Part shown: piece after piece, positions 1 to 64,000 of the stretch
How the letters are laid out: each line of letters begins with the position of its first letter
How positions within the stretch are numbered: position 1 is the stretch's first letter
Assembly: GCF_001956985.1 (NCBI RefSeq)
Contig: NZ_CP019082.1
Location: forward strand, 4,836,001-4,900,000
Direction: 5' to 3'
Source of the DNA: Paludisphaera borealis
GTDB taxonomy: Bacteria > Planctomycetota > Planctomycetia > Isosphaerales > Isosphaeraceae
Length of the DNA: 64,000 nucleotides
Translations under genes and position numbers: made by a program
Notes under the pieces: generated by a model
Databases searched by the model: none
Seen by the model: the letters and a program-made list of their open reading frames with translations, nothing else
Told to the model about the DNA's origin: nothing

Positions 1-3000
1 ACGTCATCGGCTTCAACAGCGGCGCGGGAATCAAGGTCGATGGAGCCGGCTCGAAGAGCAACTCGATCCTCGGCAACTCCATCGGCGTGAATCCCTTCAA
101 CCCCACGAAGTTCCTACCGGCCAACGGCGTCGGAGTGTGGATCGCCGACGCCTCAACCAATTTCGTGGGTCGCGGCGACGATCCGCACGCCAACGTCATC
201 GGTAATAACAAGGGCGGCGGCGTTCTCATCAGCGGTGAGTCGTTGCAAAATCTCGTCCAGGGGAATTACCTCGGCACGGATCGTGATTTCAACCCCCTGG
301 GCAACGCGAACGGAGTCGACGTCGAAGGCGGGTACGCGAATCTGATCGGCGGCCGCGTGGACGGGAGCGCCAACTTCGGCGCCAACACGATCGGCTTCAA
401 CAAGAACTACGGCGTCTATCTCGCCGGAGGCGCCTGGAACCTGGTTCAAGGCAATTTCATCGGAACGAACGCGAAGGGCGCTGCGCTCGGGAATTTGAAG
501 ACGGGCGTTTATGTATCCGCCTCGGATCACAACATCATCGGTCCGAGCCCCCTGTGGGCCCCTGGATCCCACGACGAGACGGCGCGCAACGTCATCTCGT
601 CGAACGTGACGAATGGAGTCTGGATCGTCAATGCAAACGACAACCTCGTCGCGGGCAACCTCATCGGCGCCGGCCGGATTGGAGGGGTGAACTTCTCGGG
701 GAACATGCAGATCGGCGTCGCCATCACGGGAGGCGCCGGCAATGTCGTCGGCGGCCCGATGGTCGACGGGGCGCTCGCGACGGGCGTCGCCAACACGATC
801 GTCGGAAACGGCACGAATGGAGTCGAAATCGGGGAGGCGGCGACGCACCTCAGCAGCCCGAAGATCGAAATTAGTACAGCGGCGACGCTTCCCAACCTCG
901 TCCAGGGGAACCAGATCGCCAGGAACATCCAGAACGGTGTTCACGTCGTCGGCGACATGACTGGCGATTCCACGATCGCTTGGATCTTCGACAATTTCAT
1001 CGGCACCGACAGCACGGGAACGACTGTTTACGACGACAATGATCGCACCTATGGCAACGGTTTGAGCGGCGTCTTGCTCGAAGAGTCCTCAACCAAGCTG
1101 GACACGTCGGCTGCCGCGCCGACGACGCCTGGGGTCTATGTCGCGGGCAACGTCATATCCGGAAACGGGCTCAGTGGGATTACGGCTCAACAAGGTATTC
1201 CTAAGACGGATGACCAAGGCAAGATCATCCCCGGCCAGGATTTCCGGCATCTCTTTGCCAGCATCGTCAGCAACATCCTGGGACTCGACGCCGCTGGCGC
1301 GAATTCGACCGCCAAGAGCAAGTCGCAGCCTCAAAAGAGCTTGCCCCTGGGCAATATTTTGGACGGAATTCGGATCAGCGACGTCGTCGGCGTCTGCGTG
1401 GGCTCGTGGACGGACGGGAATGGCCAGCAGGTCGGCGGTCCGAACGTGATCTCCGGAAACCTGGGCCGGGGGGTTGAAATCGTCGGCCAGACGGTCAACG
1501 GCCTTACAGGCGTCGATCCTCTCGATCCGAAATTCTCCATTAGCGGCTACCTCGTCAATGGCAACGTGATCTCGGGCAACAAGATCGGCACGGACGCGGC
1601 CGGGACGCCCGGATCGACGGTGGCGGGCGTTTCACTTGGAAACCTCTCGGACGGCATTTTCCTCTTCACGCCGGGCAACACGCTGATTCGAGGGAACCTC
1701 ATCGCGGGCAATCGCGCGGCGGGCGTTCACGCCGCGACAGTCGACTCGCTGAGCCCCGCCAACGTCACGATCGATGGCAATCGCATCGGCTCGAACGAAT
1801 TCGATCAAACACTCGCCAACGGCAACGGCTCGGACGGTGTTTTTCTTGACAAGATGCAAAACGTGACGATTCGCGGCAACACGATCTCTCAGAACCGGGC
1901 CAATGGGGTCACGATCGCGGATTCCACCACCGGAATCCGATTGGTCGGCAACACGATCGGCAGCCTCGATCCCAATGTTCTCGGCAATTCTGCAAATGGT
2001 GTGTTCGTCAACGGCTCCGGGCTCGTGACGATCGGCGGCGCGACGTCCGGCGAATCGAATGTGATTTCCGGGAATCAAGCCAGTGGGATCGTCATCAGCA
2101 AGAACGACGGCGGCTATCATGGAAACATCGTGACGGGCAACAAAATCGGCGTCGGCGCTGATGGGGCCACGGCCGTTCCTAATAACAATTCAGGGATTAT
2201 TGTCAGTCTTTCCAGCAATAACGTCATCGGTTGGTCCACCGCCGCCCCAGGGCAGGGGCTCGGCAACCAGATCTCCGGCAATCAACTCTACGGGGTTTTG
2301 ATCGCTGGGAACCCGGATTATCCGGGCCTGACGGTGAATAATACAATTCAAGGCAACGTGATAGGCGCCGACTCGTTCGCCACAACCGCGAAGGCCAAGC
2401 TGGGCAACAGCTCGGACGGCGTGTTCCTGTTGAACGCTCCGAGTAACACGATCGGCGGCTTGCAGAGGTCGCAAGGCAATGTAATCTCCGGCAACAAAGC
2501 CCAAGGAGTGAGAATCTTCGGGGGAGCGTCCCACGACAATCTCGTCGCGAACAATTTCATCGGCGTCGACTCGACGGGTTCCACGGCCGTCGCCAACGGC
2601 GGCAACGGCGTCATCCTCGACAATGCGGGCTACAATTTAGTCGGTTACGGCAACATCATCTCGGGCAATCAACAGTCCGGGGTCATGGTCAGCAGCACTA
2701 CCCAGTCGGGCGCGGGCAGTGTGGTCGCGGGAAACCTGATCGGGCTCGACGCGATGGGAGCCAAAGCGATCCCGAACAACGCTAGCGGCGTGTTGATTTT
2801 TGGTTCAAGCTACAACGGCGTGGTAAACAACTTCATCTCCGGCAACGCCTTGGACGGCGTGCAGATCTTCAGCCCGGGAACGGGTGCCAAGGCGGACTCC
2901 AACTTCGTCGGCGGCAACTCCATCGGGGCCGATTGGTCCGGAGCACGCGCCCTCGGCAACCAAGGCGACGGCGTCCACATCATCAACGGCTCGAACAACA

Positions 3001-4994
3001 CGATCGGCGGCGGGGTCGGCGGGAACCGGAACGTGATCTCCGGCAACCTCAACAACGGGGTGACGATCGATCAACAAACGAATCTGACGGCCAGTCAGAA
3101 TCGCATTGACGGCAACCTCATCGGCACGGACTCCAGCGGCTTCGCCCCGCTCGGAAACGGCCACTTCGGCGTGCTCCTCAACAATGCGACAGGGAACTTC
3201 ATCGGGAACGCCGGCCAAGGCTCGTTCGTCTCCACGACCGCCCCGCGAACCCCGAGCAACGTCATCTCGGGCAATCGCGAGGCGGGCGTCGAGTTGACCG
3301 GCACGGCGGGCGGGAACACGATACTGGGCAACTTCATCGGCGTGAGCAAGGACGGCACCGCCTACAATTCCAATCAACAAGGGTGGGGGCTGTTTAACCC
3401 GATCGGCGTCGTGATAAACGCCAATGCCAGCTACAACATGGTCGGGGGCTCGACGCCCGGCTCGGGGAACATCATCACCCAGAGCAGTGCGAATCCCAAC
3501 GACCAGAACACCTCCCCCACTTCTGAAACAACATATATCGGCGTCGAGATCATCTCGCCCACGGCGGCCGGCAACGTCATCCAAGGCAATATGATCGGCC
3601 TCGACGCCAAGGGACAGGTTGGTTTCAATTCGATCGGCGTGCTCCTCAACAACAGCGTGGGCACGGTCGTCGGCGGTTACATCGCCTCGCCCACCGTGAA
3701 TCCCTCGCTCCCGAGCGTGGCCAACTTAATTTCGGGCAACAGCCTCGCCGGAATCGAGATCACGGGCCAGCTCGCCACGGGGAATCAGATTTACAACAAT
3801 TACATCGGCACCGACGTGACGGGCGACGGCCGGCCCGGACTCCCCGACCCGGCGTTGCCCGCCCCCCCGCGGAATCCGACGCAAGCGAGCGGTGTCCTGA
3901 TCCTGCAAGGGACCCAAAACACCGTCGGGGCGAGCGAGTCAGGCAACGTGATCGGGGGAAATGGCAACGTGATCTCGGGCAATGGCATCGGGATCAACAT
4001 CGCCAACCAGAGCGGCAGCAACGTGAAGACGAGCACCAACTGGATCCAGGGCAACCGGATCGGGACGGATCGCACCGGGACGAAGGCCAACCCGAACTTC
4101 GAGTTCGGCGTTTTCATCACGGCGTCGGCGAATAATGTGATCGACAAGAACTTGATCTCGGCCAACGGCCTCGCCGGGGTCGAGATCTTCGGCGGGGCCA
4201 CTCAGCTCGCCTCCAGCGGCGCGCAGGGGACGGCCGCGGGCCTGGGGACGGTGCTCACGGGAAATCACATCGGCGTCGACATCAATGATCAGGTCGCTTT
4301 CGCCGTGTTCAACGGGACTCGGCAGATCGATTCCCTGGCGAATCACCCGGTCATCACCTTGCCCGATGGGATTCAGGTCAATTACGGCTTCCAGCAGCAC
4401 GGCGTGGTGATCATCGGGGCGTCGGACAACGCCGTCGGGCTCCCCGGGAGGGGAAACCGGATCTCCGGCAACATCCAGACCGGGGTCTACATCTCCCGAC
4501 GAGACAACGCGAAGACCCTCTACGCACTGCCGACCAACAACGTCGTCCAGGCCAACGACCTCTCCCTCAACGGCATCTACGGCGTGTTCCGGTACGACGC
4601 GCCGGCCGGGAACCCGGTGATCGAGTCGCCGGCCGCCAACGCCAACACCTTCACGGGGACGCCGATCCCCATCGGCGACTACGTGACCGGCTTCAACCAG
4701 AACACACCGCCGAGTCAGCAGCCCCAATCGATCCTGATCGCCGGCCCCAACAGCGTCACCGGAGCCACCACTACCACCGGCGCGGCAGGATCAGGGCGGC
4801 CGAGGCGCGCGCCCGTCGCCCTCCATCCGAGAACCGTGGCCTCGCGAACGAACGCCAAACCGACGAGCCAGCTCCAGGCCAAGGCCCTTTCGACTACTGG
4901 GCTTACAACCTCGCGACTTCCTCGGGTGCCGCAACTGATCGAGCCGGGATCGAAGGCTCGGAGGGTCGCGCCCAACGCCTCGACGTCGAAGTAG
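1..4994 (+). CDS. Giant right-handed parallel beta-helix repeat protein (5' end outside window)
   Basis: The reading frame is open from base 3, so the gene begins upstream; the GTG at base 87 is only the first in-window start codon. More than 1,600 residues consist of recurring beta-helix turns of the kind NVISGN..GV.I and GN.IGTD..G, rich in Asn, Gly and Ile. This is the pattern of right-handed parallel beta-helix (pectate-lyase/NosD-like) surface proteins that are common in planctomycetes. The last ~100 residues, after about position 1,540, are Thr/Ala/Pro/Arg-rich and not helical repeats. No sortase motif or transmembrane anchor is visible at the C-terminus. Its role is unknown; a secreted or cell-surface location is inferred from the family. 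A strong terminator follows 37 bases after the stop. Confidence 0.9.
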   Translation, partial: VIGFNSGAGIKVDGAGSKSNSILGNSIGVNPFNPTKFLPANGVGVWIADASTNFVGRGDDPHANVIGNNKGGGVLISGESLQNLVQGNYLGTDRDFNPLGNANGVDVEGGYANLIGGRVDGSANFGANTIGFNKNYGVYLAGGAWNLVQGNFIGTNAKGAALGNLKTGVYVSASDHNIIGPSPLWAPGSHDETARNVISSNVTNGVWIVNANDNLVAGNLIGAGRIGGVNFSGNMQIGVAITGGAGNVVGGPMVDGALATGVANTIVGNGTNGVEIGEAATHLSSPKIEISTAATLPNLVQGNQIARNIQNGVHVVGDMTGDSTIAWIFDNFIGTDSTGTTVYDDNDRTYGNGLSGVLLEESSTKLDTSAAAPTTPGVYVAGNVISGNGLSGITAQQGIPKTDDQGKIIPGQDFRHLFASIVSNILGLDAAGANSTAKSKSQPQKSLPLGNILDGIRISDVVGVCVGSWTDGNGQQVGGPNVISGNLGRGVEIVGQTVNGLTGVDPLDPKFSISGYLVNGNVISGNKIGTDAAGTPGSTVAGVSLGNLSDGIFLFTPGNTLIRGNLIAGNRAAGVHAATVDSLSPANVTIDGNRIGSNEFDQTLANGNGSDGVFLDKMQNVTIRGNTISQNRANGVTIADSTTGIRLVGNTIGSLDPNVLGNSANGVFVNGSGLVTIGGATSGESNVISGNQASGIVISKNDGGYHGNIVTGNKIGVGADGATAVPNNNSGIIVSLSSNNVIGWSTAAPGQGLGNQISGNQLYGVLIAGNPDYPGLTVNNTIQGNVIGADSFATTAKAKLGNSSDGVFLLNAPSNTIGGLQRSQGNVISGNKAQGVRIFGGASHDNLVANNFIGVDSTGSTAVANGGNGVILDNAGYNLVGYGNIISGNQQSGVMVSSTTQSGAGSVVAGNLIGLDAMGAKAIPNNASGVLIFGSSYNGVVNNFISGNALDGVQIFSPGTGAKADSNFVGGNSIGADWSGARALGNQGDGVHIINGSNNTIGGGVGGNRNVISGNLNNGVTIDQQTNLTASQNRIDGNLIGTDSSGFAPLGNGHFGVLLNNATGNFIGNAGQGSFVSTTAPRTPSNVISGNREAGVELTGTAGGNTILGNFIGVSKDGTAYNSNQQGWGLFNPIGVVINANASYNMVGGSTPGSGNIITQSSANPNDQNTSPTSETTYIGVEIISPTAAGNVIQGNMIGLDAKGQVGFNSIGVLLNNSVGTVVGGYIASPTVNPSLPSVANLISGNSLAGIEITGQLATGNQIYNNYIGTDVTGDGRPGLPDPALPAPPRNPTQASGVLILQGTQNTVGASESGNVIGGNGNVISGNGIGINIANQSGSNVKTSTNWIQGNRIGTDRTGTKANPNFEFGVFITASANNVIDKNLISANGLAGVEIFGGATQLASSGAQGTAAGLGTVLTGNHIGVDINDQVAFAVFNGTRQIDSLANHPVITLPDGIQVNYGFQQHGVVIIGASDNAVGLPGRGNRISGNIQTGVYISRRDNAKTLYALPTNNVVQANDLSLNGIYGVFRYDAPAGNPVIESPAANANTFTGTPIPIGDYVTGFNQNTPPSQQPQSILIAGPNSVTGATTTTGAAGSGRPRRAPVALHPRTVASRTNAKPTSQLQAKALSTTGLTTSRLPRVPQLIEPGSKARRVAPNASTSK

Positions 4995-5031
4995 TTCACC
5001 CTGGAATCGTCTCTGAAACCACGATTCGAAA

Positions 5032-5076
5032 CCGAGACGGGGGACCGCCCATGCTGGTCCCCCGTCTCGGCTTTTT
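5032..5076 (+). terminator. Rho-independent terminator of the beta-helix gene
   Basis: A perfect 15-bp stem (5032-5046 pairing with 5056-5070) with a 9-base loop is followed by CTTTTT. It lies 37 bases after the stop of the beta-helix gene and between two convergent genes. The T-run is on the plus-strand side, so it mainly ends the plus-strand transcript. Confidence 0.9.
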
Positions 5077-5128
5077 CAGCCGTTTCGAGGTTCGCCCGGT
5101 TAAGAGGCGGGTTTCTCGAATCCGCGGC

Positions 5129-6700
5129 TCAGAGGCTCGGCGGCGGCTGGATCGGAATCCGCCCGGACCGGCTGCGCCCGTAGAAGATGTTGAGGAAGAC
5201 GGCGAGTTCGGCGTCGAAGGGCCTGGGGCCGGTGACCGGCGTCACCAAGGCCGTGCTGAAAATGGCCGTTCGTTGGAGCTGGAAGTTCAACCCGTAGGTC
5301 AGGTTGACGACGTCCGCCGAGCCCACGACGTCGTACCGGTTCTTCCAGTCGCGGTGGGTGAACGGAGAGTTGACGTGGGCTTCAAACGTCGGCACGATCG
5401 CGGTCAAGAAGGAATTGGGATCGTTCGCCCGATAGGCGTAATAGCCGATGCCGACGTCGTTGAACATGAGCGTCACGTCGCGCGCGCTCGACGTGAAGTC
5501 GAAGGCGCTGAAGCCCTGGATGTAGAAGTCGCCGAAGTTGAAGATGTACCCGAGGAAGGGCTGGAACGAGGTGTTGTTGATCCCGAAAACGTAAGGGGCG
5601 CCGGCGAATCGTCCAGGGGCCGTCGGCGGCGTGACGGCGAGGCCGACGCTGACCAGGCTGCCGGTCTTGGTGTTCTGTTTGAGGATGTACTTCGCGAACA
5701 AGCTCAGATTTCCGGTCGCCGTGGTGGTGGGAGTTTGGACGCCGCGCGCGGTGCCGTCCGCAGTCAGGGTGTCGATCGGCAGCCGCATGCCGAAGGAGCC
5801 GCGGCCTTCGTCGAAGGTCTTCTCAAAACCGAACATGTGCCGATAGGCTTCCATGTTCTTGATCGGCGAGCGGTTGTAGACATTGCTGGCCGCGTTGACG
5901 TTGTTGTAGTAGTTGAAGTCGTAGAAGATTCGGTCCTGGGGCCTTGGCGACATATTTTCGGACATCTTGACGGTCCGGACGCTCGGATAGAACAACGAGG
6001 ACGAGCGGACTCCGGGGACCGGTGGAGGCCCGACGGTCGGCACGCCCGGCGGGCCTACCGTCTGGAGGGGCCGAAGGCCGACAGGGCTCAGGTCGCCGAT
6101 CATGTTCGGCGGAAAGTTCGATTCCGCCGTGCCGGCCCCGCCAGGCCCAGACAACCCGGCGAGCGCCGATTCGAATGCCTGGGCTCCGGCCGTCGTCGCG
6201 GCGGCCCCAGCCGGCGCAAAGCCTTCGGGTCCCGTTCCTACCCCTGCCTCCGCTCCTGGGTAAGCGCTCCCCGCCGCACCCGCTCCTGGATAAGCGTTCG
6301 CCGCCGCACCCATTCCGGGGGCGCCGGCGCCGGCACCTTCCAATCCTTCGATACTCATCGTGCCGGGGGCGACGAAGGGGACGTTCGAGATCGTCCCGAA
6401 GGGTCCGGCCTGGCCGGTCGGCGTCTGGTTGGCAATCTGACCGTACGGCGTCGTATATCCGCTTTGGGGCGAAGCAACCCGCGCCATGCTCGCGGGAGAC
6501 TGATGGCCTCGCGGGAAGGCGGTCGCGCCTGTGGGATAAGCGGCTAATGGCTTTCCGAGCGTTCGTCCGCTCGCCTGGGGCGCGGGGAAGACGGGTTGAA
6601 CATTACTTTGTTCACTGGCCTGACCATAGGCGAACTGAGTCCCGGTCAACGACGTCAGGACCATCCCGGCAGCCAGCCAAGGCTGGTACGATCGCTTCAT
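5129..6700 (-). CDS. Secreted protein, probable outer-membrane beta-barrel, function unknown
   Basis: The start at 6700 is chosen because GGAGAG lies 8 bases upstream and the protein then opens with a clear signal peptide (MKRSYQ, hydrophobic core, cleavage near AYGQ, residue ~27). Earlier in-frame starts would put this signal peptide 42 residues inside the protein. The first half is low-complexity, rich in Gly, Ala and Pro. From about residue 230 the sequence alternates aromatic and polar residues (FYDFNYYNN, FGMRLPI, YVFGINNTSFQPFLGYIF), which suggests amphipathic beta-strands of an outer-membrane barrel. It resembles unnamed planctomycete proteins; I do not recognise a specific function. 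The gene converges on the beta-helix gene. Confidence 0.8.
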   Translation of the reverse strand: MKRSYQPWLAAGMVLTSLTGTQFAYGQASEQSNVQPVFPAPQASGRTLGKPLAAYPTGATAFPRGHQSPASMARVASPQSGYTTPYGQIANQTPTGQAGPFGTISNVPFVAPGTMSIEGLEGAGAGAPGMGAAANAYPGAGAAGSAYPGAEAGVGTGPEGFAPAGAAATTAGAQAFESALAGLSGPGGAGTAESNFPPNMIGDLSPVGLRPLQTVGPPGVPTVGPPPVPGVRSSSLFYPSVRTVKMSENMSPRPQDRIFYDFNYYNNVNAASNVYNRSPIKNMEAYRHMFGFEKTFDEGRGSFGMRLPIDTLTADGTARGVQTPTTTATGNLSLFAKYILKQNTKTGSLVSVGLAVTPPTAPGRFAGAPYVFGINNTSFQPFLGYIFNFGDFYIQGFSAFDFTSSARDVTLMFNDVGIGYYAYRANDPNSFLTAIVPTFEAHVNSPFTHRDWKNRYDVVGSADVVNLTYGLNFQLQRTAIFSTALVTPVTGPRPFDAELAVFLNIFYGRSRSGRIPIQPPPSL

Positions 6701-7296
6701 CGGATCACTCTCCTTATTGACCGAAACTCGCGCCGTTCGTCCTCGCCTCGGATCGGTCCCCCTCCTGGCTTTGTCCGTCAGCATGACAAAGTCGCGGGAG
6801 CGGCGAACGACCATAACGGAACTCATCCAACGACCTGGGATCGTCGCGAGGCGTGCTATTCATTCCGCCCTGCGACCCTCGCGATGAGGCGATCGGACGA
6901 TTGCGGGGGATTTGCTGTCTGTATCGACAGTTCGGGTAAGTCCGGTTGCTCGATTTTCGTCGATATTCGAGAGAAAGTTCGACTCGCGGCTTGAACCGTC
7001 GCCTCGACATCGCTACGCACAGACTCACGTGTCGAAGCAGGACTCGGCGGAGTTCGCGTAAACCAAGTCTAGATATTCGCTTAGAGCCTTGAGTCGAAAT
7101 CCCGGGAAATCGCTGAAAAACGATTCACCCGAATCCTGCCGACCGGATCTACAATGAGAATTGGGATTGAGAATCGACACAGATCAACGGGACGTTCGTT
7201 TCTTTTGGTGGGCGAAAGCTAGGCTTATTCGCGGAACCGACGTTCGAATTTGTTCGTTCGCCCATCACGGGCGGGCTGTTCGGGAGAGAGACTCCG
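6701..7296. other. Intergenic stretch between divergent genes, nothing recognised
   Basis: About 600 bases separate two divergently transcribed genes, so promoters for both probably lie here. Short open frames on both strands have Arg/Ser-rich composition and no ribosome-binding site, and I take them as chance. No RNA gene, repeat or riboswitch was recognised. Confidence 0.5.
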
Positions 7297-10200
7297 ATGA
7301 CGCGCATTCCTCATCCCCGGACTCTGGCATGCTGGCGACTCGAGTCTCCTGGAGGCCTCGATTCGTCCGGGTTCGGTCGGAGGATCGTGAACGATCGTGG
7401 TCCCCAACCGACCCTCATCGCCATGTTCGGCAAGACTCTGGGGATCTGGGCGATCATGGCCGCGTGGGGGTGTTTGGCCGGGGAAACGCCGTGCTTCGCA
7501 CAAGGCGTCCCGCCGGACTTTTTGAGTCCGACCCTGGTTTTGAATGCGCAGGGACATACGGACCTGGTTCAGGCCATGGTCTTCAGCAACGACGGCAAGT
7601 ATCTGGTCTCCGGCGGTCGCGACAAGGCCGTCCACGTCTGGGAGGTCAACGGCCGAGGGTTACGCCTCGATCGTTCCATCCGGCCCCCGATCCGGCGCCG
7701 CGGCGGACGGGTGCACGCCTTGGCCTTGTCGCCCACCGCCGACGCGCAGGGCCAGAGAATGCTGGCCGTGGCGGGGATCGGGGCGATCGGATCTCGCGGC
7801 GGGATCTTGATCTATCGGCTTCCGGGGCGAACGGACCAAGGGGCGGGCGACCTGCAATTCGAACTCTCTCCGGACCGTCTGGAAAGACCGGTCTTGGAGC
7901 GTCGAGGGCACGCCGGCGCGGTCTTCGGTTTGGCCTTCTCGCCCGACGGTCGCTATCTGGCCTCTTGCAGCGAAGACAAGACGATCCGCGTATGGGACCT
8001 GCTGGACGCGACACCCAAGACCGTTGCGGTCTTGCAAGGTCATACCGGCGAGGTCTCGGCTTTGTCGTTTCTCGACGACGCTCGGATCGTCAGTGGCGGG
8101 GGGGCGAAGGACGGCTCGATACGGCTCTGGGACTGGAGAACGCAACGGCTCACGACCTGGGTTCCTTGCCCCGAGCACGACCTGGCGGCCGACGAGGGCA
8201 AGGGAGTCGTCGTCAGCGCCCTCGCCGCCACCCGCGACGGTCGATACGTCGTCGTTGGACGAGAGAACGGCAAGATCGAGCGGTACGACGGCGCGGATCT
8301 CCGCAACGGCCAGCTTCTCAATCCCGAGTCCGCGGGAGAGCGCAGGGCCGTCGAGTCGCTGGCGATCAGCCCTGACGGGCAATCGCTCGCGTCGAGCGTT
8401 TTGAAGTACCGCGCCACGAGCCAGGACTACCCGCGCAAGGAATGCGACGTGGCCGTGCGCAGCATGCCTGAGGGTCGAATCGTCGGCGCGGTCCGCACGA
8501 TGAGCGGGTTCGTCAAAGCTCTCGTTTTCTCTCCGGACGGACGATCCCTGGCGGTGGCTGGAGGCGAAGCGCAGCAGATCGCCCTCCTCGACGTACAAGG
8601 ACGGGCGGACGATCAAGCTCCGCCTGCGAATGGCCCAGGCACGGTTCTCTGGGAGGCGGCCTTCGTCGACGCCAAGCCGACGGTGGCTTTCTCACGATCG
8701 CGGACCGTCGGTCCGGAGGCGATCGCCTGGGAAGGGTTCGATCTGGCGGAGCGGCGGTTCGTCCCGGTTGCGCCGGGCGACGCGCTCAGCAGGGCGGTGC
8801 GATCCACGCCCGGGTGGAAATTCACGCCGAGGGCCTTCGACCGGATCGCCCTCGAGCCGGCGCAAGGGGCCGAGATCCCGTTGCAATTGAGTCCGCTCGA
8901 CGGTCGCTGGTCCAGCTTCACGTTCATCCCGGCCAACGCCCAGGCCGGCCACCCCAAGCTGTGCGTCGCGATCGGCTGCGAGGAAGGCGGCGTGCTGATC
9001 TACAGCTTGCCGGACGGCGTCAGGACGCGCTTCCTGCTCGGTCACAGCGGCGCGGTGCAGGGCATGGCGCCGTCGGCCGACGGCCGTTGGCTGATCACCA
9101 GCTCGGCCGACATGACCCTCTCGCTCTGGAGCCTTGCCGGCTGCGACGCCCGGCCCGCACTCGGCGCCTCGATCGCACCCGACATCCCAGGGTCGGGGGG
9201 CGTGGTTCAGAAAGTCCTCTCGCGCAGCTTCGCCGAGCGGATGGGATTGAAGGTCGAAGACCGCATCGAGCGGATCACGCAGACCTCGCGCCGCGAGCCC
9301 CTGGCGATCGAGCGACTGGACGCGGAGCTGGCTTCGATCGCCCCTTCGCTGGCCGATCAGACGTCGTTTCAGGTCCATCGCCAGGGCGTCGGGACCGCGA
9401 TCCCGATGGCGACCTCGCGCTCCGACGTTCCCTCGTTGAGCCTGTTCCCCGGCGGCGACCGCGAGTGGGTCGTCTGGATGCCCGAAGGCTATTACGAGAC
9501 CTCCATCGCGGGCGATCGCCGGCTGCTGGGGTGGCATCTCAACCACCTTGATACGCGCGATCCGAACCGCTGGCTGTCACTGTCGTCCGAGTTCTTTCCG
9601 ATGTCGCGGTATGAGAAACAGCTCCGCAGGCCGGATGTCATTGACGCCGTGCTCAAGACCGGCGACGCCGTCGCGGCCCTGGCGCTGGCGAAGGGGACGC
9701 CAGTGGTCCAGAAGCCGCCGGCCATTCGCGTGGTCGAGCCCCGGCCGATCGCGCCGGGGGTTGAGATCGTGGCGACTCAGCCCGAGCTGAATCTGCGGAT
9801 CGAGGCGGAAGCCTCGCCGCAACGTCGGGTCCGTTCCCTGGTCGTTCACAGCGACACGATCCGCTACCCCGCCCATGCTATCGATCCGACGGCGCCGGTC
9901 GCTCGAGCGACCGAACAGATCCGGCTTCGACCCGACAGGAACATCGTCACGATCGAAGCGACCGACGATCTGGGCGTCACCGCGATCGAGAAGCTTGAGG
10001 TGCGGCTCGACGCCAGCCGGATTCGCCCGCCCGTGGTCCCGGTCCGGCCTCGAATGGTGATCCGCTCGTTCGGAATCGAGAAGTTCCAGGAACGGGTCGT
10101 CCCTGACATCCGGAACGCCCAGCGCGACGCCGAGAAGCTGGCGAAATTCTTCGAACGACCCGACGATCGGCTCCATTTCGCCGAGGATCAAATCGACCTC

Positions 10201-10851
10201 AAGGTCATCTCCGACGCGGAAGCGGACGCGAATCGGATTCTCGGCGTCTTCGACGAACTCGCCGAGGACGTGAGATCGAACAAGCTGAAAGCCGGCGACA
10301 CGGTATTCATCATCCTGGAGTCGCACGTCCTCAAGCCCGATTCCGCCGGGGCGGTCGTTCTTTCGGTGGATTCGACGCTCAAGAGCAAGGCCGAGAACGC
10401 CGTCGCGGGCGCGGCGATTTCCGAGCGTCTTGAAGAACTGACGAATAGCGGCTGTCTCGTGATGCTCCTCGTCGACGGCATCCACAGCGCGATTCCGAGC
10501 GCGGGGCGAAGCACGATCCAGGAATGGATTCGAGACCTCTCCGGCAACCGGGGCGTCCTGGTGCTGACAGCCTCGAAGCAGGACCCGAGCGAGAGGCTCG
10601 ACGAGCTTGGGGCCTTCGCGCAGGCGGTGCTTGAGTCGCTGAGCGTCACCGGTGGAGCCGCCGCCTCGACCGGCCCGAAAGGGGCGACGACGCTCTACGA
10701 CTTTCAGCAATCGGTCTTGCGACGAGTCTCCGAGCTGACGTCTCGACGCCAGTTCGCGGGCTTCTATCCGCCGGAAACCCTCTCCGGCTGGAACAAGATC
10801 CGTATCTTCGACCCCCAGGCTGCGCCGGTCGAAAATCTGGTCAAGAAATAA
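7297..10851 (+). CDS. WD40-repeat protein with PDZ-like segment and degenerate caspase-like C-terminal domain
   Basis: The ATG at 7297 follows GGGAGAGAG at good spacing. A signal peptide, however, begins only at Met43 (base 7423; MFGKTLGIW.., cleavage near CFAQG), so 7423 is an alternative start or the N-terminus is a long anchor. WD40 repeats occupy roughly residues 75-620 (..LVSGGRDKAVHVWEV.., ..LASCSEDKTIRVWDL..). Around 630-690 a PDZ-like stretch follows (FAERMGLKVEDRIERI). A segment shared with WD40-caspase proteins (PEGYYETS..GDRRLLGWH) comes next. The C-terminal ~250 residues have a caspase fold pattern. The catalytic His seems kept (LESHV, ~1010), but the usual DACHSG is DGIHSA, with Ile in place of Cys (~1062). 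It is probably an inactive scaffold. The role is inferred, and it sits beside other caspase-like genes. Confidence 0.85.
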   Translation: MTRIPHPRTLACWRLESPGGLDSSGFGRRIVNDRGPQPTLIAMFGKTLGIWAIMAAWGCLAGETPCFAQGVPPDFLSPTLVLNAQGHTDLVQAMVFSNDGKYLVSGGRDKAVHVWEVNGRGLRLDRSIRPPIRRRGGRVHALALSPTADAQGQRMLAVAGIGAIGSRGGILIYRLPGRTDQGAGDLQFELSPDRLERPVLERRGHAGAVFGLAFSPDGRYLASCSEDKTIRVWDLLDATPKTVAVLQGHTGEVSALSFLDDARIVSGGGAKDGSIRLWDWRTQRLTTWVPCPEHDLAADEGKGVVVSALAATRDGRYVVVGRENGKIERYDGADLRNGQLLNPESAGERRAVESLAISPDGQSLASSVLKYRATSQDYPRKECDVAVRSMPEGRIVGAVRTMSGFVKALVFSPDGRSLAVAGGEAQQIALLDVQGRADDQAPPANGPGTVLWEAAFVDAKPTVAFSRSRTVGPEAIAWEGFDLAERRFVPVAPGDALSRAVRSTPGWKFTPRAFDRIALEPAQGAEIPLQLSPLDGRWSSFTFIPANAQAGHPKLCVAIGCEEGGVLIYSLPDGVRTRFLLGHSGAVQGMAPSADGRWLITSSADMTLSLWSLAGCDARPALGASIAPDIPGSGGVVQKVLSRSFAERMGLKVEDRIERITQTSRREPLAIERLDAELASIAPSLADQTSFQVHRQGVGTAIPMATSRSDVPSLSLFPGGDREWVVWMPEGYYETSIAGDRRLLGWHLNHLDTRDPNRWLSLSSEFFPMSRYEKQLRRPDVIDAVLKTGDAVAALALAKGTPVVQKPPAIRVVEPRPIAPGVEIVATQPELNLRIEAEASPQRRVRSLVVHSDTIRYPAHAIDPTAPVARATEQIRLRPDRNIVTIEATDDLGVTAIEKLEVRLDASRIRPPVVPVRPRMVIRSFGIEKFQERVVPDIRNAQRDAEKLAKFFERPDDRLHFAEDQIDLKVISDAEADANRILGVFDELAEDVRSNKLKAGDTVFIILESHVLKPDSAGAVVLSVDSTLKSKAENAVAGAAISERLEELTNSGCLVMLLVDGIHSAIPSAGRSTIQEWIRDLSGNRGVLVLTASKQDPSERLDELGAFAQAVLESLSVTGGAAASTGPKGATTLYDFQQSVLRRVSELTSRRQFAGFYPPETLSGWNKIRIFDPQAAPVENLVKK

Positions 10852-10921
10852 GCCGTGCCACCGCGTCGGGTGGCTCGGGCGTTAGAACTCGTCGACATCC
10901 GGACTCGCCGCTTTCGCTCTA

Positions 10922-11650
10922 TCAAGGCGGGCCTTTGATCCCGTAGGGCTTGACCTGGACTTCCACGCCCGCCTTGAGGTAGCCCTTGCTCGCCATATCG
11001 TCGCGGTCGGATGGCCGGATGTGGATGCAGCCGTGCGACTGGCTGAGGAGGAAGGTTTTGTGAGTGGCGGTCGCGCTCTCATCGTCCGGAGTGGTGTGGA
11101 TGTAATAAGCAGACCGGCCGCCGTTTTTCAAGAGATTCCACGACCACTTGCCAAAGTCATTCAAATCCCAGCTTGATTTGAGCGACCCTCCCGGTAGGCG
11201 GAACTGCGGCAACGCTCGGACCTCCTTGACGATCTGGGCGAATGGCAATTGCGCGCCCGAACGCTTCACCCACAGCACCGCGGCTTGAGTCACCTTTCCG
11301 TGCGTCCCGGTGGCATCGAGCCAGTGGCCGCCAATCTGGTATTGGATCTCGCCGCCGTGCTCGCGCAGCGTCGCTCCCCAGGGGATCACGGACATCGGCC
11401 AGTTTTGGGTGGTGTGGTGCTCCTGGCGTCCGAGGACGTATTGGCCAGCCGGGGTCACGCCCGCGGAGTGACCTCCTGGCCCAGTGGAGCCCTTGCCAGG
11501 AGGCGGACCACCCGCCATGTCGTACGACTCGCCCTTGCCGCCAATCACGTAGATGTGGCCCACAGTCGTCCCCACTCCGTTCTTCCTCTCGCCAGGGAAG
11601 ATCACGAGCTTGATCTTATGATGGCCGTGGTGCGCCTCGCCTGTCGCCAT
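10922..11650 (-). CDS. L,D-transpeptidase (YkuD) fold protein without signal peptide
   Basis: The protein has 242 residues. GGAGGA precedes the ATG by 7 bases. The C-terminal part carries the YkuD signature: a His upstream (HKTFLLSQ) followed by SHGCIHIRP, with Cys208 as the expected nucleophile and His206. YkuD enzymes make 3-3 crosslinks or attach lipoproteins in peptidoglycan using a Cys acyl-enzyme. Unlike typical cell-wall L,D-transpeptidases this one has no signal peptide and opens with a His-rich MATGEAHHGHH. It lies between two WD40-caspase genes, converges on the one at 7297, and is followed downstream by the large caspase gene on the same strand. A cytoplasmic or exported-effector role is possible but is only inference. 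Confidence 0.8.
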   Translation of the reverse strand: MATGEAHHGHHKIKLVIFPGERKNGVGTTVGHIYVIGGKGESYDMAGGPPPGKGSTGPGGHSAGVTPAGQYVLGRQEHHTTQNWPMSVIPWGATLREHGGEIQYQIGGHWLDATGTHGKVTQAAVLWVKRSGAQLPFAQIVKEVRALPQFRLPGGSLKSSWDLNDFGKWSWNLLKNGGRSAYYIHTTPDDESATATHKTFLLSQSHGCIHIRPSDRDDMASKGYLKAGVEVQVKPYGIKGPP

Positions 11651-11803
11651 CCGCCGTCCTCCATCGTATAAGGCTTACCGGGGGCCGGCATTGTGTCGCT
11701 GACCGACTGGCTGACGCTCGACCCCGTTCGAACTATCTGAAAATCAGAGACATCCGAATTGGCTGTGAGTCCAAGAAGTTGTCATGTGTTGCGTTTGCTG
11801 TCG

Positions 11804-14800
11804 TCAGTGTTGGGTCGTCTTGGCGGAATCGGGCGTTTCCATCAGCAAGAATGATGAGGTTTGCTCCGACTCCTGCGCGACGGCGGCCCTGGGGTTGTTG
11901 GACGCGTCTCCCCGCGCGCCTCTGAGGACGAGTTCCGGGAACGTCTGAGCGAGCCGGGGCACCGTGATGTCGGCGTACTGCCGCAATTCCCCGGTCTCGA
12001 CCCAGCCGTCGCGGTTCATGTCCGCGCTCGGGTACTGCTGGAACAACGGCAGGTCGGGAGACGGCCCCATTCCGGCCTGTCCGATGCCGCGCAGCAAGGC
12101 GTAGGTCAGCAGGCCGTGCTTGAGCCGTTCGGCCTCGCCGGCGCGCTCGCCGCGCCTCGCGGCCATGATGTACGACGTCCGGGCCTGGTAGGCGTCCTCA
12201 TCAGCCAGGATTCGCACCGAGCGCCTTTGCTTCATGCGGACGATCGGGTCGTCGAAGATCGCCTCGGCCTGGCAGGCGTCCACGATCACGAGTCGCTGAA
12301 GCGCATCGACGAACGACAGGTTGCGGTGAATCAGCGCATAGGGTAGGAGGGTCTTGTCCTGGGTCGGCGGGCGTTTGGGTGGTTGCGCCGGGGGGGCCGC
12401 ATTGTTCTCAACGCCACGCAGCGCCACGATCTCGGGCCCTCCCGCGGGCATCTCGGCCGTGGGCAGCAGGAGGCAGAAATATCCCTGGCGTACGTCGGTA
12501 TGCCCCGCGAGAAAGACGACGACCTTGTCTTCCGGCCGCTCCCGAACCTCTCTCCGCAGTTGCTCGAAGGCTTTGTTCACGGATTCCGCCGATACGTCCT
12601 CGTTGAGCAGGACGATCGGATCGGCGGGTTTGAGGGCGTCGGCGATCGCCTGAGCGTCGCTGTCGGCGTAGCGGAGCGCCTGCGAGCTGTAGCGGCTCAC
12701 CCCGAGCGCCAGGACGTGGGTCTTGCCGATCGTCTGGCCGTTGTACGTGAGGTCGAGCTGGTTCGATCGAGCGTCGATGCTCCCCGGCTTGCCGGCGAGG
12801 GCGTAAATCTGGTTGCCGCCGCCGACCAGGGTCACGGTCGCCCGGATCGTTCCGTCCTCGGGTTTCAGATCGCCCGCGACGGCGACGCCGTTGTGGTAGA
12901 GCCGCAGGTCAGTGACGGCTGGATCGCTGAGCCGGATCGCCAGGTCGACCCGACGTTGCTTGGGGCTGATCGCGGCGACCGGCTCGAGCTCGATGCGGGG
13001 GGGCTTGCCGGCGGGGATCTCGGCCGACGAAAGGACGTCCTTGGCCTGGCTCAAGCTGTCGGCGAGGTCGAAGACGTGCCGCTGCCGTCGGAGCTGATCA
13101 AGGCGCGCGACGACTTCGTCGCCCTGGTCGGCGGCCCCCTTGTCGAGTCGCCAGGTCACCCGACGTTCGCCCTCGGGCGACGCGTCGAACAAGCCGGCGG
13201 GGGTGAAGACGACCCAGTCGAGGCCGTCTTTCGACGCCGCCAACGTGCCGATCAGCGCACGGTCGGCGAGCCTCCAGAGGCGAACCGTCGTATCGTCGCT
13301 GGCGCTCGCGAGGAGCTTCCCCTGGGGCCAGAACACCAGGGTGTTGATCATCTCGAAGTGGCTGGGCCGCGTGTTGAGGAGGATCGGCAGACCGGGGCGG
13401 TTTGCTTCAAAAAGGGTGATCTGTCGGTTGTCGCCGGCGGCCGCGACGAGACGGCCGTCGGCGGAGAAGGCGACCGTGCGGACCATGCCCTGGAGGCCCG
13501 TGCTCACATTGATCGGTTTCGCGTCGCCGGGCTGCAAGAGGCTGAGCCTGCCGTCCTTCCGGCCGATCGCGATCAGGCCCCTTTCGCGAGGAGAGAAGGC
13601 CGCCGCGGTCACCGGAGAGGGCGCCGCGACGCCCTCGGCGTTGAGCACGCGCTCCAGCGTCGGCTCGGCGGTCGCGAGACTCCAGACCTTCACCAGGCCG
13701 TCGTCGCCGCCGGTCAAGAGCGAGGTTCCGTCGTGCGAGAGGCCGACCGTGTTGATCGCGTCGCCGTGGCCGCGAACGGGCTTGCACGCGAGCCGGCCGT
13801 CGGCGCTCTTCCAAACGCAGGCGAGCGGGCCATCCCGACTCCCCGCGGCGATCCGTCCGCCGGCCCCGACGGCCAGACTGTGAAATCCCCAACTCGAGGC
13901 CGTCTTGCCGTTCTCGGCGAGCGGACGCTCGAAGACGATGGGCCGGCGGGCGAGCGTCGCCCGTTCGTGGACGACGACGTTGCCGTCGTAGTCGATGAGC
14001 GCTAAGTCGCCGTCGGGCAGGAAGTCGCCCGCCGGCCGAAAACCGCTCGATCCGGGGACGCGGCGGGCGCCCCGGCCCTCGCCGAACTCCCACACCAGCG
14101 CCAGGCCGTCGTCATTGATTTGCAGCAAGGCTTTCTCATCCGGGGCGACGGCGATATGCCGCACCCGTCCCCGGCTGGCGGCGATCCCCGGCCTGGCCCT
14201 GCCGGCGGGGATCTCCCAGAACCGGATTCCGCCGTCGCCGTCGCCGGCCGCGAGGGTTTCGCCCCCTGGAGAGAAGCAAAGCGAGAGAGCCGCGCCGCGG
14301 TCTTTCCGCTCGATCTCGATGGGCGTCGCCGCGGTTCCGTCGTCGGACAATTCCCAGACCCGGAGTTCTCCGCGAAACGCGTCGCAGGCCGCAACCAGAC
14401 GTCCGTCGGCCGAGAGGGCGACCTGGGCGATCTTGCCGTCCATCGTCACCTCTTTCGAGGTTCGACCGGCCTGTTCGCCACGCGGCAGGACCTGCAGCGT
14501 CCGGTCCGTCGCCGCGACCAACCACAAGGGAGCCTCCTTGATCAGCGTGACCGTGGCGTTGAGCTTCCATTCCGCTCGCTTCGCCCCACCTGGCAACTCG
14601 AACTCGGTCACCACGCCGTCTTCACGGCCGACGTGGACGCGGCCGCCGTCGTCGGCGAGCGCCAGCGCCGTGATGCGGTTTGGCGTCGCGGGCAGCGAGG
14701 CGACGCTCTTGCCCAGCGCGTCGAACGCCAACACGACTTCCGCCCCCTTGCCCACGGGCGTGACGAGGCAAAACGCGACCGGGCCCGCCCGCTTGGCGAC

Positions 14801-16228
14801 GGCCAGCAACCGCGCCTTGCTCTCGGCGGGCATGGTCAGATACTGGATTTGCTGCCTTGTGGCGTCCCAGACGAGACACCGGCCTTGATTGTCGAGCGTG
14901 ACGACGTGACGGGGCGTCGGCCCGGCGGCTTGGGCGTCGGCGGGCGGTTCGGTAGGCTTCTCGGGGAGGAACGCGACCTCTTCGACGGGGCCTCGGTGCC
15001 GATGGCCGTCGTTGAACGTTCTGGCGATCTCGCGAGTCAGGTCGTAGATGTAGACTTCGCCCTTGCCTCCTCCGGCGGCCAGCAGCCGGCCGTCCGCGCT
15101 CTGGGCCAGGCTCCAGACGCCGTTCATCGTCGCCAGCATCACGCTCAGCAGGCTCGCGTCCTGGGCGTTCCAGATCCGGACGGTCGAGTCCTGGCTGGCG
15201 GAGTACAATCGGCCGCCGTCGGCGGCGAACGAGACCGCGGTGACCCGGTCGGCGTGCCCTCGTTGCAGGAGCGGCTCCGCCTTGGGCCGCGGGGGCCGCG
15301 CGTCGGCGGGCCAGAGGCTGAGGTCGGGGCGGAATCCGCCCGAGGTCCGGAAGCGCTGCGACGCCAGCGAGGGCTCGCGTCGGAGGCGGTCGAGGCACTC
15401 CAGCAGGTTGCTCGGTTTACGTCGCGTGCCGAGAGACGCGAGCAAGGACTGGGTCAACAATCCCGATCCTTCCTCGGCCGACTGACCCGAGGGCTTGTCG
15501 CTCGCGGCCAGCCACGCCGTCACCCCTGGCCACCGGACGACGCCCCGGAGCATCCGCTCGCCAGGCGCGAACTGCGCGGGGGAGCCCAGCACGCGAGGAG
15601 ATTGAACCCGTCCCGCGGGCGAGGCGTCGAGCAGGCAGACGATCGTGTAATCGCCCCGGGCCGCGACGTCCTCGATCGCCCGGCCCGGCATCCAGCCCGT
15701 CGCGTCGACGTCCGTGCCGCGTGCGTCCATCGGGATCAGGTAGTCGCGATCGGGAGCCCCCGGCCGCTGATTCGGATTGGGGAGCAGGCCGACGGCCTGG
15801 CCGGCGAAGAAGAGGACCAGCGTATCCCCCGGCCGGGCCTTGCTCGGCAGCCAGGTCCGAGCCCCCCAGTCGAGGTTGGCCTTCGTCGCGGGGCGATACT
15901 CGGGCTGGCTCGCGGGGTTGTCGAACCCGAGCGTCGCGAGGTCGCGATCGCTCAAGAGCAAGACGTGGTCCGCCGGCCATCCCGCGGCGTCGATCAGCCA
16001 GTGGGCCAGATTCGCCGCGTCGCGCGCGGCCCCTCGACAGCGAGGAAACGCCTGCGAATCCTCGTACCGCTCGACGCCCGCCAGCATCGCCCAGACCTGG
16101 GGCTTGGCGGGCTCCGGCGGCGCGGGGGGCTGCCCCGGGGCCGACCGAGCGACGGCGAGGGCGACGAACAATCCCAGTAGCCACGTCCGACCAGCTCGAA
16201 AAGGCATCGTCCGCCGCGTCGCGCTCAT
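11804..16228 (-). CDS. Caspase-WD40-caspase protein: inactive N-terminal and apparently active C-terminal caspase domain
   Basis: The start at 16228 overlaps the stop of the kinase gene (ATGA) and is followed by a signal peptide (RTWLLGLFVALAVARSAPGQ). The protein has about 1,474 residues. Residues ~42-310 form a caspase-like domain whose catalytic positions are lost: FAGQAVG replaces SGHG (Gln144), and LLDASPAG replaces LLDACHSG (Ser203). WD40 repeats run from ~322 to ~1050 (VRIWNAQD, VKVWSLAT, VRLWRLAD), followed by TPAGLFDASPEGERRVTW. A second caspase domain begins near 1170 and keeps the dyad: AGHTD (His ~1243) and VDACQAE (Cys ~1319). It is followed by an EF-hand-like loop, DMNRDGWVETGE. 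The likely role is a periplasmic or surface peptidase platform; the substrate is unknown. It is translationally coupled to the kinase-FGE gene. Confidence 0.88.
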   Translation of the reverse strand: MSATRRTMPFRAGRTWLLGLFVALAVARSAPGQPPAPPEPAKPQVWAMLAGVERYEDSQAFPRCRGAARDAANLAHWLIDAAGWPADHVLLLSDRDLATLGFDNPASQPEYRPATKANLDWGARTWLPSKARPGDTLVLFFAGQAVGLLPNPNQRPGAPDRDYLIPMDARGTDVDATGWMPGRAIEDVAARGDYTIVCLLDASPAGRVQSPRVLGSPAQFAPGERMLRGVVRWPGVTAWLAASDKPSGQSAEEGSGLLTQSLLASLGTRRKPSNLLECLDRLRREPSLASQRFRTSGGFRPDLSLWPADARPPRPKAEPLLQRGHADRVTAVSFAADGGRLYSASQDSTVRIWNAQDASLLSVMLATMNGVWSLAQSADGRLLAAGGGKGEVYIYDLTREIARTFNDGHRHRGPVEEVAFLPEKPTEPPADAQAAGPTPRHVVTLDNQGRCLVWDATRQQIQYLTMPAESKARLLAVAKRAGPVAFCLVTPVGKGAEVVLAFDALGKSVASLPATPNRITALALADDGGRVHVGREDGVVTEFELPGGAKRAEWKLNATVTLIKEAPLWLVAATDRTLQVLPRGEQAGRTSKEVTMDGKIAQVALSADGRLVAACDAFRGELRVWELSDDGTAATPIEIERKDRGAALSLCFSPGGETLAAGDGDGGIRFWEIPAGRARPGIAASRGRVRHIAVAPDEKALLQINDDGLALVWEFGEGRGARRVPGSSGFRPAGDFLPDGDLALIDYDGNVVVHERATLARRPIVFERPLAENGKTASSWGFHSLAVGAGGRIAAGSRDGPLACVWKSADGRLACKPVRGHGDAINTVGLSHDGTSLLTGGDDGLVKVWSLATAEPTLERVLNAEGVAAPSPVTAAAFSPRERGLIAIGRKDGRLSLLQPGDAKPINVSTGLQGMVRTVAFSADGRLVAAAGDNRQITLFEANRPGLPILLNTRPSHFEMINTLVFWPQGKLLASASDDTTVRLWRLADRALIGTLAASKDGLDWVVFTPAGLFDASPEGERRVTWRLDKGAADQGDEVVARLDQLRRQRHVFDLADSLSQAKDVLSSAEIPAGKPPRIELEPVAAISPKQRRVDLAIRLSDPAVTDLRLYHNGVAVAGDLKPEDGTIRATVTLVGGGNQIYALAGKPGSIDARSNQLDLTYNGQTIGKTHVLALGVSRYSSQALRYADSDAQAIADALKPADPIVLLNEDVSAESVNKAFEQLRREVRERPEDKVVVFLAGHTDVRQGYFCLLLPTAEMPAGGPEIVALRGVENNAAPPAQPPKRPPTQDKTLLPYALIHRNLSFVDALQRLVIVDACQAEAIFDDPIVRMKQRRSVRILADEDAYQARTSYIMAARRGERAGEAERLKHGLLTYALLRGIGQAGMGPSPDLPLFQQYPSADMNRDGWVETGELRQYADITVPRLAQTFPELVLRGARGDASNNPRAAVAQESEQTSSFLLMETPDSAKTTQH

Positions 16229-18615
16229 TTGACCGGACCTTTCTTCGTGGGCGGCTCCGGACTTGGGACGGGTTTCAGGTCGGCGATCACGACTTCCAGC
16301 ACCAGCCGAAAACCCACGTCGGGAAAGGCGTCGTTGTTCTTGGCTTTGTATTCGAAGTCCGGCGTACTGGAACGGTAGGTCGTACGCGCCATTTCGGTGG
16401 AGGTTTCGTAAGATCCTCCCCGGATTACGTAGTCCGGGTCTGTGTCCGCGCTCGTCGCCACGGGATCTGGGACGAGACCCTTGTTGATGTAGTGCTTCCA
16501 GACGTCGCGGCACCATTCGCGGGCGTTGCCGGCGAGGTCGTAGACCCCCTGCATCGTCTGGTCTTTCAGGTAGCGTCCGACGGGACGCGTTTTGATGGTG
16601 CGAGCCTCGGTGCTCAGGATATTGGCGTCTTCTTGATGAATCTCATCCCCTTCCCAGACGAAGCGCTTGCGAGCGCCTCGGGAACGCGCCGCGAACTCCC
16701 ATTGCGCCTCGGTGGGAAGCTCGCCGCCCAGGTCGTGGGCGTAGGACTCGCAGAATTTTCGAGACAGCGAGACCGCGGGGTAGTCGCCGAGGTTCTCCTC
16801 GACCGGAATCCCGAGATCGCTTTTCGCCTGGAGATAATCGACGAATTCGGGGCTCTTGGGCGATCGTCCGGAACTGGCGATATAGTCGTCGATCTCTCCG
16901 ATCGTCGTTTCCTTTTCCTGAATGTAGTACGTATACAGGCTGACTTTGTGGCTGGGACTCTCGGCCCCTCCCTTGAGTTCCGGGCTGTCGTCGCCCATCT
17001 CAAAGGTTCCTCCCTCGATCAGCCGAAACCGGACGGGCTTCCTCAGGATCTTGTCGACCACGAGCCGGGGCAAGCGCAGTGCCCCTTTGGTGTCTTCCGA
17101 AGTCTCGGGTTCCGAACCTTCCGGTAGGTAGATGCGGTCGTGCAGTCGTAATTTCCGATGCTCGTCGTCCTCGCGAACGATCGAAGCAGGCCAGCGCATC
17201 TCCTCGATCTCGACCGTCCCGGCCCCTGGATCGGGCTTATAGACCCTGCGGCCGTAATGCTGCGCGAGATACTCGACGACTTCCGGCGAAACGCCGGCGA
17301 CCGGGGGGGGAGCGGGAGGGAGGGGGGGAGGAGGCGAGACCGTCACCTTCACCCCGTTGAGCCAGATCAGCAATGCGGCCGGCAGGCCGATGGCCGCGAG
17401 GGCCAGCGGGATCACGACCCGGCGCGTCGGCCGCGCGCGGCGGCCGACGTCGGGCAAGGTCGGCTGGAGGGTCGCATTCGGATGAGGCGTCAGGAGCGGC
17501 AGCGCCGATTTTCTCGATTGAGGCCCCGAGGTCGTCGCATCGAGATCCTCGCCGGCGACGTCGCCGTAGGCCGCGCGGAGCGCGTTGTAAAGCTCGGCCG
17601 CGGACCCGGGCCGCTGGTCGGGCGTCTTCTCAAGGCAACGGAGCACCAGGTTTTCGACCGCCGGCGGAATCTGGGCCTGGGGGGCGACCAGGCTGGGCGG
17701 TTTCGGCACGGCGCGCGCGTGCTGATAGAGCAATTGGGTCCAGTCGCCCTTGAACGGAAGCTCGCCGGTCAGCAACTCGTAGAGCATGACGCCCAGCGAG
17801 TAGATGTCGCTGCGGTGATCGACGGGCGAGCGGCTCGAGGCGTCCATTTCAACCCCGTTCTGCTCGGGGCTCGAGTACGCCGGCGTGCCCAGAACTCCCA
17901 CGGTGTGCATGGTCGATGAAGACGCGTCGCCGACGTTGTGAATGATCTTGGCGATTCCGAAATCGAGCACCTTCACCGTCTGGCGTCCGGTCTCCGGGTC
18001 GGCCACGACCATGATGTTTTCGGGCTTCAGATCGCGATGGACGATCCCACGATTATGAGCGGCGCCGAGGACGTCGCAGATCCCTCGCATAAGCCAGAGG
18101 ATGAACGACGGGTTGCTCGGCTGCCCGCGCTTGAGATGCCGGCGAAGGCTGACCCCGTCGATGTACTCCATCTCGATGTAAGCCGAGTCGCCGACGATCC
18201 CCGTGTCGTGCACGGTGACGGCGTTGGCGTGCTTGAGCTTGGCCAGAATCCTGGCCTCCTGGTCGAACCGGGCGCGGACGTGGGAGTCGCCGGCGATGCC
18301 CTCGCTGATGACCTTGAGCGCCCGGTGCTCGTCCAGCCCCAGGTGCTGAACCAGCCAGACGCTTCCCATTCCCCCTTCGCCGATCTTCTGGATCACCCGG
18401 TACTTGCCGAGCAGGATCGCGCCCGGCTCGACGGCGCTGGGGAAATCGGCGCGGTGCGCCGCCTCGCTCGTCCGCTCGGGAACGGGAGACTGAACCTGGG
18501 TCGAGTTCGACGGTCGAACCTCGGCGCCGGGCGAGGAGGACGGAGACTCGGAGGACGCGAAAATCGGCACCGTCTTGTTGTCTTCGCTCTCGTTGTTCGG
18601 CCGCCCGCGTTCCAT
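16225..18615 (-). CDS. Transmembrane Ser/Thr protein kinase fused to a formylglycine-generating-enzyme (FGE-sulfatase) domain
   Basis: The protein has 796 residues. The kinase domain at ~70-350 is complete: a glycine loop (GEGGMGSV), Lys101 in ALKV, HRDLKPEN (Asp195), DFG (218-220) and SPEQ. A single transmembrane segment lies at ~400-420, then a Pro-rich linker. From ~526 to the end is an FGE-sulfatase/SUMF1-type domain (GGTFEMGDDSP, LPTEAQWEFAARSRG, GNAREWCRDVW, VIRGGSYE, VGFRLVLE). The topology predicts a cytoplasmic kinase and an extracytoplasmic FGE domain. Such fusions (Pkn1-like) are common in planctomycetes, where the FGE domain is usually thought to act in binding or sensing; that function is inference here. 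The stop overlaps the start of the caspase-WD40 gene, and the membrane caspase-like gene lies 95 bases upstream, suggesting one operon. Confidence 0.92.
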   Translation of the reverse strand: MERGRPNNESEDNKTVPIFASSESPSSSPGAEVRPSNSTQVQSPVPERTSEAAHRADFPSAVEPGAILLGKYRVIQKIGEGGMGSVWLVQHLGLDEHRALKVISEGIAGDSHVRARFDQEARILAKLKHANAVTVHDTGIVGDSAYIEMEYIDGVSLRRHLKRGQPSNPSFILWLMRGICDVLGAAHNRGIVHRDLKPENIMVVADPETGRQTVKVLDFGIAKIIHNVGDASSSTMHTVGVLGTPAYSSPEQNGVEMDASSRSPVDHRSDIYSLGVMLYELLTGELPFKGDWTQLLYQHARAVPKPPSLVAPQAQIPPAVENLVLRCLEKTPDQRPGSAAELYNALRAAYGDVAGEDLDATTSGPQSRKSALPLLTPHPNATLQPTLPDVGRRARPTRRVVIPLALAAIGLPAALLIWLNGVKVTVSPPPPLPPAPPPVAGVSPEVVEYLAQHYGRRVYKPDPGAGTVEIEEMRWPASIVREDDEHRKLRLHDRIYLPEGSEPETSEDTKGALRLPRLVVDKILRKPVRFRLIEGGTFEMGDDSPELKGGAESPSHKVSLYTYYIQEKETTIGEIDDYIASSGRSPKSPEFVDYLQAKSDLGIPVEENLGDYPAVSLSRKFCESYAHDLGGELPTEAQWEFAARSRGARKRFVWEGDEIHQEDANILSTEARTIKTRPVGRYLKDQTMQGVYDLAGNAREWCRDVWKHYINKGLVPDPVATSADTDPDYVIRGGSYETSTEMARTTYRSSTPDFEYKAKNNDAFPDVGFRLVLEVVIADLKPVPSPEPPTKKGPVK

Positions 18616-18710
18616 GGTTCGCCCCCTCGCGAAGACCTCGGCGTTTCTCGGCGCCAGGAGACCCCCCGTGCTCGTTGATCTGATCGCAATGATACCCGTT
18701 TCTTGATGAT

Positions 18711-21700
18711 TCAGGGCGCTTGCCGCGGCGGCAGCACCTCGTTTTCAACCCTGCCGGTCCAGGTGAACTGATTCTTTCCCGAGACGGCGGGGCGCGTGGT
18801 TTTGATCGACTCGCCGGGCAAGATCTCGGCCTCGGCGCTCAGGCCTCGGCCGGTCACGCCCTCGATCGTGCAACTGAGTTCGCCCCCCTTGATGGGCTCT
18901 CTGACCGGGTCGTCCGCGCGTCGCGTGAACCGCACCACGTAGCACTGCTGGCGGACGTTCTCGAAGTCGTCGGGGCGGATGAACGTCTCGAAAACCATGT
19001 AGCTTGTATGGTCGATCTGGCGGAACCTGACGACGAACTCCGGGACGGCTTCCTTGCTCTCCTTGACGCTCAGGGACACCTTCAAGTCGCGGACCTGGCC
19101 TTTCGGCGCCTCAAGGGACGTCACCTTGCCTGAGATCGAGACGCTCTCTCCGGGAGCGATCGTGAGCTGTTTCTCCGCCTCGTCGATCGGGATCGGCTGC
19201 GCCGTGTTGCCGGGGTCGCTGAGCGTCCGTTTATAGGCGACGGTGAGTTTCTGAAACGTGACGTTCTTGAGGGTCAAGATGTACGCGGCGTGCTTCCCTT
19301 CGTGCATGTAGCCTTCGCGGGGATGCCGCTTGAACTGATCCTCGATCCGCTCCGCCGCCCCCTTGCCGAACCGGGTTTCCAGATCCTGGGGATCTTGCGC
19401 GATATCGACGAGAACCAGGTTCGGAAACGCCTTGGGAATGACGTCGACGACGGCTGCGCCCCCTTCGTCCACGCGTCCCCGGAAGAAGATTTTCGCCAGG
19501 GCCTTGAACGGGGTCTCGTTGCTCTTGAGATCCACCTGACTGACGGTGAACTTCACTGGACGCCCTTCTTGAGCCGAGGGGCCGACCTCTTCCAATCTGC
19601 CCGGAGGAGAATTCGAAGCGGAATCCACGCTGCTGATCCGCAGGCCTGGCGGCGGCGCGGCGACGCCGAGAAACGCCTTGCCTCGTGGAAGCGGCTCCGA
19701 CCGAACGACGCCGTCCTCGGGCGGCCCGACGCTGATCGACAGTGCGGCCTTGCCGTCCTCGCCGATCTTGAGCGACGAGCTTGCGGGGGGCGTCGTGACG
19801 ATCCGCAACGTCGGGCTGACTCGCGGACGGTCGCGATTCTCCGCGATCCCGAGCGGCCTGGCGAGTTCTTCGACGAGTCTCCGGAGACTGGCGGTGGTTG
19901 GGGCGTAGTCTTGCCGGAGCCGTTCGATGTGGAACAAGAGCGTGTCGTATTTCGCGAACGCCTCCCAGTTCTGTGAGACGGCGTCGGCCGGTAAATCTTC
20001 ACGTCGGATCGCACCATCGCAGAGGAGCCGGACCGCCCGGTCGTCGAGGCGGAGACTGAGCCCCACGTCTTCCGGCTTCCGGTCGTTCTCTCGATGGCGT
20101 TCCCCCCTCGCGCCGCTGTTCTGGACGCGCTCTTTCATCGCCGCAGCCTCATACTGCTTGAGCAAAGGCGTCGCTCGGGCGACCGTGTCGAGGGCGGCGG
20201 GCGCAGTCTGGACGATCGACCACGCGTCTTTGAGGAACCGGGCCGAGTCTTCCGTCTCGGGGTGATCGGCGCGACCGATCCGACGCAGGTCCCGGTCCAG
20301 CCCGGCCAAGCCCATCGCGCGGCTCCAGAAACCGGGGTCGGGCGTGTTCTCGGCGGCGTCGATCGTGCTCGCGTCAGCCTTGAGTTCCAGCCGTTCCCCC
20401 ATGTTGAGGATCGTATCGAGCAACCGCCGACGGTTCTCCACGGGAACGAGCGGAGTCCGGAGCGCCGCGTCGAGCGCGATCCACTCACGCGGCCCGTCGG
20501 TTCGCAAGGTGTTGAAAAGCTGTTTCTCGAGTTCGTCGATGGCGACCTGGGCGTTTCGGGTCGCGGCCTGGAGGTCGCTCGCCGGCTTCTGAATCAGTTC
20601 GAGAAAGCTCGCGCCTTTCTCCGGAGGCGGGCTTCGATCAAGAATATCGACCAGAGCAGCCGCGGCGCTCAGCCCTCGCTCGACGGCCGAGGGCAGCGGG
20701 TTTGTGGGCAGCGATTGGACGGTCGGGGCTCCCTGGCCGGCGCGGACGGCCCATTCCGCGAGTTCGGGAAGCTCGGCGGCGGCCCGCTCCCAGGTCTTAC
20801 GGGCGTCTTGGTAAACCTGGACGACTTCGAGGGCCGAGGCGTAGTTTCTATCGAACCGGGCGATGTCGCTGTTGAGTTGCCGCGCGACGTCTTCGGTCGT
20901 CAAATCGGGGGCGAAAAGCTGGTCTTGCGCGGCTCGCCGCTGATCGTCGCTCAGGGACAAGATCGGTCGGATCCAATCGAGGCCCCGGCGATCGAGCGCG
21001 AGAGCGTCCTCGGCGCGGGCGCGGACCTGGACCAGCCGGCGGAGAATCGAGCCCCGCCGGTCGTCCTTGAAGTGGTCGGGCGCGGCGAATTCCTGGCTGA
21101 ACCGCAATGCCCATGCGGGCAACTGGAGTTCGAGGTACGGCTCCGGAAAGCCGCCGAACAGGGCGTCGGCCAGCGCTTTCGGGGGATCGATCGGCTTGGG
21201 CTTCGCCGCTTTCGGCGCGTCGGGCGCCTCTTTCGCCAAGGGGGGGGCCGCGTAGAGGTCGTCTTCTTCCGGTCCGGCCCCGGTCAGGTAGATCAGGGAA
21301 TCGGTGATCGCCCGTTTTCCCGCCTCCACGCCTCGCGCCGGCCGCAAGGGGAACGCGGCGTCCGAATCCAGGATCGTCTTGAGTCGATCTTGCAGCTCGC
21401 CGCGCCGACGTCCAACGTCTTCGAGCGCCTTCTGAACGGAATCGATTGATTCGGGGTTGCGCCAGGAGGCCCGCAACCACCGTTCGGCGCGCAAGAGGCC
21501 GGCCTGGTACGACCGCCAGGTCTCGGGAAGCTCGTGATAGGGTCTTTGCTTGCGCAGGTCGTCGTGCTGCTTCCATTCCTTGATCAAGTCCGCGAAGACT
21601 CGATCGCGGGGCGCGGACGGCTCCACTTTGGTCGGCTCGGCCGTGGGGGCGTTCTTCTCGGCGGCCGAGGCGTCCTTCTTCGCCGTCGCGGGGTTTTCGG

Positions 21701-22613
21701 TCGGTTCGGGCGCGGATGCCGAGGCTGCGGCCGGCTTCGCGGCGAGCGCGGCTTCGTCGTGCCGTGGAGGCTGCTCGCCAAGGTCTTTGCGGTAAGGGAG
21801 GGTGATTTTTCGAGAGCCGCCGCCGATTCTCACGAGCATGGGCGTCTGGACCGCGTTGCGATGGTCCTTGGCCCAGTGCGAGACGTGGCGGTGGACGTAA
21901 CGGTGGAGCCCCTCGGCCGACACCTGTCCATAAGTCTCTGGCGCGTCCCAGCCTTGGGCCTTGCCGCTGAGTCCTTCGCGCAGGTAATGGGCGAACGTCG
22001 ACCGGCCCAGGCCGTCGGCCCCCCAACTCTTCTGAGCCGGGGCGCTCGAGGTCAGGATGTAGACGCAGCGGTCGCCCGCCGTCAGCCCCGATACCATCTC
22101 GGCGAGCCCCTCGTAGGGACAGTTTCCATAGACGCCGAGGTCGCGATCGCTGTCGACTTGCGCCAGGTCGAGGGCCAGCACGACGTCGCGCCGGGCGTCT
22201 TTGACGACCATGTCGATCAGGGATCGGATGGAGGCCGAGCCGATCATGGCGTCAGGACCGTTGCCGATCACCGGGGCGGAGACGTAGACGACCACGGCGG
22301 CGTCTGATCGGGAGACGATGTTCTTGACCGCGTCGGTGAGTCCGTCGGGGCCGACGGCCGCCACGTCGTCGGTCGGTCCGACGCCGCGGAGGGACCGGAC
22401 GTCGGCCGCCTGAAAGGGAGCGTCTGTTCCGGTCGAGAGCGCCGGGGCGACGTACAACGCCTCGATGCGCAATTCTCTCGATCGCTGCCGGATGAACCAG
22501 AACAACAGCCACGCCAGGAGAACGACGGCGACCGCCGTGAGGGCGCTTTCCAGAATCAGAAGCGAAAGCCGCGGCTTCGTGATCCGAACCGGGAGCGAGG
22601 CTGCGGTCGACAT
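18711..22613 (-). CDS. Membrane-anchored catalytically dead caspase-like protein with long helical C-terminus
   Basis: The protein has 1,300 residues. A transmembrane helix at ~18-41 (LESALTAVAVVLLAWLLFWF) is followed by a caspase-fold domain at ~50-275. Diagnostic late-domain features remain: CVYILTSSAPAQKSWGADG, GRSTFAHYLREGLSGKAQG, LHRYVHRHV, and QTPML. Both catalytic positions are gone: YVSAPV replaces FSGHG, and LDLAQ replaces LDACH (Ala151). An Ala/Pro/Lys/Glu linker (~285-335) leads to a long, mostly helical region of about 600 residues with Trp/Arg-rich repeats, then a beta-rich C-terminus (~960-1300) that may be an adhesion or binding domain. The architecture fits a membrane scaffold that senses or recruits partners. 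The next genes downstream are the kinase-FGE and the double-caspase protein. Confidence 0.83.
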   Translation of the reverse strand: MSTAASLPVRITKPRLSLLILESALTAVAVVLLAWLLFWFIRQRSRELRIEALYVAPALSTGTDAPFQAADVRSLRGVGPTDDVAAVGPDGLTDAVKNIVSRSDAAVVVYVSAPVIGNGPDAMIGSASIRSLIDMVVKDARRDVVLALDLAQVDSDRDLGVYGNCPYEGLAEMVSGLTAGDRCVYILTSSAPAQKSWGADGLGRSTFAHYLREGLSGKAQGWDAPETYGQVSAEGLHRYVHRHVSHWAKDHRNAVQTPMLVRIGGGSRKITLPYRKDLGEQPPRHDEAALAAKPAAASASAPEPTENPATAKKDASAAEKNAPTAEPTKVEPSAPRDRVFADLIKEWKQHDDLRKQRPYHELPETWRSYQAGLLRAERWLRASWRNPESIDSVQKALEDVGRRRGELQDRLKTILDSDAAFPLRPARGVEAGKRAITDSLIYLTGAGPEEDDLYAAPPLAKEAPDAPKAAKPKPIDPPKALADALFGGFPEPYLELQLPAWALRFSQEFAAPDHFKDDRRGSILRRLVQVRARAEDALALDRRGLDWIRPILSLSDDQRRAAQDQLFAPDLTTEDVARQLNSDIARFDRNYASALEVVQVYQDARKTWERAAAELPELAEWAVRAGQGAPTVQSLPTNPLPSAVERGLSAAAALVDILDRSPPPEKGASFLELIQKPASDLQAATRNAQVAIDELEKQLFNTLRTDGPREWIALDAALRTPLVPVENRRRLLDTILNMGERLELKADASTIDAAENTPDPGFWSRAMGLAGLDRDLRRIGRADHPETEDSARFLKDAWSIVQTAPAALDTVARATPLLKQYEAAAMKERVQNSGARGERHRENDRKPEDVGLSLRLDDRAVRLLCDGAIRREDLPADAVSQNWEAFAKYDTLLFHIERLRQDYAPTTASLRRLVEELARPLGIAENRDRPRVSPTLRIVTTPPASSSLKIGEDGKAALSISVGPPEDGVVRSEPLPRGKAFLGVAAPPPGLRISSVDSASNSPPGRLEEVGPSAQEGRPVKFTVSQVDLKSNETPFKALAKIFFRGRVDEGGAAVVDVIPKAFPNLVLVDIAQDPQDLETRFGKGAAERIEDQFKRHPREGYMHEGKHAAYILTLKNVTFQKLTVAYKRTLSDPGNTAQPIPIDEAEKQLTIAPGESVSISGKVTSLEAPKGQVRDLKVSLSVKESKEAVPEFVVRFRQIDHTSYMVFETFIRPDDFENVRQQCYVVRFTRRADDPVREPIKGGELSCTIEGVTGRGLSAEAEILPGESIKTTRPAVSGKNQFTWTGRVENEVLPPRQAP

Positions 22614-22829
22614 GATGGCGAGACTCTTCTGGAATTCGATAGGGCCGGCCCGTCGCGCGATCGCGCGGGGCTATCGCTACGATACTGGCTATTCGATCAT
22701 CACCTCAATCGAAAACTCGACGGCCGCCAACAGAATACGCGGCCCGATCACGCGAATTACGATGTGGAGGAACGGCGGCGGCGTCGCACCTCTTCACACG
22801 CTCGAAGCTGATCTCGATCTACCGCGTCG

Positions 22830-22870
22830 GAAAACGAAAACGGCGTCCCGGATCGGATTCCGGGACGCCG
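22830..22870 (-). terminator. Rho-independent terminator after the lipoprotein gene
   Basis: An 11-bp GC-rich stem (22841-22851 pairing with 22860-22870) with an 8-base loop is followed, on the minus strand, by TTTTCGTTTTC. It separates the lipoprotein gene from the membrane caspase-like gene, so the two are probably different transcripts. Confidence 0.85.
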
Positions 22871-22899
22871 CGAAGTCTCGATTCGGCGCGAGCTGACGT

Positions 22900-23868
22900 C
22901 TAGTGAGCGCCGCCGGGGGTCGCAAAGATCCGAGGAGGCGGGATCTTGATTTTGACGGGGGCGGCGACGGCCGACGCCTGGATGAGCTTATCGTCGTTCC
23001 GGGCGACGGGGGGAGTCGGAACGCTGTTCCAGGCCGCGCCCGGAGGAATGGTGACCGACGGAGTCGCGGGCGGAGAGGTCGAGGGCTTTTCAGGCTTGGC
23101 CTCGGCACCTTCTCGCTGAGTCTCGGTTCCCTGGTTGGTCGAGCGTTCCGTCGTGGTCTCCGCTCCAGTGGACGTGGCGGCGACCGGTGCGTCCGGGGTC
23201 AGCTTGACGTACTGCGGGCACGTCATGTTGTTGGCGATCTCGTCGAGCTGGCGGAAGGACATCACACCGTTGAAGAAGACCATTCCATAGAGCGGGCCGG
23301 AGATCGAGGAACCCGGCGTCGGCGGGGGACAGCCTGGAGGCAGACCGCCGTTGGGGAGGCCCTTCGGATCCATGCCGATCGGGTTGCCGCCGCCCATGGG
23401 CGTCATGCCGACGTAGCGCCAGCCCTTGAGATACTTCTTGGTCCCCGTGCTGTCGAAGACCGACTCGTAGTAACCGATCGGGATATTGGTCGCGGCGACG
23501 ACGTATTCGGGCAGCTTCATCGGATCGCCGGCGGGCGGCGGCGGGGGCGGCGCCGCTTCCTCGGGCTTCTCCGGCGGCGGAGCGGGGCCGCCGACCGCGA
23601 CCAGGTTCCAGCCGTCCTTGAGCTGAACCTGGGGCGGCTTCTTACCCTGAGGATGGATCGAATACTCTTCGGAGTAGTCCGGGAGATATTCCAGCTTGAG
23701 TTTGACCATGCGACCGGTCGCATCGGCCGGCGTCACCAACAGGTAAGGCTTCGGCCGCCAGTATCGAATACCGGTGTCGGAAACGGAGGGATTTTTGATC
23801 ACGGCGACGCTCGAGCATCCTGTGAGCAGCCCCGCGAATAAGCAGATCATTACTGCCTTGGGAGTCAT
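22900..23868 (-). CDS. Proline-rich lipoprotein of unknown function
   Basis: The start at 23868 is preceded by GGAAGGAG about 10 bases upstream. The protein opens with a lipoprotein signal peptide (MTPKAVMICLFAGLLTGC; lipobox LLTGC, Cys18). The mature part has Pro-rich stretches (residues ~110-135 and the C-terminal third) and a middle part with little similarity that I recognise (YYESVFDSTGTKKYLKGW, YGMVFFNGVMSF). It ends at a strong terminator. The neighbouring frameshifted tssA lies upstream on the same strand, 284 bases away. A TssJ-type lipoprotein was considered, but the sequence lacks that small beta-sandwich. Function unknown. Confidence 0.75.
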   Translation of the reverse strand: MTPKAVMICLFAGLLTGCSSVAVIKNPSVSDTGIRYWRPKPYLLVTPADATGRMVKLKLEYLPDYSEEYSIHPQGKKPPQVQLKDGWNLVAVGGPAPPPEKPEEAAPPPPPPAGDPMKLPEYVVAATNIPIGYYESVFDSTGTKKYLKGWRYVGMTPMGGGNPIGMDPKGLPNGGLPPGCPPPTPGSSISGPLYGMVFFNGVMSFRQLDEIANNMTCPQYVKLTPDAPVAATSTGAETTTERSTNQGTETQREGAEAKPEKPSTSPPATPSVTIPPGAAWNSVPTPPVARNDDKLIQASAVAAPVKIKIPPPRIFATPGGAH

Positions 23869-24152
23869 GATTGACCGGCTCCTTCCATCGCGTCCATGCT
23901 TACGGTTATTCACCACGAGGGCGCCGACACGCTCGGGCGAGCGGGTTGCCCCGATCTCGTCACTCATGCGGAACCGTAGCTTGAAGCCTCGATGCCTCCG
24001 GCAAAGGAATCCCGCATCCCGCGAAATTCCTTGAGGCCGTCAAGCTACTTGATTCTTTGATGTCCGTGTTATCGGTTGGGCGGGATTCGCAGGTTCTTCG
24101 ATTTTTTGCGCTTTATCCGAATTTTCGCTTTATGCCGCCTGGGCGGGGAAAA

Positions 24153-26077
24153 TTAATTTCCTTCCATCTGGAGCGCAAGGCCGATGTCGAGTTGGCAGAG
24201 CCGGTCGTAAATCACGCTTGCACGCGTGTCATCGCGGCCGCGCAAGCATTGATAGAGGTTCGAGAAAACGCGAGCGCAGAGGGGAGTGTCTTCCCATTGA
24301 TCCAGATGAAGCTCATCGACGCGCTGGGCGAGGCCCTCAAGGATGGGAAGCGCCAGCGCACTGCGATTCAGCGCGATGCAGAGTTCGGCTTGTTGCAGCG
24401 CGCGGATGAACCGCTCCCGACCGCTCCCTGCCTGGCGCGCGGCCTTGGCCATGATCGAGAGCGCCTCCGAGAGGTTGCCGGCGTGAAGAAGCGCCTGGGC
24501 CTCGTCCCAAGGATCGCGGTGGGCCGGGACGGCGGACGCCTGCCCGATCGCGTCGCCGGCGGGGACTGGAGCCGGTGCGGAGGATTCCTGAAGCCTGGCG
24601 AGCCCGACGGCGGAAGTCTTCTCAGGTTTGTCGAGGAGATCCTCCGCTTGCAGCCAGGCGCGGGTGCCGCCCGAGGCGGTCGGAGTTCCGTCTCTCAATT
24701 CCGCGTCGGGCCACGCGGGATACGCTTGAAGAAAGGCCTTTAGGAGCGCCTTGCAGGCTCGCGCGGGGTTGTCGTATCCGAGGGCGGTGAGCGCGTTGCA
24801 GGCGTACCAATGGAGGTCGAGCCATCCGCGCCCCTCGGCCCGGCCCATCGCGCGCTCGGCTTCATCGAGGCATGACGCCCAGTGATCCTCGTCATCGGCC
24901 CGGGCGGCCTGGACGAGCTTCTCGCGGACCTCGCTCGAGGGGGGCGTGAGTTGCGAGGAATCGATCTCGCCGGCGTTCGCGAAGGCACCCCCCATCGCGA
25001 GCGCCCTGAGGACGAGGTATGACGTGGGATCGGCGATGTCAGCTTGCCGGAGGAAATGGGCGGCATCGGCGATCTGCTCGCGCGCGTCGTCTACGGAGTC
25101 GAGCTCTCCCCCCGCTGGACGTCGTCGAGCCGGCTTTCGAGGCGCGGGCGCCGACGTTTCGGCGGGCTCCGAACTCCAGTCGGCCTGGGACTCGTCGGAC
25201 GCCTCGACCTCGTGTTCTTCGGAGGTTTCCGAATCGCCCCACCCGTCATCGGTCTCCGTGGGCGGGGGGGCGGCGGCTCCGCGGCCGGCTTTTTCGCCAG
25301 CAGTTGGCCGACGAGCTTCTTCACCTCGGTGAGCGCGATAAAGATCCGATTGAGTTGAGGCGCCTGCTGTTTCGCCGGCCATCGCGCTTTGATGACTGCG
25401 TTGATTTGATCGACGACGGCCAGGCATTCCTCGATCAGCGCGAAGAGGTCGACGTAGAACGGACGGTCGGTCGCCCGGAACGCCTCGTCGAACTTCTCTC
25501 CTCGGAGCCGGCCTTCAAGGTGGATGGCCTGCTGGTCCTCGTCACTGGACATGCGTTTGGAAAGGTTGTCCGCTTTCCGCGACTCTTCGTACTTCAGGCA
25601 GGAGTAGCTGAGCTCCGGCGAGCCCGGGATGTACGTGACGGGCGCGTTTTTCACCAGCAGCGGAATCAGTCGCTCGTGGTCGAGGAAATCGTAGACTCCC
25701 TCGCGAAATTCGAGGTCGCCGCGGGCGGGATGGATTTCCTCCCAGAAAGCCTCCTGAAGCGCCCCCACCAACTTGAGCCCGTCTCGAATCCCGACGAGCC
25801 CATGCTGGTGAGCCAGCGCCTCGGCCACCCAGGCGGCGATTTGAAGGTCCTTGGTCTTCTCGCGGAGCAGCTCGGTTCCAAGCTTAAGGATCGCGTTCCA
25901 GTCCGCGGTCTTTCGCTGCCGCTTCCAGACGTCGACCTCCCCAGCGTCCTCGTCCGCCCGCCGCGATTCTTCAAGCTCCGCGTAAGCGTCTTCCCAGCGC
26001 AGGTAATCGCCGACGGGATCGTCCGGCGAGATCGGGCTGAGGAATTCATCGAGTTCCAACACGGCTGGCTGAGACAT
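24153..26077 (-). pseudogene. tssA: tssA, type VI secretion system protein, split by a -1 frameshift at a C7 run
   Basis: The start at 26077 has GGGGAG upstream. The first ~269 codons encode an ImpA_N (TssA N-terminal) domain (LSPISPDDPVGDYLRW, WVAEALAHQHGL, WEEIHP). The frame then runs into a Pro-rich linker encoded over a run of seven C (minus strand; plus bases 25264-25270). Beyond it, the downstream frame carries TETDDGWGDSE and the VasJ-like C-terminal domain (HFLRQADIADPTSYLVLRAL to LEMEGN-like end). Restoring one base at the run joins both parts into a full-length protein of ~640 residues. TssA caps the distal end of the growing T6SS sheath. No other tss gene is in the window. The break could be a sequencing error, a real mutation, phase variation or slippage. 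Confidence 0.8.
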
Positions 26078-26169
26078 GGCGGCTCCCCGGCGAACGCGAC
26101 GTCAGAGCGGATGCGGCTTGGTTTGATATCGGGCGGCGAGCGCCATGAGCCATTCAGGGGAAAACCGCG

Positions 26170-26625
26170 CTAATAGCCCTGGGGAGACGCGCCGAACCAC
26201 TGTCCCGACGGCGCCGGGCCGTAATACTGGGGCGCGGGGGCGACGCAATTTCCCTGGGGAAGCGAGCAATTGCCGTACGGGAACGGGCAATATCCCTGGG
26301 GAAAATAACAGGCGCAGGGGTTTGACGATCCCTGAGCAGAGGCTTGAGGCGTACTCACGATCGGTCGTTGAAGGAGAGGCGTGGGAGGGGCGATCGGCCG
26401 GGGGGTGAAGGGGCTCCCCTGATAAAGAACGCGTGGCGACTGAGGGGCGCCAAAGACGGTCTGCGGCGTGGCCTTCGTCGGCAAGACGCTCTGAGCCTGG
26501 CTGGCTGAGCCGGCAAGGCTTGACACGACGAAGCATGTGCAGGCGATACCCAAATGGACGTGGCGTCGAAACACGGTTCCGCACATGCGAGGTCGCCGCA
26601 TGCGCCTCCGGAGTGGCATGGCCAT
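26170..26625 (-). CDS. Small secreted Pro/Gln/Cys-rich protein
   Basis: The protein has 151 residues from the first ATG. A basic N-terminus (RRRMRRPR) and a hydrophobic segment (LGIACTCFVVSSLAGSASQAQS) look like a signal peptide with an over-long n-region, so one of the later Met codons (for example after GGAGG near 26601) may be the true start. The mature part is Pro-rich, with a C-terminal motif repeated in the pattern PQG-YC-P-PYG-NC-S-PQG-NC. The four Cys could form disulphides. Unnamed secreted proteins of this kind occur in planctomycetes; no function is recognised. Confidence 0.55.
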   Translation of the reverse strand: MAMPLRRRMRRPRMCGTVFRRHVHLGIACTCFVVSSLAGSASQAQSVLPTKATPQTVFGAPQSPRVLYQGSPFTPRPIAPPTPLLQRPIVSTPQASAQGSSNPCACYFPQGYCPFPYGNCSLPQGNCVAPAPQYYGPAPSGQWFGASPQGY

Positions 26626-26686
26626 TGGAAGTCACACAACGGCGGCTGTTTCCGTTCCGCAAACAATCCGCCGGCGCAAGTATACC

Positions 26687-29002
26687 CTATCGTTTCGAAG
26701 CCTCCTCGACGCGCTTCAGTTCGGCGGCCAGCAAGGATATTTGTGCGGATGACGGATCGCGGGCCGTCAGCCGGCTCAGGGCGTCGGCGAGGCGACGCCG
26801 GTAGGGTTCCAGCCGGCGCGGGGGATCGGCGACCGCTCCGAATCGCTCCGTGAAATGGGAAGGGAATTCCGAGCCCGGCGGCCAGGGCCGGAGGATCTGG
26901 TCGGTCCAGAAGTCGAGGGCGTTGGCGAAGTCGTCGACCCGGGTGAAGTCGGCGAACCGGTTCATGACCGTCGTCTCGATGGCGCGCCAGACGCGCGACG
27001 AGCGGTCCTGGGGGGCGATCCGGAGCAGCCACTGGAGCAGCGGCCACGACGCGCCGGCGGTCGTCGACTGGTCGATCATCAGCTCGTCGAGGATCGACCG
27101 TCGGCCCGGATCGAGGCGGTCGCGATCGATCGCGACGAGGAATTCCCGGAGGTCGACGACGGCCGGCGCAAAGCTCGGCGGCGAGGCGGTCGGGGACTCG
27201 TCGTGCGACGGGCCGCGAAAGGAGAGCAGGGCGGCGTCGAGGCACCAGTCGAGCGTTTCCGCCGGGCCCGCGTCAGTCGCGGGGCGGTCTTCGCGGTCTT
27301 CCTCCCGCCCGATGATCGCGACCGGCGGGGCCGACTGGCCGGCGCCGATTTCGCTCCAGTGTTCGGGGCTCATCCGCACCGGCCTGTACAGCGACGGCGA
27401 GGGATGGACGCGGAACAGCGGATCGCCCAGGTAGACGAGCCGCCAGGGGAGGCCGAACCGTTCGTACGGCCCTTCCCGAAGCGCCGCGCCCAGCGGAACC
27501 TGGGCCACGATCAACTGCGCGAGCAGGCGAGGGGTCCGGAACGCCGGCAAGTAGGGCTCGTACATCGAGCCGAAGTAGATATAGGCTCCGTGGTCGAGGA
27601 ATCGGCCGGCGATCGTCGAGGGGTCGTCGGGAAGGGCCGCCGAGAAGCTGTGGATCATCGACACGACCGCCGGCCCGCCGAACGGGACGTCGGACGGTCG
27701 GCCTGGGCCTCGGCGGATCGCGAACCGTTTTGGCTCGCCGGACGAATTGATCATGAGCAGGCCGAAGCGGTCGACCGGCTGAAAGACGTGATGCCAGCTC
27801 GCCAGGTCGGAGCCGTCGCCGGATCGCGCGACGACCGCGCCGCGTTCGGGTCGGATCACGCCGAAGGTCGTCGCGGCGGAGGTCATCTCGTACTCCTCCC
27901 AGGGGCGACCGCCGCCGTAGGTGTCCCAGAAGAGGGCGGTTTCCGGCTGTAAGAACAGGGAGCACATCGCGCGGTAGACGCTGGCCGGTGGATCGCCCAG
28001 GATTCGGCCGGTGTAGGCCCACCGCAGCAGCGCCTTGTCCGAATCGTAGGGGCCGGGAGCCAGCACGCGGCCGATCAGGTCGTCGACGGCGCGCTCGCCG
28101 CGTACGGAGTCCGGCCCGGAGTCGACCCGGTAGCGGTACGGCCAGTCTCCGGCCAGGGTGAGGAAATCGAGGTCGTCGCCGAGCCGTTCGTGGGAGGCCG
28201 CCAGGGGGACGATTCGCGACTGGACTTTGCGCGCGAACTCGACCGCCTGGTCTTCGGTGGGCGCGTCGGTGAAGCCAAGGGTCTTGGGGCCGTTCTGGGC
28301 GTTTCGCAGCCCCCCCTCGACGGTCATCGGCTCGACGCGCAGGAGCGGCTGAAATCGGCCCGCGGCCAGGGCCACGGCGGCGGCCAGCATGGGGCTCTCG
28401 GGATGGCTCAAAACGGCCCCCGGGGGAGTCAGCCCGGCCTGCCTCGGGAAGGCGCCGGCGGGTGGAAGCTTGGCGTCCCCCGGGGCTTCGTGCACCCACC
28501 CTCGACTGACGGCTGTCAGGGCGTCTTGCCAGCGGTCGTAAGCGGCGTTGCCCGGCGATCGGTTCGCGGTCGGCGACGTCGGCTGGCAGCGGACGATTCG
28601 GGCGGGCCGGAACGCCCGGAGGAACGGCAGCGTCCACTGGGGGTCGTCGATCAGGATCGGAAAGAAGTGCCGCTCGTCCCAGCCGGCGACGGTCGCGAGG
28701 AAAGTCGGGACGTCGGGGACGAGGCAGACCTGGTCGACGACCATCCGCTCGGGCCCTTGGAACCGCCGCCACCGGATCGAGGCCTCGCGGAGATACGCCA
28801 GCCGGGGGTCGTCGAGGTCCTGGACGGCCGCGCCCGATCGGACGATGTTGGGATCGAGGGGAGGGTCGGGCGCCTTGGCGCCGACGACCGCGGTCTCCGA
28901 GGCCGTCTGACGGCCGTCGCACGAGGCCGCCGCCAGCGCGCAGAAGACGCCAAGGGCCAGGGTTGGCAGGGATCGACCGTCGGCCGCCGAGTTCGTTCGC
29001 AT
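26687..29002 (-). CDS. Large lipoprotein, possibly gingipain/C25-like fold, function unknown
   Basis: The start at 29002 is chosen because the protein then opens with a lipoprotein signal (MRTNSAADGRSLPTLALG.., AAASC lipobox, Cys ~28). About 771 residues follow. A stretch near the middle (GGPAVVSMIHSFSAAL, then YIYFGSMYEPYLPAFRTP, then PWRLVYLGDPLFR) resembles the end of gingipain-like C25/TIGR03790 domains, where a GxxxYxGS-EPYL element and a GDP-LYR element recur. The catalytic Cys position does not look conserved. The C-terminal ~200 residues are helical with Arg/Trp content and no family I recognise. It is divergent from rbsD, so promoters for both lie in 29003-29265. Confidence 0.75.
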   Translation of the reverse strand: MRTNSAADGRSLPTLALGVFCALAAASCDGRQTASETAVVGAKAPDPPLDPNIVRSGAAVQDLDDPRLAYLREASIRWRRFQGPERMVVDQVCLVPDVPTFLATVAGWDERHFFPILIDDPQWTLPFLRAFRPARIVRCQPTSPTANRSPGNAAYDRWQDALTAVSRGWVHEAPGDAKLPPAGAFPRQAGLTPPGAVLSHPESPMLAAAVALAAGRFQPLLRVEPMTVEGGLRNAQNGPKTLGFTDAPTEDQAVEFARKVQSRIVPLAASHERLGDDLDFLTLAGDWPYRYRVDSGPDSVRGERAVDDLIGRVLAPGPYDSDKALLRWAYTGRILGDPPASVYRAMCSLFLQPETALFWDTYGGGRPWEEYEMTSAATTFGVIRPERGAVVARSGDGSDLASWHHVFQPVDRFGLLMINSSGEPKRFAIRRGPGRPSDVPFGGPAVVSMIHSFSAALPDDPSTIAGRFLDHGAYIYFGSMYEPYLPAFRTPRLLAQLIVAQVPLGAALREGPYERFGLPWRLVYLGDPLFRVHPSPSLYRPVRMSPEHWSEIGAGQSAPPVAIIGREEDREDRPATDAGPAETLDWCLDAALLSFRGPSHDESPTASPPSFAPAVVDLREFLVAIDRDRLDPGRRSILDELMIDQSTTAGASWPLLQWLLRIAPQDRSSRVWRAIETTVMNRFADFTRVDDFANALDFWTDQILRPWPPGSEFPSHFTERFGAVADPPRRLEPYRRRLADALSRLTARDPSSAQISLLAAELKRVEEASKR

Positions 29003-29265
29003 CGCGGTTCGTCTCGTCGTCCAGGGAAGCTTATTTAAGGTTCGGCCCGGCTGTCGGCGCCCCGGCGATGCGCCTCTTCGGGTGGAGCCCACCTTCTTCA
29101 ACCGTTATACTTAGGGAGTCGAGGGCGCTGAAACCCCTCCTTTTCGGACGGTTGTGCCGACGGCACGCCAGGCCGGGCGCGTCGATCCTTTTCGGGAACC
29201 GGCCACCGGCTTCGTCTCCGCAACAGAATGACCTGATCGGACCCGACTTGCGAAAGGGGCGCGCC

Positions 29266-29661
29266 ATGAAAAAGGGCGGTATTCTCAATCCGGCGATTTG
29301 CTCGCTGCTGGCCGAACTGGGGCACACCGACGAGCTGCTGATCGTCGACGCCGCGTACCCGCTGCCGAGTGACGGCCACGTCATCGACCTGACCCTGACC
29401 CCCGGCATCCCCCGGCTCCTGGACGTCGTGCGCGCCGTCGCCGAAGAACTCGTCATCGAGGCGATCGCCGTCCCCGCCGAGATCAAGGAGCACAGTCCGA
29501 GGCTCTACCACGAGATCATGAAGATCCTCGGCGACATCGACGTCGACGAGATCCCGTTCCACGAGTTCAAGGAACAATCGCTCGACGTCAAGGGAATCAT
29601 CCGGACGGCCGAGTTCAGCCCCTACGCGAACATCCGCATCCTCGCCGGCAGCGCATTCTGA
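29266..29661 (+). CDS. rbsD: D-ribose pyranase
   Basis: The protein has 131 residues, the usual RbsD length. The ATG at 29266 follows GAAAGGGG. The sequence is collinear with Bacillus RbsD: MKKGGILNPAI at the start, ELGHTDELLIVDAAYPLP with the catalytic-region His20 and Asp28, LTPGIPRLLDV, AEIKEHS, and a C-terminal FSPYANIRILAG. RbsD interconverts beta-pyranose and beta-furanose forms of ribose, feeding ribokinase. No other rbs gene is adjacent, so here it is a stand-alone mutarotase gene. A weak hairpin follows 32 bases after the stop. Confidence 0.95.
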   Translation: MKKGGILNPAICSLLAELGHTDELLIVDAAYPLPSDGHVIDLTLTPGIPRLLDVVRAVAEELVIEAIAVPAEIKEHSPRLYHEIMKILGDIDVDEIPFHEFKEQSLDVKGIIRTAEFSPYANIRILAGSAF

Positions 29662-29693
29662 TCGGGGCGGGGCGTCGAACAACGAGATGCAAA

Positions 29694-29719
29694 AAACGGG
29701 GGGCGCAAGCCCCTCGTTT
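29694..29719 (+). terminator. Possible terminator after rbsD
   Basis: The hairpin AAACG-G-GGGGC / GCAA loop / GCCCC-T-CGTTT lies 32 bases after the rbsD stop. The downstream T-run is poor (a TCTGCT-rich stretch), so efficiency is uncertain. Confidence 0.4.
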
Positions 29720-29779
29720 GCGTTCTGCTCTGCTTTGCTCTGCTCTGAAAATAGCCTTGGGACGAACCAGCGCATGCCC

Positions 29780-29929
29780 GAGTACAAGCCCGAAGCGCCA
29801 GCGAGTGCATTTCCGGTCGGCCGTTCGGGTCCATGCACTCGCTGGCGCTTCGGGCTTGTACTCGGACCCGGCCGACCGCGAGTCCATTTTCATGAGGCCG
29901 GGTGTCTCCACGGCGTCATGACGGTTTGT
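29780..29929 (+). repeat. 150-bp palindrome-bearing repeat element, copy 1
   Basis: Perfect 30-bp inverted arms (29780-29809 and 29834-29863) surround a 24-base loop. A further ~66 bp on the right side (to 29929) is also shared, in opposite orientation, with the copy at 37391-37542. The two loops are also nearly identical. The element lies between rbsD and the 3' end of rnpB. It carries no open reading frame of its own. REP/MITE-like behaviour is inferred from the hairpin and the inverted second copy. Confidence 0.9.
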
Positions 29930-29991
29930 CTTTGACCCAAGGGGAACGCCCGGCGGGGCGTCCCCGATGAAGTGAATCAGCATGGAACAGA

Positions 29992-30537
29992 GGATTCGTG
30001 GCGGGCTGCGTAAGCCGGATTCTGTCAAGAACGGTTGAGACGGCGAACCGTTTCATCCGGTCTCGGATGATCATTTCTCTGGGACGCCGGTCTCCCGACG
30101 CCTCAAGCGACCTACCCGGGAGTCGATAACGGACCGGGCCGATCCGTGCGGGGCGTTGAGAGCGGCTGAGAAACCGGTCGCCCGATTTCCTGGTTCCGCG
30201 CTGCAATCCCCGCTGCTCCCCTATTTGGTCTTGCTCCCGGTGGGGTTTGCCGAGCCAGACCGGTCACCCGGCCTGCTGGTGAGCTCTTACCTCACCGTTT
30301 CACCCTTACCTCGGCTCCGAAACGGAACGGACAAGCCGCTCCGCACCGTCGTCGAGGCGGTTTACTTTCTGTGGCACTTTCCCTATCCGGGACGTAAACG
30401 CCCCGAACGGTGGGCGTTACCCACCACCGCACCCTTTGGAGTCCGGACTTTCCTCCGAGGCACGACCTTCAGAACAGGCAACAGGCTAGAAGCCTCTCCC
30501 GAGCGCCCCGGCGATCATCGCGCCCGCCACGAGTCCA
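29992..30537 (-). ncRNA. rnpB: RNase P RNA (bacterial type A)
   Basis: The minus strand carries the two hallmarks of bacterial RNase P RNA: GAGGAAAGTCCGGAC (plus bases 30441-30455) near the 5' side and ACAGAATCCGGCTTA (30011-30025) near the 3' end. The terminal helix P1 is visible: bases 30523-30537 pair with 29992-30006 on the minus strand in 14 of 15 positions, which sets the approximate ends. At about 546 nt it is longer than the ~380-400 nt E. coli type; the extra length suggests expanded peripheral helices. RNase P trims the 5' leader of pre-tRNA. It ends 62 bases from the palindromic repeat. Confidence 0.95.
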
Positions 30538-30785
30538 TCTGCCTTCCATGATAGAGAGTCACCCCTCCATACCCAAGACGAATTCCAGGCGAAGAGGTTC
30601 GGAATATTCGCCGCGATGATTCCCCGGCACACCGCCGAGGCCCCGCGCAAGGGGTCCGGACGCTTGGACTGAGAGTTTGCGGGTTATAGCGATTGCGGCG
30701 ATCTCGGAAACCTTACGTTTTGGTCCTCGGGGGTCTTGCAGCGTCTATATTTCCAGTGGCGATTCATCCTCTGGAGGCGACACCG

Positions 30786-31292
30786 ATGTATCTCGTGGAC
30801 TATCTGCGCAGTCATCGCGTTTGGTTCAAGACCCTGCTGCATCCCCCCGCCTCCTCGGCGGCGAAGCTGGCGAGGAGCCTGCACGTGCCGGGTCGGGCCG
30901 TGGCCAAGACGGTGCTGGTCAAGGCCGGCGGCGACTACGTGCTGACCGTCCTGCCCGCCACCTCGCGGATCGACATGAACCGCCTGGCCGCCGCGTTGCG
31001 GCAAGAACCGGGCGCGGTCCGGCTGGCGACCGCCGAGGAAGTCACGCGGTTCTTCCCGAACTGCGAGCCGGGGGCGATCCCGCCGTTCGGACGGCTGTAC
31101 GGAATCGCCACGGTCCTCGACGCCGGCCTCGCCGACCAGTTCGAGATCGTCTTCGGCGCGAACACCCGCCACGAGGGCGTGCGGATGCGGTTCGCCGACT
31201 ACGAGGCCGTCGAGGCCCCGCTTCGAGCGAGCTTCGCCGACCCGATCGCCGTCCGCTCGGCCCCTTCCGACCGTCGTCGCCGCGCGGGTTAA
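30786..31292 (+). CDS. YbaK/prolyl-tRNA-editing domain aminoacyl-tRNA deacylase
   Basis: The protein has 168 residues. The start at 30786 is preceded by GGAG 9 bases upstream and matches the usual family start (MYLVDYLRSHRVWFKTLLHPP). The YbaK-fold core is present: LARSLHVPGRAVAKTVLVKAGGDYVL, then LPATSRIDMNRLAAAL, EEVTRFFPNCEPGAIPPFG, and a C-terminal EIVFGANTRHEGVRM. Members hydrolyse mischarged aminoacyl-tRNAs such as Cys- or Ala-tRNAPro, or related substrates. Substrate specificity cannot be read from the sequence. It is a stand-alone gene, followed by the broken GxxExxY locus. Confidence 0.88.
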   Translation: MYLVDYLRSHRVWFKTLLHPPASSAAKLARSLHVPGRAVAKTVLVKAGGDYVLTVLPATSRIDMNRLAAALRQEPGAVRLATAEEVTRFFPNCEPGAIPPFGRLYGIATVLDAGLADQFEIVFGANTRHEGVRMRFADYEAVEAPLRASFADPIAVRSAPSDRRRRAG

Positions 31293-31827
31293 GGGCTGCC
31301 CACGAACAACATCCAACCCCGAATCGTGATCTGGCCCAGATCCAGCAGCATGTGATATTCGAAGAAGCTCACCACGGAGGTCTCGGGGGACGCGGAGGGG
31401 ACGATGGGAGGGATAGAGGATGCTTCATGAAGAGATTATGCGGAGCAATAATCAATGCGGCGATGAAGGTCCACTCCGTATTGGGACCAGGCCTACTGGA
31501 AAGTGCTGAGAGACTCGGACAAAATCTCTGGAAACTCAGGGGAAGTGCCCGTTGCACGGGGTTTTGTCCGAGCCTCTAAGCTCGACTTTTGCAGTTTTTC
31601 CTAAGTGTAGCCACAGAAATGACTTACGGGGTAATTGGTCAAGAAGGCACTAAATCCATGACTCGTTTGCACGCAATGGCTTAAGGAATCAAGAAATGCC
31701 GAATAGTCAATATCTAGCCCAAGACTGCACAAGTCGAGCTAAGTCCCCTCCGGCGATTGCCCGATTTACTTTTATTACGCAAACGCCAGAGTGTGAACGT
31801 CCACGCGGTGGTTTACTGGAGAGGCGA

Positions 31828-32184
31828 ATGGACCTGCCTGACCTCCGGCTCGACTTCTATGGAACGACTATCGACGAGGTCAGGTTCGGCCCTCGAAGAG
31901 AGCTGAATCTTTCATTCCTGGACATGGCTGGGAATCCCCACTCGTGGGTGAGGCTCGGTGGGATCGTCAACTTCGACGAGGTCAGGGAAATCTTCGCGGC
32001 GCTCACTTTCGATAGCCTCCATTTCCTGCGATATAGCCGGACTGAGACGTCGAAGCCCGGCAAGCTGATCTTCGAAATGGAGTTCGACAGGTGGGGAGAA
32101 CGCTGCGTGATCCGTTGCTCTAAGAGGCTATCCCGTAATGATGTCCTGGTTTTTATGGTACTTGAACGGGATCGCCGGCCTTGA
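31828..32184 (+). CDS. Hypothetical cargo protein, 3' end replaced by IS insertion
   Basis: The ATG at 31828 follows GGAGAGG. About 109 native residues are expected: [20 protein letters not shown].., [38 protein letters not shown]. The IS5-family element at 32124 inserted after CSK and supplies the present end ([19 protein letters not shown]). Removing the IS and one TAA duplication restores CSK-LEVKEVKVDD followed by a TAG stop. The sequence has alternating strands and no recognised family; an immunity-like small protein is possible but unsupported. It lies inside the CTCGGACAAAA-ended element. Confidence 0.6.
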
Positions 32185-33057
32185 GCGATCGGGCTTCAAG
32201 AACTTGAGCATGCGATGAATAGAGCTGATGCGGATCATCGACTCGCTGCTCTCGGCGTGGTGCTCGTAATTCCGACTGTGTCGCCGATGCCGCCCCAGCC
32301 AGGCGAACGTCCGCTCCACCACCCAGCGCCTCGGCAGCTTCACAAACCCTTGGCTTCCCGGCGGCCGCTCCACGACCTCGATCCTGTACCCGGCCGAGGC
32401 CTCCGCCAGCCATCCGTCGAGGTGGTGGTTGCGATACTTGCCGTCGCCCCAGACCAACGCCAACCGGCTTCGATGCTCGGCCGTCAGCCGCCCCAGCACC
32501 TGGGGGGCGTGCGTCCCGTCGTCGGCGGACGCCGCCGAGACCGCCACGACCAGCAGCAACCCCAGCGTATCCACGATGATATGTCGTTTCACGCCGGTCA
32601 GCTTCTTGCCGCCGTCGTAGCCCCGTTCGCCCCCTGTCTCGGTCCCCTTGACCGTCTGGCTGTCGATGCTCCCGGCGCTTGGGGACGGCTCCCGCCCGGC
32701 CGTCGTGCGGACCTGGCGGCGCAGGGCGTCCAGGATGAGTTGCCATGTGCCGTCGTCCCGCCACTGGGCGAAGTGGTTGTAGACGGTGCTCTTGGCCGGC
32801 AGGTCGTGCGGCAGCATATCCCACTGGCACCCCGAGCGGTTGAGGTAGAGGATGGCATTGAGCACCTCCCGCATGTCGTTGGTCCGGGGCCGTCCGACCT
32901 GGGGAATGGGGATCAAGGGCTCGACGATCGCCCACTGTTCGTCGGTCAGGTCGGACGGGTAGGGCTTACGCATCGAACGGTGCTCCTGCGGCGATGAATC
33001 CTGCGAACCTCCTGGGAGGACAAGAGTTTACGATCTTCTAGAATTACGGGATAGCCT
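32124..33057 (-). mobile_element. IS5-family insertion sequence, 934 bp, intact
   Basis: Perfect 16-bp terminal inverted repeats (GAGGCTATCCCGTAAT at 32124-32139; complement at 33042-33057) flank one transposase gene. A TAA target duplication (32121-32123 and 33058-33060) fits the IS427/IS1031-type groups. It inserted near the 3' end of the cargo gene at 31828. Confidence 0.95.
32128..32973 (-). CDS. IS5-family transposase
   Basis: The protein has 281 residues, full length. AGGAG lies ~9 bases before the start. The N-terminal DUF4096-like region ([22 protein letters not shown]) is followed by a DDE domain with [14 protein letters not shown] (first Asp), [10 protein letters not shown] (second Asp) and [17 protein letters not shown] (Glu). 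All three catalytic residues are present. The stop codon lies within the left inverted repeat. It catalyses cut-and-paste transposition of the element that contains it; nothing suggests it is inactive. Confidence 0.95.
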
Positions 33058-33692
33058 CTAAGCTCGAGGTCAAAGAGGTCAAAGTCGATGATTAGTCGAT
33101 ACAGAGCAACCTTAGCTTTGTAGATGACATCGACTTCCTCATTGCAAACGGCCATCGGCGTCGGGCGGCACCGATCGGTCGGAAGAACCGGTGCCGCCCC
33201 GAGGTTCTCGGCGCTTTGGACCGCGGGCTGTCTGTGGTGCGTAGCAAGGGGCTCGAACAAAACCAAATCCAAGCACTGAGGCGACCACCGCAAACCCCTG
33301 GGTTTCCGAGGTGTCTCCCTGGGGTTTTGTCCGAGCCTGTTATGAAGCGTGCATCGCTTACGAACTGTGGACACGGGGTTTGAACGTCGAGACGCAGGTC
33401 GCGCTGCCGCTGGTCTATGAAGCCGTCCGAATCGATGCCGGATATCGGATCGACATGATGGTTGCCGGTGTGCTCATTGTTGAAATCAAGGCGGTGAGCG
33501 AGATTACGCCGATTCACAAGGCTCAACTTCTCTCGTACCTGAGGCTGAGCGGGCTGAGGGTTGGCTTGCTTCTCAACTTCAACGTCGTTCGGCTGCGAGA
33601 CGGCCTCACCCGCATGGTCAATTGAGTTGTTTTCCCTCCAGGTTCTCCGCGTCCTCCGTAGTGATTCGTCCCATCGTCGTAAGGCGGACCAG

Positions 33693-36600
33693 TCAGCCCC
33701 CCTCGGCGGCCGTGGCGAGGTCTTCGTCGGGGGCAAAGCCCCGGCGCATGGTGTTCTCGGTGACGCAGCGGGTCAGGAGGAATTCGAGCAGGTACTCGGA
33801 GCCGCCGGCCTTCGATCCCATGCCCGAGAGCTTGAAGCCGCCGAACGGCTGACGGTCGACGAGCGCCCCGGTGATCGTCCGATTGATATACAGGTTGCCG
33901 ACCCGGAAGTCGCGGCGGACGCGGTCGATGCTCACCGGGCTCCGCGAGTAAACGCCGCCGGTCAGGGCGTACGGAGCGCCGTTGGCGATCGCCAGGGCCT
34001 CCGTTAGATCTTTCGCCTTGATGACGGCGAGCAGCGGGCCGAAGATTTCTTCCTGGGCGATGCGGGAGTCGGGCCGGACGTCGGCGACGATCATCGGGCC
34101 GACGAACCAGCCGCGATCGACCAGTTCGGAGACGTCGGAATCGAGCGCCACGCGGCCCTCGGCGGCGGCGAGCCGGCGATATTCGAGGATGCGTTTGCGG
34201 GCGTCGGCGTCGATCACCGGGCCGACGAACGTCTCGGGCTCGGCCGCCGTGCCGACGACGACGGCCTTGCCGGCCTCGACCAGCCGGGCGAGGAAGGCGT
34301 CGTAGATCCCCTCCAGCACGATCACCCGCGAGCAGGCCGAGCACTTCTGGCCGGCGTAGCCGAAGGCGCTCTCGATCACGCCGACGACCGCCTCGTCGAG
34401 GTCGGCGTCCTCGTCGACGAGGATCGCGTTTTTGCCCCCCATCTCGGCGATCACTCGCTTGACGTGCGACTGCCCAGCCGGGGTCTCGGCCGCCTGGCGG
34501 TTGATCAGCAGGCCGACGTCGCGCGAGCCGGTGAACGAGATCAAATCGACGTCGCGGTGATGCACCAGCGCCTGGCCGACCTCCTCGCCTCTGCCGGGGA
34601 GATAATGGAGCACGCCGTCGGGGACGCCCGCTTCGCGGAGGATCTCGACGAGTTTCCAGGCGATCACCGACGACTGCTCGGCCGGCTTGAGGATCACCGT
34701 GTTCCCCGCGACCAGCGGGGCGACGGTCATGCCGCAGGGGATCGCCAGCGGGAAGTTCCAGGGGGGAATCACCACCGCCACGCCGCGCGCGATGTGCTCG
34801 CAGGCGTTGGTCTCGCCGGGTACGTCGCGGCGACGCGGCTCGGCCAGGCGGATCATCTCGCGGGCGTAGAACTCGCAGAAGTCGATCGCCTCGGCGACGT
34901 CGCCGACGGCCTCGCGCCACGGCTTGCCGCACTCGTAAACCTCCCAGGCCGCCAGCTCGAACCGTCGCTCGCGGAGGATCGCCGCGGCGCGGACGATCAC
35001 CCCGGCGCGCTCGGCGGCCGGCTTGCCCGCCCAGTCGGCCGATGCGGCCAGGGCCGACGCCACGGCGGCCTCGGCGTGTTCGGCGCCGGCCGACGCCGTC
35101 CGTCCCACGATCCGCGAGGTCCGGCTGGGATCGAGCGATTCGATCACCCGGCCGGGCGTCTCGACGGCCTCGCCGTTGATGAGCAGCGGATAGGACTTGC
35201 CCAGCTCGCGGTCGACCTTGCGAAGCGCCTCGGCCATCGCCTCGCGGTTCTCGGCCCGGGCGAAGTCGGCGGTAGGCTGGTTGCGGAACGGCGGCAGGGC
35301 GTCGAGGGCAGCGGCCGGCGCGGGCGCCTGGGGGCGAGGTTTTCGGGAACGCAACAGCATGGCGCCGGTCTCCTCGGGGTTGCGAAGGAGGTCGTCGATG
35401 GGGACGCTCGACGAGCCGCTGGCCTTGAGAAACGATTCGTTCGAAGTGTTTTCGAGCAGCCGGCGCACCAGGTACGCCATCCCCGGCAGCATCGCGCCGT
35501 AGGGGGTGTAAACCCGGACGCGGGCCCCGCGCGCGACGAGCGCGTCCTGGATCGCGTCGCCCATGCCGTAGAGCGTTTGCAGCTCGTAGCCGTCGTGCGG
35601 AACGCCGAACGCCTCGGCGGCGGCGATCGCATGGGCGAGGCTCCGCAGGTTGTGGCTGGCGATCGCGGGCCGAAGCTCGGCCCGGTGCTCCATCAGGTAG
35701 TTCGTGCAGCGCTCGAAGTTCGCGTCGCTCTGCCACTTGTTGAGGTAGACGGGCTCGGGCCAGCCGAGCCGCCGAGCGGTGAGGACTTCATAGTCCCAGT
35801 ACGCTCCCTTGACGAGCCGGATCGTGATCGGCGCGCCTCGGTGCTCGACCCATTCGCGCAGGCCGCGCAGCTCGGTTTCGGCCTCGGGCTGGTAGGCCTG
35901 GACGACGATCCCGACGTCGGACCAGTCGCGAAACGCGGGCTCGGCGAGCACCCGGCGAAACAGGTCGTAGCTGAGCGCCCGGAAGGCGTACTGCTCCATA
36001 TCGACGTGGACGTACGCGCCGTGGTCGCGGGCCGTCTGGAGGATCGGACGGAGGCGCGCGGCGACGCGTTCGATGGTCTGCTCGGTGTGGATCGGGTCGA
36101 AATACGTGGTCAAGCTCGACAGCTTGAGCGACAGGTTGACGCGCGGGATCGGGCCGTCGTGGTCGCGGTCGATCAGCGGATCTTCGGGCACGGCGGCCAG
36201 CGGGCCGGCGAGGCCGCGGATCAGGTCGAGGCAGGTCTGCTGGTAGACGTCGGCCTCGGCCTCGCTGATGACGGCTTCGCCCAACAGGTCGGCCGTGAAC
36301 GCCAGCCGCCGCTTTCGCAGCTTCAGGACCGTCTGGAACGCCTCGTCGGGCGTCGAGCCGGCGATGAATTTGCGCGCCATGACCTCGGCCGCCCCCCGCG
36401 CGGCCCGCGCCAGCAAGACTTCGCGCTCGGTGCCCGGCGGCGCGAGGTCGACGGCGGTTTGTAACAGCCAGGGGACGCGGCCGTCGGCTTCATCGAGGTA
36501 CTCGGTCAGGTGTCGACCCACCGAATCGGGCGTGCGGAGCGCCGGCAGGACGTCGATGAACCGGAACAACTGCGCCCGCACCTGGGGGTCGTCGAGCATC

Positions 36601-36779
36601 CAGTTCATGAACCGGTCTTCCCACCACCCGCGCCGCCACGGTCGCGAGGCGCGGCCGACTCGCGCGAACAGCTCGCGACCGATCTCCCGCGCCCGCCGTT
36701 CGAGCCGTTCGGGGTCGGCCTGCCGCGAGCCCGCCGATTCCGGTTGCAGGCTCGCGATGCTTCGGGACGCCGTCGTCAT
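33693..36779 (-). CDS. putA: Bifunctional proline dehydrogenase / delta-1-pyrroline-5-carboxylate dehydrogenase
   Basis: The protein has 1,028 residues. The start at 36779 is preceded by AAGGAGG 8 bases upstream. The N-terminal half is the FAD proline dehydrogenase barrel (PRVNLSLKLSSLTTYFDP, VHVDMEQYAFRAL, RLVKGAYWDYEV, ELQTLYGMGDAI). The C-terminal half is an aldehyde dehydrogenase: FPLAIPCGMTVAPLVAGN, FTGSRDVGL, the Glu region RVIAEMGGKNAI, the nucleophile in GYAGQKCSACSR, and EEIFGPLLAV. It oxidises proline to glutamate. There is no N-terminal ribbon-helix-helix DNA-binding domain, so this is the short, non-regulatory PutA type. It is divergent from the ComEA-like gene. Confidence 0.95.
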   Translation of the reverse strand: MTTASRSIASLQPESAGSRQADPERLERRAREIGRELFARVGRASRPWRRGWWEDRFMNWMLDDPQVRAQLFRFIDVLPALRTPDSVGRHLTEYLDEADGRVPWLLQTAVDLAPPGTEREVLLARAARGAAEVMARKFIAGSTPDEAFQTVLKLRKRRLAFTADLLGEAVISEAEADVYQQTCLDLIRGLAGPLAAVPEDPLIDRDHDGPIPRVNLSLKLSSLTTYFDPIHTEQTIERVAARLRPILQTARDHGAYVHVDMEQYAFRALSYDLFRRVLAEPAFRDWSDVGIVVQAYQPEAETELRGLREWVEHRGAPITIRLVKGAYWDYEVLTARRLGWPEPVYLNKWQSDANFERCTNYLMEHRAELRPAIASHNLRSLAHAIAAAEAFGVPHDGYELQTLYGMGDAIQDALVARGARVRVYTPYGAMLPGMAYLVRRLLENTSNESFLKASGSSSVPIDDLLRNPEETGAMLLRSRKPRPQAPAPAAALDALPPFRNQPTADFARAENREAMAEALRKVDRELGKSYPLLINGEAVETPGRVIESLDPSRTSRIVGRTASAGAEHAEAAVASALAASADWAGKPAAERAGVIVRAAAILRERRFELAAWEVYECGKPWREAVGDVAEAIDFCEFYAREMIRLAEPRRRDVPGETNACEHIARGVAVVIPPWNFPLAIPCGMTVAPLVAGNTVILKPAEQSSVIAWKLVEILREAGVPDGVLHYLPGRGEEVGQALVHHRDVDLISFTGSRDVGLLINRQAAETPAGQSHVKRVIAEMGGKNAILVDEDADLDEAVVGVIESAFGYAGQKCSACSRVIVLEGIYDAFLARLVEAGKAVVVGTAAEPETFVGPVIDADARKRILEYRRLAAAEGRVALDSDVSELVDRGWFVGPMIVADVRPDSRIAQEEIFGPLLAVIKAKDLTEALAIANGAPYALTGGVYSRSPVSIDRVRRDFRVGNLYINRTITGALVDRQPFGGFKLSGMGSKAGGSEYLLEFLLTRCVTENTMRRGFAPDEDLATAAEGG

Positions 36780-36938
36780 CAACGAATCCTCCTTCGAATC
36801 CGTCTCCCGGTCTTCGCTTCCTCTTTTCATTGTATACCTCTCGCACGCGAGCGGGGCGGGGCTTGCCATCGGACGTGGTGGTCTCGTATCGTCGGAGGGA
36901 GCGATGTTGACCCGGGGCCTCAGGCGTAAGTGGTCGCG

Positions 36939-37379
36939 ATGCAAGACGTTTCGGAACGGATGTCGAGTCGGTCGAAGCCGCGGCGGCCCGCGCCGGGCGA
37001 TGCGTGGCCCTGGACGATCGACGTCCGCAGGCTTCTGGCCTTCGCGACGCTGCTGTCCGGGCTGACGATGCTGGCCGTCGGCCGAGGCGCGCGCTCGGAG
37101 TCCGAAGGTGCGGTCCACCTCGCTCCCGAGCTGGTCATCGACCTCAACTCGGCACCGGTCGAGGTGTTCTCGGCGCTTCCCGGAATCGGACCGAAGCTGG
37201 CGGCGCAGATCGTCGAGGCCCGCCGAGAAAGCCCGTTCGTCTCGCTCGACGACCTGGACCGGCGGACCCGGGGGATCGGGCCGGCGACCGTCGCCCGGCT
37301 GGCGCCTCATCTGCGAATCGAGCCGCCTCAAGAGCCGGTCGCCTCGCGCGTCGCCCGCAGGGGGGCGCGGGTCGATTAA
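36939..37379 (+). CDS. ComEA-like helix-hairpin-helix protein with N-terminal membrane segment
   Basis: The protein has about 146 residues. A transmembrane or signal-anchor segment (LLAFATLLSGLTMLAVG) precedes a ComEA-type domain: LVIDLNSAPVEVFSALPGIGPKLAAQIVEAR, then FVSLDDLDRRTRGIGPATVARLAPHL, giving two helix-hairpin-helix motifs. ComEA proteins bind double-stranded DNA at the membrane during transformation; short HhH proteins of this type also occur without competence genes. No strong Shine-Dalgarno sequence identifies the start; the GTG at 36930 and an ATG at 36960 are alternatives. No com or pil gene is in the window. Confidence 0.8.
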   Translation: MQDVSERMSSRSKPRRPAPGDAWPWTIDVRRLLAFATLLSGLTMLAVGRGARSESEGAVHLAPELVIDLNSAPVEVFSALPGIGPKLAAQIVEARRESPFVSLDDLDRRTRGIGPATVARLAPHLRIEPPQEPVASRVARRGARVD

Positions 37380-37390
37380 GCGATGCCGGT

Positions 37391-37542
37391 ACAAACCATC
37401 CTGACGCCGTGGGGACACCCGGCCTCATGAAAATGGGGATCGCGGTGGGCCGGGTCCGAGTACAAGCCCGAAGCGCCAGCGAGTGCATCTCCGGTCGGCC
37501 GTTCAGGTACCATGCACTCGCTGGCGCTTCGGGCTTGTACTC
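37391..37542 (-). repeat. 150-bp palindrome-bearing repeat element, copy 2 (inverted)
   Basis: Perfect 30-bp inverted arms (37458-37487 and 37513-37542) surround a 25-base loop. Bases 37391-37457 match, as reverse complement, the extra ~66 bp of copy 1. It lies 11 bases after the ComEA-like gene and ends 119 bases before the uvrB start, so it could be part of the uvrB leader transcript. Confidence 0.9.
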
Positions 37543-37661
37543 GGAGCGACGATCGGCGTCGGAGTTACGAGGCTGCGTCGGGGGGAAAATTCTCGACGGC
37601 GTGGTTATACTTCGAAGTCACCTTCACGACGGGTTACCAGGCGAGACGAGACCAGAATACG

Positions 37662-39722
<2,061 letters not shown>

Positions 39723-39886
39723 CGCCGTTCTCGAACCGTTCGCCGATTCGCGCCCGCGATCGTGTCGCCCCTGCGTCGATTTCGAGTAAACTAGCGGCGT
39801 TGACCTTGGCCTCTACAACGTAAGAGTCAAGCGCCACGCTCTTATTCTCCATCGATCGTTCGTTCGGCTTCTCGTCGGAGGAATCC

Positions 39887-41071
39887 ATGACCTGCCCCAG
39901 CTTCGATCAGAGTGATCCCCATCATCGGCCGCGCGCCGAGCGAGGCGCATCCCGGCTTCAGGGCCGGCTGCTGATCCTGGCGATGAGTCTTCTCGCGGCG
40001 GGCTGCGATACGTTCACGTTCAATCCGCCGCGCCCTCCCGAGCTGACGAAGAAGGCGGCGACGCCCCGAACATCGACCGGGATCTCCGCGACCTCGTCGT
40101 CGGCCAAGGTCATCGAGGTGGTCCTCACGCCTCGGATCGAGTCGGACGTCGAGACGCTCAGAACCTCCGCGAAGCTTCAGGCGGGCATGGACACGACCAG
40201 GGTCCAGGTGACGGCCCCGCCGGAAGGGGCGCCCGCTTCGGAACAGGCCGAACTCGTCCGCAAGGCGATCACCCGCAAGCCGCCGGTCATTGTGATCGAA
40301 GTCCCGAACGCACCCGACGCGACACTGATCGCCGCCGCCGCCGAAGCCCAGAAGGCCGGCGTCGCGGTCGTGACCATCGGCCGTCGGCTGACCGTTTCGC
40401 AGGCGCCGGCATCCGAATCGGCGTCCGCCGTCGGGCCGCCGATGATCTTGGTCGCGCACGAAGAACTCAAGCCGTCGGCCGCGGCCCTCGTCGCCGACGC
40501 GATGCGAGCCGCCAAGAATGGTAAGATCGCGACCGACGCCGGGGCCGTGATCCTCGTCGACCCCACCGTCGACGCCCTCTTCCAGGACCGCGTCAATGCG
40601 CTTCGCGACGCCCTCAAGGCGGCCGGGGTCAAGAAGATCGAGGAGCTGCCGTTCGCCAAGACGATCAAGGACGGCGAGACGAAGCTGGTCGAGTACCTCA
40701 AGGCCCACCCCGAAACGACGCTGGTCTTCGCCGTCGACGCCGGCGGAATGCTGGCCGCCGACGATGCGACCGGCGTCCTGAAGACGGACCATCGGTTCGT
40801 CATCGCCGGCTATTCCTCCAACGAGTCCGCTCGCAGCCAGGTCATGATGGGCGAATACGCGGCGCTCGGCGTCTTCGGCGTCGACAGGCTGCTCCGCCGA
40901 GCCGTCAACGTCGCCGCCGGGATTCTCAAGGGAAGCAAGATTCCGGAACGGGTCGAGATCGAGATTCCGATCCTGGAGTCGAGCGAGACGGCGGGCCCTC
41001 CGCGGATGAAGGTCCTTCCTCCCGACAAGCCGATGATGCTGCAAAAAGGCGGCGCTTCCACGGAAAACTAG
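39887..41071 (+). CDS. Periplasmic binding protein-like lipoprotein (sugar-binding type I fold)
   Basis: The protein has 394 residues. CGGAGGA precedes the ATG. The n-region is long, then LLILAMSLLAAGC gives a lipobox (Cys ~40). The rest has the alternating beta-alpha layout of type I periplasmic binding proteins (Peripla_BP_4): VIEVVLTPRIESDVETLR, ITRKPPVIVIEVP, AQKAGVAVVTIGR, VNALRDALKAAGVKKIEEL and TTLVFAVDAGGMLAADD. It is probably a ligand-binding component for a sugar or related solute, but no ABC permease or ATPase gene is adjacent, so it may be a stand-alone sensor. The next gene, nadC, starts 34 bases downstream. Confidence 0.8.
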   Translation: MTCPSFDQSDPHHRPRAERGASRLQGRLLILAMSLLAAGCDTFTFNPPRPPELTKKAATPRTSTGISATSSSAKVIEVVLTPRIESDVETLRTSAKLQAGMDTTRVQVTAPPEGAPASEQAELVRKAITRKPPVIVIEVPNAPDATLIAAAAEAQKAGVAVVTIGRRLTVSQAPASESASAVGPPMILVAHEELKPSAAALVADAMRAAKNGKIATDAGAVILVDPTVDALFQDRVNALRDALKAAGVKKIEELPFAKTIKDGETKLVEYLKAHPETTLVFAVDAGGMLAADDATGVLKTDHRFVIAGYSSNESARSQVMMGEYAALGVFGVDRLLRRAVNVAAGILKGSKIPERVEIEIPILESSETAGPPRMKVLPPDKPMMLQKGGASTEN

Positions 41072-41105
41072 ACGCCGTGCGCCGGCGGGAAGGACGCGAA
41101 CCGCG

Positions 41106-42005
41106 ATGACCGAGACACGACGCCCGTTCGGCGATCCCGAACGGAGGAACGCCGAGACGCTGATCGGGTTGGCGCTCGCGGAGGACTTGAACGACGCGGG
41201 CGACATCACCACCACCACGGTCATCCCCCCCCGCGCCCGGGGCTCGGCCCGGCTGATCGCCCGCGCGCCGGGGGTGGTCGCCGGCTTGCCCGTTGTCGGC
41301 CTGCTCATCGACCACTTCGAGCTGGGGGAAGGCTGGCGCCCACGGCGCGTCGACGGCGACCGCGTCGAGGCCGGCGAAGTCCTGGGCGAGCTTTCCGGCT
41401 CGTTTCGGTCGATCCTGGTGCTTGAACGCACGGCCCTCAACTTCCTGCAACGGCTCTGCGGCGTGGCCTCGCTGACGGCTCGGTTCGTCGCCGAGGTGGA
41501 GGGGACCGCCGCCGGCGTCTTCGACACGAGGAAGACGACCCCCGGCTGGCGGGCGCTCGAGAAGTACGCGGTCCGCTGCGGCGGCGGCCGCAACCACCGG
41601 ATCGGGCTTTACGACGCCGTGCTCATCAAGGACAACCACCTGGGCTGGTTGCAGGCCGACGGAGTCGCCGACCCGATTGCGAAGGCGATCGCCGACGCCC
41701 GCGCCGGCTCGCCGCCGGGCACGGTCGTCGAGGTCGAGGTCGACACGCTCGATCAGCTCGACGTTGCGTTGCGCTGCCGGCCCGATATTGTGCTCGTCGA
41801 CAACCTCGGGCCTGACGCGCTGCGGGAAGCGGTCCGCCGCCGCGATCAGTCGGCCCCGGGCGTCGAGCTGGAAGCGTCGGGCGGCGTGACCCTGGCGACG
41901 ATCGCCGCGCTGGCGCGCACGGGCATCGATCGGATCAGCGTCGGCGCCCTGACCCATTCAGCCGTCGCGCTCGACGTCGCGCTGGATATCGACCCCGCGA
42001 CATGA
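41106..42005 (+). CDS. nadC: Nicotinate-nucleotide pyrophosphorylase (carboxylating)
   Basis: The protein has 299 residues, standard size. Family motifs: LAEDLNDAGDITTTTVIP, LNFLQRLCGVASLTA, then DTRKTTPGWRALEKYAV and RCGGGRNHRIGLYDAVLIKDNH, which include the Arg/Lys/His residues that bind quinolinate and PRPP; the end is EASGGVTLATI with GIDRISVGALTHS. The enzyme converts quinolinate and PRPP to nicotinate mononucleotide in de novo NAD synthesis. The stop overlaps the birA start by ATGA, indicating translational coupling. Confidence 0.97.
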   Translation: MTETRRPFGDPERRNAETLIGLALAEDLNDAGDITTTTVIPPRARGSARLIARAPGVVAGLPVVGLLIDHFELGEGWRPRRVDGDRVEAGEVLGELSGSFRSILVLERTALNFLQRLCGVASLTARFVAEVEGTAAGVFDTRKTTPGWRALEKYAVRCGGGRNHRIGLYDAVLIKDNHLGWLQADGVADPIAKAIADARAGSPPGTVVEVEVDTLDQLDVALRCRPDIVLVDNLGPDALREAVRRRDQSAPGVELEASGGVTLATIAALARTGIDRISVGALTHSAVALDVALDIDPAT

Positions 42006-43075
42006 ACGCGCATTCCCACGAATCCGCGCCCGCGATCCTCAACATCCCGCTGCTCGACCGGCTGCGGAGTGTCTCGGGCTTCGTCGCGACGGCCGATCTC
42101 GCCGAATCCAATGATCGCGAGCGGCTCGCCGCCGACCTCGACGCGCTCGAGGCGTTCGGCTTCCGGATCGAGCGGCATCCGTACCTGGGCGCGGCCTATC
42201 GCGGGCCTTCGCCCCGGCTCTGCCCCGACCAGATCGAGCACGAGCTGGGCACGAGGCGGATCGGCCGCCGGATCGCCGTCTGGAACCGGCTGGGCAGCAC
42301 CAGCGACGCCGCGGCTCGTGGCGCCGGCGCGGCGGCCAACGACGGCCTCGTCATTCTGGCGGAAGAACAGACCACCGGTCGCGGCCAGCGCGGACGGAGC
42401 TGGAGCGCGCCGCCGCGGTCGTGCATCCTGATGTCGGTCTTGCTGTTCCCTCCCTCCGAGCTGTCGCCAATCGGCCGCGAATCGGCCGGCGGCACCGCCT
42501 GGCTGACCGCGCTGGGCGCGGTGGCGACCGCCGGGCTTGTCGCCGAATGGACCGGATGCGACGCGCGGATCAAGTGGCCCAACGACGTCCGCGTCGACGG
42601 CCGCAAGGTCGCCGGCATTCTCGTCGAGCGCGTGATCCGTCCCCGCGACGACTCCCCCGCGTCCGCGTCCGAGCCCGAGACCGCGGTCGTCGTCGGCGTC
42701 GGCCTGAACGTCAACCTCGGCGTCGACGACCTCGCCCCCGAGCTGCGCGGCAAGGCCACGTCGCTGCGGATCTTGAGCGGCGGCGGCTCGTTCGATCGCT
42801 CGGAGCTGGTCCGCGACCTGATCCGCCGGCTCGACCGCTGGTACGACGAGGGCGTCCGCGACGGTCCGTCGAGCCTGAACGCCGCCTGGCGCGGCCTGAG
42901 CGAACACCTGGGCCGGCGGGTCCGGGTCACAACCCCGCTCCAGACCCTCGCCGGCCGGTTGGTCGACCTCGACTTCCAGTGCGGTCTGACGATTGATCCG
43001 AGCGACGAGACCAGGAGCCAAGGCGGCAGCCTGGTGCATATACCGATCAGCTCGGTCGTGGCTCTCGAAGGATGA
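42002..43075 (+). CDS. birA: Biotin--[acetyl-CoA-carboxylase] ligase, BirA type with N-terminal winged helix
   Basis: The protein has 357 residues. The start overlaps the nadC stop (ATGA). Residues 10-70 look like a winged helix (LLDRLRSVSGFVATADLAE, RLAADLDALEAFGFRIERHP), so it may also repress biotin genes. The catalytic domain has LGSTSDAA, the GRGQRGRSW biotinyl-AMP loop, IKWPNDVRVDGRKVAGILVE and VGVGLNVN. The C-terminal SH3-like domain follows (LGRRVRVTTPLQTLAGRLVDLD). It activates biotin as biotinyl-AMP and attaches it to biotin-carrier proteins. The pairing of nadC with birA is seen in several bacteria. Confidence 0.94.
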   Translation: MNAHSHESAPAILNIPLLDRLRSVSGFVATADLAESNDRERLAADLDALEAFGFRIERHPYLGAAYRGPSPRLCPDQIEHELGTRRIGRRIAVWNRLGSTSDAAARGAGAAANDGLVILAEEQTTGRGQRGRSWSAPPRSCILMSVLLFPPSELSPIGRESAGGTAWLTALGAVATAGLVAEWTGCDARIKWPNDVRVDGRKVAGILVERVIRPRDDSPASASEPETAVVVGVGLNVNLGVDDLAPELRGKATSLRILSGGGSFDRSELVRDLIRRLDRWYDEGVRDGPSSLNAAWRGLSEHLGRRVRVTTPLQTLAGRLVDLDFQCGLTIDPSDETRSQGGSLVHIPISSVVALEG

Positions 43076-43097
43076 CGGCGCGGCCGCCTCGCACCCG

Positions 43098-43126
43098 TTG
43101 AAAACCGACCGCGAAACGGGTTATGT
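43098..43126 (+). promoter_or_regulatory. Possible sigma70-type promoter in the gap before the HEAT/TPR gene
   Basis: TTGAAA (43098-43103), a 17-base spacer and TTATGT (43121-43126) lie in the 310-base gap between birA and the HEAT/TPR gene. The fit is moderate, and such matches occur by chance. Nothing else was recognised in 43076-43385. Confidence 0.3.
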
Positions 43127-43385
43127 TTTTCTTGGACGCGGCCGGCGGGCGGTGGTAGACTTTGCGGTTGAGTTCACGCCTGCCCTTGTCGCCCGGCTCC
43201 CCTCGCGGAGGGCCTGGCACGCCGGATTGAAGCCTGATCAGAACGGCCTCGGCCGTTCACGCGACACGCCTGAACGAATTCCAACCCCTGACGATTCAAC
43301 GGCGCATCGGCACCAACGGGAAACGGCGGCCGAATCGCCGGATGCGTTGAGTTTTGGAAACGCCGCATTGAGCAGGAGTCGAGAC

Positions 43386-44240
43386 ATGGCCGACGCCAGC
43401 GTCGGGACGCCCTGTCGTCGGGGCCGGCGAACTCCGATCTTCGGTTCCTTGGTCCTGATTCTCTCGGGAGCGGTCACCGGCGCGTCGCCGCCGCTCCTCG
43501 TCTTCGATCCAGGCGGCGGCGCGGCCTTGGACGATTCGTCGCGTCAATCGGTGGGAGCCGCGGGCATGTTGGAGCCACACACGGGTTCATTGCTGATCGA
43601 TTACTACGAGACGTTCCTCCGCGACCGCGACCTCGGAGAGTTTCGCGAGCGCGTCCTGGCCCGCTACACCGAGGAGACGCTCTGCCGGGTGCTGGCGTCG
43701 TCGCCCCACGCCAACGCCCGTCGCGGAGCCGTGCTCGCGCTGGGCGTCATGGGCACATTCGACGGCTGCAACTCCACCCTCGGCCGGGCCATGCGCGACG
43801 ACGATTCGGTGGTCCGCACGATGGCCGAACGCGCCCTCTGGGTCATCTGGTTCCGGGCCGACAGCCCCGAGAACAACCAGACGCTTGAAGAAGTCCGTCT
43901 GCTGGCCGCGACCGGTCGATCCGATGAGGCGATCGACCTGGCCTCCAAGCTGATCGCCCGCGCCCCCCGGCTCGCCGAAGCCTATAACCAGCGGGCCATC
44001 GCCTACTTCAAGCTCGGCCGCTACGCCGAGAGCGCCGAGGATTGCCAGCGCGTCCTGGCCGTCAATCCCTACCACATCGGGGCACTGGGCGGCCTTGCGC
44101 AGTGCCAGCTTCAGCTCGAACAGCCGCGCGAGGCCCTCAAGACGCTCCGCCGCTCGCTGAAGCTTCAACCCCACAGCCAGGCGCTCAGCGACAACATCCG
44201 CGCATTGGAAGCCGGGCTCGAGTCCGACGGCTCGCGCTGA
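43386..44240 (+). CDS. HEAT-like plus tetratricopeptide-repeat protein
   Basis: The protein has 284 residues. The ATG at 43386 is preceded by AGGAG. A hydrophobic segment (IFGSLVLILSGAVTGASPP) may be a signal peptide or anchor. Residues ~75-160 resemble a HEAT-like pair (ARRGAVLALGVMGTFDGC, DDSVVRTMAERALWVIWF). TPR units follow (LAEAYNQRAIAYFKLGRYAESAEDC, HIGALGGLAQCQLQLEQPREAL). The protein probably mediates protein-protein contacts at the envelope; the partner is unknown. Its stop abuts the stop of the convergent CbiA-like gene with no spacer. Confidence 0.85.
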   Translation: MADASVGTPCRRGRRTPIFGSLVLILSGAVTGASPPLLVFDPGGGAALDDSSRQSVGAAGMLEPHTGSLLIDYYETFLRDRDLGEFRERVLARYTEETLCRVLASSPHANARRGAVLALGVMGTFDGCNSTLGRAMRDDDSVVRTMAERALWVIWFRADSPENNQTLEEVRLLAATGRSDEAIDLASKLIARAPRLAEAYNQRAIAYFKLGRYAESAEDCQRVLAVNPYHIGALGGLAQCQLQLEQPREALKTLRRSLKLQPHSQALSDNIRALEAGLESDGSR

Positions 44241-45650
44241 CTAATCCTGGTCGTCCTCGTCGCCGACTTCCTGATCCTGAGACAGGCCGACCGTCGAGGG
44301 CCGTTTCAGCGAGGGGCGGTGCGGCCCCGCGAACGCCGCGACGACCTCGGGCAGCGCGCCCAGGTGCAGGTGGATCAGGCTGCCGACCGCGTGGTGACGG
44401 AAGTACAGATCGTCGTCGCGCGACAGCGAGCCGAAACACGACGGACACTCGAACGGCTGGACGCTCGGCCGCAAGTTCCATCGGCCGCTCTTGTAACCGC
44501 GAACCTGCGCGCCGCGCGGCCCGATCCAGCAGTCGCGCAGCAGGGTCCGCACGACCGGAGTGGGGGCCGTGGGATTGGCGACCAGCTCGGCGTCGAAGGG
44601 AAGGATTCCCGCTCCTGGAACGGTCTGACCGTCGATGATCATCGACCGGCCCAGGTAGGCCGTGCCTCCCCCTTCGGTGTAGATCCGCTGGCCGCGGCAG
44701 ACGTGCTGGCGGAGCGCCGCGATCATGCTGAAGTTGGCCGCCAGCTCCATGGCGTGCAGGTCCGGGAAGCCGCAGCCGATCATGACCAGGTCGACGCCGT
44801 CGGGCAGGGCGCCGTCGCGCATCGGCGAGAACTCGACCAGCTCGGCCCCGAGCGATTCGAGCGCTTCGAGGGTGTCGGGGAAATAGCAGCCGAAGGCGTC
44901 GTCGTGGGCGTAGGCCACGCGGAAGCCCGGCGGACCGGCCTCGCGGCCGCAGCCGCCCGGTTGTTGGGGACGATTCAGGTCGACCCGGCTGGTCGCCAGG
45001 GCGGCGAAGGCTTTCAGGTCGGCGTGGCGGAGGAAGCTCGACCCCAGGGCGTCGATCACGTCTTCGGCGAGGCGGGTTTCGCCCCGCGCGGCGGCTTCCA
45101 CGGCCGATCGAGCCCCCGGCAAGAGGTCGACGGCCCCCACGACCGGCAGGCCGCAGGTCAGCCGGATCAGGCGGCGGTACCGCTCGATCTGGTCGTCGGA
45201 GGACAGGCCGTCGAGGATCACCGCCTCGGTCCCTTCCGGGATGCGAGGAAGATGGCACGCGCCGGGGTCGGCACCGACGAGCGAGAGCACCGAGACGATC
45301 GGCAGGTCGAGAATCCGGGTCAGGCCGCGGAGATCGCCGCCGCACAACGACGGAACCAGGGACGCGTCGAGCGTCCCCTCGACCAATCCGAGGCTGGCCG
45401 CGCGGGCGCCGGCGACGAACAGCGAACGGCACACGTTCGGCGGCATCAGCCACGTGTCGAGGTGCCGTTCCGGCAGTCCGGTCGCGTCGGCCACCACTTC
45501 GGTCGTCGTCGGGCAGGCTCGGGAGCGGAAGTGCTGAATCCGCCACCGCCGCGCCGTCAGGCCGGCGAGCACGGCCAGGCCGGCCGTCGAGGGCTCCGGC
45601 CCGGTCGCGGGGGTTGCCAGGGCGATTCGGGGGACAGCCGTCATCATCAA
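44241..45650 (-). CDS. CbiA/CobB-like protein lacking P-loop and glutamine-amidotransferase Cys
   Basis: The protein has 469 residues. The whole chain follows cobyrinic acid a,c-diamide synthase: an N-terminal dethiobiotin-synthetase-like half (LPERHLDTWLMPPNVCRSLF, LGLVEGTLDAS, LPIVSVLSL) and a C-terminal amidotransferase half (RVAYAHDDAFGCYFPDTLEAL, LVMIGCGFPDLHAMELAAN, GSLIHLHLGALPEV). The ATP-binding P-loop of CbiA (GxGKT) is absent: the matching stretch reads LATPATGPEPSTAG. The catalytic Cys of AECGG is Gly327 (TEGGG). The upstream Cys/His of the triad therefore cannot work as in CbiA. It is probably a derived, non-amidating homologue. No cobalamin gene is adjacent. Confidence 0.82.
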   Translation of the reverse strand: MMMTAVPRIALATPATGPEPSTAGLAVLAGLTARRWRIQHFRSRACPTTTEVVADATGLPERHLDTWLMPPNVCRSLFVAGARAASLGLVEGTLDASLVPSLCGGDLRGLTRILDLPIVSVLSLVGADPGACHLPRIPEGTEAVILDGLSSDDQIERYRRLIRLTCGLPVVGAVDLLPGARSAVEAAARGETRLAEDVIDALGSSFLRHADLKAFAALATSRVDLNRPQQPGGCGREAGPPGFRVAYAHDDAFGCYFPDTLEALESLGAELVEFSPMRDGALPDGVDLVMIGCGFPDLHAMELAANFSMIAALRQHVCRGQRIYTEGGGTAYLGRSMIIDGQTVPGAGILPFDAELVANPTAPTPVVRTLLRDCWIGPRGAQVRGYKSGRWNLRPSVQPFECPSCFGSLSRDDDLYFRHHAVGSLIHLHLGALPEVVAAFAGPHRPSLKRPSTVGLSQDQEVGDEDDQD

Positions 45651-46114
45651 TGTAGCGATCCACCAGGCCGAGCCGAGCGACCCGTCGCTCGATCACTTCG
45701 GTATTCTACGCGGGCTCGACGGATTTTTCCGCCATGACGGCGGATTCCTGCCAGAGCAAACCCGATCGAACGTCTGACCGTCGCCCCAGGAAGGGTTTCT
45801 GGAACGACGCGAACTACCTGCGGGGCAGGATCATGCAACGAATTCGGGGGATGCGTCGGCGAAACGACGCCTCCAAAAAAGCCGCCGGTCTGCGCGGCTG
45901 ATCGAGCGTCGCGCCGGTTCGTCCCAATGATAAAGCCCTCGCCATCGAGGTCAAGCTGGAACAACGGTTTAGCGCGGTTTTCGACCGGTCCGCGCACCGA
46001 CCGCCGTTGATTTCACCTTGCCCGTCGCCCCTCCTCCGAGTACCCTACGCCCGCTCGAAACCGGAACTTCGATGCGCCAACTCGTGCTTCTTTGTTCGGG
46101 AAGGAACCCGTGCG
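45651..46114. other. Intergenic stretch between divergent genes, nothing recognised
   Basis: About 460 bases lie between the divergent CbiA-like and MscK-N genes and probably hold both promoters. One short inverted sequence (CCGCCATGACGGCGG, near 45730) is visible. No coding region, RNA or larger repeat was recognised. Confidence 0.45.
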
Positions 46115-48310
46115 ATGCCGCGATCTGGACAGGACCGTCCTTGCCCTCGACTCGCCCCCCGCGCCGGTCTCGCCTCGTCGCCTCCGTCCGGCCCGCGTCG
46201 CCTGATCGCGGCGGCGGCGTTCGCGCTGTTTCTGGGCCTCACCGGCGGAGCGCGCTCCCAGGAGGGCGAACTCCCCCGTCTGCCGGACGACCACCCGGTC
46301 CAGGTCCAGCGCCGCGCGGCCGCGGCCCGGAAGCCGCCCGCTCACGGCGACGAACCGAAGGCCAAGAGCGGCGAACGATCCCAGCCCACCCCGCCGCCGC
46401 CCGCGACGGCCCCGGCCTCCGCGCCAGCTCCCGTCGTCGCTCCCACGCCCGCCGCCGTCCCGGCTGCCGCCGCCGCCACCACCGTCCCGGCTGCTCCCGC
46501 TGCCGCAGCCGCTTCCGGCGCGGCTCCTGCTTCCCCCGCTCCTGCCTCCCCCGCTCCCAAGCTTGAAGGCCCGGGACTCGTCCAGCCCGATGAGGCGGTG
46601 GCGTTGAAGACCGACCTCGCCGAGCGGCTCAAGGCTTTGGCGGCCCCCGCCGACGCGGCCGACGGCGTCGACCCGAAGCGCCCTGTCGATCCCGCGGCCA
46701 AGCAGGCCGCCAAGGCGATGCAAGACGTGCTCCAGGAGCGTCAGAAGCGGTTCGACGACTACGACAAGGTCGTCAAGGAGTTGAAAGACCTGACCAATCC
46801 CGAAGCCGACCCCGACCGCAAACTCGCCAAGGCGAACGAGGAGCTGACGCGGGCCAAGGCCCAGGCGGCCCAGCCGCTTCAGGAACTGCTCCCCGAGGTG
46901 TTCACGCAGAAAGACGAGATCGAGGAGACGGCCCGCAAGCAGATCAAAGATCAGATGAAAGAGGCGATCGAGGAGCGGAAGAAAGAAGTCAAGGAGCTTC
47001 AGGACAAGCTCGAAAGCACCCCCTCCGACCCACTGAAGGAAGTCAAGGGGCCGCTGACCGCCCTGCGCGCCGAGCGGGACAAGATCGCTCAGCGGCTGGC
47101 GGCTCTCAAGGCGCGGGGAGACGCGCCAGCGGCCGCGCCCACCGCCAAGACGGCCGCCGACCGCAAGATCGCCGATGAGAAGGCGATCAACTTCCGGATC
47201 GAGTCGACGGTCGAGACCCTGCGGTCGCAGGCGATCGAGCTGAAGATCACGCGGGCGAACAAGTCCGCCGAGGTCGCCGTGGCAGACCGCAAGTGCTGGG
47301 TCGAGCACGTCAGGCTCGGTCGCATCCTGCTGGAGAAGATGCAGGAGCGTTACCGCCAGCTCGCCGAGGCCGACGAGGCCAAGCTGACGCGCGAGGCCGG
47401 CGCCGAGCAGCAAAAGGCCGAGCGGACCGTAGATCCTCTCAATCGCTACCTCGCCGGCCGCAACGCCGAGCTGCTGGAACTCGAAGCCTCCGCGGTCAAG
47501 TTCGAGCAGCTCGCGACCGCGGGCTCCACTCCATCGCTCGAAAGCCAGCGCACCCTGGCGGTGCGGGCGGGGATCAGCCTGGCGAAGATCAAGGCGCTGC
47601 TCGACGACGGCAGCTTCAGCCCCTCCGACCTGATCCTGCTCAACACCGACTACCGGAGAATCGGCCCCGAACGCGAGAAGCTCCGCCGCAATGAGCTGGC
47701 CGCCGTCGAGAGGCTGGTGCGCGACTACGCGAACGCGTTGACCAGCGCCGAATTGGAGCTGATCGAAGACTCGCTGCTCGACCAGGTTGAGCGTGAGAAC
47801 CTCCTCGACGCGCTGCCGCCGGCGCGGCACGCCAAGGCCGAGGCGGAAGTCGCGAAGCTGGAGGTCAAGCATCGGGCGCTGTTGGAGCGGCGTCGCGACG
47901 CGCTGCGCGACCTGTACGGCGGCGTTTCCGAGACGCTCGACCAGATCAACCGCCGGCTCGACCTCCTCGACGAGGAATACACCTTCATCCGCACCCACCT
48001 GTTCTGGATTCGCGACCAGGACCCCATCAACCTGGCCACGATCGGCCGCGGCGCGGGCGAGCTTCAGAGGCTGGCCAAGGTGTCGTTCGGACTGGCCAAG
48101 GAGACGACGACGCCGAAATCGTGGCGGCGGCTCACTCCCGAGTTTCTGGCCGCGGGCCTGCTCGCGCTGGTGCTCCCGCTGGGGATCTTTCGTCTGCGAG
48201 GCGTCTTGAAGCAGCGTCTCCTGCATGCGCTGCCGCCCGCGCGGCTGCACGGCGATTCGGCCCGAAGCACCGTCAAAGTGGACATGAATCCGGTGGTCCA
48301 ACAGAGCTGA
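46115..48310 (+). CDS. MscK-like mechanosensitive channel, N-terminal periplasmic part (separate gene)
   Basis: The start at 46115 follows AAGGAA and gives a signal peptide (RRLIAAAAFALFLGLTGGARSQ). An Ala/Pro-rich linker (~70-155) precedes a long, strongly helical coiled-coil region like the MscS_porin domain of MscK (DDYDKVVKELKDL, ETARKQIKDQMKEAIEERKKEVKELQDKL in two parts, TLAVRAGISLAKIKALL). Near the end, LDEEYTFIRTHLFWIRDQ is typical of MscK-type proteins, and one membrane helix follows (LTPEFLAAGLLALVLPLGIF). The protein stops there, where MscK would continue into its membrane domain. The next gene, 68 bases downstream, supplies that part. The two probably form one channel. Confidence 0.85.
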   Translation: MPRSGQDRPCPRLAPRAGLASSPPSGPRRLIAAAAFALFLGLTGGARSQEGELPRLPDDHPVQVQRRAAAARKPPAHGDEPKAKSGERSQPTPPPPATAPASAPAPVVAPTPAAVPAAAAATTVPAAPAAAAASGAAPASPAPASPAPKLEGPGLVQPDEAVALKTDLAERLKALAAPADAADGVDPKRPVDPAAKQAAKAMQDVLQERQKRFDDYDKVVKELKDLTNPEADPDRKLAKANEELTRAKAQAAQPLQELLPEVFTQKDEIEETARKQIKDQMKEAIEERKKEVKELQDKLESTPSDPLKEVKGPLTALRAERDKIAQRLAALKARGDAPAAAPTAKTAADRKIADEKAINFRIESTVETLRSQAIELKITRANKSAEVAVADRKCWVEHVRLGRILLEKMQERYRQLAEADEAKLTREAGAEQQKAERTVDPLNRYLAGRNAELLELEASAVKFEQLATAGSTPSLESQRTLAVRAGISLAKIKALLDDGSFSPSDLILLNTDYRRIGPEREKLRRNELAAVERLVRDYANALTSAELELIEDSLLDQVERENLLDALPPARHAKAEAEVAKLEVKHRALLERRRDALRDLYGGVSETLDQINRRLDLLDEEYTFIRTHLFWIRDQDPINLATIGRGAGELQRLAKVSFGLAKETTTPKSWRRLTPEFLAAGLLALVLPLGIFRLRGVLKQRLLHALPPARLHGDSARSTVKVDMNPVVQQS

Positions 48311-48378
48311 GCCGAGACCGGGGCCGAGCCGAAGACCGTCGACGTCGAGACCTTGAACCTACCGCGAGGACGTGAGCC

Positions 48379-50355
48379 GTGAAGCGAGCACTGAGATCGC
48401 TCTTGTTGGGATTGGTCTGGGCGTCGATCTGGCCGAGCTATCTCGCCGTGCTGGCCCTGGCCGCCAGCCTGGGGCCGTGGCCGAGGAGCACGGGCGTCTT
48501 GGCTGCGACGATTCTCAACGCGCTGGCTCTGGGCCTGTTGGCGCGCGGCGTGTTGACCTGGTTCTTCAAGCCCGAGGGGTGGGCCGAGCGCTACCTGGAG
48601 ATGCCCCCTTCGGCGTCGCGCCAGTTCCGAGGCGCGGGCCGGGTCTTGACGCTCGCCGCGATGGCCATGCTCGTGCCCGCCTACCTGTTCCTCCACGGCG
48701 AGATCTCGCACGACGGTCGCGCGCTGACCGCGCCGGCGCTCGCCCGGTTCTTGATCCTCGGCTTCGAGATTCTCGTGCTGGCGTCGATGATCTACCACCT
48801 CCGGCCGTCCTCGGCGCTGATGCTCTGGATCAACCCGGACGTACCGACCGAACCGCCCGCCTCGGCCGACGTGAAAGCCGCGCATCCTGCTTCGCCGGTG
48901 ATCTCGATCACGAGGTCGCCGCTCGGCGCGGTCGATTCCGCGTGGGCGACGTGGTTCTGCCGACGGGCCCGGACGATCAACCGGCTGATCATCGCCTACG
49001 TCGCGATCATCATCCTCTTCGACTACAACGGTTACACCTTCGCCGCCCGTCGGCTGACCCTCGGCGGGGTGGAGAGTCTGGTCGTCTTCATGATCGCCTG
49101 GGGCGTGCACCGTGTGATCGGCCGGGTGATCGCCTGGCGGGCCCGCTCGGGCCTGCTCACGTACCGCATCTGGTCGTGGACGGGCGCCGCGTCGTTGCTC
49201 TCGAACCGCCAACAACGGGGCGCCTCCGGCGCGACGGCTCCGCGCGCCGGCACCGTCGACGTGGTCGCCGACGAGGGGGAATGGGCTGTCCGCCTGGCCC
49301 GGCTCTCGACGTTCACGATCCTCGCGATCGGCCTGGCGACGCTCGGCTGGATCTGGGGGATCGATCCGACGCTCTTGAAAATCCTCTCCGAAAGGCAGCT
49401 CTGGACCGTGTCGGACGGCTCACCCGAGCGCATGCCCGTGGTCCTGGGCGACGTCGTCAAGGGGATGACGGCCATCCTGGCCGGTGCCGCGCTCTGGCGG
49501 TACATGACCACTCTGTTCTCCTTCACCCTGTTCCGCAAGATGCCTGACGACCCGGGCATCCGGTTCGCCGTCGTGACCCTCTGCCGCTACGTCGCGCTCG
49601 GGGTGGCGGTGATCGTCGCGCTCGAATCGGTCCACCTGGGCCTCGCCCAGATCGGCGTGATCCTCGCCGCGCTCGGCGTCGGCTTGGGATTCGGCTTGCA
49701 GGAGATCGTCTCCAACTTCGTCTGCGGCATCATCCTGCTTTTGGAGCGGCCGATCCGGATCGGCGATATCGTCACCGTCGGCGAAACCACCGGAAAAGTC
49801 GATCGGATCAACATCCGAGCCACCATGATCATCAACGGCGACAACCAGTGCATGATCGTCCCGAACCGCGAGTTCATCACCGGCAAGCTCGTCAACTGGA
49901 CGCATAAAGACAAGATCATGCGCGTGTCGATCAAGCTGAGCGTGGCGCACGACTCGAACGTCGACCAGGTGGTCAAGCTGCTGCTGACGATCGCGCAGAG
50001 CGATTTCGACGTCCTGTCCAAGCCCGCGTCCTCGGCCTTGCTGGAGGAGATCGGCGAGATGGGCCTGAAGTTCGGCCTCTACGCGTTCGTCGCCGACCCC
50101 GGCCTGGTGGGGGGGACGAAGCACCGGATCAGCAAGGCGATCCAGGAGCGGTTCGCCCAGGCCGGCATCGTGATCTCCAGCCCGATCCGCGAGATCACCC
50201 TGGCCGGCATCCCCGACGAGCTGACCCGCATCCTCGACGTCCCCCGGTGGGCGCAGATGGTCGGCGGCCGGGTCGACCCCGGCGCCGACGGGTCGCCCCC
50301 GCCGCACGTCGTCGACGCCCCGGTCGTCGCCGACCGCAGAGTCTCCCAGAACTAG
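48379..50355 (+). CDS. Mechanosensitive ion channel protein, MscS/MscK C-terminal part
   Basis: The protein has 658 residues from a GTG start; GAGG lies ~10 bases before it, and an in-frame TGA is two codons upstream. About nine membrane segments precede the MscS core. The pore helix and beta domain are clear: LAQIGVILAALGVGLGFGLQEI, VSNFVCGIILLLERPIRIGDIVTVG, TGKVDRINIRATMI, NREFITGKLVNWT. The C-terminal vestibule part follows (FGLYAFVADPGLVGGTKHRI). The protein opens under membrane tension to release solutes during hypo-osmotic shock. Its last stop (TAG) overlaps the stop of the convergent gene in a CTAG palindrome. Confidence 0.93.
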   Translation: MKRALRSLLLGLVWASIWPSYLAVLALAASLGPWPRSTGVLAATILNALALGLLARGVLTWFFKPEGWAERYLEMPPSASRQFRGAGRVLTLAAMAMLVPAYLFLHGEISHDGRALTAPALARFLILGFEILVLASMIYHLRPSSALMLWINPDVPTEPPASADVKAAHPASPVISITRSPLGAVDSAWATWFCRRARTINRLIIAYVAIIILFDYNGYTFAARRLTLGGVESLVVFMIAWGVHRVIGRVIAWRARSGLLTYRIWSWTGAASLLSNRQQRGASGATAPRAGTVDVVADEGEWAVRLARLSTFTILAIGLATLGWIWGIDPTLLKILSERQLWTVSDGSPERMPVVLGDVVKGMTAILAGAALWRYMTTLFSFTLFRKMPDDPGIRFAVVTLCRYVALGVAVIVALESVHLGLAQIGVILAALGVGLGFGLQEIVSNFVCGIILLLERPIRIGDIVTVGETTGKVDRINIRATMIINGDNQCMIVPNREFITGKLVNWTHKDKIMRVSIKLSVAHDSNVDQVVKLLLTIAQSDFDVLSKPASSALLEEIGEMGLKFGLYAFVADPGLVGGTKHRISKAIQERFAQAGIVISSPIREITLAGIPDELTRILDVPRWAQMVGGRVDPGADGSPPPHVVDAPVVADRRVSQN

Positions 50356-50919
50356 TCGTCGCCGATCCGTGGCTTGGGCGGGTCGGGATCGACCGACATC
50401 CAGGGAAAGATCGCGGCTCGCTGATATTTACGCTTCATCGCGGCATGATGGGCCGAGAGCCGCTCCCAATCGTCCCTCCAGCGGATCGCCTCGTCCAGGT
50501 CCTCCCGGGTCCGCGACGTCTTGTCCAGGGGGGGCATCGAGCATCGTCAGCGACAGCTCCCGATCCATTTTGAACAGGCCTTGGTAGGCTTGGGATAGGC
50601 TGTGCGAGTCTTTGGATCGCAGCTCCGCAGTGTGGGGTTCGACCCTCGCGAATACTTCCTCGATCTTCTTCTTCAGCGCTTCGTCTTCGGACGAGGCCTG
50701 TGCCGCGAGGTGGCGGGAGGCCAGCGCCTCCTCGGCCGCTGTCTCTTCTTTCAGGGCGTGGAGCCGGGCCCTCGCGCGATAGTCGCTCGATCGCGACCAC
50801 GCCACGCAGCCCCCGAGAAGCAGGCCCACGAGGGCGACGTGCAGGAGTATATCCTTCAGCGTGTAGCGGCGACGCAAGGGGTTGGCGGAGGCCGGATGAC
50901 AAGGTTCGTCGTCGAGCAT
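50352..50919 (-). pseudogene. Small membrane protein of unknown function, split by +1 frameshift at a C7 run
   Basis: From the ATG at 50919, MLDDEPCHPASANPLRRR leads to a transmembrane helix (ILLHVALVGLLLGGCVAW) and a helical domain (ARARLHALKEETAAEEALAS, KKKIEEVFARVEPHTAELR). At the minus-strand C7 run (plus 50528-50534) the frame changes. The downstream frame carries a plausible continuation (LDKTSRTREDLDEAIRW, DDWERLSAHHAAMKRKYQR) ending at the CTAG shared with the channel gene. Dropping one base joins the parts into ~188 residues. It has the same layout (short N-terminus, one membrane helix, helical tail) as the neighbouring gene at 51042. A sequencing error and a real mutation are both possible. 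Confidence 0.6.
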
Positions 50920-51041
50920 GCCGTTCCTCACAAAAAAATAGCCGACCAGCAAACGTCGCAGCCGCTTCGAAGGGGCAGTTCGCCCAGGTCTCGGGAGGCT
51001 GTCGGCATCCACCGGATCTCGTCGCAAGCCAACCGGCGGCT

Positions 51042-51767
51042 CTACTGCGGTTTCTCGGGGGATTCCTGTCCAAGGTACTTCGCGTTGATGGCTTTGAGCT
51101 GCTTGTCGGATGCGACGTGCGCCTCCGCAAGGTAGTAGTCTCGAAGGCGGTCTTGATACTCCCCGTCCAGGATGAGCGCGGCGATCCTCAAGCGTTCCGC
51201 CTGCTCCTTCGGGGGCAGGTTGGGCCACGCCTCCTTCATGAGAGTCGGCAAGGCTTCGAGCGATTCGTCGTGGGCGTGCTTGAGGGACTTCTCGGCGTCC
51301 TCACCCTGTTCAGGGCGGCTGTCAAACAGGGCCACGATTCGCTCATAAATCGAGTTATACGATTCTCGTTCGTTTATGAGAAAGGACCTCACCCTTCGGG
51401 CGAGGTTGCCGGATTCGTTACCCGCGGACTGGGCCTTGCGAAGAAGTCCCTCAGTGACGGAGTGGAACGCTTCGGGCGACCCCGGTTCGGGCTCTTTTCG
51501 GGGCGTCAAAGCCTGAATCGCATTCAGCTCGGCTTGAACCCGTTCTTTGGCCTTCGACAGGCGATGGAACGAATCGGCGGCCGCCAGTTTAGCCGCCTCC
51601 GCCTTCTGTACCTCGTCCGCCGTCCAGACGAGGTCGGCAGGGACGTAGCCGGTTTGTTTCCAACGGTCGGCCAACGACAGCGACAGGATGGCCAGATACC
51701 CCAAGCCGAGGATTCCGAGCGTGATGCGGGTCGGAGACAGCCAGGACAGGTATCGACGTGACGGCAT
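51042..51767 (-). CDS. Membrane-anchored helical (coiled-coil) protein of unknown function
   Basis: The protein has 241 residues from the ATG at 51767; a GTG at 51809 is the alternative start, and neither has a strong Shine-Dalgarno sequence. One transmembrane helix (ITLGILGLGYLAILSLSLAD) is followed by an almost fully helical, charged segment (VQKAEAAKLAAADSFHRL, NLARRVRSFLINERESY, EAWPNLPPKEQAERLRI). The layout matches the gene just downstream at 50352, so the two are probably functionally linked. I do not recognise the family. Confidence 0.7.
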   Translation of the reverse strand: MPSRRYLSWLSPTRITLGILGLGYLAILSLSLADRWKQTGYVPADLVWTADEVQKAEAAKLAAADSFHRLSKAKERVQAELNAIQALTPRKEPEPGSPEAFHSVTEGLLRKAQSAGNESGNLARRVRSFLINERESYNSIYERIVALFDSRPEQGEDAEKSLKHAHDESLEALPTLMKEAWPNLPPKEQAERLRIAALILDGEYQDRLRDYYLAEAHVASDKQLKAINAKYLGQESPEKPQ

Positions 51768-51822
51768 GATGATGGCACCCGATCGAGCCGGATTCTTTCG
51801 AGCCGTCACGCACGCGCGGGGC

Positions 51823-53538
51823 TTACTTGCCGCCGGCCGCAGCTTCGGCGGCAGGGGCCGGGGCGGGCGCTTCGGAGTCGGCGTAGAAGACCTCGCAGAG
51901 CTTGCCGAGGAGCTTGCCGGCCTCGCCGGTGGCGGTCGAGACCGGCCGTTTGGGCTTAGGGACGTCGAGCGGCACGTTGTTGATGAAGAAGGCGAACGCG
52001 AGCTGGCGGCCGGTCGCGGTTTCCAGGTAGCCGGCGAGGGCCTTGCTGGTCATCAGGGTGGTGCCGTCGAGGTCGTTGTTCACATAGAAGGTTCCGGTTT
52101 TGGCGTGCGCGTGGCCCCGGGCCGGGCTGTCGTCGGCGACCGCCTTGGCGAGCGTCCCGTCGCGGCCGAGGACGGGCAGGGCGGCGTCGTAGGCGTTGAA
52201 GTCGGGGCGGGCGGCCATCGCGCGGAGGAGCGTCACGGCCGCTCGGGGCGTGACCATGTCGGACTGCGTACCTCCCGCGCCGCCGCCGAACGAGATCGCC
52301 TTGGGATCGACGCCCAGGCCCTTGAGCAGCTCGCCCTCGCGCTTCAGGCCCGCCTTGAGCGAGCGCTCCCCCTTGCGGGCGGCCAGCAGCATCGGCAAGG
52401 TGCTCGCGTGCAGGTTGTGGCTCACTTTGAGGATCACCCGGAGGAACTCGCGGAACGGAGGCGACGTGTACTCGGCCACCTTGGGCAGGGCCTTCAAAGT
52501 CGATGCGGCGGGAAGGCTCGCCCCCGAATTCTGGGCCAGCGGTGACGCGTCGATCCGAACGCCGTGGCGGCGCAGGGCCTCGATCAGCAGGGTCCGGGCG
52601 AACGAGGCGGGGTCGTCGACCTCGCAAGTGGCCACGATCGCCGCGCGGCCCGCCGGAACCCGGCCCCGGACCGTGAACCGACGCGATCCCGCCTCCTCGA
52701 CCTTGACGTCGACCTCGCCGTCGGCCGCGATCGTCTCGACCTGCGCGTCCATGCTCACGTACTGGGTGAGCGGCGAGAACGAGACCGTCGCCGGCTCGCC
52801 GGGGGCCTTGCCGGCCTGGATCACGACGTCGACGAGGTTGTCGTTGACCACGATCGGACTGACCCGTTCCGGACCGCTGCCCGAGGATGGGGCGCGGTCG
52901 AAGAGGCGGTCGTCGACGATCACCTCGCCGGTGATCCGCTTGATCCCCGCAGCCTGGACCTCGCGCGCCAGGTGCTCCATCCCGGCCAGGGGGTCGGTCG
53001 CCACCAGCTCGCTGGTCCAGGCGCCGCCCGAGTACGTGTGGTCCACGTCCTTGAACAGGAGCCGGCCGTCGGGGCCCGTCCGGCCGCCCATCGCCAGGTC
53101 TCCTTGCGCGATCAGGATCAGGTCGCCGTGAAGCGATCCCTGAGCGTCGACCTCGCCCCGGCGGACCACGGGCGTCTGAAACCGATGGTCGGCGCCAAGC
53201 TCGACCAGGGCGGCGGCCGTGCTGAACAGCTTGGTGACCGAGGCGGGGGCGAAGAACTGATCGGCGTTCCGCTCGTAGACCGTCTCGCCGGTCTTCCGAT
53301 CGACCACCAGCAGGCCCCAGTGGCCCTTGGCGAAGCTCGCCGTTTCGAGCACCGCCTGAACGCGGTCCGGGAGCTGGGACGAGCCCGCCTTTTTCGCGGG
53401 CGACTCCTGGGCCGTCGCTCCGGCAAGCGGCGGCAGAATCGCTAGAATCGCTGCGATCGCCCGGATGCCGCTGCAACGTCGCGTGTCCGTCGGGCGTCCT
53501 CGCTGGGGCGTTCCGCCCGGCGTGCTCTCCGCTTGCAT
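51823..53538 (-). CDS. dacB: D-alanyl-D-alanine carboxypeptidase / endopeptidase, PBP4 (S13) family
   Basis: The protein has 571 residues. A signal peptide is visible (GIRAIAAILAILPPLAGATAQ). All three penicillin-binding motifs are present: SxxK in FFAPASVTKLF (Ser100, Lys103), SxN in KVSHNLHASTL (~375) and KTG in GHAHAKTGTFY (~497). The extra domain typical of PBP4 sits between the first two motifs (HRFQTPVVRRGEV, LILIAQGDLAMGGR). The enzyme trims or cleaves peptidoglycan crosslinks in the periplasm. Its presence together with an L,D-transpeptidase fold protein in this window fits a planctomycete that has peptidoglycan. Confidence 0.95.
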   Translation of the reverse strand: MQAESTPGGTPQRGRPTDTRRCSGIRAIAAILAILPPLAGATAQESPAKKAGSSQLPDRVQAVLETASFAKGHWGLLVVDRKTGETVYERNADQFFAPASVTKLFSTAAALVELGADHRFQTPVVRRGEVDAQGSLHGDLILIAQGDLAMGGRTGPDGRLLFKDVDHTYSGGAWTSELVATDPLAGMEHLAREVQAAGIKRITGEVIVDDRLFDRAPSSGSGPERVSPIVVNDNLVDVVIQAGKAPGEPATVSFSPLTQYVSMDAQVETIAADGEVDVKVEEAGSRRFTVRGRVPAGRAAIVATCEVDDPASFARTLLIEALRRHGVRIDASPLAQNSGASLPAASTLKALPKVAEYTSPPFREFLRVILKVSHNLHASTLPMLLAARKGERSLKAGLKREGELLKGLGVDPKAISFGGGAGGTQSDMVTPRAAVTLLRAMAARPDFNAYDAALPVLGRDGTLAKAVADDSPARGHAHAKTGTFYVNNDLDGTTLMTSKALAGYLETATGRQLAFAFFINNVPLDVPKPKRPVSTATGEAGKLLGKLCEVFYADSEAPAPAPAAEAAAGGK

Positions 53539-53817
53539 CGCTCGTTCCCCACCCGTTTCGGCGTCGATGTCTCGTGGGCGCCGCGCCGGCGGATTCGCTC
53601 GGGGCGGCGATTTCTCAACTCAAGTCCAGTGTAGCGGAACGGAAGGGCTCGCGGCAGGCGGCAGAACCGCCGTCGCGGCCTTGAGAATTCCGTGGGCTCG
53701 TGTTTGAGAGAGTAAGGACCGCCCAGGCGAGGTTCGGATGACGAGGAAGAGAGCGTGCAGCCCATGAGGGCGAGCGGAATCAAGGACTCGTCGCCCGGCT
53801 TGATCCGGGGACCGTCG

Positions 53818-54201
53818 TCAACGAACCAGTTGCAGGCGGGTCGCTGTGACGAAGCCGTTGAGCATCCGTCGACCGATCGCCAGCACCGGGCTGCCGTGAC
53901 ACGTGTTTTCGCTGAGATCCTCGAACCATCCTTTGTCGGGGATCAGCGAGGCCTCGGCTTCGACGAAAATCAGATCGCGAGGGCGTCCCTTGGGCGCGAC
54001 CTGAAGAACGAGACGGGGGGAGTCGTCGATTTCCCGGGACGATTCAATCCAGGAATCCACGATCGCACCATTGACTACCAGATCAGATTCCATCCTCGGT
54101 TCCTCCTCGATAGAACCTCGGGCGTCTAAAACCGCTCGCTCAGAGGCGCCCAAATCGATGCGATCGAAATCGCCTTCACTATGGTTGAACACATCCATCA
54201 T
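53818..54201 (-). CDS. Small hypothetical protein
   Basis: The start at 54201 is one of two adjacent Met codons and is uncertain; no strong Shine-Dalgarno sequence is seen. About 127 residues follow, acidic at the N-terminus (NHSEGDFDRIDLGASERAVLDARG). A beta-rich middle part (ESDLVVNGAIVDSWIE, PRLVLQVAPKGRPRDLIFVEAE) and the end (GSPVLAIGRRMLNGFVTA) look like a folded protein and not a chance frame. No family is recognised. It lies between dacB and the long gap before the epimerase gene. Confidence 0.5.
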   Translation of the reverse strand: MMDVFNHSEGDFDRIDLGASERAVLDARGSIEEEPRMESDLVVNGAIVDSWIESSREIDDSPRLVLQVAPKGRPRDLIFVEAEASLIPDKGWFEDLSENTCHGSPVLAIGRRMLNGFVTATRLQLVR

Positions 54202-54941
54202 AGCAGCCGCCTGTCGTTCGTCAACATGAATTCGACATAATCGCGGTTCCCGCCGCTTCGACCGTCGGACGATTCCGAAAGGTTCGCGAGCCGCTCGCTC
54301 GCGTCTCCGCGGATGAATTTGGTGAAACTCAGGAACGTATGATGGATGTGTCGCGTTGAAGCACCTCTTATCCACGTCGCCGAGCTAAGGGATCGGTCAA
54401 GCCTTGTAGCAATCACGATGCCATCGAGGTGATTGCGTGAGAATTCCGGAAGAATTCTTGGAAAAATCGTGAAAAAACGAGTCAGCGGAATACGGGGATC
54501 AAGCCAAGGAAAGGCCTATGACGACTCGAACTGAGAGCGCCCGATCATGCACTTATTACCTGTACCAAGGATGGCTGAGAACTGCAAGTCTTTTTCTGGC
54601 GTATCATTGGCCGCCGGCGATTTTCCTGCCGGAAACTCACTTTTGGGACCCGTTTCGACGGCAGCTCCGTCTCAAGTTCGGCTTTATTGAACCGCACTCG
54701 ATCGGCGTCCTGGCACGGCGACGGCCTGTGGGGGGCACGGTTATTATGCTTTTTTAATCTTTTGAAGATTCTTTCTTTTGTCGTTTCGACAGTATGGCGC
54801 ACGTTGACGTGCCGGGGGCGGTTTTTTTCCATTTCCTGGTACTTCTTGGAACCTGGATACGGTACAAGCAGGCAAAGGCCCGACAGATTCCGCGGGATCA
54901 GGATCAGTGGAATGGCCGGAAGCAAAAAGGGAGCGCGCACG
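54202..54941. other. 740-base, relatively AT-rich intergenic region
   Basis: This region is visibly richer in A/T than its surroundings (TTATTATGCTTTTTTAATCTTTTGAAG near 54740-54770 in parts). It contains a few short inverted sequences such as GAATTCCGGAAGAATTC (near 54450) but no clear RNA gene. A plus-strand frame at 54518-54757 has no ribosome-binding site and odd composition, so I did not call it. It may be foreign or relic DNA. Confidence 0.45.
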
Positions 54942-55934
54942 ATGAGTTTTCGCATCAGCGTTGAGCGACGAGGGGATCGGCCGGTTTATTCCTTGTATGA
55001 TGATGGTGTAGGGTCTTCTGCGTCGATTTTGCCGTCGTACGGGTTCAACCTGTTCGACCTCCGGCTTCCCGTCGCGGGTGAGGTGCGGCCGGTGATCGTC
55101 TCGGCCGACACGTTCGCCGAGGCACCGAGCGGTCCCGGGGGCAACGGCGTGCCGATCCTCTTCCCGTTTCCGAACCGCATCCGGGACGGGGCTTTCGGGT
55201 TTCAGGGTCGGACGTTCGACCTGGCCAAGAACAACGGTCCCAACGCGATTCACGGGTTCGTCTACGACCGAGCCTGGGAGGTGGTCGAGCACCGGGCGAC
55301 GGCCGACGAGGCGTTCCTGGTCGGTCGGTTCCAGCTCTCGAAGCACGCACCCGAGGTCTGCGACCACTGGCCCGCCGACGCCGTGCTCCAGGTTCGGTAC
55401 GGCCTGTCCGGCCGCCGTGTGACAATGACCACGACCATCTCCAACCCGACGGCCGTCGATCTCCCCTACGGTTTTGGAATTCATCCCTACTTCCGGCTGC
55501 CGTTCGCGCCGGGGGGCGACCTGGGTCGGACGAAGATCGTCATTCCCGCGTCGAAGTCCTGGACTCTCAAGGACTTCCTTCCGAATGGCGAGGTCTTGCC
55601 GGTCGATCCGCGCCTCGATTTTCGGGAGGGGAAGCCGATCCAGGGGCTGAAGCTCGACGACGTTCTGACCGACCTCGCGTACGACGGGGCCGAAGGAGTC
55701 TGCCGGCTCGTCGACCTGGACAAGGGGGGGGAGTTCCAGCTCGGCTTCGATCGCTCGTTCCGCGAGCTGGTGGTCTACACGCCGCCCGGCAAGCCCGATG
55801 TGATCTCGATCGAGCCTTACACCCAGACGACCGACGCGATCAACCTCCAGGCCCGAGGCGTGAGCGCCGGACTTCGCGTCTTGGGCCACGGCCAGAGCGA
55901 CGTCCTCACGCTGACGATGCAAACCAAGGGATGA
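54942..55934 (+). CDS. Aldose 1-epimerase family protein (galactose mutarotase-like)
   Basis: The start at 54942 follows AAGGGAG. The protein has 330 residues. Family landmarks in order: GVPILFPFPNRIRDGAFGF with the substrate-binding Asn/Arg, NAIHGFVYDRAWEV (active-site His), TTTISNPTAVDLPYGFGIHPYF (second His), and ELVVYTPPGKPDVISIEPYT (catalytic Glu). These place it with the aldose-1-epimerase-like beta-sandwich proteins that interconvert sugar anomers. The exact sugar is not deducible. It is preceded by the long AT-rich gap. Confidence 0.9.
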   Translation: MSFRISVERRGDRPVYSLYDDGVGSSASILPSYGFNLFDLRLPVAGEVRPVIVSADTFAEAPSGPGGNGVPILFPFPNRIRDGAFGFQGRTFDLAKNNGPNAIHGFVYDRAWEVVEHRATADEAFLVGRFQLSKHAPEVCDHWPADAVLQVRYGLSGRRVTMTTTISNPTAVDLPYGFGIHPYFRLPFAPGGDLGRTKIVIPASKSWTLKDFLPNGEVLPVDPRLDFREGKPIQGLKLDDVLTDLAYDGAEGVCRLVDLDKGGEFQLGFDRSFRELVVYTPPGKPDVISIEPYTQTTDAINLQARGVSAGLRVLGHGQSDVLTLTMQTKG

Positions 55935-56145
55935 GGTCCCGTCGCCGCGCCTCGCGGCGGCTTCCTGGAACGGAACGACTTGGATTCCGACATGAGGCGT
56001 GGGTATCCTTATATCACTAGGAGCTGGACGAGTCGACGGCCTGGGCTCGCCGTCTCGAGGAGTTCGCTGATCGTGGCCTGATCTCATCGTTGAGACCGGG
56101 GATCGAGACGGACCTCCGGCAAGCACGGCAGATAAAGGATTTTTC

Positions 56146-56667
56146 ATGGAGGCTTCTCTCGGCTCGAATCCCATCGACCTGAGCACCCTGCGACTCGCCG
56201 TGGTCCGCCAGGCGGCCGAAATCTACGTCAAGTTCGCCTACCCCTCGGGCCAGGTTCCCGAAGCGGTGGATCGGCGAATGACCTGGTCGTCCGACGCCTC
56301 GCCGGCCGAGCTGCTTTCCAAACCCCCCTTCGAGCGGGCGGGCCGGGTGCCGGGGACCCAGACCCCGATCTACGCGCTCCGGCTGGGTAACGCCCGATAC
56401 CCCCACATGAAGCTCCAGATCCAGCCCTGGCCCAACGCCTCCGGCCTGATGCTGTCGGTCAACACCCACGACCAGGTCGCGGGCATGGACCTGCTCGCTT
56501 CCGACGGCCCGGCGTTCAAGCAGCTTCAATCCGAGAACCAGCACCTCAAGGAAGTCATCGAACAAGCCTGGGAAGCCGCCGGCCTCCCCACGTTCCTGCA
56601 ATACCTTCGCGAGTACATCGAGAGCCGGACCGACGAGTCGACCGCGCCTCCGGACGCCGCCTCCTGA
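56146..56667 (+). CDS. Conserved hypothetical protein
   Basis: The protein has 173 residues. AAGGA lies 6 bases before the ATG. The composition is that of a soluble globular protein: AVVRQAAEIYVKFAYPSG, FERAGRVPGTQTPIYALRLG, HMKLQIQPWPNASGLMLSV, VAGMDLLASDGPAFKQLQ, and a helical end (KEVIEQAWEAAGLPTFLQYL). There is no signal peptide or membrane segment. The pattern TPIYALRLGN followed by YPHMKLQIQPW is the most distinctive feature. Genes of this kind appear in planctomycetes, but I know of no assigned function. Confidence 0.8.
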   Translation: MEASLGSNPIDLSTLRLAVVRQAAEIYVKFAYPSGQVPEAVDRRMTWSSDASPAELLSKPPFERAGRVPGTQTPIYALRLGNARYPHMKLQIQPWPNASGLMLSVNTHDQVAGMDLLASDGPAFKQLQSENQHLKEVIEQAWEAAGLPTFLQYLREYIESRTDESTAPPDAAS

Positions 56668-56708
56668 TCCGACTTCCCTCTCCTTCCGCTCGGGTTGGAC
56701 TCCTCGCC

Positions 56709-57212
56709 GGATTGGCTTCGATCGGTCGGGCGAATATGGCCCTATGTGTGACGCAAACTTTATTCTGTAAAGACTTTGGGTGTTCGATCTGGATTGGCTT
56801 CGATCGCGCCGATGCCCCACGTTCTCGCCCTTTATCGGCCTACGCTCCTGCACCGCCGCGCCGGCCGCGATTGGCTTCGATCGCTCAAAAACGCGACGTC
56901 CCGATTCCGCCCACTCTCCGGTCCGAGCCCGTCAGGGCCGGTCGGGTGATCGGTTCGGTGCAAGCTGCCGCGATTGGCTTCGTTCGCCGCCGGTGTTTGT
57001 CCGATCTGTGATTCCGAAAGCCTTTTAGAGTAAGGCTTTGGGCGGACTCTGTGGTTTGGCTTCGTTCGCTCCGAAACACGAGGTTTCCGAGCTGGAGCGT
57101 CCTGATTCTCGACCGGTCCAGCCGGGTGAATTGGGTCCGTTCGCGCGCTTTTTGCGATCGTTCATGGCGGATCGGACTCGTCTCGCCGGACCGCCCGGTT
57201 TGGGTTCGTTCA
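56709..57212 (+). repeat. Array of seven degenerate ~80-nt-spaced TTGGSTTCGWTCG repeats
   Basis: The core GATTGGCTTCGATCG or variants occurs at about 56709, 56791, 56868, 56971, 57051, 57129 and 57198, giving spacings of 82, 77, 103, 80, 78 and 69 bases. The last two copies are weaker (ATTGGGTCCGTTCG, TTTGGGTTCGTTC). The DNA between cores is mostly unrelated, although the ends of the first and fourth intervals are similar (AGACTTTGGG and AGGCTTTGGG). All copies have the same orientation. The region has no convincing coding frame, because the cores fall in different frames. Confidence 0.7.
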
Positions 57213-57543
57213 TCGCCGTTTTCATGGTTTCCATGAACCGCGCGCCTGCAACCGCAATGTCAAAGACCCGTCGACCGCGCAGGGCCTACCTTGAATTTAC
57301 GATATGCGACCTTCGATCGAAGAAACCCCGCGGCGATTCTCCAAGACACCCAGGGGGTGGAGGGTGTTGGAGCACGAAGTCCGATGGACGAACGCGTCCG
57401 AGGCGGTCGAGTACCGCGAAACGCTCGCCTTTGAAGGAAAATGGCAGGATGATCCGGAGCTTCGCTGCTATTGGTTTGGAAGCTGCACTTTCCGTGACTT
57501 TGGGGTCGTCCACGAACAACGTCCAACTGTTGTTTCAAAGGAA

Positions 57544-57690
57544 TTCACCGCGGAGGACAGGAGGCCTCGGAGGGCGAACGATTCAATCGATCACGGGTGC
57601 AGTACCGTCTCGAAATCGGGCGATGTTGAAGCTCAGAAGCAAGCCGACCCTTCTTCCCCCCGCATATCCTCCGAGTCTTCCGTGGTGAAT
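57544..57690 (-). pseudogene. Internally deleted GxxExxY-family remnant bounded by inverted TTCACC.CGGA ends
   Basis: On the minus strand, a leader like that of GxxExxY genes (TTCACCACGGAAGACTCGGAGG) is joined to a gene end encoding RVGLLLSFNIARFRDG, closely matching RVGLLLNFNVVRLRDG of the copy at 33.5 kb. The middle of the gene is missing. The unit is bounded by inverted TTCACCGCGGA (57544-57554) and TCCGTGGTGAA (57680-57690). It is about 147 bp long. Confidence 0.65.
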
Positions 57691-57990
57691 CGTCCCGATA
57701 TCCAACGTCTTGTGACAGAGTTGGAAGCTATTCTTGGACGGCCCCTCAACGTCGAACACGATTCCCGCGGCCCGGAGTTGCTGCCGCAAGTCCCACCCCT
57801 CCGGTTTGAGCGACTCAACGAGCCATTCACCGCCCGACTGGACCCACTCCCTCAGGTATTGCTCGAAGCTCCAGGGGGACACGGTCCCCGACCACGGCAG
57901 ATCTGGTGGGCCGGAGCGCCGTACCAGCGTTCGTAAGGTGGTGGGCTCGGCCAGGCCGGAAAACCCACACGCTGGGCAGTCGTGGCGCAC
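57583..57990 (-). CDS. Doubtful hypothetical protein whose 3' end runs into the GxxExxY remnant
   Basis: The frame starts with a GTG at 57990 and encodes 135 residues. The first ~85 (RHDCPACGFSGLAEPTTL, FEQYLREWVQSGGEWLVESL, DLRQQLRAAGIVFDVEG) may be a real small protein with one CxxC; the remainder crosses the GxxExxY remnant and is probably an acquired end. It lies downstream of the DUF1559 gene on the same strand. No Shine-Dalgarno sequence is evident. I am not certain that it is expressed. Confidence 0.3.
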   Translation of the reverse strand: MRHDCPACGFSGLAEPTTLRTLVRRSGPPDLPWSGTVSPWSFEQYLREWVQSGGEWLVESLKPEGWDLRQQLRAAGIVFDVEGPSKNSFQLCHKTLDIGTIHHGRLGGYAGGRRVGLLLSFNIARFRDGTAPVID

Positions 57991-58098
57991 CAGGACGAGG
58001 GACCTGGCCGCCTACGGTTTCGAGTGGCTGGGGCCGGCTCCGGTCGGGGGGCTGGCAGGTGCGGTAACCGCTCATAGTCCCGGTCGCCCGCCCCCGTG

Positions 58099-59154
58099 TT
58101 AGAACGCGTCGGCGCTGACGACCTCGCCGAAGTTGCGAGTCGAGAGCTTCTGCCAGACGCCGAGGTACGTCCCCGGGGCGATCGTGTACAGTAGGTTGTC
58201 GCCTTCTATATACGGCTCGGAGCCGATCCCTGGCGGGTAACCGGTTTTGGGGTCGTTCCGCCAACTGTCGATGGTCTCCTTGATGAACCGGATCGAGCCG
58301 TCGCATAGGGCGACGTTGACGCCGCCGGGGTGGAAGCTCGCCGGGTTCCGCGACGCATAGTCGCCCATGACGGAGCCGAACTTCTTGTACGCGTTCGGCG
58401 GGTAGAACGTCTCGACACAGGTGTTGTTGCCGGCACCTACCTGCCACCACTGGTACTCTGCCGCGGGCCATCGCAGGCCGCTTGAGATCGTCGCGTCTCC
58501 GGTCAGGACGCCGTGGGCATACTCGGCGAAGAGTAAGGTATTGCTGGCTCCGTCGGTGATGTCGCTCAGCCGGACCGTACTCTCACCGAAGATCACGCCG
58601 TTCATGTTGGCGTAGCGCCGAGCATACTGGTTGTTGCCCTTGGTCAGGTTTAGCGTCCAGGTCCCATTGGAGGCGCCGTAACTGGAGAAACACTGCCGCC
58701 AGGCTCCAGGCGGAACACCGTACGGCCAGATGCTCGCGTCGACCGGTGCGGAACTCGGCGAGGCGTCGCTCGGGCACATAAGCCCCCCGATCGCAATCCC
58801 CGCGATCGTGATGTTCTCCTGAAAGAGGGCCTGCCGGCTGAAGTTGGCCGCGTTATAAGCCGAGGTCTGCTCCAGATATGGCAGGAGGCGGACGAACTGG
58901 CCGAGGGTCGCCGCCGCGTACGAGGTGCCTGGAAGCACGCCGTTGATGTCGTGGTAGTTTGCCGCCGCCAGCGCGAGTTGCTTCAGGTTGTTGACGCACT
59001 GCGAGCGGCGGGCGGCCTCGCGGACGCTCTGCACGGCGGGCAACAGCAGCGCGATCAGCACGGCGATGATCGTGATCACCACCAGAAGCTCGATCAGCGT
59101 GAAACCGCGACGAACCGGCGTCGCGCGTCGATCGGGAGCGGGGAGGGGGGGCAT
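58099..59154 (-). CDS. DUF1559 protein with prepilin-type N-terminal cleavage/methylation signal
   Basis: The protein has 351 residues. The type IV pilin-like start is explicit: RRGFTLIELLVVITIIAVL with cleavage after Gly and Glu at +5, followed by the pseudopilin helix. The DUF1559 (SBP_bac_10) body has PAVQSVREAARRSQCVNNLKQ, ANYHDINGVLPG, CPSDAS, SDITDGASNTLLFAE and the C-terminal H-X9-DG element (FHPGGVNVALCDGSIRFI). Planctomycetes carry dozens to hundreds of such proteins; they are thought to be pseudopilin-like and exported, but their role is unsettled. This copy is not next to pilus genes. Confidence 0.95.
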   Translation of the reverse strand: MPPLPAPDRRATPVRRGFTLIELLVVITIIAVLIALLLPAVQSVREAARRSQCVNNLKQLALAAANYHDINGVLPGTSYAAATLGQFVRLLPYLEQTSAYNAANFSRQALFQENITIAGIAIGGLMCPSDASPSSAPVDASIWPYGVPPGAWRQCFSSYGASNGTWTLNLTKGNNQYARRYANMNGVIFGESTVRLSDITDGASNTLLFAEYAHGVLTGDATISSGLRWPAAEYQWWQVGAGNNTCVETFYPPNAYKKFGSVMGDYASRNPASFHPGGVNVALCDGSIRFIKETIDSWRNDPKTGYPPGIGSEPYIEGDNLLYTIAPGTYLGVWQKLSTRNFGEVVSADAF

Positions 59155-59481
59155 CAGGGCCTCGATTCCGTGACGGACGGCGTTTATTCCCGGGCCGGCC
59201 TCGACTACGGCGAGATCTTAGCCCGAGACCATCCCCGGGCTCAATGCGGAATTGAGACTTGGAGGCGACGACTTTATCGTATCCTCATCCGTCCCGGTTG
59301 AAATCAAGCCATCGGTTCTTCGTCCCGCGAAGCCGAGGCTTTCAGCCGGAAAGCGACCATGGTCCCTACTTGAGCGGTCGCGCAGGATCGATTTCAATGC
59401 TTCACCTGGAAGCGACGGAATGAGTCGACGAACCAGGTCGAACGGTTGGTTTGAGGATTCCAGAACCCGGGAGGCCGAGCG
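59155..59481. other. Intergenic region between divergent genes
   Basis: About 330 bases separate the divergent DUF1559 and DUF1570-like genes and probably contain both promoters. No repeat, RNA or coding frame was recognised. Confidence 0.45.
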
Positions 59482-60510
59482 ATGAGAAACGGTGACGGCG
59501 TCGTCTTCCCCCGCGTGTCTCGTCGCTACTGGTTGGCCGCGACGGCCTCGGCTGCGGCTCTGGGAACGATGGCGTCGGTCCGGGCTCAGGAACCCAAGCT
59601 CAGCCCCGATGAGTCGCGGGCGTGGGACGAGGTCCTGGCGCGCGCCAAGGAAGTCGGCCTTGCTCACCTCAGGGTACGGACCACGGGTCGCTTCCTCGCC
59701 GTGGGGGACGTCCCCGACGCCTTCATGACGCAGGCGTTGGACATCTGCGAGAACCTGCTGACCGACTACCTGGAATACTTCCAGGCCCGCAAGTTCTCGA
59801 TCCACCCGCCGAAGCAGCGGATGACGTTGGTCATCCTTCCTACTCCCAAGGCGCAGCTCAAATTTCTGGGCGACGACGACCCCGACGATGAGGCCGAGCC
59901 GGTTTTCGACCCGGACGCCAACCGCCTCGTCTTCTTCGACCTCAGGGCCGGGGGCGTGAGGCGTCGAGGCGCTCGCGAGCGCGGCAACACGGTCACGCTC
60001 TGCCACGAGGCGAGTCTCCTCATCTTTGAGAACACCGGCCTGCTCCACCCCGACGCGGACGTCTCGACCGCCATTCGCGAAGGGCTCGCCAGCCTGCTGG
60101 AGAACCGCCCCGCCGCCGGCCGGTTCCCCCCCGCCGAGGCGAATGGGGGCAAGATCGCCCAGTTCGTCCTCAATCGCAAGGCTCCGTGGATCCCGGTCTC
60201 CCGGCTGCTCGGCGACGACAAGGCGTTCGAAGACGCCTCGACCATTCGACTCGCCGAGGCGGAGGCCTGGATGTTGATCCACCTGTTGATCCGATTCCCC
60301 AAGCGGCTCCCGGGACTCCTCCGCTATCTCGACGCCGTCAACGCCCGCCGCAACTCTGAACACCGCCTCGAAGACGCGTGCGCCCACCTCGGCGACCTCG
60401 ACAAACTGGACAAGGATCTCCAGACCTACGCGACTGGCTGGTGGGAGTTCTACGAGAAGCTCCCCGAATCGCAGAAAGCCCCCGCGCTTCCGAAGCCCAC
60501 ACGCGGATAG
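59482..60510 (+). CDS. Secreted DUF1570-like protein with incomplete zinc-peptidase motif
   Basis: The protein has 342 residues. GGGAGG precedes the ATG. The N-terminus has a Tat-like signal (SRRYWLAATASAAALGTM, cleavage near VRAQ). The body follows the gluzincin-like DUF1570 layout (LTDYLEYFQARKF, RMTLVILPTPKAQLKFLG, then a metal-site helix). The HExxH motif is broken: CHEASLLIFE has His175 and Glu176 but Leu179 where the second His should be. The third-ligand region REGLASLLE is kept. It is thus probably an inactive member, exported to the periplasm. Its partner is unknown. Confidence 0.75.
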   Translation: MRNGDGVVFPRVSRRYWLAATASAAALGTMASVRAQEPKLSPDESRAWDEVLARAKEVGLAHLRVRTTGRFLAVGDVPDAFMTQALDICENLLTDYLEYFQARKFSIHPPKQRMTLVILPTPKAQLKFLGDDDPDDEAEPVFDPDANRLVFFDLRAGGVRRRGARERGNTVTLCHEASLLIFENTGLLHPDADVSTAIREGLASLLENRPAAGRFPPAEANGGKIAQFVLNRKAPWIPVSRLLGDDKAFEDASTIRLAEAEAWMLIHLLIRFPKRLPGLLRYLDAVNARRNSEHRLEDACAHLGDLDKLDKDLQTYATGWWEFYEKLPESQKAPALPKPTRG

Positions 60511-60520
60511 GACTGCAGAT

Positions 60521-60545
60521 TGTAGCCGGGGTCTGTGACCCCGGG
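60521..60545. repeat. REP-like hairpin (TGTAGCCGG type)
   Basis: TGTAG followed by an 8-bp stem CCGGGGTC/GACCCCGG with a 3-base loop lies just after the DUF1570-like gene. A related hairpin in the reverse orientation lies at 62091-62115 on the other side of the IS4-type element. Confidence 0.65.
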
Positions 60546-60585
60546 ACGCGGCCCGAGGGACCCGATCGGCCTCCTATTTTGGAGT

Positions 60586-62035
60586 GCGGGAGCAAGCTCC
60601 CAATGGCACTTACTTTGAAGTTCCCTGATGCGTAGCCAGTCCGGCATCATATTTGCGCGACCGCTTCCTTATTTTTGGGGAGGCGGGGGCCGAAGGCGGG
60701 GCGGCGATCGACCTGGACGAGGCCGTCCGGATGTTTCAGAAGTTGGTGCCCCCTCACGAGTTCAACGCGACTGAGGGGGCGACCCGCGCGATGGTCTACA
60801 CGCCCTGGATCGTGACCTGGTTGATGATCGATCAGCGGCTCAACGGGACTGCCTCCGTGGCGGAATTGGCGGGCATGGACGACGACCTGGTCCCCCGGAA
60901 CAAGCGGACCCGGGAGAAGACCCTCTCGGCCAATACCGGGGCGTACGCCGGGGCCCGTTCGCGGCTCGACGTCGAGGCGGCCGAGCGCGCCGCCGATCGG
61001 GTCTCCGAGGCCCTCAGGGCTCACGGCGCGTCGGCCCCGGCGGCGGGGCGGCCGACCTTCCTCATGGACGGCTCCACCCTGGCGTTGACCAGGGCCGAAC
61101 CCTTGCGCCAGGCGTATCCTCCCCCCAAGAACCAGCACGGCGCCGGCCACCGGCCGGCGATGCGGGTCGTGGCGGCCCACGACCTGGCCACGGGGGCCAC
61201 GGTCCGCCTGGAGGTCGGCCAGGTCAACGGCCCCAAGGCCGTCGGCGAGGTCGAGATGGCCGGCCCGCTCCTGCGGCGCCTGCCCGAGAACTCGGTCGTG
61301 GTCGGGGACCGCAATTTCGGCGTCTTTCTCCTGGCCTGGATGGCCTCGCAGGCCGGCCACGATTTCCTCGTGCGGCTCACCCGGGTCCGCTTCCAGGCCC
61401 TGGCCCGGAAGGCCACGGCGGTCGGCCCCGGGACCTGACGACTGACCTGGACGCCCAGCCCCTGGGACCGCAAGCACAACCCCGGGTTGCCCGCCGACGC
61501 GGCCCTCGCCGTGCGACTCCATGAGGTCCGGGTCTGCGACACACTGACCCTCTGGCTGGTCACCAGCCTCGACGCCGCCGGGGCCGACCTGGCGACGACC
61601 TATCACGGGCGCCGGCACATCGAGGCCGACCTCCGTGATTTAAAGCAGACGCTCTGCCTGGACGTCCTCCGGTCGCGGTCCGCGGGGATGATCCGCAAGG
61701 AACTGGCCGCGGCCACGATCGCCTACAACCTGGTCATCCTGGTCCGCAAACTGGCCGCCGCCGAAGCCCGGGTCGAGCCCCGCCGCCTGAGCTTCGCCCG
61801 CGTCCGCTCGTTGGTCAAAGCCCTGCTCCCTCAACGGCTTTCGGCCATGGAGCCGGCCCGAGCCCAGGGGCGCATCGACCAGGTCCTCCGCATGGCCGCC
61901 CAGTGCAAGATCCCTCACCGCCCCGGCCGGAGCTACTCCCGAGAGGCGTTCGTGAAGCCGACAAAATACCCCCGAAGAAAAATCGACCGTCAGGCTAAAC
62001 CAAAAAAGTAAGTGCGATTGGGAGCTTGCTCCCGC
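60586..62035 (+). mobile_element. IS4-family insertion element, ~1.45 kb, inside a REP cluster
   Basis: The ends at 60586-60613 and 62008-62035 are inverted repeats that agree in 27 of 28 positions; each contains the palindrome GGGAGCAAGCTCCC. Between them is a transposase gene with one nonsense codon. No clear target duplication is seen. Because the palindromes themselves look like REP units, the true IS ends may be a little further in, near the CACTTAC/GTAAGTG sequences. Confidence 0.75.
60653..62011 (+). pseudogene. IS4-family transposase with in-frame TGA stop
   Basis: The frame opens at a TTG at 60653 and reads RDRFLIFGEAGAEGG.. through the first Asp (FLMDGSTLAL) and second Asp (VVGDRNFGVFLL). 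A TGA at 61436-61438 (GPGT-stop-RLTWTPSPWD) then interrupts it. The same frame continues to 62011 with the IS4 signature Y-x2-R-x3-E-x6-K (YHGRRHIEADLRDLK), including the catalytic Glu. A single TGG-to-TGA change would explain the stop. About 452 residues would result if it were read through. The element is probably immobile unless helped in trans. Confidence 0.88.
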
Positions 62036-62053
62036 ATGGGCCGCATGCCACGC

Positions 62054-62115
62054 GCGGCGGCAAGCCGCCGCACTCCAGATCCGCTTGGAACCGGCCTCAT
62101 AGAGGCCGGCTACAA
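62054..62115. repeat. REP-like hairpins right of the IS4-type element
   Basis: Two GC-rich hairpins follow the IS: GCGGCGG/CAA loop/GCCGCCGC at about 62054-62071 next to CACTCCAG, and CCGGCCTC-ATAG-AGGCCGG with CTACA at 62091-62115. The latter is the inverted form of the TGTAGCCGG hairpin at 60521. Confidence 0.6.
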
Positions 62116-62289
62116 AATACGGATTCTTCCGCTTCTCACTTCAAATCTCGTGCCGAACACGATTGCCGTTCCGGCCACCTTTTTCCGCAATAAACGAAGC
62201 CATGCATTAGAATGCATAGTTGGATTTATTTCCGCGATCCATGAGTAATTCGCGCTCGAGCGCCTTCGGCGTGAAGTAACCGCTCGAAC

Positions 62290-62324
62290 CATGCACTCGC
62301 TTGCGCTTCGGGCTTGGATTCGGA
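62290..62324 (+). repeat. Degenerate half-copy of the 30-bp palindromic arm
   Basis: Thirty-five bases match the right arm plus flank of the elements at 29834 and 37513 with a few changes (CTTGCGC for CTGGCGC, TTGGATTC for TTGTACTC). The left arm is absent. It lies in the 450-base region between the IS4-type element and the kdp operon, where I recognise no gene. Confidence 0.7.
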
Positions 62325-62483
62325 GTCATGCACTGCGCGGCGGGGAGTTTTACGAATTCTTTATCCCCGAGGGGCTCGTCTTTACTGCGGCTTTAGGCGG
62401 CTCAGGCTAATAATGGAGTTCGAGGGGCGAACGATCGGGTCGAGCCCCAGTCGAACGTTCTGGACGCGGGAGGGGGGGCTGGC

Positions 62484-62567
62484 ATGGATTTTCTGGCGAT
62501 CGGGGTCGCGGCGCTTTGCATCGGCGCGACTATGGCGTTCGTGGCGATGGTCGATCGGCTCCATTGA
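62484..62567 (+). CDS. 27-residue membrane peptide at the head of the kdp operon
   Basis: ATG at 62484 to TGA at 62567 encodes a single hydrophobic helix (MDFLAIGVAALCIGATMAFV.. ending MVDRLH). Short MDFL-type membrane ORFs of this kind are often found directly upstream of kdpF/kdpA in other bacteria. A G-rich stretch (GGGAGGGGGGG) lies just upstream as a possible ribosome-binding site. It ends 10 bases before kdpF. Function unknown; an accessory peptide of the Kdp complex is possible. Confidence 0.65.
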   Translation: MDFLAIGVAALCIGATMAFVAMVDRLH

Positions 62568-62577
62568 GGATGATCGC

Positions 62578-62670
62578 ATGACGTTGATTTATGGAATTGG
62601 AGGCGTGGTCGTCCTCCTGCTTCTCGGATACTTGACCGTTGCGCTGCTCAAGCCGGAATGGTTCTCATGA
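62578..62670 (+). CDS. kdpF: K+-transporting ATPase small subunit KdpF
   Basis: The protein has 30 residues: [19 protein letters not shown].. and the typical end LLKPEWFS. KdpF is a one-helix peptide that stabilises the KdpFABC potassium pump in the membrane. The stop overlaps the kdpA start by ATGA, so the two are translationally coupled. Confidence 0.92.
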
Positions 62671-64000
62671 CACCCAATATGCTTTTGCAGATCGCCCTTT
62701 ACCTCACGGTGCTGGTCGCGCTTGTCAAGCCGCTCGGCGGTTACATGGCGAGGGTCTACGAGGGGACGTCCAGCGGGGCCGATCGCGTTCTCGGATGGCT
62801 CGAACGCCTGATCTACCGCGCCGGCGGCGTCGACCGCGATGCGGAGATGAACTGGAAACAGTATGCGTCGGCGGTGCTGGTTTTCAACTTCCTGGGGTTG
62901 GGCTTCGTGTACCTGCTTCAGCGCGTTCAGCACCTTTTGCCGCTGAACCCCCAGGGAATGCCGGCCGTCGGGGCGGATTCGGCGATGAACACGGCGATCA
63001 GCTTCGCGACCAACACCAACTGGCAGGGCTATGCGGGCGAGGCGACGATGAGCTACCTCACCCAGATGCTCGGCCTCACCGTGCAGAACTTCGTCTCGGC
63101 GGCTTCGGGGATGGCCGTCCTGGTCGCGCTCGTTCGCGGGTTCGTCCGCCGCGAGGCGTCGACCATCGGCAACTTCTGGGTCGACCTGACGCGGTCGACG
63201 CTCTACATCCTGCTGCCGCTCTCGCTCGTCCTGGCGGTGCTCCTGGTCAGCCAGGGGGTGGTTCAGAACTTCCAGCCGTATCGGACCGTCGAACTGATCG
63301 ACCCCGCGATCGACGCCTCGGGAACCACCGTTTCACAACAGGTCGTGCCGATGGGGCCGGCGGCGTCGCAGGTCGCCATCAAGCAACTGGGGACGAACGG
63401 CGGCGGGTTCTTCAACGTGAACTCGGCGCACCCGCTGGAGAATCCGACGCCGCTGACCAACTTCCTGGAAGTGCTGGCGATCTTGCTGATCCCCGCCGCA
63501 CTCTGCTACACGTTCGGGCGGATGGTCGGCGACGTCCGCCAGGGTTGGGCGATTCTGGCGGCGATGCTGGTCATCTTCGTCCCGCTCTTGCTGATCTGCG
63601 CCGGGGCGGAGCAGGGGGGGAACCCCGCGCTCGACAAACTCGGCGTCGACCAGTCGGCCGGCGGGCTGCAAGCCGGCGGGAACATGGAGGGCAAGGAGGT
63701 TCGGTTCGGGATCGCCGGTTCGGCGATCTGGGCCGCGGCGACGACGGCGGCTTCGAACGGCAGCGTCAACGCGATGCACGACTCGTTCACGCCGCTGGGC
63801 GGCCTGGTCCCGATGTGGCTCATGCAGCTTGGCGAAGTGGTCTTCGGCGGAACCGGCAGCGGACTGTACGGGATGATCGTCTTCGCGGTGATCGCCGTGT
63901 TCATCGCCGGGCTGATGGTCGGCCGGACGCCCGAATACCTTGGCAAGAAGATCGAGGCGTACGAGATGAAGATGGCGGCCCTCGTCGTCTTGATTCCGCC
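62667..64000 (+). CDS. kdpA: K+-transporting ATPase channel subunit KdpA (3' end outside window)
   Basis: The start at 62667 overlaps the kdpF stop. The 444 residues present contain the KdpA hallmarks: [13 protein letters not shown] at the start, the first filter region [13 protein letters not shown], the second near [21 protein letters not shown], and a third near [14 protein letters not shown], plus [19 protein letters not shown]. The frame is open to the end of the window, and about 130 residues are missing compared with the usual ~560-600. KdpA forms the K+-selective path of the high-affinity KdpFABC pump. kdpB and kdpC are expected downstream; regulation (KdpDE or c-di-AMP) cannot be seen here. 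Confidence 0.97.

Follow-up and report, generated by a model that had tools for sequence, protein, structure and literature searches.

An Isosphaeraceae WD40 protein that joins a pseudo-caspase domain to an apparently active caspase domain

Pseudo-caspases are common in bacteria. In the animal c-FLIP(L)/caspase-8 pair, where a dead caspase domain is matched with a live one, FLIP is a protein separate from caspase-8 and carries death-effector domains. According to the available part of PMC3501461, bacterial metacaspases are joined to WD40 more often than to any other partner domain (73 of 671), and the His-Cys (HC) dyad is kept in only 64% of planctomycete metacaspases. The accessible text of PMC8283722 describes cyanobacterial pseudo-orthocaspases mostly with C14 as the sole domain and with YS or YN as the prevailing pairs. 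In a 2019 survey, proteins with more than one p20 domain were classed as 'ambiguous' (PMC6426788, in the portion available).

We analysed a stretch of 64,000 nucleotides of Paludisphaera borealis DNA (NZ_CP019082.1, positions 4,836,001 to 4,900,000), hereafter the window. One of its genes encodes a protein that resembles WD40-type orthocaspases in joining an HC-dyad caspase fold to WD40 repeats (available parts of PMC3501461 and PMC8283722), and pseudo-orthocaspases in having a caspase fold without the HC dyad (available parts of PMC6426788 and PMC8283722). Unlike the WD40-type orthocaspases, it carries two caspase folds flanking the repeats, one of them dead, and it is probably exported. Unlike in the cyanobacterial pseudo-orthocaspases, QS or QG is the usual pair and a live domain sits in the same chain as the dead one. 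Here both are fused in one probably exported protein; the anatomy is solid and conserved, and from it we infer a mechanism. Among the matches listed from titles and abstracts and from open-licence PMC articles, we found no report of a bacterial dead-plus-live caspase fusion and none of a caspase at a type VI secretion (T6SS) locus.

The original prediction had likened the arrangement to FLIP-like control. The pairing is an analogy only, and unlike in FLIP, only 43 signal-peptide-like residues precede the pseudo-caspase, which leaves no room for FLIP's death-effector domains. No such domain was found among the best 25 of the 45 Pfam families for the whole protein, and the isolated N-terminal domain matched only C14 (E up to 10). 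The original prediction made no mention of the export-type start, the adjoining membrane kinase, the second nearby pseudo-caspase or the T6SS genes.

Architecture and catalytic positions of the two caspase domains

The features of the locus are collected in Table 1. The two caspase domains, hereafter the N-domain and the C-domain, are separated by about 700 aa of WD40 region (Pfam), and the C-domain follows a short segment rich in beta structure that by eye may be Ig-like. In a search of 45 Isosphaeraceae genomes with the N-domain, 29 had matches at E<=0.001; relatives of the protein are present in 26 of the genomes, which makes 28 genes including that of the window. C-domain counts are out of 27, with L055 left out because its gene is cut by a contig end. 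Since the full-length alignment misplaces the Cys column of the N-domain in some rows, dyad counts were taken from domain alignments.

Table 1. Features of the caspase locus (window positions)
Feature	Position	Strand	Basis or remark
Pseudo-caspase / WD40 / caspase gene	11804..16228	-	1474 aa ORF
Signal-peptide-like start, aa 1-33	16130..16228	-	By eye and hydropathy
N-terminal pseudo-caspase domain, aa 44-313	15290..16099	-	Pfam C14, AF2, hhalign, hmmsearch, VIA-align
Gln144 codon, catalytic His position	15797..15799	-	Alignment
Ser203 codon, catalytic Cys position	15620..15622	-	Alignment
WD40 repeat region, about aa 319-1016	13181..15274	-	PF00400, 147.2 bits, 6 stretches
C-terminal caspase domain, about aa 1166-1440	11909..12733	-	Pfam C14, AF2, VIA-align
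His1243 codon, catalytic His	12500..12502	-	His in 26/27 genes
Cys1319 codon, catalytic Cys	12272..12274	-	Cys in 27/27 genes
EF-hand-like loop, aa 1403-1414	11987..12022	-	Domain alignment; weak calmodulin-like matches
Ser/Thr kinase, transmembrane segment (about aa 400-418), FGE-like domain	16225..18615	-	Pkinase and FGE profiles, hydrophobic segment
Convergent WD40 protein with C-terminal caspase fold, second pseudo-caspase	7297..10851	+	His1010 kept, Ile1062 at Cys position
1300-aa protein with N-terminal hydrophobic segment, upstream of kinase	18711..22613	-	Homologues in 8/27 other loci
Two overlapping frames matching T6SS TssA	24153..26077	-	ImpA_N, TIGR03363, VasJ profiles

A hydrophobic stretch precedes the N-domain in 27 of the 28 genes (12-residue hydropathy mean of at least 1.6, with up to 74 residues ahead of the domain scored); the exception is L059 with 0.72. 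In L040, L041 and L046 the start has more the look of a membrane anchor. On hydropathy and visual inspection the window protein begins like an exported one, with a probably periplasmic or envelope location; that it is an exported protein with one dead and one live caspase domain we consider very probable.

Gln144 and Ser203 had been predicted to replace the catalytic His and Cys of the N-domain. They lie in FFAGQAV and LLDASPAG, respectively, and a comparison of the N-domain and C-domain ortholog alignments with hhalign (probability 97.7%, E 1.5e-12) paired FAGQ with LAGH and LDAS with VDAC, so both residues do occupy the catalytic positions. Gln144 was also aligned by hmmsearch to the His of the yeast metacaspase Yca1, in an alignment that stops before the Cys. 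Yca1 is the nearest solved structure of the N-domain by sequence (E 6e-8), and metacaspases are among the nearest by fold. The AF2 model of the N-domain is a caspase fold (pLDDT 94.3, pTM 0.93) with MALT1 as its best VIA-align match (Z 21.3, 207 residues, rmsd 2.9). The C-domain model is likewise a caspase fold (pLDDT 78.9, pTM 0.83; three segments below 50), closest in VIA-align to metacaspase 4 (Z 17.1, 210 residues, rmsd 3.1), with MALT1 at Z 16.6 (208 residues, rmsd 3.6). Metacaspases and MALT1 were returned for both domains by Foldseek and VIA-align, and legumains by VIA-align too.

Across the 28 genes, the N-domain pair is QS in 11, QG in 5, HS, AA and QA in 2 each, and KS, RS, HT, RT, KC and QP in one each. 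HC occurs in none, so Gln144 and Ser203 are not a sequencing slip. The isolated N-domain scored 19.4 bits with Pfam Peptidase C14, under the cut-off of 21.4, and with the dyad lost as well it falls outside the active members of that family; it has the marks of a pseudo-orthocaspase, a caspase fold with the HC dyad replaced in 28 of 28 genes. Could it still be catalytically active, through Ser203 or another residue? Ser holds the Cys position in 15 genes, but Gly (5), Ala (4), Thr (2), Cys (1) and Pro (1) hold it in the others, and the His position is taken by Gln (19), His (3), Lys (2), Arg (2) or Ala (2). No candidate pair is conserved across the 28 genes. We give an active N-domain practically no chance.

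The C-domain keeps His1243 within AGHTD and Cys1319 within VDACQAE, in agreement with the original prediction. The HC pair is found in 26 of 27 genes, and the remaining one (L059) has RC, with Arg for His. Across these genes, the catalytic pair is kept at the C-terminal end of the protein and given up at the N-terminal end. The isolated C-domain scored 33.4 bits with Pfam Peptidase C14, above the 21.4 cut-off. The residue after the catalytic His is Thr or Ala in 26 of 26 genes. Gly is usual there, and was present in 38 of the 39 other domains whose His motif could be matched (motifs in other caspase domains were counted by simple patterns). This makes the C-domain atypical, and its activity needs showing. 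By its motifs it is apparently a working caspase-type protease. Conserved Asp two before the Cys and conserved Asp1191 recall metacaspases, and our guess is that the substrate would have Arg or Lys at P1. Caspase-fold proteases that are secreted do exist. A catalytic Cys in an oxidising compartment is a point that needs explaining for an exported C-domain.

The EF-hand-like loop, DMNRDGWVETGE, follows the pattern DxNxDGxVxxxE, for which about 0.002 occurrences are expected by chance per 180 residues. Its positions 1, 3, 5 and 12 are D in 27/27, N or D in 26/27, D in 25/27 and E in 27/27 genes. Of 46 other caspase domains, 14 contain a similar loop by simple pattern, and 12 of those 14 also have His and Cys motifs by pattern; seven archaeal orthocaspases are described with EF-hand motifs (PMC6426788, available part). 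The loop had been put forward as a sign of Ca2+ dependence as in metacaspases. As a motif it is genuine and conserved, and it is a putative Ca2+ site. The likeness to metacaspases does not extend to it: their calcium site is the 280-loop of p10 (PMC5756287, in the part available), so the EF-hand-like loop is a different site.

The invariant residues of the N-domain are W41, D92, F98, G100, W196, L236 and G254 in domain numbering, and the dyad is not among them. The Asp two before the Cys is present in 18 of 28 N-domains, and thus lost in 10, versus 27 of 27 C-domains. Together with the length of WD40 region between the two caspase domains, this favours a reading in which the N-domain has borrowed the caspase fold simply to bind a ligand or protein, as a scaffold, and makes no contact with the C-terminal protease, which the WD40 region or calcium alone would control. 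The second pseudo-caspase in the same module, however, hints at caspase-to-caspase contacts. The plain scaffold is possible and, to us, rather doubtful.

Conservation, distribution and origin of the protein

Compared with three relatives from the same genus, the window protein is 68-71% identical in the N-domain, 68-70% in the C-domain and 56-62% in the WD40 region. For 25 relatives, the median identities are 38.6%, 46.2% and 32.7%, respectively; L055 and L059 were left out of the identity comparison. On these values the N-domain is under constraint: within the genus its conservation roughly equals that of the live domain, and across the family it is somewhat lower. This bears on the idea that it is a decaying relic without function, for which the lost dyad and the Pfam score under the cut-off could speak. 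All 28 genes, including relatives with as little as 27% identity, have the domain without an internal stop, and with its within-genus conservation this argues strongly against decay; we regard a relic as very improbable. The predicted fusion in cis of a pseudo-caspase to an apparently active caspase on one WD40 protein is borne out as a conserved arrangement.

The hosts of this protein are soil planctomycete bacteria. The gene is dispensable, as a strong match is missing from 13 of the 36 family genomes sampled, including two of the six from the genus of the window (G029, G031). In 297 class genomes, with at most 8 candidates scored per genome, N-domain matches at E<1e-60 were confined to Isosphaeraceae, and the next-best matches, from 2.7e-21, belong to caspases whose dyad motifs are intact. 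In a phylum sample of 392 there were three N-domain matches at E<=1e-20, two within the family and one of 1.8e-21 in a 467-aa frame. Among the next-best matches was a protein with two tandem caspase domains (L108/L109). In this planctomycete protein (L109 163-3129), both have His and Cys motifs by pattern and each is followed by an EF-like loop; its C-terminus is FGE-like by eye.

In the genome of the window, one other Peptidase C14 profile match was seen, below the cut-off (9.1e-4; L002 889-3339, G000:C1:4114418). It lies in a protein with a TIR and a methyltransferase domain, with the motifs YYYGVA and IDCA without His and Cys by eye. More C14 proteins may exist in this genome, because the C14 profile misses the N-domain and the partner protein described below too. 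With the curated EACC1-associated caspase profile NF047832, the whole protein scored 49.6 bits, under the 140 required. A known defence system was considered with PADLOC and set aside: the N-domain partly matches a caspase model (4.4e-9), and no complete known system was found. Other PADLOC matches were to a HEAT-ARM model, through the WD40 repeats of the partner, and to kinase models of candidate systems.

For the origin of the N-domain, we built a tree from 17 of 28 N-domains, 17 of 27 C-domains, 12 of 18 partner domains and 46 other caspase domains. The N-domains, C-domains and partner domains each formed one clade. With weak support, the C-domains and partner domains grouped with caspase domains located late in their reading frames and the N-domains with mostly early-lying ones, and the N-profile favours early-lying domains and the C-profile late-lying ones. 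Caspase-WD40 proteins with the caspase first exist in other planctomycetes (L061), and an Acidiferrobacterales contig carries a WD40 protein with the caspase domain last (L084). A fusion of caspase-first and caspase-last WD40 proteins is a plausible origin on this pattern. The protein may also have arisen by internal (tandem) duplication, the N-domain deriving from the C-domain. The AU test is compatible with this: N and C as one clade was not rejected (p 0.597), its likelihood being slightly higher.

Neighbouring genes and a possible link to type VI secretion

The stop codon of the kinase gene overlaps the start of the caspase gene by 4 bases. Of the 27 other loci, 22 have a kinase upstream in the same orientation. 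Among the remaining five, three (L055, L056, L057) are cut off by contig ends within 0.6 kb, and two (L044, L051) have none in 5-8 kb upstream. Pkinase and FGE were found in all 10 kinases scanned out of the 22, as in the window's own, and by simple pattern all 22 kinases read have DFG and 20 an HRD-type motif. The upstream kinase of a distant relative (L054 4149-8591) has two tandem kinase domains with one HRD-type motif by pattern, possibly a pseudokinase-kinase pair. We think it quite likely that the kinase acts in the same pathway as the caspase protein.

On the other side, the convergent WD40 protein (the partner) ends in a caspase fold that hhalign relates to the C-domain with 99.2% probability. 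In 18 relatives including that of the window, the Cys is absent from all and the His kept in 16; a 341-aa fragment in L038 was left out of these counts. Of the 27 other loci, 18 have the partner inside the stretch of DNA that was retrieved. In 15 of the 17 relatives with a convergent partner, the gap between the two genes is -3 to 263 bases. In G037 and G038, from one genus, some 14 kb separate the partner from the caspase gene, so that the two are not adjacent, and in L059 it is on the other side. In the window, a gene for a YkuD-type L,D-transpeptidase (10922-11650) sits between the two convergent caspase-fold genes.

Out of 36 family genomes in the class sample, 22 have both proteins, one has the caspase gene alone, none the partner alone and 13 neither; by genus code, 11 have both and 7 neither. 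The partner (E<=4.6e-30) is thus in 22 of 23 carriers versus 0 of 13 non-carriers (Fisher p 6e-9, a value that is too small because the genomes are related). Most partner genes are adjacent to the caspase gene, so linkage explains much of this co-occurrence. The sole carrier without a partner is G021, whose contig ends inside the caspase gene. The match in G034 (4.6e-30) is far weaker than the others (9.7e-61 or better), and if it is another gene the count becomes 21 of 23. The partner profile also has weaker matches of caspase type in some non-carriers, the best in G008 (1.7e-17).

The 1300-aa protein upstream of the kinase gave no clear family match. Its N-terminal part is faintly caspase-like by eye, and it was considered as a third pseudo-caspase; the motifs are suggestive, but profile comparison gave probabilities of 10.3% and 3.5%, which does not support the candidate.

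Further upstream, ImpA_N and TIGR03363 score over their cut-offs in 25091-26077 and VasJ in 24153-25427. About 5-26 kb left of the window (G000:C1 4809792-4830921) there are frames for TssB, C, E, F, G, K and L, an IcmF-type protein, a ClpV-like ATPase and a VgrG-type frame. In 45 genomes, caspase and T6SS occur together in 17, the caspase only in 9, T6SS only in 5 and neither in 14 (Fisher p 0.016). In nine of the 17 genomes with both, representing four genus codes, TssC and the caspase gene are 9-24 kb apart. TagR is FGE-like. In the PpkA pathway it acts as a periplasmic activator (available parts of PMC6657622, PMC10482370 and PMC6082577), and a membrane Ser/Thr kinase with an outer domain is, on predicted topology, encoded here as well.

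These observations favour a module that is an accessory of type VI secretion, with a PpkA-type kinase whose outer domain is TagR-like (FGE) and with exported caspases that would sense envelope attack and license T6SS assembly. Against it, 9 of 26 caspase carriers, including the near-complete G012 and G022, have no match to TssC (sheath), and the kinase-caspase pair is kept without one in L043, L046, L047, L052 and L059. Where both are present, TssC and the caspase gene can be far apart: 4.9 Mb in G037, and on different contigs in 7 other genomes, including the near-complete G038. Because of the carriers without a TssC match we treat this link as a rival and not as the main reading, and we consider it unlikely. 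The likeness to TagQRST-PpkA-Fha is that here too, in some genomes, a membrane kinase with an outer domain is found near T6SS genes. The available parts of PMC6657622, PMC10482370 and PMC6082577 describe no caspase in that system, whereas here a kinase-FGE fusion goes with WD40 caspases, also in genomes without a T6SS match.

A possible mode of action

Our preferred reading, which we hold tentatively and at slightly less than even confidence, is an exported WD40 scaffold with a live C-terminal protease and a non-catalytic regulatory or docking N-domain, acting with the membrane kinase and the second WD40 pseudo-caspase. The N-domain would have lost catalysis and been retained for regulation or docking. 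The step in which it regulates the C-domain is possible and somewhat doubtful. In this arrangement the FGE-like domain of the kinase would face the same compartment as the exported protein, and the three proteins would be in contact. The WD40 region and the two pseudo-caspase domains would hold the protease or set its position, both in cis and in trans. Given an envelope signal, and with the EF loop occupied by calcium once the protein is exported, the C-domain would then cleave its target, and the kinase would relay the state into the cytoplasm.

A more far-reaching version, which is speculative and quite improbable, is an Isosphaeraceae exported switch that senses envelope damage by proteolysis. 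Two WD40 scaffolds bearing three caspase domains, one live and two dead, would be wired to a membrane kinase, as a counterpart, probably convergent, of the animal live/dead pairing; as part of the same improbable version, the switch would in some lineages sense attack relevant to type VI secretion.

The family offers a dead and an apparently live domain in one chain across many genera, together with a near-constant second dead partner, and this makes the question whether dead controls live in bacteria testable by deletion of single domains. With this protein it could be examined whether 'dead' protease copies control proteases in bacteria, as they do in animals. If the preferred reading is true, export and coupling to a membrane kinase would shift bacterial caspases from a setting of death and defence to one of envelope signalling.
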